From: Liolophura sinensis
Taxonomy: Eukaryota > Mollusca > Polyplacophora > Chitonida > Chitonidae
Length of the DNA: 64,000 nt
Direction: 5' to 3'
NCBI RefSeq assembly: GCF_032854445.1
Contig: NC_088295.1
Span: forward strand, 80,320,028-80,384,027
The position numbers were made by a program, and so were the translations under genes. Positions 1 through 64,000 of the stretch are shown in pieces. Position 1 is the stretch's first letter. Each line of letters opens with the position of its first letter. The notes under the pieces were generated by a model, which was given only the letters and a program-made list of their open reading frames with translations, had not been told where the DNA came from and ran no database searches.

Positions 1-144
1 AATGTTAACTGGTTAAATTAACACTAATTTATTAATATTTCATACAGCACTTGACTGTACTCATACAGTGCAACCCTTGTAGTAGTGGCAATATTTTACA
101 CAACCATTGTACTCCACAGCAAACACAGCTATTGTTATACTCAC

Positions 145-3100
145 AGACTCCTGCACAGTTCTAGCAGCAGCAAGCTTCTCTTCAAAGTTCTTCTTCATTT
201 CCTCCATTTCCAGCTGATTTTTTGCCAACAAACTCTCATACTCTTGACTCAACTCTTCTTTCAGACTTGCTCGTTCTAATAAATCAGAGAGGAAAACAGC
301 CGTGCAGTATCCACAATATGGAAAGTATTTCAAAGTAATTGAAAACGTAGAGAGCAATTGATCAAAAATGTGTAAAAAGATCAGTTTGACATAGATATTA
401 ACAAATGTTTCATCCAATATGAAGAAAAGTGTATTATTTCTTATTATACAGTTGGGTAACTGGTCCCACCTTCAGCTGCAATAACCAATATGTGTTTTTA
501 AAATAAAGAGCAAACATGTATAATGACAAATTTCAAGTTCGTATATTCCATTATATATGGAAAAATTCTCTGTTTGGCTTTATGTTCACTATATTTGGGG
601 GTAAAGAGATGGGGTGAAGACAAAAGAGTATTTTGAGTTCTTAAAAAGTAGTCAATTGGAGAGAAAGTAAAAGGTAAAATTGACTGCTAAAAATGTCAAA
701 AACAATCGCAGTTTATGTATATCTTTCAAAACAAAACAAAGTCACATTGTAGAAGATTACAAGGTAATATGTTAAAGACTTTAAAGCAAAAGACAGATCA
801 AAAGAGAATTTAAGAAATTATGCAAAGCGTATCAAATCTGTGATTTAGTCATTAGGCTATATGCTGAACTAAAAGTCCCATATTATGCCTTGACAGGGAT
901 GTCACAGGGTTCACACAAGTATTACTAAGTATTTCTTATTTGTTGACATACAGTGGTGTATCAAACAAAGTCAATTTCCCTGTTCTACATGTATCCAAAA
1001 GAGCACCATGATGAAAAGTAAAGAATGCAGGCTTGCAAATTAAACACAGAGAAACAGTAGATTACTGATTAAAAAGGAAAATGATTGTATTCACAGCAGG
1101 CAATTACCCGGCAGTAGATAATCCTTCTCAGGAGTGGTAGCTAGAAAACACTACAGCCTTTATAAATAGGAATAAGTAAACAGTGAAGTAAAGTTCTACA
1201 GCCTGTTTAATTCACACAAGTGTGAGAACTCCAAATGTAGTCTCATGGAAAAATAACTCGAAAATACTTTAAGGATCAAATCAAGTACGTCAGAAAAAAA
1301 GGTCTAGTATGCTCAAATAGCATCCATTAGCTGTTATTTCCACATTATTATAGAGACTTGTCTTTACCAATGTCGAGTATGTTACCACCACCTACCCTCC
1401 TCTGACATGTCATCATCGTCCTCATCATCTCCCTTGATAACAGTCATGTTACCAGACTCCATCATCTTCTTCAGCCTCTCATTCTCCTCCTGCAGCTCAC
1501 GGATCAGAGCCGCGGTCGGGTCCTCGTTCACCGTGGCTGTAGTTTTTATCTGTTTAGCTCTGTCAGCTGATGGACACAAGTACATGCACATCCATTATCA
1601 AAAGTTTTAATACATGCAAATGGTGTACATAGATTTTTGAGAGAGTTCTTTTCCTTACTCAGATAAAAACACATGGAGGATTTACAAATCCCAATTTAAT
1701 TAATAAAATTTTAAATCTCCTACTGTAGCATCCATGAAAATAAAGGTTAAAAATTATATTGACACCAGGCCAACCTGTGCTATTTCCTTGCTCTCACCTC
1801 TCAGTCCTGAGCGCCATGCGAGATAGGCAGTAACAAGTGCCACTTTTGGTGTCTGGTATGGCCTGAGTGATCCCAAATCTCCCAACTTTGAGGTGCATGG
1901 ACACTCTAGCCATCAGGCCACCAAAGTGGTCTTTGTTTATTTATGAGATTGTTGCTTAATGCAATACTCCAGAATTTTAAACTTAAATGGTAGTTAGTTT
2001 TATGAATGATCCTGGGATGCCCAGGATAAGCCACAAACATCTGGCAACTTACTGACAGACTTTCCCATGTGTGATGCACAGATATGCAATATTGGTCAAG
2101 GACAAGTGATCTTTCATGAACATTAGACTACTCAAACAGCCATACCAGTGTTGTCAATCACTTATTGTCACAAATATCAACGATCTCTTACTTGCTGTAT
2201 GAACAGTGTGAGCAGAGGAAAGATGAACTCAAAAGATACCAGACAGACACTAAAAATTCATACACATTTTACAAAAGGTTACATGAAAGATTTTCTGTTA
2301 AGGTTAAAAAGTATAAGTCAGGTAACAGTCATTCAATGGGATTCATTATATTTGCTAGATTAATATCAAACAGATTCACATGTACAATGGATTACAAACA
2401 AGTTAATCTAACAGCCATAGTTATTTTTGCATGTGTGAGCTAAATTAAGAAAGTTTTGACTGAAATCTTCCAGATATACAGCATTTACAAGAAAGTAAAC
2501 TTCTGTCCTCCCCACTAACTTACCATATCTTAGTGTTGACAGAGATTCTTCATAGTTGATGTCAGCAGGACTGATAGCAGCAATCTACAAAAAAGGCCAA
2601 ACAAAATGATGCCTTTGAAGAAAAACTAGAGAGGTTTTCCTTCTGAAACTGAAAGTTATCACAGTAAATGCAGGATGATGACCATGTTTTATTGTTCTAT
2701 AATTTTTTTATAAGTGCATGCAATTTGTGACTTATTATTGGCTGGAAATGAACTTTACAAATATGGACAATCTGTAAGTTGCACAATAAATGATGATTTG
2801 TACCCCCCCTGAACTTCGGAACATTGTGACGTTATAAAAGCGGCTCTGGTTCATGCATCCGACTGTAAACAATGCCACAAAAACTGTTACGTATTAGTAA
2901 AGATGAATGACAGGCACCTCCAATAACATTACGGTGTTGTAATGCCAAAGTCAAGAGACAGGAGAAATTGACATTTTCTACTTATAAAATGTTAGTATTC
3001 AAAAACTCCATGATCTTTAATACACAACAGCAGGAGAATCCTGTTGACATCGGTTATTTTTTTTTTGTGGAAATTAAAAGCACTGAAGCTGACCATTAAG

Positions 3101-6100
3101 TCCTTTTGCTTCTGCTCATTACACGTTTGTACTCATGGAAGAGTAACTGCTCAGAGCAATTTATACATAGAGAGGTGCAGCTGAAAGACAATTCTACAAG
3201 GCCTAAAATACACCTATTATGCATGCAAGTTTAAAAAAAAAAACAAGCATACAGGCACAAGCAGAGATAGTATATACACAAATGAAACAACACACAGTGA
3301 TGAAATCCACATGGAAACAACACAAACATACCATAATGGTTTTGCTGTTTCCCCCTAAGGCATTTTTCAGCAGTTTTGTTAGGACAGAATCTCGGAAGGG
3401 TACTACAAACAGAAGCATATATATGTTAGTCAGGCATTATAATAATTGAGATAAGTATGTACAGAACCATCATTTCAATGTTAGGAAGGTAATTCACCAC
3501 ACTATCAAGCCTCTGAAACTTGAGAAGCCAACTGATATCCCTTTTTTTTTAACTGTTAAAATTAGCTAATTTCTGGCATCTCTATTTAAAATGTATGTTT
3601 CTACTGGTGCTATCCTGGTGCTATTCTTAAAAATATGAATGTTTTTCTTTTGTTTTTTTTTTTTTTTTTTTTTTTTTGGATTACATGTAGCTTACCTCTG
3701 ACCCTCTTGCCTGAGCTCTGGTCAGCCAGGGCTGCTATACAGTTACCCAGACATGACAGAGACTGGTTGATGGCTGCCCCTTCCTTTAGTCGATCCCCAG
3801 TAGCTCCCGTGGAATCAGCCCTCTCACTACAAACACAGTCCTTACATCAGCACCTCAACTATATGCAAAAACTGCACATCTATTCTGTATTTATTTATTT
3901 ATTTCATTGTTGTTCAATAATGAATACTAATGAATATTTTACCTATACGAAGGCTGTCAGCTTTAATGAGAGTGGAGAAAACCGAATCGCTGGGGTAAAC
4001 CATGTACAAGTACTTTTTGCAAATTACTGACATTTTTGTTGTTTTGTGGAGTACAAACTTGAATGCCACATAGGTGGTAGATAACTGAAGTTGTAGTCCA
4101 GTTGTTACGGGCATGCCGGTCACTCCCGAAGACAACTGGAGTTGTGGTCCAGTTGTTACGGGCATGTCGGTCAATGCCGAAGACAACCGGAGTCGTAGTC
4201 CAGTTGCTACAGGCATGCCGGTCAATCCCGAAGACATATGGCCATCAGCCACTAGGACCAATTCAAAATGATCAGCTGGGTTGAATTTAGTTGCATCTTT
4301 CAAAGCTCTCAAGTATGCCAAGCTTAATAATTTCAGATGCCTTCACCTTGATAATCACCAATTATTTATTACCTGGCACTTTCTGGGTATCTTGTTATCT
4401 CATATAAGTTGATTTTACTGAATATTTTTTCATTACAAATAAAAAAATTCACACAAATGGATAAACAGACGTTGAATACATCTGTACAAAGAACAAACAG
4501 AATATATGTAAAACAGTGTTACAACTGAGCCTACTTTACAACAAACACCCAGGCCATTACCTTCCAGCCAAATCCACCAAGTTGATGACAGCTGTTTTGG
4601 CCATTTCTTCTCCTGCAGCATTCTTGCTCTTCTGAACAAATGTGATGCCAACAATCGTGTGGGCTCGGCTGTGTGGGACAATTGATGTAATATTAGATAC
4701 CTGTATATATATATAGGTGACCAAACAGGTAACCTGCTGAAAATGTAAATCATGAATATTCATTCATTGCATATCACAGCGGGCAACAGGAAATCTGTAC
4801 AAAACTTGCTAATATGAGCTTTAGCTAAAACCTAATTCACCCTTAGCATGTTTTCTGACAGCCTTCAGGTTAGCTGCCTTAAAGTACATGTAGAAACCTT
4901 ATATGAATACAAGTTACACCATTACTCAGCTCCAACCCATGATATGGATTCTTTAAAGAATGAAACCATTTTCATCAGTCATTTTTGTGTGATTCTGTGG
5001 TCAGCTTTTGACACTGAATGAAAAATGTACAGTTTAATTTATATGTATAAGCATACATACAATTTCACCATGTCCCCTTCCACTGTAAATACTTTTGCAA
5101 TAATTAATGTGCATCACTGCAACGTTCTGTTTCTTAGCATAAGGAATAGTCTTGCCATTTAAAATGTGAAATCATACACTTTCTATTTTCTATTTATTTT
5201 ATTTTTACAAAGCACTCAGGAATATTTCACTTATACAAGACAGCAGCCAGCAGAATTTTGGATGGAAATACACAACTATCTGCAGGTTGCCGTCAGACCT
5301 TCCCATGTATGACTTGATAGAAAGACAGCCTGAGCTGGACTTTGGCTTGAAGCAACTGCATTGGTGAAAGGCTCCTTTCCCATCCTTTCTGTTCTCTTTT
5401 TTCTTATTTTTTTCTTAGTAACTTATTTAATAATCTATACATATACATATTAGATTATTCAATGACAACAAAGTAACAGTGAGACTTCATAGTGAGCTAT
5501 TTTCAGATAATCTTTCCAGGTTAAAGTTTTAAAGGAAGCACAGGTAGCTTAATACAATCCCAGGTGTGTGCAACAACACACTGACCTTCATTATAGTGAG
5601 TTAGAACTTGAACATCTATTTTGAGGATGGACATGTACACATGTAGGCAACATGATGTGATGCATCAGGAAATCTGCTGCATAACAACAAATAATAGATC
5701 ATCATCCTGTCATCTGCTGATTATTAATGTTCATTAGCTACAAGTTTCAACATAGAAGTCAGCTTACAAAAAGTGATAAATATGTTGAAAATACAAAAAT
5801 GATCATTAGTCTTGACACATAACTCCTACAGAATGTAATGTTTTGTGTTATAAAGCAGAATGAGGAATATAGATTTTCTGCAATCTTGACAGGAGCTGGT
5901 GGAGATGATACAGTGAGATGTGACAGTTGTGTGGTGGTGTTTGTAATTACAAGCTAACTTCCCTGGTTAGTAATGGAGGGCTAATTCAAAGTGGTAACGA
6001 GGGAGTACAAGCTTCAGAACTGTTTGCTTGTCACAGATCAATAACTGTGTTAATACTGGGTTGGTCTGTGTTAGGCCTATCGCCATGGAGCTGTTTACAA

Positions 6101-9100
6101 CCAACCTTGTAATCCATGCCACACTTCACCTACAAAGTCTTTCTCTTTGCACAGTGTTCGGCAAAGTTCAATGCAACATGATAATCCATATGACATGTGC
6201 AATGCTCTTAGATTAACTTCGCCTCGTTCAAGTTTTAATGTTTATTTAATGTCACAGTGACTTGGTATTAGCGATATCATTATAAAATTGTTGGCTCTTC
6301 AGCAAACTGACAATAAAGGCAAGAGAGAAAGCTGTTGTCAGCCTTGGGTAGTCCATGAGCACCACTAATCCTCTAAAAGGGTGTCAATAAACTACACAGA
6401 TTTGACATTTACTCTGGTTATACAAACTTATGTGGATATAAGCTTAAATCTGTCATTGTGTGAAAAGTGCAGGCTTCCACTAACCTGCTGGTGGCGTTCA
6501 TGTTTGTCGCTGCCACAGTTCTGTTCATTGTCCCCTCATCCATTTTCTGTTCTATTTCAGCGTAACTTCCAACAGGGGTGACAATCAGTCCATCAGCTGA
6601 TTAGTCATGCAGAAAAAGAGAAGAAATAGGAATAAAGCTAACAAACGGGAATGCCATTGAAATGAAGACTTTAGTATTCTACTTACATATGTAGCCTTTA
6701 AAACTACTCTTTAGCTTTATTGTGAACAACCTTTGGTATCATCAGCCTTCCTGATAGTGTATTTCTTTTATAATCAGCGACAATAAAAGTAAAAGAAGAA
6801 ATATAGGTCCAGCTGCATATTAACATACCATAGAAGCCTTTTTTAGGGTGCTGTCTCACTTTGAGTCCACCTTTTTGTTTGGGTTTTGTGTCCAGGAGAT
6901 CTCTCACCTGCTCATTGTATATCTCCAGCATGCTAAATGTCACCTGAACAGAATACATAAAAACAAAAAGTCTCTATACTCTGACAAATAGTATAGGTTT
7001 ATACTCTTAGAGTACCTTTACATGGTGGATAACATAGAAGTTTCTTTATCATGTAGATAATGAAATAATTAACAGCTACATCGCAAGTCTAACAACATGT
7101 CAAAAGCACATGTAACTCCAAATCATTAATGAATGTACATGTGTATGGTGTATACTGCTCTGTACGAGGTTTCTGAGTTCCTCTGTTGAGGAAATGCAGG
7201 TATACCTCATATTCTGTGGTGTCTCCACCTGCTTTCTTCTCATCGATTCCCACAAACATCTGCTCACAAAACTGTGGCACAACACCTGAGAAAGGATAGG
7301 GTGAAAAATGACAATGCCACATAGGGATGAGTGGAAACTTGAGACTGAAATATGCCTTGTTTAAAGTACATTATTCTGTGCTAAATATAGGTTGTGTAAT
7401 GTGATGTATGGCGTACTTTAAAACAAAAATGAAAGACCAAATGAATGGTGGTGCGTCCATCATTCATGTGGTCTTCCATATATATTTTTACATATTACCC
7501 ACATATATTTTTCTTTCCATCATTTGCATAATAATAATAATATAAATAATTTATTAAATATAATAAAATTGTGCTTTCAGTACAACATGAATGTAACAGT
7601 GAAAACAGCCCACAATAATACATACCCTTGTTAACTCCATATCCCACAATGGACCAACTCTTCCCAGATCCTGTTTGTCCATATGCAAATAATGTGGAAT
7701 TGTAACCTTCCCAAGCATTTTTTAACACACCTACACCCAGGTCGTTGAAAACAGTTTTCTGAAATAGCAATTTAATGACATGAAATTTGAGACACATCAA
7801 ACATCTTTAGACTTTTCATTAATACATGCTACATATACCACTGCTTTCCCACCACAGCAAAGGCAAACTTCTCTACTCTTTGTCATAGTTATATGGTGGT
7901 CACGGCAGTGTACTCTTTTTAAAAATGCCAAAATTAATTTGATAACTTTTGCTTTATAAATGCAAAAAAATTAACATTTGGATAATGAATGGTGCATCTT
8001 GCATCATCACAAGGTAACATCGTCCTGTGAAAACCCTGAATGATGCACACCTATCAAAATCAACAATGATCCCACACTGACTATGAATATTTATTTGACC
8101 GCACTTGAGAATATTTCACTTATACCACGGCGGCCAGCATAATGGTGGGAGGAAACCATTTAGAACCAGAGGAAACCGACGACCATCCGCAGGTTGCTGG
8201 CAGACCTTCCCACATACAGACGAAGAAAAAGCCAGCATAAGCTGGATTCACAGCAACTGTGTTGGTGGGAGGCTCCTGCACCTCCTTGCCCCATGTGGGC
8301 GAGCTAACCCCCTTGGTCACATAGACTCCCCACTGACTATGAGTAACATCAAACTTGATTAAATGATTAAATGTGTATGTATCTGCATGTGTGTCCATTG
8401 GGCAACACTGAGATGAAGCCACCCACAATAATGTCCATTAACCAACACAGAGGCAGTGTATATTTAAATTCCAGCAGGTGTCGCTAGTGTAAAGTAGGAC
8501 CTTGAACCACTAAGAATGCAAAGGTATTCAACGTGTAAAAATTAAAATGCGTTGGTATCTCCTGAAACATTGTATCATCATGGATGTGACAACATAAGGA
8601 TGAAGTAGGATAAGAACAATGTCAACTAATTGGTGTCAAGGCCTTGCTACCAGGTGTTTGCCAGACAGATATTGATACCTGGAAAGTGTTCAACAAGTAG
8701 TAACAGAACTCAGAAAAAACACTTTATGCTGAAAGACACCCAGCTGGTGATACTCATACAACAGTATTAATCCAGCATAAGTATCATGGCAAAGTGCAAT
8801 TAAGCCAAAGTAATTCATTCATCCATTCACCATCATCATCATCATTATCCATCATCACCATCCCATTTGCAGCACACCTGGAAAGATGTCCATTCCAAAA
8901 CACCATAGCATGGAAATGTCTGAACTGATCAACACTAAGTGACACCATGCTAAACAAAGAGACGGATCATGGATCCAACACGTCTGATGTCCCACCACCC
9001 CTTCTCATAATAACGTTACTTTTCATTCCACTCCCGGCAAAAGCAATTGTGACGTCATTACGTCACAGAAATATTGATCATTTGTAACCAATGTGTGGGA

Positions 9101-11248
9101 CATCCAGATGACCTCTTTGCAACAATACCGGTGATGCTTATGATGGGTCGCTAGCTCGATCTTGATTGACAGTTCGGAATAGCTATCAGTTCACCAATAC
9201 ATGACTGAAACACTGAAAACAAAACATGTACATCTGCAAAATGCTAGAACTGAAATTTCTGCCACCACTTTTCAGAACATTCATCTGAGGAGATTCCAAA
9301 TCACTGCTGCTTTCATGTGCACTTACCTGGTCGCAGAACTTTTTGCCATTAGGATGGCTTTTGTCGGCCCCATAGTACCCATCAGGGCCTTCTTTGGAAC
9401 CATCGTGGGACCAGTAACTGTAGTCAAAGCTGAACTTTTTGGGCTCCTCAGTGGCACTGGGGTCAGTTATGCATGTCTGACCACCATCCATCTCTATAAT
9501 CAGCTTGGCATTGCGCTCTCGTTCTCGCCTGTTGTGGGAGCTGTTAAGGGTCAAACTCATATCAGTATTTCTAGTCGATGCTTCATGTTGCTTTGGACAT
9601 CATTCTTACTGTTATTGCCTTGGATAGCACTTTCATCTCGTATGCGTGTTATACAAATGTCAGACTTGAAGCTTATATATATATATACCGGTATATATCT
9701 TTTATAAGCCATCACTGCTCAGAAATTGTAATGCAACAAAAAAAAAACAAACAGCTGTTTTGGGTGTTTGGATGGTGAGGTATTTGGAGTATATTATGAC
9801 ATTGTGTTCTACTTCTTTCTGAGGGCATCAGCATGAAATGCATCCCACGGGCAAAGGCAGGCCAATCTACAACATCACTTGTTTACCAATGCACTAATGC
9901 TTTAATAATTTATGATAAACTATTTTTTAGTACTAAAGAGGAGATAACTATGAATTCATCAAGATATGTTGTCTTTCATATTCTTAAATTTAGTGAAATT
10001 TTGTCATTGTAAGTTTCCTGTGTTCAATATTATTAACAATTAGTCCTTGTCAGAATGGTGTATAAATTACATAACTTAAAGAGGTCAATGTCTGCATAAT
10101 TTGTTGAAAGTGCATGTTATTTATTCTGTGTCTGTTGGTGTTGTAGATTTGACAGACTTCACTGCCAAGCTTCTGAAGTACTTCAACAACCACTGTTAAC
10201 CCACATGTGCAAAACAATAGCACTAAGTAACTCCCTCCATGCTATCTCCCACAGTACAGGCTTAACAGTTGCCTCCCAAATAGTTTGCAAGTCACATACA
10301 GCTAAAGCAAAACAAACAAACAAAAAAGAAAGACAGAAAAGAAAAAAAAAACAGTGTGTGTTTTTAGGTCTTAGTTAGGTCTACTTGAAGTTGAATAGCC
10401 CTATTAATTTATCCAACATCGATGGTTCCTCCCATGAAAAACTTTTACATGAAGATTTTTCTCCAAGCTCACCTGGCAGAGAGCAGGTCCATTAGCCTAA
10501 TGACTGACGTTATATGTAGGCTATAGGCTGCAGGTATATACATGTATTTATAGCAAACGTTTCTGTTTCATGAGAGCCACCTTAGGTTTACATAAACTAT
10601 ACAGGACAGAAAAAAATAGTAATAAAAGCCCGACCAAGAAACTGTGGTACATGCAGTCCTGAATGTGCAGCACGCACAATACATTTCAAGCTGAGACACA
10701 TATTTTCATACACGTACACTGCATAATAGGTTAATTAACACTGAATGCATTGCAACTAAGACATGCATGCGCTTATTTTTTTTTTTTTTTTCATACTAAA
10801 ATAGCAACTAGCTGCTTTTTCTTCTTGGCCTACCTGATGCATTTCTTTTCCAATTCATCTTCTTGAGGGGAGGGGGCTCGCCCCCTCCCCTCACTCGCTC
10901 CCAGTCCCAGGCGAGGTTGTCTTATACAAGCACCGACCAGCAACGTGGGCTGGAGTAATTGTCCACCCACCGCACTTCAGCACTGCAGATACATAAACTA
11001 TACTAATCGAACGATAAAACTTGATAGTCTATCTGCCCAAACACGTACTAAGACCTTTAACCCAGATATCTAAGATTTATGAGCTATCTACCACAGGGAC
11101 TGACCTGCTGTTCAGTTTGGCATATCAGTTGTCAGTTTGCCATCAACCGAAATCAAAACTGGCAAAATTAAAATATGAAAAGCAAATTATTGAAAAAGGA
11201 TATGAAAGGCCTGACTCGAACCGCAACTTTGACGTTTTCTTCAGACAT
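145..11248 (-). CDS. Kinesin-3 family motor, KIF28-like (5' part, 12 exons)
   Basis: ATP-driven microtubule motor. Coding exons in transcript order: 11204-11248, 9327-9533, 7626-7758, 7206-7285, 6829-6943, 6485-6596, 4561-4668, 3696-3826, 3332-3402, 2524-2584, 1396-1566, 145-275. The frame is continuous for 455 residues and continues beyond the left edge. The start [15 protein letters not shown] is a typical kinesin beta-1 strand. The P-loop GQTGSGKS is near residues 111-118, switch I NATSSRAHT near 226-234 and switch II DLAGSER near 263-269, followed by [12 protein letters not shown]. An acidic linker and an E/K-rich helix (about residues 400-455) look like neck and coiled coil. The SSRAH form of switch I and the N-terminal spacing point to KIF28 rather than KIF1, by recollection of the family. 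FHA and tail domains would lie outside the window. Every intron is GT-AG except the first, which is AT-AC. Confidence 0.88.
1752..1935 (-). mobile_element. tRNA-derived SINE, family 2 (old copy)
   Basis: Inverted relative of the copy at 63281. It shares the segment around a CCAAAGAC/GTCTGGTATGGCCTGA core and ends at the right with a degraded tRNA-like head (ACACTCTAGCCATCAGGCCACC). It sits in a kinesin intron. Confidence 0.65.
1936..2095 (-). mobile_element. Degenerate SINE-like repeat, family 3
   Basis: Carries an ACTCCAGAATTTT tail motif and the block CATCTGGCAACTTACTGACA, then TTTCCCATGTGTGATGCACAG. The same order recurs at 25030, 42712 and 44190. It abuts the family 2 copy. Confidence 0.45.
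3653..3677. repeat. Poly-T tract
   Basis: Homopolymer of about 25 T in a kinesin intron, near the donor of exon 3696-3826. Confidence 0.9.
3890..3995 (-). mobile_element. SINE family 1, degenerate 3' fragment
   Basis: An ATTTATTTATTT start followed by decayed AATATTTTACCTATACGA and GGAGAAAACC blocks matches the tail of the family 1 copies at 14000 and 29934. Confidence 0.5.
4085..4240. repeat. Three-copy tandem repeat, about 51 bp
   Basis: Three diverged copies of a unit built around GTAGTCCAGTTGTTACGGGC, then ATGCCGGTCAATCCCGAAGAC, in the kinesin intron between 3827 and 4560. The short reading frames across it are by-products of the repeat. Confidence 0.75.
5186..5372 (-). mobile_element. 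SINE family 1 copy (diverged)
   Basis: Contains CTCAGGAATATTTCACTTAT, a CAGCCAGCAG block, GCAGGTTGCCGTCAGACCTT and AGCTGGACTT in family order, and lacks a clear tRNA-like head. It lies in a large kinesin intron. Confidence 0.75.
8091..8305 (-). mobile_element. SINE family 1 copy
   Basis: Contains GAGAATATTTCACTTATACC, CGGCGGCCAGCATAATGGTG, CCATCCGCAGGTTGCTGGCA and GGTGGGAGGCTCCTG in family order. It is truncated before the tRNA-like head. Confidence 0.85.
8820..8868. repeat. CAT/CCATCA-rich simple repeat
   Basis: Short imperfect (ATC)n tract in kinesin intron 2. Confidence 0.7.
9050..9065. promoter_or_regulatory. Palindromic CRE-like double site
   Basis: A full palindrome TGACGTCA (9050-9057) is followed at once by TTACGTCA (9058-9065), in kinesin intron 2. 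It matches CREB/ATF-type bZIP sites. Function is inferred only from the motif. Confidence 0.4.
9534..11203 (-). other. U12-type (AT-AC) intron of the kinesin gene
   Basis: On the minus strand the intron opens ATATCCTTTTT (11203 downward), the U12 5' splice-site consensus. It ends with a branch-like CCCTTAAC (9543-9550) about 10 nt before the terminal AC (9534-9535). Joining at these points gives VRVRPF followed by [10 protein letters not shown] in frame, as expected for a kinesin. I see no GT donor in this exon that gives the same join. Confidence 0.85.
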
Positions 11249-11591
11249 ATTTCTGCTGTTTCTGTCGCTGTCAGGAGGAAATCGTACAAGTCCAATGTCC
11301 CGTTAATTTCTCTTGACAGACGGCCTCCGGTTCGTTTAGTGCGTTCTGACCCAAGTGGCCGCCATTTGCCTTACGCTTGTATGACAACCGCCGGTCGGTT
11401 GCTAAGGGAAGCCAAAACACAGGACAAAAGCACATGTCGGACTGTACTAAGACTGGAATGCGTTGTTTAGTATACATGCACCGTCTCCCTGTTTACACGA
11501 TCAATCAACCATGAATTTCGTCACAGCTTAGCTATTACATAAATTGGTTTATTTATTAAACCCAAGTTTAGATTGGCGGAAATACACGTAC

Positions 11592-11659
<68 letters not shown>

Positions 11660-11875
11660 GCCTCTATTAGTTTATCAAGATGTTTATCTACTCTGTACAT
11701 CTCTGTTCAAAAGACGCCAACCAAAATATATGTGGCCTACACCTACCGACTTGTGTGTATCGTTATGTAGGCCCTATATGGTGCGTCTGAAGTTGCTTAC
11801 ATAGATGAGCCCGTACACATAAAGCAGTCTGAAAACAATTTTCTAAAAAAAAACAAAACAAATTTTAATAAAATT
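11249..11875. other. Kinesin upstream region with (TA)n
   Basis: Presumed 5' UTR and promoter side of the kinesin gene. No clear core promoter is visible. A (TA)n microsatellite occupies about 11598-11656. The plus-strand open frame 11021-11470 overlaps the kinesin start exon on the other strand and resembles nothing I know. Confidence 0.5.
11597..11657. repeat. (TA)n microsatellite
   Basis: About 29 uninterrupted TA units preceded by GTGTG. Likely polymorphic in length. Confidence 0.95.
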
Positions 11876-11930
11876 TATTTATTTATTTGATTGGCCTGCT
11901 CAAGAACATTTCACCTATATCCGCAGGTTT
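11876..11930 (-). mobile_element. SINE family 1, 3' fragment
   Basis: ATTTATTTATTTGATTGG, then CTCAAGAACATTTCACCTAT. Only the tail is left. Confidence 0.7.
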
Positions 11931-13767
11931 AAATAATAAAAGAGACAGAAAAAAGAATGAATGCGCTGAAAAGGCTTTCATGATTGAAAACGGTATTAGT
12001 ATCCATACCGAAAAGTCGCTTCCAAATAAACAGAAGTTGTTATCCATATATCTCGTTATGTTATCCAACTCAACTTCTAAATGCCTCTCAAAGATGTCAT
12101 TATACACATTGTGGAAGAGAGTACACCCACCCAGAGGCGCACAATATGCATATCATATACATTATATATGTTTACCTATAGGCATAAGTAGACACCTAAT
12201 TTGCACATACATATTGATAGAAAATGGCAGGCTAAGTAGGGAATGGTTGGCCCGGTGTCAGACCTATATATTATGGGTATCGTATCTGGTGTCTTCAGCA
12301 CAGCGTCCTAGTGATACAGCACATCAACATGTAGCGAGCGCCTTTCAAGCGAAACATACACAATACTGGTACACTGTATACTGGTACACTCTATACTCGC
12401 TATGAGAATGGTGGAATCATAGAAAGTTTGGGGTCGTTCGAACAATTATGTCGAAGGATTTACTTATATGGTCACCATGGAGCTACTGCTCATTTGACCT
12501 CTGTATGCTCAATCTTATACTATAATGCAGTGACCATTGAAAATAATGAATATACTGACTTCGTCACACGATATAGGCCTAAATGCATGCCATAGATACA
12601 TGGATTCAGAGTGAATAAACACCATATATGAAGTGAAATGTGCTACATCATCATTGTCTTTTCATACCCGCTATACGCTATTTCCCCAATACACGACACT
12701 GCATGCCCCTACTTACGCAAGATATCTGACAAGTTTGATCTTGATCGGGCATATATTGATCAAGTTGCAGATACATGCAGTTCGCTTTGGGATTCGATCA
12801 GTTCCTCTCACGGATGTTATATGTATAGGCCTATAAGTGAAGCCTTCTCGAATGTTAATTACATCAATCAAATAAATAACAACATGTACTTTTCGTAAAT
12901 AAATGACGTACGTTATACAGCTGGAAAAATTCACGTCCACATGACATTGTGCAATAACGCACGGAGACAACATGCGGCTTTCAGTAAAAATTGCGAGGTT
13001 TGTGAAACAAGTTTTAGAAAGGAATATTTATATATAGCAAGCATATTAAGAACCATATCAACCCGATCTTGCCGATGTTTTTTTTTTTCTTGACATTTGG
13101 AGCGCTGATGCCGACTGCAAGTGCATGAACTTGGAAAACTTCATTAGACGTTGTCAGTAATTGTCCGTCTAATTCAAAGTTTGTCATCTTCTCGGGCCAA
13201 GGTATGCTATAGTAGATTGAGTAGAGTATCCGATCTGTATCACTTGGCTGACGAAGATCGATGTGACAGTGTTGACGATAAAGATTTGTGTTGTGTTCAT
13301 GCAGGATGATTAAGACCAGCCAACACGACACCAGCACGCACCTTTCCCATGTATATAACTATTACTCAGGTGATACTAGTTTCAAACACAAACACGAAAG
13401 CCATACTGTATATAGCTGTCCTATATCATAGTCAAGCAACAGAATATGTCTCCAGGGATAAGTCTACATGCAGGTGTACAAAGACGACAAACGCTTCTAC
13501 AAGTTCACAGGCTATATTCCTCCCTTAATAGGTCTATACGGTGTATATCTATATATTTGGATTTGAGAGAACCACTTTTTTGTGTCGCCTTTGGTTTCGC
13601 AAGTTTGGAATGGAGCATGTAATTTCCCCGGTTGATATTGTTGACATATATAATTAACAATTCAATAAATGTCAACACACTATGCAAAATGTTAACGTGC
13701 TCAACATCTGCAGGTTTCCACAGCCCCCTAATGAGAAGGGAGATAGACAATCATTGGAGCGTAAATT
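11931..13767. other. Spacer, no supported gene
   Basis: AT-rich spacer between the 5' end of the kinesin gene and the 3' end of TIMELESS. Open frames at 11887-12405 (plus) and 13014-13337 (minus) lack a good start context, splice sites or recognisable motifs. Confidence 0.6.
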
Positions 13768-13856
13768 TTTTATTTATCTGTTTGATTGTTATCTCACTTA
13801 CATACGACGGTGGCCGACATTATGATGGGAGGAAACCTGGGGTTCAATTTGATGGA
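13768..13856 (-). mobile_element. SINE family 1, 3' fragment
   Basis: TTTATTTATCTGTTTGATTG, TCACTTACATACGACGGTGG and ATTATGATGGGAGGAAACC. It lies 140 bp from the full copy at 14000 in the same orientation. Confidence 0.75.
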
Positions 13857-13999
13857 ACAATGTATGCATGTATCCTTGGGTTTTACGCCTATTGATACTT
13901 TTTAGTCATATGACGACAAGGTGGGATTAGGTGTGTGTACAGATACTGTCCTCTTGTGACAGGGCGAGTCCATGTCGCTAAAGTGCTGCAGCAACTGAT

Positions 14000-14245
14000 T
14001 TGATTTGATTTGATTGGTGTTTTACGCCGTACTCAAGAATATTTCACTTATATATAAGACGGCGTCCAGCATTATGGTGGGAGGAATCCAGGTAGAGCCT
14101 GGGTGAAACCCACGACCATCCGCAGGTTGCTGGCAGACCTTCCCACGTACGACCAGAGGGTAAGCCAGCATTAGCTGGACTTGAGAGGCTTCTGGGTCAT
14201 TACGCTGCACTAGCGCTTACCAACTGAGCCACGGCCGCCCATATT
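14000..14245 (-). mobile_element. SINE family 1, near full length
   Basis: Read on the minus strand, it starts with a tRNA-like head. The Pol III A box TGGCTCAGTTGGTAAGC is near 14215-14231. The body contains CCAGCAACCTGCGGATGGTC, and the end is a tail matching AATATTCTTGAGTACGGCGT and AACACCAATCAAATCAAATC. Best-preserved head in the window. Resembles mollusc SINEs of the MESC/Biv type, by recollection. Confidence 0.85.
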
Positions 14246-14284
14246 CAGCCACTGAGGCATCATTCAGAAGAGACCAGACTTGAC

Positions 14285-14705
14285 ACCCCACCCAGTCAGA
14301 TTATGCTGACACCGGGCCTATCAGTCCTGTTTCCTTGCTCTCTATAACCCGTCAGTGCTGAGCGCCACGCGATGCTGCAACAAGAACGACTTTTAAAGTC
14401 TTTGGTATAACCTTTACCCTGCTTTAATCCCAGGCGCAGAAATCACGCAGTGTTTTTGGTCAAACCTTCAAATCACTTTAAAATTGTTATTTCTGATGAA
14501 AACAAGGTCAAAATGTTGCATGTAAACCTAAGCTCTGAGTAGGTTATTGTAAAACAATTTTGAGTTAAAATAATGGAAAGGAACATAATAAATTTAATGA
14601 TTAAAATTTTAACTTAAGATTGTGTAAGATTGCTTCGTCTATCCAGGGCAGGTCTCCCGACTTGTAGACGCGGACGCTCTAGCCAATATTGGCCGCCGAA
14701 GAGGT
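14285..14705 (-). mobile_element. SINE family 2, split by an insertion
   Basis: The body occupies 14285-14436 (GACACC, TTTCCTTGCTCTC, GAGCGCCACGCGATGC, TTTGGTATAACC, AATCCCAGG). The tRNA-like head resumes at about 14647-14705 (CAGGTCTCCCGACTTG, GCGGACGCTCTAGCC, TTGGCCGCCGAAG). About 210 bp of AT-rich DNA separates the two. TCCCAGGCGCAG on one side and ATCCAGGGCAG on the other may be a target duplication. Confidence 0.65.
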
Positions 14706-17700
14706 CTTAATTGACGTAATTGACGTATTGATAATCTAACTTGACTATGCACTTATATAACCACCAAAACATTACAACAAGACACTGAAGGGAAGCATAA
14801 CTAAAACACGTATGTACAGGAACATTTATATCACCCATGCTGAAAAAAGTAATTTTGGCTAATTGCAAGACATTGATAATTTATACAAAAATCTTGTTGC
14901 TATACATCAAGAAGTACAAGAAAACTGATAACTAGTTTTGTAACTCATAATCCAGCCTATATAACAGTTTGTGATGAAATGTAGGCCTGTAGATACTTGT
15001 AAGAATTAGAAACAGCCCTACAGTATCGTCCAAGCAGCCGATATGTACCGACAAACAGCACATTAACTGCTTACATTATACAAAAACATAGTTCACTTAT
15101 ACCGTGCATTGCAAGTTCCATGGGCGCTAAAGCATCTTCTTTACCATATTTGTTGAAAGAAATATTTTATCTATAGTCATTTGTTTACGTAAGGTCTTTA
15201 CAACCGACCTTTATGGTATATACGCACATGTATTTCATTGTTTGACGCTTCATCATAACACAAAGGGATAGTCTAATCTTCACCCACCCGGTCTAGGTGG
15301 TATATAAAGTTATATATAGGCATACCCTTGAGCGATTTGTTCATCAATTAACAACAAAATATTCGAAGACCTGTTCTTGTTACCCTGCAAGAGCTGGAGT
15401 GTGTGAACAAGTGACTCACTAATCTGGGTTTGTCGAGTAACAACTTATCTAAAACTCCGTTTCAGCATGTTTGGCATACTCTGCACTATAAAAAAAATGA
15501 GAGAATCTTACAGGCATATAGGCCTTCTTGTGTTATTTCTTTTAAAGAGCTTACCTAAAACGCCGGCCTATAGGTCTTTATAAACATGCATGCGTGCATG
15601 GTTCTGTCGTTTAAAGTTGCAATACACGTATCAATGATATAGTCATTGCAGGCTACGAACGCTGGATATTTCTAAATTACAATTCCTTATGAAATGTTCG
15701 TAAGCTCCAGATTCTAAATGAATTTAAAATAACCCACTTTCACAAATTTGTATCAACATCAAATAGAAAATCAAGCGCTTAAACTGAAGATCCAGTGTAG
15801 CCACTGAAACGTCAAGTTCTTAATCTGTCCATGTAATAGGGAAAGTGGCGTCGACACGGTGCGATTTATCGTATCCACTAATCGAACCAAAACAGAGCCA
15901 AAACACTATTTCATACAATTTTTAGAATTCGGTAATTCGCAACCTGTAAATAGAATGGTGTTTGTTCAATTTTCGATTGCCAATAGTCGAATTCCATTAG
16001 TAAATTGGCAGGGAACCCTGTGAACACGGCTTTTGCAGAGCTACCAGAGCAGCCACTCACCACACACCAGCTAAGTACCGGAAAACTAGCCCATGTGCAC
16101 AGAACATAACTACTCGTGGCGGATACTGGCTACCATGCTCGTGGTAAATAGTAGACGATTTATTTTTCCATTCCAAAACCATCTGTCAAAATGATACGTA
16201 ATTTGGTCGCTTTGAATGGTTTTAAAATGTACAGACAGGAAGCCAGATAATTTTCGCATACGCATGCTACTACTACATCAATCATGTTCTACTGCATCAA
16301 TTTGTATTCCAGACTGAGCTGTAGGCCCTACAGGCAAGATTACGTATTTTAATTACGTATTTAATCAGTCTCCCAGATTGTCAAAATCTTTGGTATGGCT
16401 AGGAGCAGTGTTGTCTTTCCTATAATAATAACTATCCAACAACCTCTCTACCTTCACGAGTTATAGATAGTATAACTGACTCGGTCCGTAGATTAGGTCT
16501 TACATGCAGGCGCCACTACTTCAGAAACTTTCGCTTACACGACAAAGTTTATCTATGGAAAAGAAAATGGCCAGACTTGAAGAAACATTGGCATTTAGAG
16601 GTTGGTATTTGTAAGTGAACAATACATTTCTTAGGGTTAACAAATTCTAGGTTTATTCGAGGTTAAGTGGAAAATCTTTCGATATCGATTATATATACAA
16701 TCAGAAAAGGTAAATAACACATAATTCTAAGCAAGGAACAGCAAGAAATGCATTCGAGGGTCGGGTCTCAGCTGTAAAATCTCAACCCACTACCATCCGT
16801 GGTCAGTTGTAAAATATGTCGACAGTCGTAGTGACCCAGCATACTTTAAGACAACACCAGACTAAATGTATATATGTGTCTATAAAGTATGCCACGTGAA
16901 GTTTAAAAACCAGAATTTTTTGTGGTGTTTAATAACTGAGAGATTGCAGTTCAAGGAAACCAAAATCTCGCAAACAGAGAAAATCGAAAACGGCGCCACG
17001 TTATCAACGTTGATCAATTAAGTGCTAGTTGTCACTATAATCCAAGAATGGGGCTTTTTTCGCTTGAGTCACCTGAACTCTGATTTACCTATTAATGGAG
17101 AAGAAAAGTTAAAATCATAACACTGTAGGCTGAAAAGAGCACATTTTTTTCTATCTGGTGGTTCCTGCTGCATAATTTTGCGCTTTTTCCTCGCCATACA
17201 CGTAAAGCCTGAAAACGGCACAGCCGTCATAAGTCGCCGAGTCCATCGAGTCTTTAACACCCTGTAATTTATGCTGGGTGCGTGTTGCATCTCAGCCAAT
17301 GAGTGGTTAAAACTGCCGGCTTGTTCGTGTGAACTCTGAACCCACGTCCAACATTCCGGTGTCCCGATCGTCAAGCGGAAAACGAACTGTACTGTTCGCT
17401 ACCTTCTGGGAAAAACAGTTCTACCGGAAATGTACGAACTGCACTTCGGCGGTTTCCGAAGGCAATTCTCCTCCAAACGTAGACGACTTCAGGGCTAGTT
17501 CTTGGGCAAAATGGAGTCGCCCACAGCGGATTTTGGCGCTGACTTTATTTATAATTTATCAACTTGAGGTACATATTAGAATTTTTTATGGCATGCGCGA
17601 AAATGGTATTTTCAATGGTATTTTGTTTGATATTTAAGTTTTCTTCTCCTATGTGCATGGGGTACGAGTGGTACGAGTGTTTCCATCCCTCTTTCTGAAT

Positions 17701-18640
17701 AAATTGAATGATATTATTTGTTCTCTTTTCTTTTCACACTCTAAGCCAGAGTTGGTGGGGGGGGGGGGGCCTACATACCATATCAGCCTGTCAATCAATA
17801 CTGTCCTAAGTAATCCAGTGGCTGGTAATTTGGAACACCTGGCTCCATTGGTCAAAAACTTTTCCATTGATGTGTGCACCTGCCAATAGGCCAAAAGGGA
17901 TCGCAGGTGCAGTGTGGGTTGGAGCTGTGCCGTGGATGGAGGAAATGTTACCATGACAACAGCCATCAATGACTTTCTTGCACAGATAAATGACAAGCTT
18001 CGGATCATAATTTTTCATTTCATTTGCAGGCCATCAGTCTTGGACCAATTCAACAATGACAGATACTTCTCATAATAACCATGATAAACCTACAATAACA
18101 ACCATAAACTGAGATAACTGCCTTGCCTTTAATGATATATGAAAGTTAGACATGATCATGCGGAGTTCATCCATTTCAGGTAAAATCATGTAGAAATACA
18201 CAAACTTGGACAATTCTAGAAACCATGAGAACCAAGACAGCCACAAACATCTTTTATAAAGAGGAAAAATATCTACTGTTTTAATCAAATGGTAAATATT
18301 TCAGCACAGATGTTAATGAATAAAATTATTTCCTACATGTCAATTGCTACATACTGTTGATAATACAACACGAGAAGGTAAGGTTATAGATTACACATAT
18401 AAAACACATCAGCAATCCTTCCTGTAAAATTTCACAATATTATTTAAGACTCAAAATTATTATTATTGTCTAAGACACTGTTGTTTAATTCATATATATG
18501 AGCAAATTAAGAACAAAAACAGGAGAGATACTTGAGATACAAGATGGATAAAAATGTTCAACATTTGTTTTCGTAACTGGTTATACTATAAATCATAGAA
18601 CTATCTGTAACTATCCATGATGCGCCATCTGTATTTTTAT
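14706..18640. other. Spacer 3' of TIMELESS, no supported gene
   Basis: No exon that I can join or name. A CpG-richer patch lies at about 17200-17540. A G11 run lies at 17757-17768. The rest is AT-rich. The last part (about 18100-18640) may include distal TIMELESS 3' UTR, but I see no clear minus-strand poly(A) signal near the stop codon. Confidence 0.5.
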
Positions 18641-18659
18641 CCGATCACTCAATCCTTCG

Positions 18660-19600
18660 CCCCTTTACTGCCCAACCTCCTCTTCACTGTCAATCCTCCT
18701 GATCACTGGCAATCCTTATTACTGTCAATTCTCCTCCTTGGCACTATCAATCTACCATACTCCTCACTGTCAATCCTCCTGATCACTGGCAATACTCATT
18801 ACTGTCAATTCTCCTCCTTGGCACTATCAATCTACCATACTCCTCACTGTCAATCCTCCTGATCACTGGCAATCCTCATTACTGTCAATTCTCCCCCTTG
18901 GCACTGTCAATCTACCTCCTCCTCAATGTCAATCCACCTGATCACTGGCAATCCTCATTACTGTCAATTCTCCCCCTTGGCACTGTCAATTTACCATACT
19001 CCTCACTGTCAATCCTCCTGATCACTGGCAATCCTCATTACTGTCAATTCTCCTCCTTGGCACTATCAATCTACCATACTCCTCACTGTCAATCCTCCTG
19101 ATCACTGGCAATCCTCATTACTGTCAATTCTCCCCCTTGGCACTGTCAATCTACCTCCTCCTCAATGTCAATCCTCCTGATCACTGGCAATCCTCATTAC
19201 TGTCAATTCTCCCCCTTGGCACTGTCAATTTACCTCCTCCTCAATGTCAATCCTCCTGATCACTGGCAATCCTCATTACTGTCAATTCTCCCCCTTGGCA
19301 CTGTCAATCTACCTCCTCCTCAATGTCAATCCTCCTGATCACTGGCAATACTCATTACTGTCAATTCTCCTCCTTGGCACTATCAATCTACCATACTCCT
19401 CACTGTCAATCCTCCTGATCACTGGCAATCCTCATTACTGTCAATTCTCCCCCTTGGCACTGTCAATCTACCTCCTCCTCAATGTCAATCCACCTGATCA
19501 CTGGCAATCCTCATTACTGTCAATTCTCATCCTTGGCACTGTCAATTTACCTCCTCCTCACTGTTAATCCTCCTCCTCATCACTGCCAATCCTCCTTGTT
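18660..19600. repeat. 80-bp minisatellite abutting the TIMELESS stop codon
   Basis: About 11-12 copies of a unit of about 80 bp, itself made of ACTGTCAAT-type subrepeats (CAATCCTCCTGATCACTGGC, CATTACTGTCAATTCTCC, TTGGCACTATCAATCTACC). Units start at 18691, 18771, 18851 and about 18930, and so on. It runs up to the stop codon at 19605-19607, where the coding sequence carries the same CTGTCAATCCTCCTCACTAT motif. It would be transcribed as TIMELESS 3' UTR. Confidence 0.9.
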
Positions 19601-19604
19601 GCTG

Positions 19605-22257
19605 TCAATCCTCCTCACTATCAATGCGCTGTGCCTTCAAAGCTCTTTTCAGGGGTATGTGGTCATCTGCCGAGTCAGAGTCACTGTGTTCTTGGGTCAG
19701 CAGAGTGGCAGGGAAGGTGTCTGAAACACAAATACGTCAGCCTCTTATAATCTGCTTTGATGGTAACTGTTAAAATGTGCATGAAGTGGAAAAATAAAGA
19801 CATATTGTACATTCTGATTTGTTTACGTATTAATGGTCTTCTATGGAATAGACACTGTACTCAGTCTCCTACTGTTATGCTCTGTAAAGAGGAGCCATCT
19901 TCACTCCTTACTCACCAACCTCATCTTATAAACTGCTTCAGAAAAATACTTACAAATACCGAGAAATTCCATTCAAGTAAATATTACTAAATATTATTAA
20001 GTACACATGTTATTTGTGTTAATTCAATTGTATCTACTACATGTGAAACACGGGTTCGCTTAAGTAATAACTTCTTCTTCTGTAAATTAGTATACCAGGC
20101 AAATTACTATGGACTATTATAAATTTTCTCCAGATTTTCATAGAAAAACACAGGCACAGATTGCTTTCTCTGACTGGTGTCTCATATGTCTTGCAGTTAT
20201 CAAGATTTAAAGTTCAAGCATAAACGAACAATACACAGCAATAGGTGCTCTCAAACTAACCTAGAGAAGCCTTCTTCCCTTGGCTATCTTCCCCTGTGGG
20301 TTGTGAGTATAAGATTAGGGGTGTGTCCTCATCGCTATCATCAGCCATGGTGGCAGAGGTAGCACCGACGACACAGCCACTGTCATTGCCATCTGGTCTC
20401 GCACCGTCCCTGGATGAACTATCTGACTCCATCAGGCGTTGACGTTTAGAATGATGACTACTGCTGGAATTTGATGACAAGTGACTACTCCTTGATGATT
20501 CATCATCACTGTCATCTATCCGCTGCTTTCGTTTCTTTTTGTGGCTTTTCTGTCCAGTTGCATGGCTATTACCATCATCCATTACAATAGATGAATGACT
20601 GTTTTCATCATGGTTTGTTACCGATGAACAGCTGTTTCCATCATGGTTTGTTATGGATGAACGGCTTTTTTCATCATGGTTTGTTACAGATAAACGACTT
20701 GTTTCATCATGGTTGGATTGAGATGAACAACCGTTTTCATCTTGATTTTGCAGTGATGAGCAGCTGTTTTCATCAGTACAATCAACAAAACTTTTCTGTT
20801 TCCTTTGTGCTAGTTTTGAGTCAGATAAATGTCTACTGTCATCATCGCTGTCATCCAACAAAACTTTGTGATGTTTTCTGGCAGCTTGAACACCACCATC
20901 AAGGTTTGGTGAGTCTTTGGAATTTCCCTCATCACTGTCATCTAATACAGTAGGTCGCGATCGCTTTGATGATTGCTGATTTGGCGATGATATGTCATCT
21001 TCACTGAGATCCATTTGAAGTCTGTTGTCATCACTGCAAGAAGGCAAGTAAAATATATCTAATTATACATATTGTAATGGCTGGGAAGAGATTCTCTAAA
21101 AACTGAAGACAGTACTAAAGTGGAGCAGAGACTGTTTCAAAGTTCTCCCGGTCACTGGTTTTGGCATTTATTTATTCTTGTTCATTTCATTGTTTACATT
21201 GTTATCAAGAATTTTTCACTAATATCCAGCAAACCTTCATGCAAGATTATACAGTGACTGTTGTACTACCAAGGATCTAAGAATAATGGAAGCAACAAAA
21301 TCTTGAAAAATTCTGTCCGAGAGTGAGATTGAACCCACTCGTGCAGTAAATTGGCACCTGAAAGCACCATAACCACAGTCACAACCTGTTCCTCAGTTTT
21401 GATGTTTAAATTACAACTTTCAACTTTCCTGTCCTTTCCCAACGTTCAGAGTGGGTCATAATATCTTGACGTAACAGAACAATTTGAAACATTTAACCTG
21501 TAAAGAATATATCTCCACAGTTTAAAATAAATTTATGACTATTTCACAGTTAAACTAACTTCGGAAATTTTGAAAAAAAAAAAAACGAAGAGTTTAAACA
21601 TTCACATACCTGTCATCAGAGTTGTCCTGCCAGGGGCTCTGAACTCTGCTGGTGGTTTGGTTGGAGTTACTGCCCTTTGATCTCAAAACCAGTGGTTCAT
21701 CATCACTTTCATCATCATCACTTACAACAGACTTTTTGGAAGACTTTCTTACAGCTGACTGCTTTTTCTTAGTATCTGTATGCTTTTTCACCTCTTCACT
21801 AGGGCTGTCATTACTGTCGTTTATAACAGGCTTTTTGGAGGGCCTCCTGACAGATGGCTGTTTATTATTTCTCTTATTGGTATTTTTCTTTACTTCTTCA
21901 TCATCACTGTCACTATCCTCGTTTATAACAGGCTTTTTGGAAGGCTTTCTCCGAGACTGTTTATTCTTTCCTTTATCTGTATGCTTTATTAATTCCATAT
22001 CATCACTGTCACTATCATCGTTTATAACATGCTTTTTGGAAGGCTTTCTCTGAGACTGTTTACTCTTTCCTTTATCTGTATGCTTTATTAATTCCATATC
22101 ATCATTGTCACTATCATCGTTTATAACAGGCCTTTTGGAAGGCTTTTTCACCGATTGTGTTTTCTTTCTCTTATTTGCATTGCTTTTCTCTTCATCATCA
22201 GTGGTTTCTGAAGCAATGAACCCTTCCATCTCCTCTGCTTTGTGTTTCTTTCTCTTC
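19605..22257 (-). other. timeless: TIMELESS exons 31-33, repetitive acidic tail
   Basis: Exons 21610-22257, 20261-21033 and 19605-19720 (residues about 1160-1671). Exon 31 has about five copies of a unit of about 33 residues centred on [16 protein letters not shown] then [14 protein letters not shown]. Exon 32 has five or six copies of an 11-residue unit of type [11 protein letters not shown] (33 bp, about 20590-20790), between SDD-rich stretches and a KKKRKQR basic run. Many S-D/S-E sites suit casein kinase 2, by inference. The frame stays open through 1.5 kb of coding repeat. The last exon restores a conserved-looking acidic end. Confidence 0.9.
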
Positions 22258-25200
22258 CTGGTGAATAAAAAAATCACAGACATCCATCACATGATGTACA
22301 CACATGACCTTTGTAAATAAAGTGCTTCAACCACTGAGTTCAGGTTAGCTGTACATTTTAATGTATCAACCACTGACTGCATGTTAGCTGCACATTTAAA
22401 TGTATCATCCACTGAGTGCAGGTTAGCTGTACATTTCAATGTATCAACCACTGACTGCAGGTTAGCTGTACATTTTAATGTATCATCCACTGACTGCAGG
22501 TTAGCTGTACATTTTAATGTATCAACCACTGACTGCAGGTTAGCTGTACATTTTAATGTATCATCCACTGATTGCAGGTTAGCTGTACATTTTAATGTAT
22601 CATCCACTGACTGCAGGTTAGCTGTACATTTAAATGTATCAACCACTGACTGCAGGTTAGCTGTACATTTTAATGTATCAACCACTGAGTGCAGGTTAGC
22701 TATACACTTAAATGTATCAACCACTGACTGCAGGTTAGCTGTACGTTTCAATGTATCATACACTGATTGCAGGTTAGCTGTACATTTCAATGTATCAACC
22801 ACTGACTGCAGGTTAGCTGTACATTTTAATGTATCAACCACTGAGTGCAGGTTAGCTGTGCATTTTAATGTATCATCCACTGACTACAGGTTAGCTGTAC
22901 ATTTTAATGTATCATCCACTGAGTGCAGGTTAGCTGTACATTTCAATGTATCAACCACTGACTGCATGTTAGCTGTACATTTCAATGTATCAACCACTGA
23001 CTGCAGGTTAGCTGTACATTTTAATGTATCAACCACTGACTGCAGGTTAGCTGTACATTTTAATGTATCATCCACTGACTGCAGGTTAGCTGTACATTTT
23101 AATGTATCAACCACTGACTGCAGGTTAGCTGTACATTTTAATGTATCATCCACTGATTGCAGGTTAGCTGTACATTTTAATGTATCAACCAGTGAGTGCA
23201 GGTTAGCTATACACTTAAATGTATCATCCACTGACTGCAGGTTAGCTGTACATTTCAATGTATCATCCACTGATTGCAGGTTAGCTGTACATTTCAATGT
23301 ATCAACCACTGACTGCATGTTAGCTGTACATTTTAATGTATCATCCACTGAGTGCAGGTTAGCTGTACATTTTAATGTATCATCCACTGACTGCATGTTA
23401 GCTGTACATTTTAATGTATCATCCACTGAGTGCAGGTTAGCTGTACATTTCAATGTATCAACCACTGACTGCAGGTTAGCTGTACATTTCAATGTATGAA
23501 CCACTGACTGCAGGTTAGCTGTACATTTTAATGTATCAACCACTGACTGCAGGTCAGCTGTACATTTCAATGTATCAACCACTGACTGCAGGTTAGCTGT
23601 ACATTTTAATGTATCAACCACTGAGTGCAGGTTAGCTGTACATTTTAATGTATCATCCACTGACTGCATGTTAGCTGTACATTTTAATGTATCATCCACT
23701 GACTGCAGGTTAGCTGTACATTTCAATGTATCAACCACTGACTGCATGTTAGCTGTACATTTCAATGTATCAACCACTGAGTGCATGTCAGCTGTACATT
23801 TCAATGTATCAACCACTGACTGCAGGTTAGCTGTACATTTTAATGTATCAACCACTGAGTGCAGGTTAGCTGTACATTTAAATGTATCATCCACTGACTG
23901 CAGGTTAGCTGTACATTTTAATGTATCACCCACTGACTGCAGGTTAGCTGTACATTTCAATGTATCAACCACTGACTGCATGTTAGCTGTACATTTAGAT
24001 GTATGAACCACTGACTGCAGGTTAGCTGTACATTTTAATGTATCAACCACTGACTGCAGGTTAGCTGTACATTTAAATGTATGATCCACTGACTGCAGGT
24101 TAGCTGTACATTTCAATGTATCAACCACTGAGTGCAGGTTAGCTGTACATTTTAATGTATCATCCACTGAGTGAAGGTTAGCTGTACATTTCTATGTATC
24201 AACCACTGAGTGCTGGTTAGCTGTACATTTCAATGTATCAACCACTGAGTGCAGGTTAGCTGTACATTTCTATGTATCAACCACTGACTGCAGGTTAGCT
24301 GTACATTTCAATCAAACTGCGCTATTATATTTGAGTTTTTCCTATGAAATGCTCAACTTTTTGTGACGCAAATAAATTTTACCTGAATATTTATTCTTTG
24401 TGTCTCTTAAATTGTCTACATACCTAAAATTTTTTTATCTCTACTACTGTAAAACAAACTTGTACAGGGACTGCTAGTATTGCAGTCTATTGCGTGCCTT
24501 ACAGGTTATAGGCCAAATCAAATTAAAGCAAATCAAAGATTCACAACCTGCAACAGAAATGAAATACCTTTTAGATTTCGCTTTATCCATAGGATTTGGG
24601 GTCTTCTGAGAAGTTTTTGTAGTCTTCTGTTTGAGTTTCTTTGCTGATTTATCTCCCTTAGATATTTCAGCCTTCGTCATCTTTGCTTTTGTTTGAAGAA
24701 AAGATGTCAGCTTGTCCAAGGGCGCAAACTTTTCTTCCTCAGTGAGCTCCAAACTCTCTGATATCAATGCTAAATCCTTTGCACTTAGGTCAGTAGGTAT
24801 TCGCCAGAAAGTCTCCTGAAATCAAGATAAAATCTCTCTGCAGATAGGGAGAATGACTATAATGCTTGAAACACAAAATAGATCCAACCAAAACAATTAT
24901 GTTCAGGAAGAGGGGAGGTGGAAAGACACACAAAATAATACTTAATGAATTTGTAACAGTTCTTGTGCTTTATGTCATATGAAATATAGTGATATTTTTC
25001 CACTGTTGAGGTGCATGATAGTTTTCAGCATCATGAGAGGCCAGGGACTTATTTATTTCATTACGGCTTAAAGCCACACTCAAGAACTCAAAGTCAGCTT
25101 TTGTGAGGAAGAAAGTAAATTGACAAGCGTAAACCACCAACCCAAGTTCATAAAAACTTTCCCGCATGTTATGTACACCATACTGGTGGAAGACAAGATA

Positions 25201-28200
25201 AGAAAATACCATACAATGTACTCAAAATCCACTGGGCTTAAAGTCACACTCTTTTCAAGGAATTGGATGGACAGATGGGAAAATAGTTCTCTGAAAATCA
25301 ATAAGGTTCTTCTTCTGACAAAGTGCAAGTGTGGTATAGGTCTGGTTCATCGAAACATACAGTGTTCACCACAAAATGGCCACACCCTACAAGCGGACAG
25401 GTGGCCAGACAAACGACTGGTCAAGGACCATTGAAATTAAGTACTTTTCTATATGCCAACATGTAGTTTTACATGTTATGTATGTTTTGTAAACTTTGGA
25501 TACCAATTCCACGATATTGTGTTGAAAACATTTTATAATTTTTCACATTAATGACCATAATGACCTTGAAAAAATAGGTCAAGGCAACTGAAAACAAACA
25601 GGTTTCTTCGTCATGACAAAATGTAAAAAGTCAAGTAAGTTTGGTGACCTTGGGATAATCTGTTCAGGAGCTATCGTGTTAACAAGACTTTCATAGAATT
25701 TAACATTAATGACCCTAATTCCCTTGAAAAATTAGTTACTCACTGACATCTTACAGGGTTCTTCTAGGTGACAAAATGCAATTGTGCTGTTTGGTGAGCT
25801 TGGGATACTGTTCAGGAAAATCGGCAATACGGGCTGAAGGGTCGAAAACAGTTAATCTACAAACTGCCTGTCAAACGCTGCTTTTGAAACATGCTTTGTG
25901 TGTGTTAGTGAAGAAATGAAAGACAGGATAAATTACACTGCACAATACCTGCTCATTAGCTGGACAAGACAGGCCAATTTTCTTAAGAAATCTGGCGAAG
26001 GCTGTGTCTTCCATGGCATCCTCATTCTCCTCTGTCAGAGGAACTATGGGAACAGGCTGAGGGTTATCTATAAAGGGAGATCACTGGTATCAACACATGC
26101 ATCAACCATGCATGTTCCATATACTTATTACAAATGTGCTACATCAAGAAATATGAAGAATTTTGCCTTGCTCACTTTACGTAAGGATACACTAAGCATC
26201 ACTTATCTTAATGCTTTATAAAGTAATCATTCAACATTGAAGACATAATAAATTCTAATGTGAACATGCACGTAACAGGAAATGCAACCTGGCTTAAATG
26301 TTTTAAAACAATAACACAATCCTGACTGACATCATTAACATCACGGTCTGCCGGTGACTGGTGTGCCTCACAGTCCCATCTTTTTGTTTAGGCAAAAAGT
26401 ACAAAATAATAAAATCAGATTTTCTAGCTCACCCGACTTTGACCTTGCTTCAGCTGTTCTTTGTAATGTCTTCTGTATCCATCCAACCTGACCTTTGAAC
26501 CCTGGCAAATACAACGTCCTTAAAAACTGTATTTGTGATTCAATGTTTAAAATCACAGTTTGAGAAATGTTACATGGGTTTTATTTGTCACTAAACCTTT
26601 GACCTCTGCCTTTGTTGTTTCCATTCCTAATAAAAAGCTTCAGCATTTCAAATAAGGGTAAAATGGAGTAAATTATAGACAGTTAGTTAATGGTTAAATA
26701 AATTAAACATTTTCTATTAAGCCTTTCACATTATCCATTATCTATCATGAATTATTTATTTAATTTGATTGATGTTTAATTTGAGGTTGCTGGAAGACCT
26801 TCCCATCAAACATGATGATAAATTACTGAATAATCATACTCTAAATCCCACTTACCATTGGATAGAACCTTATCTAACAGAACTTCTAAAGGTTCGTCTG
26901 AACCGTCAGCACTAGAGTTGTCTCCAATTTCCTCTCCGTCTCTGACCTCATCGTCAGAGCTGTCTTGGTTGAAAGGTTGACTTGTTTCCATGAACTCTGG
27001 CTCTGTGAAGACCGTGCACACACTTAATACATTTGATGTTAACCTAATTCAAAAGCTCAATACACTTAATTCAAAAACACAAATTTTTTTTAACCTTATA
27101 ATTTATTCTTTAGTTTAAACAATTGGATGACAGAGACTGATTCCAGAAAAGACATATACCTTGGCATAAATTAGCCTGTTGTTAACATATATAAATTTCT
27201 TCACTTTCAATGGGACAAGGGACAATCCCACTGTTCTATAATATAGCCTAATTATCATATACATCTAGAGGTACAATACCACAAACCACACCACAGGAAT
27301 GTTACTTCCAAAACAGCTAGGTAGACAGTTTAGAGAAAGAATTCAACATATAACTTAAAAAAAGTATTTTGATAGCAAGTAAAACAGTATGTAAGCACTG
27401 CTTCATAAACTGGTTCTGACCTTCCTGATACTCCCTGATATCATCCTCGCTATCGCTGTCCTCCGCAGCACGATTTTTCCTCCCACCACTCCTCTTCTTG
27501 TACAACTCTTTGCGATCCTCCACCAACTCTAACTCCAGTATCTTTTCCATGACCTTGCCCTTTGACCTTTTCACCTCCATGTTAGAGACAATATTACCCA
27601 CTGGATCTGTAACAATCAACGTGAAGTAAGAAAAAATACTTTTAATGAAAGCCTCAATTGTGGCAGCTTTAGTTTCACTAGTTGTTAAACGTTAATTTTT
27701 GTACATGTAGTAATACTACCATCCTTACTACATGTATGACATAAGACAAATCTAAAAACTACAATGGATATGGTAAGAATGGACGTACCATCAGAATGTC
27801 TGTAGGTATTGAACAGATCCCTGAGTTCCAGCTCCTGTCCCTCTGTCCATGTGCCCGGCCGTGAGCTATAAAAGACCAAAGAATTGTGCTCAAATATTTC
27901 TGTTCAGAAAATAGCTAGTAATCAAGATTATTGTAGTTGGAATACCATAAGTACAAAATTTGTCTCCTCTTGTATATACTTCCGCATCATCGATATGTAT
28001 TAAAGTTATTTTTCAGGCGATAATTAAAATAGTTTAATTGTTGAAATAGGGTCAAGATAATACAGGCCTTTGCACACACAAACATGTGAAATGCTAGAAC
28101 ACATTCTGAATGCTTCTTTCTCAATCACACCTATGCATAACAGGGCAGACTTGGGAATGCCTTTCAGACAATTTTTGCCCATGGGTAAACATCTATGTTC

Positions 28201-31200
28201 GGGTCATTTTTAATTATTTGACGCTAAACCTTCATTTTTCATAAAATGAGACAGTTTTGAAAGCAGAAAACAGAAAATGACAGTTGCATTATTTACCACG
28301 AATTATGAGTAACAATCTACATAACACTCTGCGAATATGTGAATAAACTGCACTCTACCTGGCTACTTTCCGTTTCAAGTCTTTGGCAGAGATAATGAGT
28401 CCCTGTACTTTTAACTGTCTGATAATCTGCCCTCTGGTCTTCTCTCTATCTGTGATGTCATCCATGATGTGGTCCACCGCATCGCGACCTGAACATGCCA
28501 AAATAAAATTCACATTCTATGAATACAGATCTGTCAGGCGAGAAAATCTTCTTGACAAATCTTAGAACAGATGTCATTTAGCAGTTCAGATATAACTGTG
28601 GATTCAAAAGCATATTTGTGACAAAATGTTGTGTGTGTAGTGATACTTCTTCATAACACATTCATGGTGGTCATCTTTTTGCTTCTCTTGAGGAACATTT
28701 TCACAGCTGTAATCTTGACATTTTAGGTTTTGTTCATTCTTTAAAGACTAAAACGAATAAAGGATTTGAGCTTCGCAGCATATGTATCTACAATGGACCA
28801 ATAAAAAACTATCCTGGGTCCAGAGATTTCCTCAAAAGTCATTGCTTCTAATCTGAGCAGTGTCATTCTCTGGTAGCCTCATGAATTTGGAAATTTTGCC
28901 TTCACTGCTTTTACAAGGCACTGTATTTGAGTTTAATGAAATTAAAAAGCAAAGTTCCCAGAAAAACATTTTCTCTATGGTATACATATACATTTCATCA
29001 CCTACCATCATCCACATCCCTGTACTCCTCAAACAGTCTCTGTAACTCCAACTCCTGGTCTTCAGTCCACCTCTGCTTTACATGAGACTCACTGAAACCA
29101 CACATTCAGCACCTTCAGTTGTGTACACAATGAAACCACACATACATTTAGCAACTTCAATTGTTTACTCACTGAAACCACACATACATTCAGCACCTTC
29201 ATCTGTTTACACACTGAAACAACACATAGATTTAGCACCTTTAACTGTTTACACACTGAAACCACACATACATTTAGCACCTTTAACTGTTTACACATTG
29301 AAACCACACATCATTTAGGACCTTTGTTTACACACTGAAACCATACATACATATAGCACCACCAGCTGTTTGCACACTGAAACCTTGCATATAATCAGCA
29401 CCTTCAACTGTCTACACACTGAAACCACACAAACATTTAGAACCTTCAATTGTTTACACACTGAAAGCACACATATACTTAGCACCTTCAACTGTTTGCA
29501 AACTGAAACCATGCACATATCCAGCACCTCCAACTGTTTACATACTGAAACCACACATATATCCAACACCTTCACCTGTTACACACTGAAACCACACATA
29601 CATTTGGTACCTTCATCTGTTTACACACTGAAATCACACATACATTCACCAAATTTTAATTGTTTACACACTGAAATCCCCCATAATGCTTTAAATGTTT
29701 TATCACTCCAGTCTCTGCATGAAGGAATAAGAGGACAAGACATTCAGAGAGCCCACACGAATAGAATTTGTTTGATTCGTGTTTTGTACAATGCACAACA
29801 TACAGTACTTTAATAGCTGTCTTATGCAGTTTTACTGTTGTGACAGCGGTCAGCTTTATGGGAGAAGTAAAGAAGAGTGCTCAAAGAAAAATGCTGCGCT
29901 TCACCACGTATCTGATACACTCTTCTGGCTTATTTATTTATTTGATTGGTGTTTTACGCCATACTCAAGAATATTTCACTTATACAACAGTAGCCAGCTT
30001 TATGGTGGGAGAAAACAAGGTAAAGCCCACGGAAAACCCACGACCATTCGGAGGTTGCTGCTAGACCTTCCCATTTATGGCTGAAGAGAAAGCCAGCAAG
30101 AGCTGAACTTGAACTCACAGTGACCGTACGGATGAGAAGCTCATGGGTCATTGCACCGTGCTGGAATCTTCCGACTAACTGCTACAGCCAAAGTAGCTGG
30201 ATTTGAACACACAACCTCACTGTCAAGGGCCTGACAGTTGCGATGAGCCAGCACTCGTCAGGCTATCAGAACCATTTTTGTGTAATGATGTAGCTTTCAG
30301 TTTAAAGAAATTGAGCTTAGGAAAACCATCAAGCCTCCTAAACAAATCTTTTGATCTTATGCCCGCATAAAGCAAAAGGCAGACTGGAATATGTGCTCAT
30401 ACTGATCGAGGGATGATGGTCTTACGAGTGGAACTCTTTAACTGGCAATGCACTCTAATTTGGTTATTTCACTAACCATGAACCATATCCCTCCACTATT
30501 TCCCTGGCTTCTGTTGGCGTTTTCCAAAACAACAACTCCATGAATATCTTCTCATTTTTAGAAGCCACCGTCACAAACTGTCTCACAACATGTACAGCAA
30601 ATTTCACCATTTCCTGAAAGAATTTAAATTGAAATCAGCATTGAATGTAAACAAAATGTGGATAAGAGAAGAACACAAAGTATGGATTAAATTAAACCAA
30701 TCAAAATATATTTCAGAACTGTATCCTTAACATAAAAACTAGAGTTATCCTCCGACATTCTCAAAATCAAAGATCACTGGCACGAAGTAGTCCTACCTGG
30801 AAATGTGATGACGTAGCCAGTGGTGAAAAAAGCAGTTTCTGGAAGATCCTGAAGAGTGACGCCTGGAACAACATTCCTATCAGCTCCAGATCCACACCTA
30901 CCCGGTGCAGCATTTTGATAACACAGTGATTTGTGTGGTTGCTGTTCTTTTCAAAGTCAGCCAGTAACGTGACATGAGCCTTTAATATCGGAGGTTTTGC
31001 ATACCTGGAAAAGAGAATATGAATGGGTACCACCCTTGTATACCACAATTCCATTTTTATGTTAACTTCAAAAGATTTTCTCAGTTGATTTAGTTGACTG
31101 GTGTTTAAAAGCCATCCTGATGACACTCACAGATGACCTAGAATTGAATGTCAAATAGGAAAACACTTTTGCACTGAACTAATTTGTCACGATCAGAAAT

Positions 31201-34200
31201 ATTAAGCTCTGTTAACACACATAACAATGAATAGTTTGACTTAACTGACAAAGTACAAACACAATGGACAATTTAACAAATTCAACCGACATCTACATGT
31301 ACAAACTGTAACAGTATTTACAAACACATCAAGAAAAAGCATCACCAAAATGGAAAAGCATCAACTGGGTTAAAACCCCACTATACCAGAAATCATATAC
31401 AATGCATGCTATGCTGAACATCACAGCAGCATCTTGCCCGTATTAGGCCTTTGCGATCACCGCACTTGGTTAAGTACGTACATTTCAGGTTGCTTGACAC
31501 ATGGTGCGCAATCACTCCACTCTGGTTGTCCCATATGGTTTCCCTGGGCTCAGATCAGTTTGACAACAGGCAAGGACAGAGTGCATGGAATTGTCAGAAA
31601 ATGTTAGGTGACTTTGAAGATACGAAATTTTGGTGTAAATAGTTAGAAGGAATAAGCGGTGTTGTGTGTTGTTTTGTTTTCCTTAACGGCTGAATTTGGC
31701 TGAATAAGAGTCACATTTTTTGGGCTCGTCATGACTCAAGGTACATGTCTGGACAGAAATTGTTGGTACATTTAGCCATGGCTTGGACTTATATCCGTAA
31801 CAGCATGGGGGTATGGGAGAATGGCGTCGGGATTGTTGAGAATTACCCGTGAAGCCTCTGATAGCTTTTGAGAGGAGGGACAATTATTCGGTTTGAGTGA
31901 CAGGCGGCCAACCTACATGGCAAGTTACCTTCAGCAAATGTACAGTAATACACAGTTACCACCAAAGTCTATGTTAAATGCATTGGCTTACATTTCTATT
32001 TCTGAAGTAGGGTGGTGTCATTTAAACATTTCTAGCAAGAAAACTATTGATTGTAGCGTCCGTTGACACCCACTGGAAACTACAGGTCTTGGGCTACAAT
32101 TTGGGTAAGTTTCACATTTTTAGCTAACATAGTATTTGATTTACAGGCCACTGAAATTACCTAACTGAAAAAAGTTTTCTGAACATATCTCACAAATGAC
32201 AAAGGTAGGCGAAATCCAAAAGCAGATTCAGAATCAGCGTTCCCAAATACATCAGAATACACGAAAAAAACTATCAAAATTATACACTTTTTATGACATC
32301 GAAACTTCCACCAATGGCTAGCTTCCAAATCTTTCAATGAACGTCCAAAAATTTTTTAACCCTGCTCCAAGTGGGATCACTCTACGAATACATCAAATGT
32401 CAAAAGAATCCATTCTTTGGTTCTTGAGAAGAAAATTTTTAAAGGTTCTGATCAAAAATCCAAGATGACCACCATGTCACGTGACCAAAGTTAACCAAAA
32501 ACAAGCAAAATCTGCCTCGTAACCCTGTTCCTAAACTCAACAAATTTCAACAAGGGCCAATGAACACTTTTCCTCGTACGGTTCTTAAAGCTTTCAAGAA
32601 AACAGAAGAAAAATAATAAAAATCCAAACAATTTCAATAGGCATTCCAGCGTAGAGTGCTTGGACACCTAATTACAAAAACTGTCGACAGTTCTACATGT
32701 ATCTCACCTGAGTAAGTACTCCTTAAGATTAAACTCCTGTTCAGACGCCATCATTTCTACTTCCTCCTCTGTTGAAAGAGCAACCAAAAAAAGTAATGAC
32801 AGATAATTTTATTAAAGCCTTCACAACACAAGTCTACTACATTTTCATTTTAAAATCTATTAAAATGTCAGCATGTAAAACACCGGCAAGCCAATTTGCA
32901 CTGATGCTTAGTTTTCCTATGTCGAATTGAATGTTTATTCATGGGAGAAGTAAATTCTACACAGAATTTTCACTGTTCCATCGAAATCTGCTTTGACATT
33001 AATGTAATACCTAACAGAGAAATTTCTGACCTTGAAATAGTTTTTTTTTTAATAACAGTTCCAAATCATCATGTATAGTGTGTTGAATGTCAAAAATTTA
33101 ACATCTCATTTAAACAAGAATTTTCAAGAGACAAATTGTATTTAACTTAAAACCTGACAGGGAAGAGAAGGTAGTTTGCACCCTCAAAAACTGCTGTGTA
33201 AATAGAAATCTACAAAGTTTTAGCAATGAAATACTTGTTTTCAAGAACAGTGGTGTCTTCAGTCTGAAAAATTTTAAATCTCTCTCAGGTAATAACTGTT
33301 TGTCACTATATATTTCAGCTATGTGACTGCGTTCTTAGAAAAAATCATCAAAAGAGAGATCTACATGCATTTTTTTGTTCTAGTTTAAGAGCTCCAAATC
33401 TTCCTTCATAAAGCACCCTACCTTCCTGACCCTCCTCTTCCTCCAGTATAGATCCCTGACTCTCCTCCACAATCTCCGGCTCAGCTATCAACAGAGAACA
33501 TAATGTCAGACAAAGACAGAAGGAGGAAAAGCCATGTATGCAGCATCGGCAATTCTATACAGGCATTTATCTGGCATTGTTTCAAAACATTTTTTTACAG
33601 ATCAGAATTTTAAAGGAAAAGACCAGAAATGTTGATAACCTGCACGGGGACAGAAAGCAAGCTTTTGGGAATTGAAAATGGCCAGAAAATTATTTTTTTT
33701 TACAAAGACTCATGAAAACTCTGACCATTAAAACTTCTTGAGGTTATATCTGTTCATAAAGAAAAAAATATCCAACCGTAAATCCAGAAATAAACACAAT
33801 ATTCATTATTATTTTGTCATTTTTTCCATGTACTTCTGGCTTCATAACATATTATCCTTGTCTAATGTCTTCCTGTCTGTACTGATCAAACTGAAATTCA
33901 TACTTTTCTATGGGAAGAGAGCTTCCCTACATCCATGAAGGTTGGCTTTTATCCAGCATGGGTCTCCTAAACACTTCATCAAAACTTGACCATGTTTACA
34001 CAATTTTAGCCCACTCACCCCACCTACCATAACCATATGTAGGAAACCTCTCTACTTAATTATAGCCATTTCTACAAAAATAACTAACCACTTAATACAT
34101 GTAGCACGCATGAAGTGAGAACTGCACTGCTATACACATCCCCAACTAGATTCTGGTAACAAATGTCAGGGCATACTGAGTGCAAGCAAAATTGAGATCA

Positions 34201-37200
34201 CTTAGTTAAAAATAAGACCAGCCCAAAACCTTTATCAGATCTGTATCTTATCACTGTCAAAAAATGTATTAAACTTTCAATTTATTATGAGGAAACATTA
34301 AGGGTGAAAAACTTAGATTGCAAAGTTTTAATTTTCAAAACCGCAATATTGGCGATAGTGACCAGTAGAAGAACATGGGACTTGATGTGTAATTTATCAT
34401 GGTCAGGCTGTGCCAAGAACTTACTCTGATGAAGTATGTTACATGAACAAGGCCTGTAATCCTCTAAGGTTCAACCAGTACAGGGTTAGTAACTGATATA
34501 TATTTGCATGTATGTTGCACATGAGGGTAATTATCGCAGCTAACTAACTAAATAACTATCATCATATTCATTTTTATTTCTCACCTGGAGAAAAAAACTA
34601 CTGCTTTGCTGTTTTAGATCAACACCACCTGAACTTCATAGTTGAGATTTAAAATCTGTAGCTTTCCAAACCCTCTAGCAATAAATGTATCAGTTAAAAA
34701 TATTGGCACTAATATACCATCAAACATGTACAGGCTTTGATTACACAGTCAATAGTGTCAGTCAAAAGTTACAAAACCTTTAAAGCTAAAGCTATGACAG
34801 CTGTAAAAAACAAACTTGTTTCAAACTACAAATACAAATGATGTAATATGAGTAAGAGGATCAAGTCAAATCTCCATTGTGCCAGCACAAAAGTCCCCAA
34901 TCCATATAATGATGAACAGAGCTATTGAGGGGTGGGGGCACATCATACACATGTGGGTTTTATTCCCAGATCTGGGCTCACCACAAGGTAACAATTAGGA
35001 TATAGTTGAAGGTGAAGTTTATATAAGGACGGGAATCATAGCAAAACAATCCATGGCGTCCTGACAACTAAAAACAGCCTTTAAAAGCAGTCTCTACAGC
35101 AGGCCGAGGATGAGGTGAAGTTTTGAGTTAGCAGATGATCCAAGTAAGTTTGACATGAATGAAAATGTCAGGACAAATCTTTCAGAGATCTTCAGTGCGG
35201 TTTGTCCGGACTCTTGTTTAGGATATGGGGCAAGTGGTAAGCAGGAAGCGGTCACATCCTCTATCACAATGCTGCCTTACCAGCACACTCATTAGGCCCG
35301 GTCGACTTCCTCTGCAGGAACCTGCCTACCCCACACCATAACCACCACCAAAACATGAGCTCTTACAACAACTCAGGAAGTCCAGGAGCCAGTAAAACAA
35401 CTCTTAACACAGATTTGGAGCAGTTCAGCTCTGGTGAGGACAATATAACCAAGCTTGGTGTAGGGCAGTGCAGCAGAACTGATGCATGCTAACCAGATCA
35501 GTCTTAAACAGTGCCAGGTGTACCTTCCACAGGAGACAGATACATCTAGGTGGATAATTACTTCATCTGAACACCCCTACGAGTACATTCCAGCGTAAGC
35601 AAAAGGATTTATGTGAAGAAACATTATTTATGAGGACAACAATTCCTGTGACAACATGATGTGAATTTTGCAAGACAAAAGGCTTGTGCAAGACAATTCT
35701 GAAACAATGTACAACTGAGGACCAATCCGGATGCCATCAAGGACCATCCTAGCAGAAAAACATTTACACAAGGACTTTTAATTCTACCTATTCTGGAAAT
35801 TGTGTTAGTTATGAGTGCAATATATTTATTTCAAAACTTTTTTACATTCATGAAGAGCAATTAAGCTGAAGTCCAAACTTCTGCTCAATACATTCCTGAA
35901 GAACTGTTCACAGGGAAAAATCATGGCAGATGTGTTCATGGCCCTAAAACTAAAGGTTGTGTTTTTTATTGTTTTGTTGTCTAAATTTTCTGCAGGTTGT
36001 CCACCTGAATGCAAATGTGGACATCAGAAGGTGGACTGTTCTAACAGACAACTGGACACTGTGCCGAAGTTTGGTCCAGAGCTGCAACGATCGGTTTATG
36101 TGGATTTGCGGACAAATTCTCTTGAAGAATTGAAAAGGGGCAGTTTCCAACACCTGCATAAAACACAAACCTTAATCCTACAATTCAACATGATCAAAAA
36201 TATTGATGAAGGAACATTTGCCAATATGTCGGCCTTAAAGACTCTTGACCTCAGCGGAAACCAGTTTAAATCCTTACCACAGGGCATTTTTAAGCCCCTG
36301 ACAAAGCTGCACTCGTTGGATTTGAGTCAGAACTACCTGACAAACGTTGATGGTGTCTTGTCTTCGCTAACTAGCCTGTATCGGCTTGACCTAGGTCACA
36401 ATAACCTGGCTGCTCTGACTGACACGACCTTCCCTGACCTTCAAGGTCTCATGTACCTGATGCTTGGCAACAACAGGTTATCTGACATCAGCACAAATGC
36501 CTTCAGCCCCCTTACTAAGCTGTCCTACCTGGTTCTAAAAAACAATCCCTTGTATATAGTGGATAACAAGTTTGTGAATAATCGGCGCATGTCATATGTT
36601 GACTTGACAAACTGTAAACTTCAGACGATTCCAAAAGGTTTACCATGGGTGCTGCGCTACCTACAGTTGACTCAGAACAATATCATCTATATAAACAAAG
36701 CCTCCTTGAAGGCATACAACTATGTGGCGGTTGTTGTCTTGGACCAGAACAAAATCCAGTCGGTTGAGCCAGGGGCCTTCTCCCACATGGTTTACCTCAG
36801 ACAACTATGGATGAATGGCAATAAACTGACAAGCATTCCAGAACAACTTCCTCTTGGACTTCATTTCCTCTACCTGGATGCTAACAATATCCAGAGTCTT
36901 CATGAGGACATATTCACTGATCGCTCCAAGCTTCTCACCTTCTCGGTCAAGGGGAATCAACTACACCACATCTCTGCCAAACACTTCAACAAAATGTCCG
37001 ATGTAACAAAGCTCTACCTCGACAACAACAACCTGACAGAAATTGAAGACTTCACTTTCAAATCTCTAGGGAAACTTCAAAAACTGTTCATTTCTCGCAA
37101 TCCACTGAAGAAACTGTCGCGGTACAGCCTTTTTGGATTACGGCAGCTTAAGTTTCTTGAGCTTGCCTTTGTAACGACAGATGTAGACATTGATGACATG

Positions 37201-40200
37201 ATTTTCAGTAAAACACCCAACCTCTCCACCCTTGAGCTTCAGTACAGCAGTGACTTGGCACAAAAAATCTGCAATTCACAGATCATTCTCAAAACTCTGA
37301 CCAATCTGACAGACCTGAATCTGATGAGTGCAGAGTTATCCACCCTTAGCCCACTGCTGCAAGAAGAACTTCCAAATCTGGAACAGCTACAGTTAGCAGA
37401 CAACAAATGGCACTGCGACAAGGCGCTTCTCTGGCTGAACCACTGGATGAGGCTTGCCAAAACGCTGTTTGTGAACAAAATGGATGTTAAATGTTTCAGT
37501 CCTCTAGAGCTCCGAGGGAAGGTGATCAGTTCCCTGTTTGACTCTCAGTTTGTGCCGGTTACTACAACGACCATGACCACTGTCCTATCCAGTACGAGAT
37601 CAGACCAACAGGTATCCTCCACACCGCTGCAACCACTGACCACTGTGTCCAGTACCTCACCTCCTGTACAGACCACAACTCAGCATCAGCCTCAAATCAC
37701 AACTCAAGTAAGGACTCCTGCTGCAACAACAACTGTCACATCCAAGGAACCTAAGGTAAGTAATGTGACAGGTTTACTTGAGGTAAAATATAAGTAGAGC
37801 GTGAAAGACAACAGAACTGCAGCATGACTTTATGACTTTCCTTTCAATAGGTCCAGACATTTGGTGTTTTTAATTGTTACATAAATTTCCTCTGACTTAC
37901 TTTGTATTTACTTATGCTTGTCATTTTAAGATTCAGGTCTTTTAAATTCATAGGCACAAGGCAATCCATCATAAAAACACTTTATGGGGCATTCATACAT
38001 GTATACAGAGTGGGAAAACATCATATCCTCAACACTATGCCCACAGATGTCCATGGTGATCAATTAAAATCCTTTTTGTGAATGGCACAGTAACTTCATA
38101 ATACAGCGCTAAAGAGAACAACTGTATACAATATGTTGATCTCTAATTCCAGATAACAAGTGCCTTCACTACAGGCTACAGAAGACATGACATCACTACG
38201 AAAACTCAGAAAGTTGCTGTTGCCACGACCATCACAACCACAACAACAGAAAAAACAACAACAATGAGTCATCTGCAGCGAACAACGAGTGTGTTCACAA
38301 GAACTGGAAGATTTACAAAGACCATGCCCACCAAATACAGAAGTGTTAAAAAGTCTCCATTATTCACATCAACTCAACACTACACAATAACTACTGAAAA
38401 AGGAAGTGCAAAGCCCAATGAAGTACCCAGGATAACTACCCCAAAGCCATCAAGTTTAACGATAACTCACCAAGTGAAAACAACATCTGCAGGAGATACT
38501 GAGCTAACCACAGTTTTCTCCCTTCCAGAGAACTCTTCATCTTCAATTCTTGCAGATTCAGAAAATTTACAAGAGGAGGAAGAGGAGGATTCTGGGACAA
38601 TTACAGCCATAGCAACAAGCATTTCTGTCATTCTCCTCCTGATTATTCTCATTATTATCGGATATTTAGTATTCCGATACCGTCGAAATCGCCTCATATA
38701 CCACCGTGCAATTCACTACCAACAACACAGTGATATGATGTACTTTATTACCGTGTCAGAATCCGAGACTAAGCCTATCAAAGGTACGAGTCGCTCAGAG
38801 CGGGGTTCTGTATCCTCTGTCACCAGCCATGACATCACTAATGAGGAAGGAGGAATCAAGGTGTATCACTGGGATGGGGAACAATAAGGACACAGGTGTT
38901 GACAATCACAGGTGTTGCCGTTGACGAGCGATACTGTTTTGATATACATGCTACAATATATACGCTATGACAATGAAAACCTAACATTTTGTCTCTTAAA
39001 TAACCAGGTTTGAATTCTATTCACACCCACGCATGTAATGAAAGTGTGCAGGATATCTCTTGGATATAAATATTTATGACTTCTAGAATAGCGTATGTCA
39101 TTGCACCAATTCACATATATAATAACACATTACTGCAGTAATGTTGGGAGAGGCAGAAATGGCTATGCACTATTTTCTAAGCCCAGAGTTTAGCCTGAAA
39201 CAATGAACCAACAGGAGATCAGCCTATAGATTCTGTATGGTAGCCAAGACAACTGGCTTTGATTCATGACAAAAGATCAGCGAGGGCAAAATGTCATATG
39301 GTTTTGGTTTCCTCAGGCTTGTGTCAAAGCTGTACAATATTGTATTACATTTCTTTGGGTTAAAGTTTCCTACAGCAAGATTTATTTTGTTTTTCTTACT
39401 TCCTGTTATTGTTTCGCCAACCGACAAAAGGGGTACGGATTACATGTAGGTCCTAAGTAGTCATTTAAGAGGCGTGTATCAGATTGTTTTTTTTTTTTGA
39501 AATGTCAGAAATAGTTGTCAAAAAACTACTGGTAAAGCTAATTGGATTTATTTATAAGAAGATATGAAAGTGAATTTTAAGAGACATATTGTGTACGCTA
39601 ATAACAGTAGCATATTATTTTGCAAATTGGAAACCATGAATATTTTGTTTTCAATATCCATTAAATATGAATAAATTGGTTTCTTTAGTCTTGGTCTGCA
39701 AAAAGACAATTCTGATATGGGCAATCTTTTATTGACTACCCGGCTGTTTCCAGATATATAAAGAACTTGTGTGTGTATGTATACAGAGATGTGTGTAAAT
39801 ACTGTAGTCTGTATATTTCAAGCTGAATGCTTAAAATTTAAGGCCTGACATTAAGCAAAGAGTTACTGAAATTGTAACTTTTGTAGGTTTTCTTCCTTCA
39901 TCACTTCGTACTGATAGAAACGTTTATCATATGTATATAATATTGTCAACATTTATGATAATACAGGGCACAATATCTTGTTACAAGACAATCCCACAAT
40001 TGCCTTTATTATACATGGGGCCAAATACGTGGCTACAATCTATGTACTGTAGAAAGATGCCCCCATGTGTAATTTGTAATTTGAACCGACTTGTTTCACA
40101 CAGAAATAAAATTTAGTGTTTTACTTGACCTAAGTTTGCCTTATTTGTCAAATCAGGTTTAGCAATTCACACAAGTCACTCATGCATGATAAAAGCAATT

Positions 40201-43200
40201 ACATCAAAAGGAAAGCCACTCCACAAACATACATTCAACAGACAAAAGATATGTCCACAATTTCTACTTTGGGCAATTTATCTTTTCTTTTCTTGGAAAA
40301 GTAATGACACCAATAAACTTACTTTACTGATTCAAACACAATCTGAATCTCATATGCCCACTTCTGTCAATGCTGATTAGGTCATTATTTTATCTAAAAG
40401 AACTGGAGAAAGGCTAGACAAGTGTAATAAGACAAGAAGCTGCAACAAGTTGACCCCTGAAATGTGAGCAGGGCAAAACACTGTTTAATTTTGTCAATAG
40501 TTATAATCCAAACCCCCTCCCTGCTACTTTTGTGTGTTAACTTGTCACACAATAAAGGTGTTAATTGATTTACAGCTCTCATGTTAATGGGTCCATCAAG
40601 TAATCACCTTGGTAAGATGGGTGTAAGGTATCATGTCATCTTGCACTCAGGCCCGATGTAAAAAGATACGACGCAATAAATTTGACTGACCAACTAACAG
40701 AATTGTTAAAGAATAAATTACCCAGTTGCATTTTATTTTACAAGTCCACTGATAGAGAACGTTGCATATTATTTCCAGCATTCATGCAGTCATTCGAGAG
40801 TGAATTTCACCATCACTTGGAGTTAAGTTAGCTGTAGAAAAATGTTCATACACACTATATTCTAAGTTTTACTTACATGATATGTTGGCAAAAAAGATTT
40901 CGCGCAGTGCCATGAACTCTTCCTCAGGACTAATGTTCGTGGTTCCAAACTCACCACGATCTGGCCACACTTCTCTGCGGGACCAAACAATGACATAGTA
41001 AGAAAACACGTGGAAATTCCAATATCTGCAGATCCAATCTAGACTTAAAATCTTATGTGAGTGAATATGTAATGGTGACTGAATGTTGTAACTGATAAAA
41101 GGGTTATTTCACTGCTCTAATTTTTGACTGTAAATATTTCTTGGAATATGTGTCATTTTTCGTTTTACGCCATACTCAGGAATATTTCACTTATACGACG
41201 GTAGCCAGCATTATGGTGGGAGGAAACCCATGACCATCCGCAAGTTACTGGCAGACCTTCCCACGTACGGCCGGAGAGGAAGCCAGCATCACAGCGACTG
41301 CAATGTTAAAATTAAAACTGATCTGAGCAAACAATAGGTGATTTCTTATAAGTCGCATGTCACTTTACATTGAGACAATAAATCAAACAATTTCCATACC
41401 TGGCACTTCTGAATAGAGCTAAGGCCTGCCCAGCTTCCCTTCTGCGTAATGAACCCTGGATACGGACCATGGCATCAGCCCTGAGTGGAAAATCAACATC
41501 ACAGAATATAACAATGAGGAAGACAGCCTTTAATATGTTGTAAGCCAACAGCCAACTCAACAACCACAAAGCCAATGTCCATCTTCTTGCCAATGTGCTT
41601 GTGTTGACTGATCAAGGTACATTTTGATAAGAGGAAAGCTGAAATCAATTGTTAACACTGTTGACAGCTGTCTATAATTTATTCTTAATAATTTCTTCAC
41701 ACAGCATGTTTTCTTATATACACTCCAATCTTTCTCAATGTCTAGCTTTCTAAAAAATAAAAAAAGAATTAAAAAAATTTTCTCTGTTAGACATTTCTCA
41801 GTTTTCTGACATATACCTTTGCTGGTCAATTTCTACTTCTGAGGCAGCATCAAACGGAGTGACATCTGTTGGCACTTCAGCTCGACCCTGGATAAGGGCA
41901 GATAAATCTGACGATACATCATCCCATAGATCTTCCAACTCTGGGTTAACTTCGTTTTCAGTTTGCTCCTCATTTCCTTTAATCAGTAATCATTCCAGAG
42001 ATACTATTTAGATTTCTAATATTAATACATATGACAAGACCTGGTTATTTGTCTTCCACATCATCTTCAAACAAATTTGTAGAGGAAGATTGATCTGGAA
42101 GATAATGATAAGCTGGAAAAGACAGAAAGGCATGAAAGAAGAGGGGTGTTGCAGAAGTCTGGATAGTGTGCCATGCACATTTTTCAGCATATTCCGAGGA
42201 TATACTGTTATTCTGTTAAGTGTGGGCTGTACAGACCTTCCCTTTGTTCTTTTCAGTGTTTATGCCATGAAATGACTCCAATAATCATTAATTCATTCCC
42301 TTTTGGATGTTTTTGATTACATAAAACAATACATTTAATACTTATTTGACTATTGTCAAACAATACTCCACGTAATCTCACCAAATAAGTTGATAGATTT
42401 AAAATTATGAGCCATAAATCTATCCTGTGGTCTGCTCCATTCAACTGTTTACCAACTCACCTTTCTTCCTTTTCTGGCGCGCTTTCTTGGACTTCTTTTG
42501 CACAACTAAATGAGAGGTCTGTTTGCAAAATGCCTCAAGCATTTTTATGAATAAATGAGTTGTTTCCACCAGATCCTTGAGATAAGACCTAAATCAACAG
42601 GAAGGACAACTTGTTAAATCTTTCAGGGCTTTTAAACTGACTTTTATAATTTTTTCATACTTTGAACATCACTTTCACGAGTATTAATTTTTGTGTGTTG
42701 TCTCATGGTTGTCTAACATCTATCTCAACGATATTTCTCCTATACTGTCAATTTAATTGGTGGAAAAAACCAGCATGTCAGAAAAAACCAATGACATCTG
42801 GCAAGGTATTTATTAGGTTTCTCACACGTGACATATAGATATGCACTCCATATTGATGGAAGGCTGAACATGCATCTTGTGTGTACTACTGAGTGAAAGA
42901 TAAACACAGTTTCACCAGTGCTTTTTGCACAAATGTCTACTGTCTATGGGAAAACAAGTTAATTTGTTGATTTACCTCAGTGTCAGTAAATGGTAGACAA
43001 ACTACTTACAATTGGGCCTCATCGAATGACCTCCCTTGAGATCACTCTCCCATTTTAAAGGTGTATTTTTATGAGTAAGCTGTGGTTAGGTGGGACCTCA
43101 GAAAATGGCTAGCGGGAAGTTTCGGAGTTCAAGCTAGTTGATGACCTAGCTATAACGCAGATTTTAATTTTGTACCCTTGTTTGGAAAGCCCAGGATACT

Positions 43201-46200
43201 CCTTATGTATTTTTCTAATCCATTCGGAAGTAATTTTAAAATCATGGCCCTAATTAAATACAATACACAACTCTTACGTTGAAAACATCCCCTTCATTTA
43301 CGACATCTCCATATTTCTGTAACGCTTAAAGGTTGACATCATGTGTGATTGCATTCTGATGCCTACAAAATATTTGTCACTTGTGACATAAACTGCATAC
43401 TGTATGCTGTTAAAGGCGAGGTCCCACTTCTTGCAGTTCCACGCCTCAAAAACTAATCTCACATTACGTCATAGGTATGCTCATGTAACAAGGGAGATAA
43501 TTCAGTCAGTCAGCAAGATTATGATTATCTCAAATCCAACAAAATGATCCCATCCCAACAAACTTACCTAGACTGTTTGCTCTCATCAAACTTTCGCAGA
43601 AGGGTCAGAAAGATATCACGAAACTCCATCATGTAAAAAACATTACCTGTTACACGAAACAATGCAAATCTTACATCAACAAATGCCAAAGTCTTAAATA
43701 TTCTATGTCAGAAGTGTAAAATATTTGGAATTGTAAGAAAAATTAAAAACATGCAGCAGTTCACTTTCTGAAGTATGGCTAATCAAGTCTGAGACTAAGA
43801 AGAATTTTATGAATACAATGCCCACAATTAATACACAATTAATTACTAATTTAACATAAGGAAGGCTACTCACCCTTGATGACTTTTGAACTCTCTCGAA
43901 TCTGACTTCTAGAGGACTTGTCCATACTATACAAAGTCAACAGTAACTCCTGGTATGCCTTCAGGGCCAAGTGCACTCTACAGGTAAAAAAAGGTGGTTT
44001 GATCAGACTATAAAACCAGAAAACATGATAAGTGACAAGTGGTCAAAGTCATGCTTCACTCAACAAAACCAGCCATCTAAAAGTACAGAAGGACTGTAAG
44101 TCTTAACTTTGAATATGGGCAAGATGTTTAAGGTGGCAAAAGAAAATGTCTTCGTAAACAGGAATATCAAAGACTGGTTAACTGCTTTCATAATATACTC
44201 AAGAATTTTTTCATGTATACATTGATTCTTGGATTTCATTTGAGAAAGAAACTAGAGTCGACAAGCTAAACCACCGACCTCTGGCAAGTTACTGACTTTC
44301 TCAGGTATGCCATACAGATATGTATACCATACTGGTGGTAAACAAGTGGTCTTCTATCAACGCATGACTGCACGAACAAACACCATCAATTGCTTTTTGC
44401 CACCCCTATCCCTTATGCAGAATCAGAGATGGGACATTACAAATTCCTTTTCTGAAGTTGGCTTTGATCCAGCACCTTGTGGTTAAGAGTCAAAGTATTT
44501 GTCAATAAAATATACAGATTATGTAATCAAATACTCATCAACAGCTACAACCATACATGTAGCAGCCACTACTTTCCTCATACTTCTCTCACATAACAAA
44601 GTCATATCCTCATGGCTTGATATGACCTGTTGGGTCAGAATAAAAGCTGGCTTGTCAGTTGGCAGGCTGCTTACCTGCGTGACCAAGTCTTGCCCTCTTT
44701 TTTCTCTGTCATAATCATCTCATAATAATTCAGGAGGTTGGTGTAGATGTAGTGGAAAGTGGGCACAGACATAGTCTCACTGACAAGGTGAAGATAACAA
44801 AACACGGCGTTCATATGTATATCAAACATTAAAGCATCACACTACCTCGTGTAAAAGGGAAAACCCTACTCTAAAATTTCGTCTAGGACTATCTTCATTA
44901 TTTATCCCGATGCTGAGAGTTCTATGGATTTTAGGAAGGTGACTTAGGGTTTATTTGGATGGTAGGACAATACTAAACTGAAAAAAAAAAACCCATGATT
45001 TAGCACCAACATTATTTTATTTCAGTGGGCAAAATTTTGGGTGATTTAGGGCATAATTAAAAAAGTGCACTGTCTAATATGACACTAATTGTCACAGAGG
45101 AGAAAAAAACTTGCTGGAGAAAGACAAACAAGGTAGACTGGCTGAGCAGTCACATACACAGGGCAAGGCATTTGTATGTACTACATCGGGGATTTTATTG
45201 TAAAAGACATTCACTTCATGTTCGAAATCCAATGCAGAATACATACTTATATGCAGCAAGTAATGATACGGGCCTCAGGCACATGATATAGAGTGCACCT
45301 GTATCTCACCTGACAAGCTCCACCTTGCCACTGTGCACACGACAAAACTCCATGAAGAACCTCATTGCCCACATATAGTACGTCTCATCATGCTCCTGTG
45401 TGTGCTCCCTTACTAAACTGTCCTAGAAAACATTAGAGCAGGTTCTACTATAACTGTGCGCAGATACAACGATGACGTATATAGGAGTCATTGTATTCAT
45501 GAGTTATCTCCCTTGATCCACGTGGTTCCTCAACATGTTTCTTTCCACTGGACACAAAACTGTTTTAACAGTGCTAGCAAAGGTAAAATTACATATAAAA
45601 ATGAATGTTCTTCTACTTGAGAATTGAAAGATAACTAACTGGGACTGAAGTATTGGCGTCGTAAGAACAAAATCAAGTCATATCTACAGTTACCTCCCCT
45701 GATGGTCATATACTGTCGACTTCATCCTTTTTTGTATGCTTGTGCTGCTCTCTACAATCATTTTACACCACTGTCCCTCCTAGAGAAGATTAAGCTTTGG
45801 AGATTGTGTGAGGCATGTATGCCTGTCTACGCTTAGTCCTTGCACAGTTCTATAATTGGTATTCATCAATAAAATATTTTCCAGGTGTCTGTTGGCATCA
45901 TTAAATAAACGGAATGCATGTAGCAAATATGCTTAGAAACTAAGGTTGCTATACACATTTTGTTTTTTCTCAAATGACTTCCTGCCTCCTCACCATGTCC
46001 TCAGTGACCTTGGCATTGCTCAAGATTTCTATTCAAAATTTGCTAGTGGTAGCAGTGATAAAAATAGAATTTTGAGTACGTGTCTGATGTGTCGAATACA
46101 TACTCATTTTCACGATGGTAGCAAAAGACGACATGATCTGGAACCTTTGCCTACCTTGACAGCCCTCATGAGGGGATTATAACAATTTTCCAGGAACTGA

Positions 46201-49200
46201 ACACAGAAATCTTTCAGAGCCAGCCTAATGCTTAGGGTTGATCGTCGCACTAATTCCACATCTTTGATCGCCTGCCGATTCTTCGGTTGTTTCTTCGGCT
46301 TTTTGTTTTGATCAAATGAGATATTGTTGGTGTCCCCTAGAGGTTTGTGGTAGATCATATCCTTGTCGCTGATAGACTTCATATTCTTCATTACAAAGGT
46401 TCCTCCAAATCGGGAATGCCTATAAAACACAAAAAAAGGCTTTAATAACCTCTTTTCACACATGATTTTTTTACATTATACATACTGTTCCACTACAACA
46501 GATTTAAAACAACTTTTTTTTTTCCCACGTGAAAATGGATTGTGTGTCATGCAAAAACTTATCTATAACAGAATTTCAGGTACTAACATTACACATCTTT
46601 AACAAAACAGTAATTACAAAAAAAATTTCTTTTACACAATCTTAGCATTATCTAGTTGTTCATTGCTGTATTCCCTCCCCTTCATTCACAGATACTTTAC
46701 CTGCTACTATGTTTCATGACGTTAGCTAATTTGGCAGCTTTCTCCTTCTGTCTCGCCAGTTCCAACTCTCTACAATTTGAGAAAATACAATAACCGGTTG
46801 AGGGCAAGATCTAATCTGGCAAAATGAATATATTACAATAAATATGTTTTGTAGAAGTACAGTATTCTTTCCAGTGCTCTGAACACATGATCACTCAAAT
46901 TTAAATTTTTTGGAGGAAAGACAACTCAGTATTTTTATTAGTGTCCTCATGGTCTTGTCCACAGATACTAATGCAGATCTTCTAACAGTCTTCAACATGG
47001 GATAAATGAAACTTTTCACAAATTCCAAAAGTCTGAATGTAAATAAATTGTATTCAGTAGATATTATACAAAACTATACCTTTGATCTTTTTCTTTCTCC
47101 GTCAGGGATCTCTGAACACCAGCATGGGCCAATAATTCTGGAGTCTATAATCAGTAAACAGCTGTTCTGTTCAACTATGTATTAAAGACAATAACATTTT
47201 ACTGTCATCACACTTTCCCATTTGCAAACTGTTACTCTAAAATCCTCATAAAATATGTAATGTTAATACTATTAAAAATATTCAATGTATTCATTTTGTC
47301 ATTGAGGCAATGATCAAAGATGTTTCTCTCAGATTTATTCATCAACTGAATATAATTGCCTGAAAATAACAGTTTTTCTTAATGCATTGCTGATAATTTT
47401 ACGTGCCTTACTCAATAACCTTCCAGTCTTGTCAGGAACTGAGCAAACCTCCTGATTTAAAGCAAGAGCCAAATCTGAGCATGCCATCTGATTGGTTAAG
47501 GGCTTGACAGCCCGACAGCCTTCGCTTTAGCCGTCTCTGCCAACCCGGGACCCTAAGTACTATTAATGATGTGTTAATGAACAAACTAGTGGGTAAAGAT
47601 CCTACCTGTTCTCTGAACATTAGGGAGATGATCTCAAGGACATGGACACAGTATTGTCTCTCGTCGTCAGAACTGGCGATGTATAACAGCAGATCTTCCA
47701 TTCCACTCACATGCAGCGCCCTGAAAACAACACCGTCGCAACAATCTGGGGGTTAGAAATGTAAAAGACGGTGCCCAAACATCCTTTTTTGAGGCCATTT
47801 TGTCATAGCAGGGTGTTCACACTTCATGTCTTTCTATCTCTGAGTCTCCCATGTTAAAAGCACCAAAATGCAGCAGTTTCTATTTCGATGTGGCATTTAG
47901 CCATTATCATTTGTTTATTTTGGGTGTGAAAAAATGAAATTCCAATGCCCCTCAAAGACGATCTTTACAGTTGTCGTGTCTCAAGCCTTCGGCGGCTCTA
48001 GGACCAAACATTTCTGAAGACCAAACCAACTTCAACTGTTGTTTTATGGCCAGAATAAATCTTTCATTAATGTCATCAGAGTGTATAAATACAAGACTTA
48101 AAAATCCCTTTATTCTGGGAAAATGTGAACATTTCCAGAAATTCTTTTGCAGCTTAAGAACATGATTGGAAAGCCTTGACAACCAGGAAAAATCATAAAA
48201 ATATTAAGATTTTATTATTATTCCATTCGGGAATTTTTATTGTTTTACTTGTCCATAAAACACAAAATAGAATTGGCGTTGCCATGTGAATAGTGCTCAT
48301 TTTAACCCCACCCAGACATGTCTACAATTCATTAAGTACCTAAAATTTCGTCCAAGACTCAGTTCCTCATTTTTCCAGATTCTGGGAGTTACATTGATTT
48401 CAGAAAGGTGTTTTGAGAACTGTTTGGAATAAAGGATAGTATCCTACTGGGAAAACATCAATTTTAGAACCAGAAGTAATATCTATTGATATTTATTTGT
48501 CTTCAAAAATGTTCTTTTGTGATCGAATATTTAGGTCAATTAGGGTAACCTTTGTGTTGTTTTTACCCACCACAAAACTTGATCATGGATGCTAGCATCA
48601 TCGTCTGTCCGCTGAAATTAGAATAACCATTTGCTAAGCATTACTATATCTCCACTGGTTGATTTTTCAAAACATTCTTTGTTGAAACTTTTTGAGTTAC
48701 ATAAAACCTCTCAGCCATTTTTTGTGTTGTATTAAACATATGCATGCTTGCCATCAGTTTAAAATTTTTCCCTGACAGATCATGACAACTCTACACTGAA
48801 TAGTTCAAAATGAGTCACGCTCCAAGACATGGCTCTGTACAGCATATAAATATCTGACACATTTTAAATTTCAGGATTACAAACTAACGCTATTTCCAAG
48901 TTCATTCACGCTCTAAAATAATGAAACACTATGATGATAAAAATGTGTTGCTAGTTTATTGGATATATGTCAGAGACATTTCATATACCCTCAAGTTCTG
49001 CTAAGCCAAGTGCCTCAGTTCACCTACCTTTTCCTGCTGTGGGTTTGGAGGAACATGAAGAATATTTCTCACCAGGATCAGAAGTCTTTCAATAAACATT
49101 TTATCCTCCTCATGACGATTTTCCCAGTCCTATACAAAAGATGAGCGAGTCCTTAACCTTGTCCAATTTTGCTTGTTTATGGAATAATAAATATGAACAT

Positions 49201-52200
49201 TCTTTATAATTGATAAGCATATTTATAAGAAAAATCATTAAAAATGGTTTTGCTTTTTGCTACGTATGCGGAAACACTGAATGTTCCTTGGAGTCTCCAT
49301 GACCTATTGGTTAACATGCTAGCCCAACACGATGACCCAGGAGCCTCTCACCAATGCGGTCAGTGCACCCAGTCCAGCTCACGCCGTCTTCTCCGGTCGT
49401 ACATGGGAAAGTCAGCCAGCAGCATATCGATGGTGGTGGGTTGCCCAGTTTCTACTTACCAGAATTCATTGTATCCTTGTAAATGAGATAAGTGAAATAT
49501 TCTTGAGTACGGCATGCGACATCCATCAAACAAATAAATCAAAGGTTCCATAAGAAGTAAAAAAGCTGACCAGTTTTAACATGTCACCCATCTTTTCTGT
49601 GAGCACTGCAAACAGTTCCTCATCCACAAAAGCCTGGAAAAAACAAAAGCATGTACTTGTCAGTTTGTTAACCTTTTGATGTGAAGGATTATTGAACTAA
49701 GCCAGTAGATGAATTATTACACGAGTCATTGGTTTTATGTTAAAACTTTATCTTAGAACACTTCACTAATTAAAACATCTTGTACAAGAAATCAATACAT
49801 ATACATATAAATAATAAAACAAAAACAATGCAATAAAAAGAAGTATCTTGCTTGCAGCAAGGTAGACCCTTGGCTAGGCTTTATAATCTTCTTCGACAGC
49901 TTGACGCCACAGCTGTTTTGACAATCAATCCTTCCACCTGCGGATATCAGCCAATGATTGCTTAAAATGTCTGTTGTAAGTGTGGATTTCATCGTTTTGA
50001 AGATGAATGCAGGTAGGTTCAGAGTTACTTTCTCGACACGTCAGAAAACAGTAATACACAGTGCTGTGAAAAGTGCTGATGTGCTGTATCAACAGGCAGC
50101 AGAAAGTCACTGTGCTACCCGGCAATAATGATGATACCAACAGGCAGCAGAAAGTCACTGTGCTACCAGGCAATACGGATGATATCAACAGGCAGCAGAA
50201 AGTCACCGTGCTACCAGGCAATACGGATGATATCAACAGGCAGCAGAAAGTCACCGTGCTACCAGGCAATACGCATGATATCAACAGGCAGCAGAAAGTC
50301 ACTGTGCTACCAGGCAATACACATGATATCAACAGGCAGCAGAAAGTCACTGTGCTACCAGGCAATACGCATGATATCAACAGGCTGCAGAAAGTCACCG
50401 TTCTACCAGGCAATACGCATGATATCAACAGGCAGCAGAAAGTCACTGTGCTACCAGGCAATACAGATGATATCAACAGGCAGCAGAAAGTCACTGTGCT
50501 ACCAGGCAATACGCATGATATCAACAGGCAGCAGAAAGTCACTGTGCTACCAGGCAATACGCTTGATATCAACAGGCAGCAGAAAGTTACTGTGCAACCA
50601 GGCAATACGCATGATATCAACAGGCTGCAGAAAGTCACCGTGCTACCAGGCAATACGGATGATATCAACAGGCAGCAGAAAGTCACCGTGCTACCAGGCA
50701 ATACGCATGATATCAACAGGCAGCAGAAAGTCACCGTGCTACCAGGCACTACGCATGATATCAACAGGCAGCAGAAAGTCACTGTGCTACCAGGCAATAC
50801 GCATGATATCAACAGGCAGCAGAAAGTCACTGTGCTACCAGGCAATACAGATGATAGTGGAAAAGGTCAAGTAGCCAACGTAGCTTATCTTAAGTTAAAC
50901 CACTAATTTCTATCATGTCTATTTTGCCACAAAATTACTGCATCATAATAACCTAATGAACTAGTCCATGTTTTAATTTTTGGCATCAACACTTAAACAC
51001 TTAACACTATGGCTCCTTTTTGGCGGCTGGTCTATGATGTTTTGAACATATTTTCGCACGAGTAACTAAGGTGCCAGTCTGTTAAGTGGAACTTGATGTT
51101 CCGTGAGCAATGTATATATGAAGGAAAGTTTGTCACTGACACAGAACAGGACTAACGTGCCCATTTTTCCTGATTCTGTGAGTTCTATTGACTTTGGAAA
51201 GGTGTTCTGAGGTTTGTTTGGAACATGGGACTATTTTCTACTGGAAAAAATTGTAAGATTTAAAAAAAAAAGATTTTGTGACATTTCTTTGCCTCTCAAA
51301 ATGCACTTTTATGTCATTTAGGGAAGTTCAGTAACTTCAGTAAGTTAAACAAAGATGAGAACAACAGACAGAGCTATTCCTTCCTGGTCTCACATTTCCC
51401 CTGAAAACAAGTAATTCCAGTACCTCTTTATATCCTTGTAAATGAAATTCCACCTCAAGATAATGATTGCGGATTGTTTTGTCATCTGGTAGATGGTTGT
51501 TAAAACACAGAATGCTGGGCTGTGTCAGGTTCACCATTAACCTGCAAACATGAAGTAAAATATCCAATCAACACAGAGCAACATTTAAATTACCCATTAT
51601 ACGTACACCCATACACTTCTCAAATACTGGAAAATATTAATCATATAGACCTTACATGTATTATTTGTTATGTTTGTGACGACAGACACATGGTCATGTT
51701 GGTCAATTGATTAAGGTGGACCCAAAAGTTGCTCCTGTAACAAATAACGAACCAGGAAAAAAACGCTTATATATGCTCTAATTAAACCATAGTTAAGTAA
51801 AACCTAACGAGGCTCAACCACAATTCCTATAGTTTATTTGAATTCCCAGGGGTTCCCTGTTGCAAAAGTGATTAGCACACCAGCACGGCGCAATGACCCA
51901 GGAGCCTCTCACCAATGTGGTCGATGTGAGTTCAAGTCTGGCTCATGCTTCCTCTCTGGTCGTATATGGGAAGGTCTGCCAGCAACCTGCAGATGCTTGT
52001 GGGCTCTCGTTTCCTCCCACCATAATGCTGACCGCCGTCGTATAAGTGAAATATTCTTGAGTACAGCACAAAACACTCATCAAATAAATGAATATTTGAA
52101 TTCCCAGAAAGTCAGAAAAAGAACATGTATCAATTTAATCAGCTATTCTATACACATCCAAGAAAGTGGGTGAGAAAATATTTCCACATTCGAACATTAC

Positions 52201-54395
52201 ATTCATATACCATGGTTTACACACAACAGCTCTGATTTGGATAATTAGTAATAATGGCCTATGTTTATGTGTACCTAATGACACATTCTTGGAGCGCTCT
52301 GTCTTTCTTGTAGTGTTTGACCAATGGAATAAGGTCATTCTGAACAATCTGAGCCTGCCCCAGTTGTTGCCGGATGTCACAAGTTTCATCTTCACGCTTC
52401 AAAAAGCGAATCAAATCCTTCACAGTTTCTGAAAAAGGACAATGATTTAATATGTTAAAAGCTAAAACCATCATTAATTTATGATTAAAATTAAAAGCAA
52501 ATTAATTTGGTTGAGCAAGTTGCAGATGGTCGTGGGTTTCCCCTGGGTTCTGCCCAGTTTCCTACCACCATAATGCTGCCCGGTTGTACTTGGTTCTGGT
52601 TCAGAATTTTACCTGCACAACTTTCGATAAATGTGCAGAGCATTTCCATCTACCAACCCTAAGTCACCTGTTTCAAACCAAAATGATGAACACAATTTAG
52701 TGTATATATTATATTAAAAGGTCCTGGCTTTGCAAATCACAAAATATACTCGTTTGGTTTTCAAATGAACTTTAATTAAATGACAGTAGCTATCAGGGTG
52801 GTATCTAGAATCCCTTTGGTTCTGGAAAACGTTTGGGCTCCCAAACCAATGGCTGCCCAGACTGAAAAAGCTGTATTAAAACTAACAAGTAAATTAAATA
52901 AAAAATATGATAGTTTACCATTAAAAAGATATGTTTTCATATAAATTTCTTTCATTCACAGACCTGAAACCTCTTACAATGAATCATTTTGAGCTGCATT
53001 TTCAAATTTTTGCGCAGTCCAGGGGTAGAAACGTTTTTTAAAAACTGCCTGTCACAGAGACAGGTAGACTTTTTTTTTGTACCTGTCACCTACATGTATC
53101 CACCTGTCCCCATCATTCTGGCTTTTAGAAAGTACGTTTTGTGCTAGTAATACCTATCGCCATTGTCGCATTTTCCACATTTTATTTCAGTTTGACGAAA
53201 TTATTTTCCGTCAACATTGCCACCATAACGAAGACATACGAGTCCACCGTGTTACAAGAATATTTGGTTTCAGTAGCATTTTCCTTTTATTCAATATTCT
53301 GTCAGAATCGGCAAAACAAAACTTACTCGTGCAAGTTCAGTCTGTACTTGTATATGCCTGGCTTAAAATTCAAGAGAAACAACTGAGGAAAAGCATCCTG
53401 TCTGTTTACATGCGCGTTTAGATTTATATATGTGTTTCGAGTTGCTCCCCTTTCTACCTGTGACGCCAGGCGTACTTCTCGAGCAGGAAAAGTTAGTAAT
53501 TCGGTCCTAAAGCTGTACACTTTGGGGCGATAGGAAGAGGGCAGGACTATAAATATTAATTTCACATTTTTAATATCTATTTATTTGACGGTGGCCGACA
53601 GCAACTCACACTGACTATAATTGTGAGAGATTAATAAGTCATGCGTGACACTTCAATTTTTGATTGATTCACTGCTCTACGTTCAGGTTGAATGGCACTT
53701 GTTGACACTGTTCGTTCCGTCATAGTTATGGACTCCTGTGAAAGGAAAAGTGTGGCTTCATGCAGATCTAATTTTGCCACTGTTATGATAACTGAAGTGC
53801 GTTCTTCAACGTTCAAAGTATGTTTGGTCTTGGAATTGAAAGCGCAAATACGATAGGTTCGTTGACGACGGTCTTGTCCACTAAATGACCTCCCAACAGT
53901 GCTGACTTGTTCGGGCCGAAAATGACGAAGTCTTGCCATAACATCTGAATTATGAGAACGCCAAGTAAATATACAGGCTTCACATACACAGACATGCATG
54001 GGTATTGACTTAAACATGATTGTAAATTTACTGAGTCCATCTGTCTCTGCCACAGGTGAATTTTATTGACTGTTAAGAAAAGTTGCCTGTCACCAAAAAA
54101 TGGTCTGTCATAGACAGGCATAACTTCAGCCCCTGACAGTCACAATGTCACCATTAAAGACTGGGATCAGAACCTTTAATTTTTATCCTGATAAAGCCTT
54201 GGCTATGTCCCAATATATTCAGATTACTTTTTTACAAGCATTTACCCTTGATTCATTTATTTTAAAATTTTAGCAAGAAACACTTAAATTGCCAAATTTT
54301 AACTTACCAAGACAATCTGGTTCTTTCACGTACTTATCCCCCTCTTGGTAGCCTAAAGCGCTGCATGTGGCCTGCAGCTCCACGTGCATCACCAT
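19605..54395 (-). CDS. timeless: TIMELESS / timeout replication-fork protection protein
   Basis: Orthologue of vertebrate TIMELESS (fly timeout). With TIPIN it forms the fork protection complex, which couples helicase and polymerase and supports checkpoint signalling in the nucleus. Thirty-three coding exons join with consistent phase into 1671 residues, from [20 protein letters not shown] (ATG at 54395) to IDSEED and a TGA (19607-19605). Order: N-terminal TIMELESS domain (residues about 1-360), middle region with [14 protein letters not shown]-type and PFDAASEV motifs, C-terminal region with two WTExQELEL helices (residues 805-905), PARP1-binding-like segment (about 1014-1100), then a roughly 500-residue acidic repeat tail absent from the human protein. 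An upstream non-coding exon is likely, because a splice acceptor precedes the ATG by 19 nt (54415-54416). Exon positions are given in the four block entries below. Confidence 0.96.
21176..21400 (-). mobile_element. Possible degenerate SINE-like copy
   Basis: A TTATCAAGAATTTTTCACTAAT tail motif and, on the minus strand, GAGTGGGTTCAATCTCA, which fits a Pol III B box. Too decayed to assign to a family. Located in TIMELESS intron 31. Confidence 0.4.
22320..24312. repeat. 39-bp minisatellite, about 51 copies, in TIMELESS intron 30
   Basis: Head-to-tail 39-bp units around TTAGCTGTACATTTTAATGT and ATCAACCACTGACTGCAGG, with a small set of recurring variants (tcaacc/tcatcc, gactgcagg/gagtgcagg/gactgcatg, ttttaa/ttcaat). 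Because 39 is divisible by three, the array is open for 372 codons on the plus strand and for 197 and 427 codons on the minus strand. These frames give the 13-residue repeats [13 protein letters not shown] and [13 protein letters not shown]. It ends only about 60 bp from the exon 31 splice acceptor. Confidence 0.95.
25030..25215 (-). mobile_element. Degenerate SINE-like repeat, family 3
   Basis: A TTATTTCATTACGGCTTAAA tail and CACTCAAGAACTC, then AACCACCAACCCAAGTTCAT, ACTTTCCCGCATGTTATG and ACACCATACTGGTGGAAGAC. Shares order and sequence with the copy at 44190. Confidence 0.5.
25225..25860. repeat. Degenerate internally repeated element
   Basis: Two clear related units, about 25540-25680 and 25690-25820. 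Each runs ACATTAATGACC, a CCTTGAAAAA run, GTTCTTC/GTTTCTTC, GACAAAATG, GTTTGGTGA and TTGGGATA, then GTTCAGG. A more decayed unit lies before them, including CCACACCCTACAAGCGGACA. It resembles a dispersed repeat I recall from bivalve intergenic DNA. No coding capacity. It lies in TIMELESS intron 29. Confidence 0.5.
26752..26815 (-). mobile_element. SINE family 1 remnant
   Basis: ATTTATTTAATTTGATTGATG fused directly to GAGGTTGCTGGAAGACCTTC, so the middle of the element is deleted. It lies 40 bp from TIMELESS exon 27. Confidence 0.65.
29085..29690. repeat. 42-bp minisatellite overlapping the exon 23 splice acceptor
   Basis: About 14 diverged units of about 42 bp of type GTTTACACACTGAAACCACA, then CATACATTTAGCACCTTCAACT. 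The first unit overlaps the acceptor of TIMELESS exon 23: in plus orientation, CACTGAAACC at 29090-29099 is both the exon boundary and the repeat core. On the minus strand most units therefore carry a GGTTTCAGTG acceptor-like copy. Confidence 0.88.
29934..30190 (-). mobile_element. SINE family 1, near full length
   Basis: ATTTATTTGATTGGTGTTTT, ACGCCATACTCAAGAATATT, AGCCAGCTTTATGGTGGGAG, GAGGTTGCTGCTAGACCTTC, GAGCTGAACTTGAACTCACA (complement of a B box) and a decayed head. It lies in TIMELESS intron 22. Confidence 0.85.
31130..32700. other. TIMELESS intron 20, no gene seen
   Basis: AT-rich intron sequence. The stretch 32280-32690 has a possible transposon-derived feel (ACAATTTCAATAGGCATTCC near its end), but I found no matching terminal repeat. 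Confidence 0.4.
35923..38887 (+). CDS. Leucine-rich-repeat single-pass membrane protein
   Basis: Two exons, 35923-37755 and 38153-38887, joined phase 0 across a GT-AG intron, giving 855 residues. Signal peptide about 1-25 (hydrophobic [14 protein letters not shown]). LRRNT cap [14 protein letters not shown] from about residue 26. Roughly 15-17 LRRs (LxxLxLxxNxL pattern) to about 490. LRRCT cap [15 protein letters not shown] near 493-543, where the usual HCDC is HCDK. A long Thr/Ser/Pro stalk suited to O-glycosylation reaches about 755. The membrane helix [20 protein letters not shown] is near 761-780, followed by basic FRYRRNR and a cytoplasmic tail of about 70 residues. Type I topology, so probably an adhesion or recognition receptor. 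I cannot name an orthologue. The start context is good (AAAATCATGG). It is nested in TIMELESS intron 18. Confidence 0.93.
38888..40125 (+). other. Probable 3' UTR of the LRR gene
   Basis: Non-coding AT-rich sequence after the TAA. A clean AATAAA lies at 40105-40110, with an earlier candidate near 39670. The T-rich run at 39486-39498 is unremarkable. Confidence 0.55.
40105..40110 (+). terminator. Poly(A) signal AATAAA
   Basis: Canonical hexamer followed by GTGTTTTAC-rich sequence, the likely cleavage region of the LRR transcript. Confidence 0.5.
41158..41305 (-). mobile_element. SINE family 1 copy, lacks head
   Basis: CGTTTTACGCCATACTCAGG, TTATACGACGGTAGCCAGC, CCATGACCATCCGCAAGTTA and CCCACGTACGGCCGGAGAGG. 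Little diverged, so relatively young. It is 95 bp from TIMELESS exon 17. Confidence 0.88.
42712..42875 (-). mobile_element. Degenerate SINE-like repeat, family 3
   Basis: ACATCTGGCAAGG, TTTCTCACACGTGACATATAG and ATATGCACTCCATATTGATGG follow the same order as the copies at 1936 and 44190. Confidence 0.5.
44190..44480 (-). mobile_element. SINE-like repeat, family 3, longest copy
   Basis: ATAATATACTCAAGAATTTT tail, CCACCGACCTCTGGCAAGTT, ACTGACTTTCTCAGGTATGC and ATACCATACTGGTGGTAAAC. The right part includes GGCTTTGATCCAGCACC, a possible decayed tRNA-like B box on the complement. Confidence 0.5.
44866..45070. repeat. Dispersed repeat of about 200 bp, copy A
   Basis: AAAATTTCGTCTAGGACT, GAGAGTTCTATGGATTTTAG, GAAGGTGACTTAGGGTTTAT, GGCAAAATTTTGGGTGATTTAGGGCATAATTA in order. 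Copies B and C lie at 48338 and 51145. Confidence 0.6.
48338..48555. repeat. Dispersed repeat of about 200 bp, copy B
   Basis: AAAATTTCGTCCAAGACTCA, ATTCTGGGAGTTACATTGAT, AGAAAGGTGTTTTGAGAACT and GTATCCTACTGGGAAAACAT, ending AATTAGGGTAACC. It ends just before TIMELESS exon 6 (48571). Confidence 0.6.
49285..49545 (+). mobile_element. SINE family 1 copy, plus orientation
   Basis: Decayed tRNA-like head (CATGACCTATTGGTTAACAT), ATGACCCAGGAGCCTCTCAC, CTCCGGTCGTACATGGGAAA, then AAGTGAAATATTCTTGAGTA and an AAACAAATAAAT end. The middle is shortened. Confidence 0.85.
50088..50862. repeat. 48-bp minisatellite, about 16 copies, in TIMELESS intron 3
   Basis: Units of 48 bp: ATCAACAGGCAGCAGAAAGT, CACTGTGCTACCAGGCAATA, CGCATGAT. 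Very homogeneous, so recently amplified. Open on the plus strand in two frames (16-residue repeat [16 protein letters not shown] in one) and on the minus strand in one. It is non-coding by context. Confidence 0.95.
51145..51325. repeat. Dispersed repeat of about 200 bp, copy C
   Basis: TTTTTCCTGATTCTGTGAGT, TCTATTGACTTTGGAAAGGT, TCTGAGGTTTGTTTGGAACA and TTTTCTACTGGAAAAAATTG, ending TCATTTAGGGAAGTTC. Same order as copies A and B. Confidence 0.6.
51845..52100 (+). mobile_element. SINE family 1, near full length, plus orientation
   Basis: Decayed head with CAGCACGGCGCAATGACCCA, B box GTGAGTTCAAGTCTGG, GGGAAGGTCTGCCAGCAACC, TTTCCTCCCACCATAATGCT, GCCGTCGTATAAGTGAAATA and a CATCAAATAAATGAAT end. 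Confidence 0.88.
52505..52620 (+). mobile_element. SINE family 1 body fragment, plus orientation
   Basis: GCAGATGGTCGTGGGTTTCC, CCTGGGTTCTGCCCAGTTTC and ACCACCATAATGCTGCCCGG. Head and tail are missing. Confidence 0.75.
52621..54300. other. TIMELESS intron 1 remainder
   Basis: AT-rich intron. A tiny SINE family 1 remnant (TATTTATTTGACGGTGGCCGACAG) sits near 53576-53605. The segments GCCTGTCACAGAGACAGG (53047-53064) and TGCCTGTCACC...GTCTGTCATAGACAGGCA (about 54085-54121) form a pair of related motifs in opposite order, about 1.07 kb apart, and could bound an old element. Confidence 0.4.
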
Positions 54396-55019
54396 AGCAA
54401 CCGCTTCACAGTAACTGTAAATGTATAACGGGAGTTGATGTCATTGACCCCTCTTACCATTACAAGCTTCAAAACTCAGGCTAGAAATGTTAGTCCTAGA
54501 TTGCTCTGACAGGTTTGTTATGTTCAGTCAAGGATGAACCCAAACCAGTGTCAGCGTGCACTCTATTAAAAACCTGATGCAGCAGTTGTCGTGGCAGCTT
54601 GTCAAGAGACCAAAGTTACCCATGAAATACAATTCCCTGACCTCATGTTTCCAGGCACTCATGTTCCTTACCTTTTCACCTCTCCATTTACTGCGAGCTT
54701 AACACTGATCGGTTATTTCTAAGGCCGCGTGGGCCCTGAGATTCCTTGATGATTCTCAAGCAATCTGCTGTACAGTCGGCCTTAACAAATTTGACAAGGG
54801 CAGGTAACCACATCAGGTTTTAAAAGGGAAAAAGCTCTGACGTTAACTTTGCCAAGTTTAGAACCATCCTTGGAGGAGTCCATCTAGATGCTGTTTTAAA
54901 ATTCTCACATTAAACATTAAATCCATCCCCACTCTCAAATATATTCCGAAATTCAACTCAATGAATGCAATCTCAATTTAAGTTATGCTTACAGATGGCA
55001 AAAGAAATATAATAATCTC

Positions 55020-55866
55020 TTGGATCATGGTTCACACGCCCTATGGCCAAAAAAATTCAAGGACTTTTTAAGTACTTTCAAGTACTTAAAATACAAATTC
55101 AAGTACCTCAAACGACAATCACAATCTCCACTGTCGCGTACAAACTGCGACAACAGGTGCAGCTTGAATACTTTTTTAGGTCACTTGGTAAGCGTGGTAC
55201 AGCCATGCAGTGGCATTCAACCGGTACACAGCCGTGTGTTGGTGCCATAACCTTCAGTTGGTGCAAACATCATTGATAATCAGATAACCCATCATTGATT
55301 CTTATAAATTTTCCACTGTCTGTCAGAATAAAAAGTGCAGCTTAAAATATTTCCGCACAACTCACGTGTTTGTTAACTGCGCCACTGGCATACTGGAGAC
55401 ATCTATACTTCAGAGACACAATCAGCAGTATGCCCGACAGACAGTGCTGGCGTCACGCACAAACCAGTCCTTGAAATCTGGGAACTACAGCCATTCGTAG
55501 CTAAAACAGTTGCCTGGCATTTCTAGTGCTTTTTTTCATGCACCAAATCACCCTCAATGACTACAGTGTAAGTTCTTACCGCCAAATAAAAAAATGGCGA
55601 TCTTAGCGCCCCCTGGAGGAGAAAAAGAAGTCTGTAGTGCTGCAAAACTATGACCATGTACCTACCGCTGGCGCCCGCTTTAGGTGCATGCCTGTTGCCA
55701 GCTGATTCAGAGATTCTTACCACCGAATAACTTTCTTCACGTGACCTACTTTCACTGACCTCCACATAAAACTTGTCAAATTCAAGCTCTTTCCAGTCCT
55801 TGAACTACCAAAATAAAATTCAAGTACTTTCAAGATTTTCAAGGCCCCGTGCGAACCCTGTTGGAT
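55020..55866. mobile_element. hAT-like non-autonomous DNA transposon
   Basis: Left end CATGGTTCACACGCCC at 55026 and right end (complement) CAGGGTTCGCACGGGGCC at 55860 are imperfect terminal inverted repeats starting CAnGGTTC, as in hAT elements. Subterminal AAGTACTTTCAAGTACTT and TTCAAGTACTTTCAAG recur at the two ends. TTGGAT flanks both sides (55020-55025 and 55861-55866). No transposase reading frame is present. Confidence 0.65.
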
Positions 55867-56139
55867 GTCAAAACTCAGTTACCTTTCAAACCCACACGTG
55901 ACCTCAAAACTGCTGTCGACAGCCAGGCACTCAGTACCACCAAGTAGATGTGATCACAGGGCAGCGAGCTAATTAGTTTCATCGGCGAAGATAGTAAATT
56001 AAATTGTGCCATGTATTTTGAGAGGTAGAGATGGAATCAGTGTTGTGATGAACATCAAATTTCAAAATAGCACACCGAGTCCATCTAGATCACTTGGCCA
56101 AACAAAATTTTGCGAAACTGAATGTCAAATTTTGGATTA

Positions 56140-57245
56140 GTTCAATTAAATTGAACGTTAAAGTCTATTTTCAACAATTTCTGATATTTACCTGCCTCAA
56201 CATTTAATCATTGAATTCAGAAATGTGGTAGGTCCATTCCGCAAGGCGCTTAGTGAAGCGAAGTGAGTTGTTATAGCCACTCCAAAACAGCCGCACACTC
56301 TGATTTCTGACGAGGGGAGATCAGTCTTTTCCATCACCCCTGCAAGTTTCATTCCATTTCAGACTAATTATATGCAGAAAATCTGATAAAGTGTGAGACT
56401 TCTCTCTCTTTGTAATTGTGTTGTGCATGCGACACTGACAGCGCAAATTGTGTTCTTTCTATTTTACATCCATAATAGCTGATGAAAGCATCTCTAATGT
56501 TGTCATTTAGGACTGGTTGTATGGTCTCTTCTTGTTAGTTTGATTTCTTTTTGGTGCGCCATTCCAAGATTTTAGTAGACCCAACTTGCCATGACAGCAC
56601 AAAGTTATTTTGATGAGAGCGAGAAGAAAATATTTTGACTCAGAAATGGATTTACACTTGCCGGAGTGGTAATAGTTCAATTAAATTGAATGCTGAGGTC
56701 TATTTTCAATATCCTGCCCAACACGTATGCATTGTGACACTGGCAGCTGGTCTCAGTTCCCTGCTTATAAATGTGTGGTTCAAAATGTATCAGTTTAACA
56801 CTTAAACTGAGAGCAAAAATCAAATTTATTGCATCGATATCTGTTTATCCACTATAAGAACATACACTGACAGTCAAGAGCTAACAGTTTTCTTGACCTG
56901 AAAGCCAACTGTCATGTGACGCATGCAGAGCTAGTGATTGGCCTAGTTCATAACGGCTTCTACAACATGGCTACTCGGAGTGAACTATGCACCAGTATCC
57001 ATCAGGGGCAGACTTTATGTTCACTTGTACCAGAGTGATAGTAAAGGTCCAATTGTCTTCAATGCACACCATAAATCAGTGTACTTCCATTTGCAGCAGA
57101 TTTAACAGCCCACTTCGTTCCACAAAGTGTCTTGTGGAATGGACCTACTGCATTTTTTAACTGAACAATTGAACGCAGAGGCAGGAAAATATCAGAAATT
57201 GTTGAAAATAGATCTCAATGTTCAATTTAACTGAACTATTATTGT
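56140..57245. mobile_element. Inverted-repeat (foldback/MITE-like) element
   Basis: About 140 bp at 56140-56282 recurs inverted at 57084-57245. Left AGTTCAATTAAATTGAAC, TCTATTTTCAACAATTTCTG and GTAGGTCCATTCC match the right-hand complement in the same order. A third copy of the outermost 60 bp lies inside at 56676-56735, in the left-hand orientation. There is no open frame of note. The end carries the near-perfect palindrome GTTCAATTAAATTGAAC. Confidence 0.8.
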
Positions 57246-57604
57246 ACAGGACTAATTTAAGCAAAGCCTATATATTCAAAATGACCTCTATTGCAAGTGT
57301 TGAATAGACACAGTTCGTCTTCGACATCTTGTCATGTTATGCTGGCATCAATCACACCAGCATAACATCAGGAAGTGTTGAAAAAGTTGACTGTGCACTC
57401 TTGCCTACAGTCTAGTGATAAATGAGCGCTGATCTGCCGCTATTTCATCGAACCAACCAGGTTTTAAAAAGTGTCCAGTCGATTTTCGTACATGCACATA
57501 AAAAGAAGATAATATCAATCCCTGAACAACATGAAATTAATTGTGTTATCTATTGATGTTGGGTGAACGCAAAACTGCAGCGAATAAAACGCAGGTCCAC
57601 ATAC

Positions 57605-58206
57605 CTACCGCCCTGTTCATGCGATTGGCGCCAACTAGTGTTCTTCCCTCCGACGAAGAAAACCCTCGTTCAAGGGAGACAATGAGATTCGCAAAACATT
57701 GAGTTTGAGATTAACAACATATGTCTTTCCTTAGACATGGCATTTTAAGGCGTAGTTTAATCATTTATTCTGTTTCGCATACAATGCTGTCTGTGCATAC
57801 TTTTAGTTTAAATGGTATCTGCTCGTGACTAAAACTGATCACAGCTTCAATGTAAACACATCCACGTGTTTACCTCTGACATCTACGTTCTACTTTCGAA
57901 CTCGATCTTACCATATTAATCCACTGTTGATTCAGTGCTCAAAGAGTTTGCGGTTCGATATGAAACATTAAATACATGAAAAACCTCTAAACAGTATAAA
58001 AAAACTTCATTCCTTATAGGTTGACAACTGAAGGCAACAAATGTATAAGTGGAACTATATACTGTCGCGTATTAAATAATACACTTGTTGTGTGGCACTT
58101 CCGTCTGTCATATCCAAAGGCGACGAGAACGCATTTTCTGCCCGATGGAGATAGGTTAAACAAATTTCATTTGTCGTAAGGAAATGTCACTGATGTCAGA
58201 ATAAAG
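57605..58206. promoter_or_regulatory. Candidate divergent promoter of TIMELESS and the ankyrin/SOCS gene
   Basis: On the minus strand GGCGGTAG|GTATGT puts a good splice donor at 57599-57604, which could end a TIMELESS 5' UTR exon. Just inside it lies the palindrome TTGGCGCCAA (57625-57634), an E2F-type site fitting an S-phase gene. The ankyrin/SOCS gene starts at 58207 in the other direction. Exon and promoter are inferred. Confidence 0.4.
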
Positions 58207-61200
58207 ATGGCAGAGAACCCTTCATCGGACGAAGAGTTTCCAGAAGGGGCACATGAAAGGTATAATTTATACGCCAGCATAAATCGCGGTGTCTGCACCT
58301 GTCCATATATGGACATTCACCATTCACCTGGATTTGACCTGCCTATATTTGTCAAAAAGCCCCTAGTTTTAATATTCATGTTTCTGTATTACATCCCGTA
58401 CATGGCTTTGCCCAACACATGTGTCTTTAAATAGTCACTCCCTTGCCGAGCGCCGGCGTTGTGCATTTTTACTTTCCTGACAGATTGATCTTTATGATGT
58501 AAACAAATAATTAAACTACCAGTATTTATAAATCTGACTCACAGTTTTTGGTCTGCTACAACCAGCATGTAGTTGTAAATAGTACACAACATGCTGGTCT
58601 AGGCAGAAAGAAGATACCTCTTTCAAGTGTCTTGCTCAGTCCTCCACCATGGCAGAATTTCTACATCTTGAGTAAGTTTAAAGCTACAAATGTATGATGA
58701 AGGTATAAATTGGTTGTGCTGTTTGAGACCACATAGGCCTACTTCTGTCAAGTAGACAGTGAGGTGAAACATTGGAAGGTACAGGTAAATGAACAGCCAT
58801 GAATGATATTCTGAGAAGTACATGTGGGAGAGTAACTGGAAATTATACTATAGCATGTTGGACAACAGAACAATTTGCAAAGCATACATATTTGAAGAGT
58901 GAAGGTCTAAAAATCCTACTTTTGGTTTATGTTGTCCAGATGAAAGGTTTTGTATTAATATCCATGTTATGTAGACAATATCTTCACCCCTGTGTATGTG
59001 CAAATGAAGTTTGTAGGTGCAAGTAAAATGACGTGTGCCAGGATGTCCAAGGTCATAAATGTTTCATTTGATCATAGTCTTGAACTTGTTGACTACATTT
59101 GCACTAAGTTGATTAACAACAATATTGTTTGAATTGATTTTATCGTTATTGTTTGTTTGTATTATTTTTTCGTTGCTTTCAGGGTGAGCAGTGCATTGCC
59201 TATTCATAATAGTGCTAGCATACATTTCCCTGATGATGAACTGGAAATTTTCCGTGCAGTGAGATATGATGATGTGGAGATGGTCGGACGTCAAATTCGC
59301 AGCGGAGTGGATGTAAACGTGTTGCATGAAGGCAAGATGCTCAACACTATAAATCTTCCAACCATTTAACTTTTTGTCAGGAAATTTGGTTAATCTATTT
59401 CAATTTTCTGGCAGCAGGCTTCAATATTTGTACCAGTTAAGTCCATTTTTCCATTCAGCAGTAGGCATCTGCATTTTTGCTGGTGAATATCATGCAACTA
59501 TTAAACTTGAACTTTTAAAACATGTTTTTTGTTTTAGGTGGCAAATGTACATTGAAGGATAGAGCCCTGCACCGTCCCATTTTAACGAAGAGTTATTCCC
59601 CTTTGCATGTCGCAGTTCTACATTCTTCTATGAAGGTACATGTATTTTGTTTGACATTTTTTCATCCGATTTTTTAAATTGGTAATACAATGCCATAGCT
59701 ATGATGCTTGAACACCACAATTGTTTTACTAACCTAAGATAAGATTTTTGACGAATTTATGTTATTTACTGCATTTGTATGTGTGGATCAAGTTCACGCA
59801 TGCATGTACTGATAAATAAAAGTGTGAATGAAACAATCAATTTGACTGGCTAGTATATGATGCTGTTTAGACATCAGTGACTAGAACCTAAGTACATACA
59901 CCCAAAAACAAAAGAAAAAAGAACACATTTACTTCTGTCTCATTTTGACACCCGCTGTTTCACACATGCTCATCCACTTACAGATGATAAATTTCTTGCT
60001 TGAAAATGGAGCAGATGTGAATGCTGTAGAAGGCAATAACCAGACACCACTTCACTTTGCCACGGCATGTGGTAGAGTTGGTGTGGTGAGGAGGCTAATA
60101 GAGGCAGGTGAGTGCTGACTGATTTTAACACTGATGTTCAGGGGAGTATGAACTGATGTTGAGGGAAGGTTTTATGCACTGTGATTTTAATACTAGTGCT
60201 TGTTGGTTTAGGGAAAGAGTAAGTAGTAATTTGTATGGAAGATTGTCAGAGTAAAGGTAGTGCCAAATGCAGTCTTACAACAATCTAATACTATTTTGAT
60301 TGAAGTTCAAATGCATAAGGCTTATATCTATATGTAGCTCATGTGATTTTAAGGCATTAGAGGATTGTTGATGCTGTGTTAAGCTTCGCTGTCCCTCAGA
60401 TAACTATTGTGTTGTCATATACAATGTATGTGACAGTAAACAGTGAAATCATTCTACTGCTCTTTTCTGCATATATACAATACAAAAGCTTGTTTCTGTG
60501 CAGGAGCTGATGTAAATGTCCAGACGTCCAGTGGGAAGACTGCTGTGATGGAGGCAGTGGTCAGTAACAACATTGAAATGGTCAGATGTCTGCTAGCTGC
60601 TGGGATTGATCTCGAGCTGACCGATATCAAGGGTGGCACAGTCCTGTACATGTCCACAATCTTCACAGGGAAAGACACAAGGTTTATCCAGTGCCTAATA
60701 CAAGGTATGTAGTCATAAAAATGTGTGAAAAATATTGTGGATAAACCTGAAACAGATGGTAAATTTTCTGCATTTTGCCAAATTTAGAAATTAAAAAAGT
60801 ACTATCATTTTGAAGTAGCTACTCCTTGTTAAAAGATAATGTATATTCTGAGCATGTGAAATCAGATGCAATCTGTTTTGTTCTCAAAATCTTCAAGGTA
60901 AGACATAAATACAAATAGTTATGGATTAAAAACACTTCCCCAAATTTATCTGATACACTATTCAAGTTTAAATATTGGGCTCAACTTGGAAAATCGAGTC
61001 TGTACATGTAGTTAATGATTTTCTTTCAAGGACATTTCTGTTGGTTTTTGCATGTTTTAATATCCAGCTGGTTGTGATGTGAACAAAACTAACAAACAAG
61101 GTGCTAGTCCATTAATGATGGCCGCCCAGCTGCACATTCACTCGGCTGTATCCATGCTGATCAAGGCAGGGGCAAACATCAATCAGGTAAGGGCTCTTAG

Positions 61201-62448
61201 CTTCTGGGTCGTTTACCAACCAGTCTCTACTTACATTGTTGTATCCAGTGAAGTGTCACGAGGGTTCAGTGCTTTTACATCCTTTGCGGAAATATACATG
61301 GACATTAAGCACATCTCATTTTGGTTTTGGAGGAATGAAACATGAGTCATAGGTAGGGGTTATCTCCCCTTGACCATGATTTTCTGTTTGTTGTTGCCAG
61401 TGAGTTGAATATCATCTGTACAGATTATCCAAGTAATGTAGCTCCATTGAAATTGACACTTTATGATATTGTATTTTGTTTTCAATATTACATCTGTGCA
61501 ATGCATGTTTTGCCAGGCTGATCAGGCTGGGTTAACTCCCTTGCATCCCTGTGTTGAGAACAATCATAACCTGGACATGGTGCTGTATCTGATTCAGCAG
61601 GGAGCAGATGTGAACTGGAGGGACAGAAAAGGTAAAAAGAAAAGAATTGCATCTGTTTATTACTTTGAATGTGACCGGATTGATCATTTGTGTTTTTTTA
61701 ATGCTGTTATTTTTTTGCATTATAAAATCTACTTAACACCTAAACTTTTTTGAATAAACTGATTTCAAAACTTAAATTCAAATATTAAACAGTACAGTGT
61801 GCATATCTTTGGCTTGGTTCATCTTGACTTTGGGCACTTTTTCTGAAATATACTCAATATTCTCAAAGACATGAAACTCATGTTGTCTTGATATTTCAGC
61901 ACTGTATTTTGCTATGATGATGAAGTGAAGTGTTGAACAATAAAGTCTTTAGTTCATCAGTTAAACTTTTCATTTGTTCTACAACAAATACTTCATCCAG
62001 TCTCAAATAAATGTATACTGTATCAATTTTACTTCAAGGAAAGACACCATTAGACAAGACAATTATCAATGGTCGTTTGAGGATGATAAAGCTGTTAGTG
62101 ACAGCTGATGCACATTACACATACAGTCAGATGACATCCACAAGAATGGAGGAACTGTCTAACTACTGGCCACCGTTTAAGGAGTGGTTGATGAAGGAGC
62201 TGAGCACACCCTGGTCTCTACAGAGATGTTGTCGTCAGGTTATCAGGGACAATTTAGGGCCTGGCCGGCTTGGACCAGATGTAATCAATTCCTTGTGTCT
62301 CCCTACCTCACTCAAGTTTTATCTGCGTATTAAATCACCTGAGCTGGATAGTGAGTATGGACTTCGGGGTCCTCCACCCCCCAAACCTAAAATATCGATC
62401 TCTATGATCCCTATTGTGCCGTTCATGCCAGCTGGCACAGACACGTGA
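58207..62448 (+). CDS. Ankyrin repeat and SOCS box protein (ASB-like)
   Basis: Predicted substrate receptor for a Cullin5-Elongin B/C ubiquitin ligase: ankyrin repeats bind target and the SOCS box recruits the ligase. Eight exons: 58207-58259, 59183-59331, 59538-59635, 59984-60107, 60504-60704, 61068-61186, 61517-61631, 62039-62448. The frame closes at 422 residues. About eight ankyrin repeats (for example TPLHFATACGRVGVVRRLIE and GLTPLHPCVENNHNLDMVLY) span residues about 30-320. The SOCS box is near 346-385, with BC-box LQRCCRQVIRDNL and Cul-box-like LPTSLKFYL. A proline-rich GPPPPKPK tail follows. Intron 2 is GC-AG; all others are GT-AG. The start is the first ATG in MAENPSSDEEFPEG, with an acidic N-terminus. 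The ASB subfamily is not assigned. Confidence 0.94.
59332..59537 (+). other. GC-AG intron of the ASB-like gene
   Basis: Donor GAAG|GCAAG at 59331/59332, acceptor TTTTAG at 59537. The only GT nearby (in AACGTG) would put a stop codon just after the join. GC use keeps VLHEG-GKCTLKDRAL in frame. Confidence 0.85.
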
Positions 62449-62660
62449 ACATGTAAACTGTCTAGGTGTACAAGTCATGACAGGTGTGATGATCTGTGAT
62501 CTTGATCTACGCCCTTGAGGCAACATGAAAATTTGTGAGATTTAACTGATATGGCTAACAGTTGCGATGCAGTGCATTTAATGTGGTAAAATTGTTATTA
62601 TGTGTTAGATGAACATTGTTTGTTTTTTAAAAACTTTATGGCTGTATTTGTTTAAGCGTG

Positions 62661-62666
62661 AATAAA
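62661..62666 (+). terminator. Poly(A) signal AATAAA of the ASB-like gene
   Basis: Canonical hexamer about 210 bp after the stop codon, in AT-rich sequence with no competing earlier signal. Confidence 0.55.
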
Positions 62667-63151
62667 TGACATATATTTATAACTTATACTGAAAAGAGAT
62701 TGTAAATGAAAATATTTCATTTAAAAATGTTAATTTTAGTCCTCCAGGATTTAGAGTGAAGTACAGGATTTGCATTTTTTTTTATAGGTTGTGCAATTTA
62801 AGGCCTGTTGTTTTTTTTTTTTTATGGAAAATGCATTTGTACATGTATCAAACGTATGCTATGTATGTTACATGTATGTGGAAAGCTCAAAAATAGATAT
62901 AAAATCTTTTGTTAAATGTAAATTGTTAGGTTATGTAAATAACGTTTTTATATAGGTATGTTGACTGTGATTAACAAAACAGAATATGACAACATTTTGT
63001 AGAGCACATATTGATTTAGTCGTGTTTTTGTGCCTTTATTATGAGAGCTTCATCCAGGTGTACATGTACTTACATAAACACTGTTGTGTGTTCTGTAACA
63101 AGCCTTCACAGTCCTCATAAATTATTATGATGGTCATGATCTATTATGTTT

Positions 63152-63255
63152 TACTTATTTATTTGATTGGTGTTGTATGCAGTACTCAAGAATATTTAAC
63201 TAATACATCAGTGGGAGGAAACTGAGCTTGGAAACCCTGGACAATCCGCACAATA
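63152..63255 (-). mobile_element. SINE family 1, 3' fragment
   Basis: TTATTTGATTGGTGTTGTAT, GTACTCAAGAATATTTAACT and GTGGGAGGAAACTGAGC. The head and distal body are lost, and the family 2 copy begins about 25 bp on. Confidence 0.75.
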
Positions 63256-63280
63256 TTATGCTTCATTAAGCGAGTTAAAA

Positions 63281-63500
63281 CCACTTCGGTGGCTTAATGG
63301 TGTCCGCCTCGAAGTCGCGAGACCTGGGATCAAATCTGGGTCAGGTCATACCAAAGACTTTAAAAATAGTACCAGTTGCTGCCTCGCTTGACGCTAAGAG
63401 GTTAGAGCTTGGCAACAGGGCTGGTTGGCCCACTGTTAGTATAATGTAACCGGGTAATGTGTCATGGTGTCTTCAGCATGATACTTCAATGGCAGTTTGA
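63281..63500 (+). mobile_element. SINE family 2, best copy
   Basis: tRNA-like head with A box TGGCTTAATGG (63290-63300) and B box GGATCAAATC (63327-63336). The body contains GTCATACCAAAGACTTTAAA, AGTTGCTGCCTCGCTTGACG and a GTGTC...AGCATGATACTTCAATGGCAG end. Related inverted copies lie at 1752 and 14285. Confidence 0.8.
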
Positions 63501-64000
63501 TCGATACTCAAATTCATGACCTGATATCTAGCCCCACCCCCAGCTGCTCTGCCAAGTGAGATACCAAGCCAGTTGCGAACAGTTTGCTTGTTAGAGTCCA
63601 CAGGCATGCTGCAAATAATCCTTCTCATAGAAGACCTTACTGAAAGGTGGAATTTTTCATTTTTTGATCAGTCCATGTTTTAAAAGCAAACCATATCCTG
63701 CCCAGCTTGGTAAGTCAAATTGAAGAGCGATTTGGCTCTATACCCAGAGTCTGAGTTTCATTTGAACTAATATTTTCACGGGTCTTGAGATAGTTGTTTC
63801 AGTGTCTAAATTACAATATATACTGATTAATATTAATAAATTTTGGGGGTGAAGTAGCCTGTAGATAACTAGCCATCAGCCAGGTCTCGCTGGTTTAATA
63901 GCAGCATTACATCAGAACATGGCTGAAGTGTTGTAGTTGCTATTGGACCCCGTCTCATTTCCTTTACGCACCACACTATTATCAGACAAGTGATATATGC
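63501..64000. other. Right-edge spacer
   Basis: No exon, RNA gene or clear repeat seen. Confidence 0.5.

Follow-up and report, generated by a model that had tools for sequence, protein, structure and literature searches.

U12-type introns with AT-AC termini occur in animal genes, for example those for voltage-gated ion channels, and the passages describing them (PMC2831892, PMC3584512, PMC10639083) give them an ATATCCTT 5' splice site, a CCTTAAC branch core near the 3' splice site and a terminal AC, at a position common to paralogues with GT-AG in one copy. The distance from branch point to 3' splice site has an optimum of 11–13 nt and either A can serve as the branch point, according to a passage of PMC3584512, while part of PMC10639083 describes the usual bias of minor introns away from phase 0. 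The first intron of a kinesin gene in the window, by which we mean the whole 64-kb stretch of DNA analysed, is alike in its 5' site, branch core, AC end and shared position but differs in its host, a kinesin-3 of the KIF28/KLP-6 branch. It is a phase 0 intron, counter to the usual phase bias. Judged by its sequence, intron 1 is almost certainly a genuine U12-type AT-AC intron which would be removed by the minor spliceosome. The class itself is already known, and intron 1 adds to it a kinesin-3 host gene.

Intron 1, its signals and its host gene

The kinesin gene lies on the minus strand, with intron 1 at its 5' end, and exits the left end of the window. Its features, in window coordinates, are as follows.

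11204..11248, minus strand: exon 1, coding part (15 residues, ending in phase 0), aligning to the KLP-6 and KIF1A N-termini
9534..11203, minus strand: intron 1, predicted U12-type AT-AC, 1670 nt, from its signals and the same site in two paralogues
11193..11203, minus strand: predicted U12-type 5' splice site ATATCCTTTTT, 9/9 to RTATCCTTT
9543..9550, minus strand: predicted U12-type branch-site motif CCCTTAAC, from its exact CCTTRAC core and its distance
9534..9535, minus strand: 3' splice site AC, by direct reading; 0/12 nearby in-frame GT-AG alternatives restore the protein
9327..9533, minus strand: exon 2, ending KKFCDQ, donor GTAAGT, by direct reading and frame
1396..7758, minus strand: exons 3–11, motor domain and neck, placed by hand; Pfam kinesin 1–327 complete

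On direct reading, intron 1 (11203–9534 on the minus strand) starts with ATATCCTTTTT and ends in AC, with CCCTTAAC near its 3' end followed by 9 nt. Exon 1 ends in ...GTCAGGCCTTTC and the intron opens with ATATCCTTTTTC, while at the other boundary the intron ends in ...GACCCTTAACAGCTCCCAC and exon 2 opens with AACAGGCGAGAACG, all read on the minus strand. Exon 1 is joined to exon 2 in frame, with a phase 0 junction that separates Phe from Asn in VRVRPF/N (the slash marking the junction), and the joined peptide is the conserved kinesin-3 N-terminus VRVRPFNxRE, aligning without gaps with 7wrg (KLP-6) and KIF1A. Both the U12-type AT-AC intron at 9534–11203 and the exact in-frame join had been put forward in the original prediction; the coordinates proved exact to the base and the join restores a KLP-6/KIF1A-like N-terminus.

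The 5' splice site matches RTATCCTTT at 9/9 positions, a score reached at 1 of 127,800 window positions on both strands, that of intron 1. The branch core CCTTAAC is an exact match to CCTTRAC, 10 nt separating the second A of TTAAC, and 11 nt the first, from the intron end; the branch 9-mer matches TTCCTTRAC at 7/9, its first two bases being AC, not TT. CCTTRAC at the right distance upstream is found for 252 of 127,900 window positions (0.2%). ATATCCTTT was found once in 64 kb, with 0.90 expected, and CCTTAACN{6,14}AC four times, with 3.22 expected. Neither motif is rare alone in 64 kb, and what goes beyond chance is their position, because both stand at a codon boundary restoring the conserved protein and recur there in two paralogues.

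In a set of 36 introns from four kinesin genes, RTATCCTTT is matched at 9/9 by the three U12-type introns and at no more than 7/9 by the other 33. The branch 9-mer reaches 7/9 in all three U12-type introns but also in 3/33 ordinary introns, and its score was dropped as a discriminator. With regard to a polypyrimidine tract, 11 of 17 positions scored in intron 1 are pyrimidines, compared with 8–15 in the 33 ordinary introns of the same genes.

In the proposed mechanism, ATATCCTT(TTT) at the 5' site would base-pair first with U11 and later with U6atac, the CCTTAAC branch core would pair with U12, and the use of AC as the 3' splice site would connect the first strand of the motor core with the remainder. 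Failed splicing would leave a 26-aa peptide, read-through into the intron meeting a stop after 26 aa in the window gene, 81 in C11 and 19 in C7, and the sequence thus agrees with the original prediction that the start of this motor depends on minor splicing. Genome matches over the Rfam cut-off were obtained for U11 (2/2), U12 (4/5), U4atac (1/1) and U6atac (2/2), and this set, together with the same intron in paralogues, backs the minor-spliceosome reading. Four of the U12 snRNA matches lie within 18 kb at C1:65318678-65336263, where two are near or just below the cut-off, forming a small cluster with possible pseudogenes; the fifth is at C12:21412562. Base pairing can be drawn between the 5' sites and both U11 and U6atac, as well as between the branch sites and U12. 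Duplex energies were discarded as evidence, being too permissive, since 40 to 1193 of 5000 random window sites, depending on the pair, pair equally.

Eleven motor and neck exons were placed by hand at frame-keeping splice sites, and of the ten introns among them intron 1 is AT-AC and the nine others are GT-AG. With exon 1, the motor covers Pfam kinesin positions 1–327 at 334.6 bits. A version beginning with the first Met of exon 2 loses positions 1–35 and covers 36–327 at 322.7 bits, and given these similar scores a model lacking exon 1 would be accepted as a kinesin in which nothing looks wrong. The original prediction that standard predictors would miss exon 1 is plausible on these figures. 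Gene finders limited to GT-AG could drop the AT-AC join carrying the first strand of the motor. Compared with solved structures, the motor scores 480 bits to 7wrg, 381 to KIF1A, 344 to KIF13B and 313 to KIF14. An FHA domain follows the neck (PF00498, 30.1 bits, over the cut-off) when exon pieces are joined by hand, one piece alone giving nothing, and its best solved match is 7wrg 451–553. Two tail pieces, in which MBS and MATH domains were sought, gave no family in one and a weak C2 match, below the cut-off, in the other. By these similarities the window gene is classed as a KIF28/KLP-6-like kinesin-3; we take KIF28 to be the name of the animal orthologue group and KLP-6 to be its equivalent. 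PMC9314371, with an abstract on the full-length C. elegans KLP-6 structure, contains the term 7WRG, and a passage of PMC10945585 calls KLP-6 invertebrate specific.

Elsewhere in the window, long tandem repeats open on both strands (13-residue units) at 22290–24191 and 49928–50903 are probably minisatellites. A leucine-rich-repeat ectodomain (Pfam LRR_8, LRRNT) at 35854–37794 on the plus strand is followed at 38147–38884 by a Thr-rich stretch and likely transmembrane segment, on which a RIFIN match is probably due to composition.

The same position in paralogous genes

A genome-wide protein search with exons 1 and 2 returned six places, the window included. Two of the other five carry U12-type 3' signals ahead of exon 2, CCTTGACCTTTTTGTAC/AAC (NSRE) in C11 and CCCTTGACCAACTCGTTAG/AAT (NDRE) in C7, and their first exons were found by scanning the upstream DNA. 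The C11 intron is AT-AC and the C7 intron GT-AG with U12 signals, both in phase 0 and at the same codon boundary. Of the remaining three places, C6_627 shows a U2-like acceptor and the other two lack an intron at the site (a KIF1-like gene on C9 and an OSM-3-like gene on C6). The U12-type introns measure 1670, 2060 and 466 nt in the window, C11 and C7, respectively; a recent duplication was considered and rejected, there being no alignable body among the three. A pattern joining R-x-R-P-[F/L] to RTATCCTT had 4 matches in the 609-Mb genome, three of which are the window, C11 and C7 genes, and 1 match in the reversed control; the fourth (C7:16292414) gave no kinesin reading. These sequences assign the U12-type intron 1 to the KIF28/KLP-6 branch. 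They also indicate that GT-AG in C7, compared with AT-AC elsewhere, is a subtype switch, an event which a passage of PMC2831892 reports for 36 intron clusters.

An N-terminal exon was located for nine kinesin-3 genes, in which intron position is expressed in nucleotides from the F/N boundary (offset 0).

Offset 0, U12-type by signals, phase 0: window gene (AT-AC), C11 (AT-AC), C7 (GT-AG)
Offset +6, U2-type, phase 0: C6_627, FSQ/REK, donor GTCAGT
Offset +8, U2-type, phase 2: KIF14-like (C13), KIF16-like (C6), C9_74 (C9)
Offset +10, phase 1, U2-like donor only: KIF13-like (C3)
No intron at the site: KIF1-like (C9)

The KIF13-, KIF14-, KIF16- and OSM-3-like labels are provisional, being assigned from the look of the N-terminal sequences; the KIF1-like label is backed by grouping with KIF1A at a support of 98/98. 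The original prediction had suggested KIF1 orthologues for comparison of the intron, a comparison that failed in this genome, the KIF1-like gene having no intron at the site. C6_627 (C6, about 627,613 and 631,766) is KIF28-like, reads VRPFSQ/REK and has a 4152-nt intron with extensive internal repeats. The +8 phase 2 introns are at C9:740690-741588 (C9_74, KIF28-like), on C13 (KIF14-like) and at C6:16530553 (KIF16-like), and this shared U2 intron is possibly an old kinesin-3 intron adjoining the U12 site. No exon 2 was located for the C3 gene, and the offset of +10 is that of the donor side alone; the C3 N-terminal exon probably belongs with C3 motor exons 67 kb away.

When the DNA upstream of four kinesin loci was scanned locally for the motif, an N-terminal exon was located for C13 and not for C3, C9 and C6:16178. 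The C3 and C9 exons were found subsequently by a sequence pattern, which had 12 matches compared with 20 in a reversed control and proves nothing alone; 9 of the 12 read as kinesin N-termini from their surroundings. Matches on C10, at C11:3193378 and on C416 gave no convincing kinesin reading and were left out. At least one further locus resembling kinesin-3, C6:16172639-16178337, had no N-terminal exon within 5 kb and stands outside the offset series.

Class change, independent gain and other readings

In the motor trees the window gene, C11, C7, C6_627, C9_74 and KLP-6 form one group, with support of 93/98 to 100/100 depending on the rows used; in the first tree (8 rows) a group of four was obtained at 81/90 with C6_627 unplaced. 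When every column was used, KLP-6 and the U12-type genes came together in 915, 708 and 846 of 1000 bootstraps (12, 11 and 10 rows, respectively), values which were 358, 230 and 434 of 1000 with the first 45 columns dropped. In the case with 358, C9_74 grouped with C6_627 in 655 of 1000. The AU test did not reject C9_74 and C6_627 held together (p 0.349), these two with C11 (p 0.218), the same three with the window gene (p 0.244) or C9_74 placed outside the KIF28 group (p 0.07). A tree uniting C9_74 with the KIF14-like and KIF16-like genes was rejected (p 1.4e-10). An attempt to settle the direction of class change by tree failed, as the grouping varies with the first 45 columns and the AU alternatives stand.

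The occurrence of U2-type introns 6–10 nt from the U12 site suggests that one ancestral intron changed spliceosome and shifted its boundaries. Specifically, an ancestral kinesin-3 U2 intron at +8 (x-x-AG/G-E, phase 2) could have become U12-type in the KIF28 branch with its boundaries moving 8 nt upstream, a course of events which we regard as rather unlikely. An old U2 intron at +8 is favoured by the fact that C9_74, the KIF14-like gene and the KIF16-like gene have this position and phase 2 in common. AG/G is a favoured intron insertion site. U12-to-U2 conversion is the more frequent of the two directions, with both types present in 87 clusters, and a single case of U2-to-U12 conversion is reported, according to passages of PMC2831892. 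If true, the change from U2 at +8 would be such a U2-to-U12 conversion, accompanied by a boundary shift. Simple boundary sliding in either direction requires that 8 nt of intron come to encode the conserved N-x-R, which favours a precise loss followed by regain, or a route other than simple sliding, which a passage of PMC10639083 regards as very rare.

Independent gain of the three U12-type introns at a favoured site, as opposed to inheritance from a common ancestor, is consistent with the lack of alignable bodies among them, with the nesting of two U2-type KIF28-like genes among U12-type ones in some trees and with the best tree, in which the window gene, C11 and C7 alone are not one clade, a grouping that the AU test nevertheless did not reject (p 0.105). 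However, phase, codon boundary and class are identical in 3/3 genes, and part of PMC10639083 describes minor-intron gain as very rare, with at most one case found according to a passage of PMC2831892. We consider independent gain highly improbable. Under common inheritance, intron 1 would be older than the split of the three KIF28-like paralogues, in one of which it has GT-AG termini together with U12-type signals.

Two further readings concern splicing of intron 1 itself, and both are given almost no credence. An ordinary GT-AG intron could connect exon 2 to a different upstream exon, the AT-AC appearance being coincidental, and either motif alone is indeed expected by chance in 64 kb. A U2-like CAACAG/G lies 5 nt downstream of the AC, but none of the GT donors searched would join to it in frame. 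When donors from exon 1 to 11000 were combined with acceptors at 9570–9480, 0 of 12 in-frame, stop-free GT-AG joins kept VRVRPFNxRE, all 12 deleting conserved residues, so that the joining which the original prediction had named as its refutation was not found nearby. In addition, two paralogues carry the same signals at the identical codon boundary, and in one of them, C11, no AG is placed, by eye, to restore the protein. Removal of the AT-AC intron by the major (U2) spliceosome, for which a few sodium-channel introns give precedent in that U2-spliced AT-AC introns exist (passages of PMC2831892), can be dismissed with similar assurance because the same source gives such introns a G at +5, whereas intron 1 has C at +5 in a perfect ATATCCTT, a correctly spaced U12 branch core and a paralogue with GTATCCTT...AG at the same site.

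Comparison with known systems

In the literature searched, by titles and the beginnings of abstracts, no minor intron was reported in a kinesin-3 gene; minor introns of human or other orthologues may well be catalogued in supplementary intron lists, which lay outside this search. The KIF1B passage of PMC4394429 concerns a microRNA. With respect to the host, C. elegans KLP-6 (7wrg; abstract of PMC9314371) is the best solved match for both the motor and the FHA domain of the window gene; KLP-6 is a nematode gene to which the window gene is likened by motor and FHA, not by intron structure.

One codon neighbourhood in one genome thus holds two U12-type AT-AC introns, one U12-type GT-AG intron, U2 introns at +6 (one) and +8 (three), a donor at +10 (one) and a gene with no intron, these classes being assigned from sequence signals. 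With the kinesin-3 series, comparisons among animals could test for subtype switching, class switching and boundary shift. A known counterpart of the series is the fly CG3294/URP intron, a U2-to-U12 case described in a passage of PMC2831892, which is alike in that U12 and U2 sites lie close together in one family. No junction carrying both the U12 and U2 signal sets was seen by eye among the paralogues here. The fly intron is a twintron with both signal sets, as that source describes it, whereas in the kinesin-3 series the two classes are split among paralogues.
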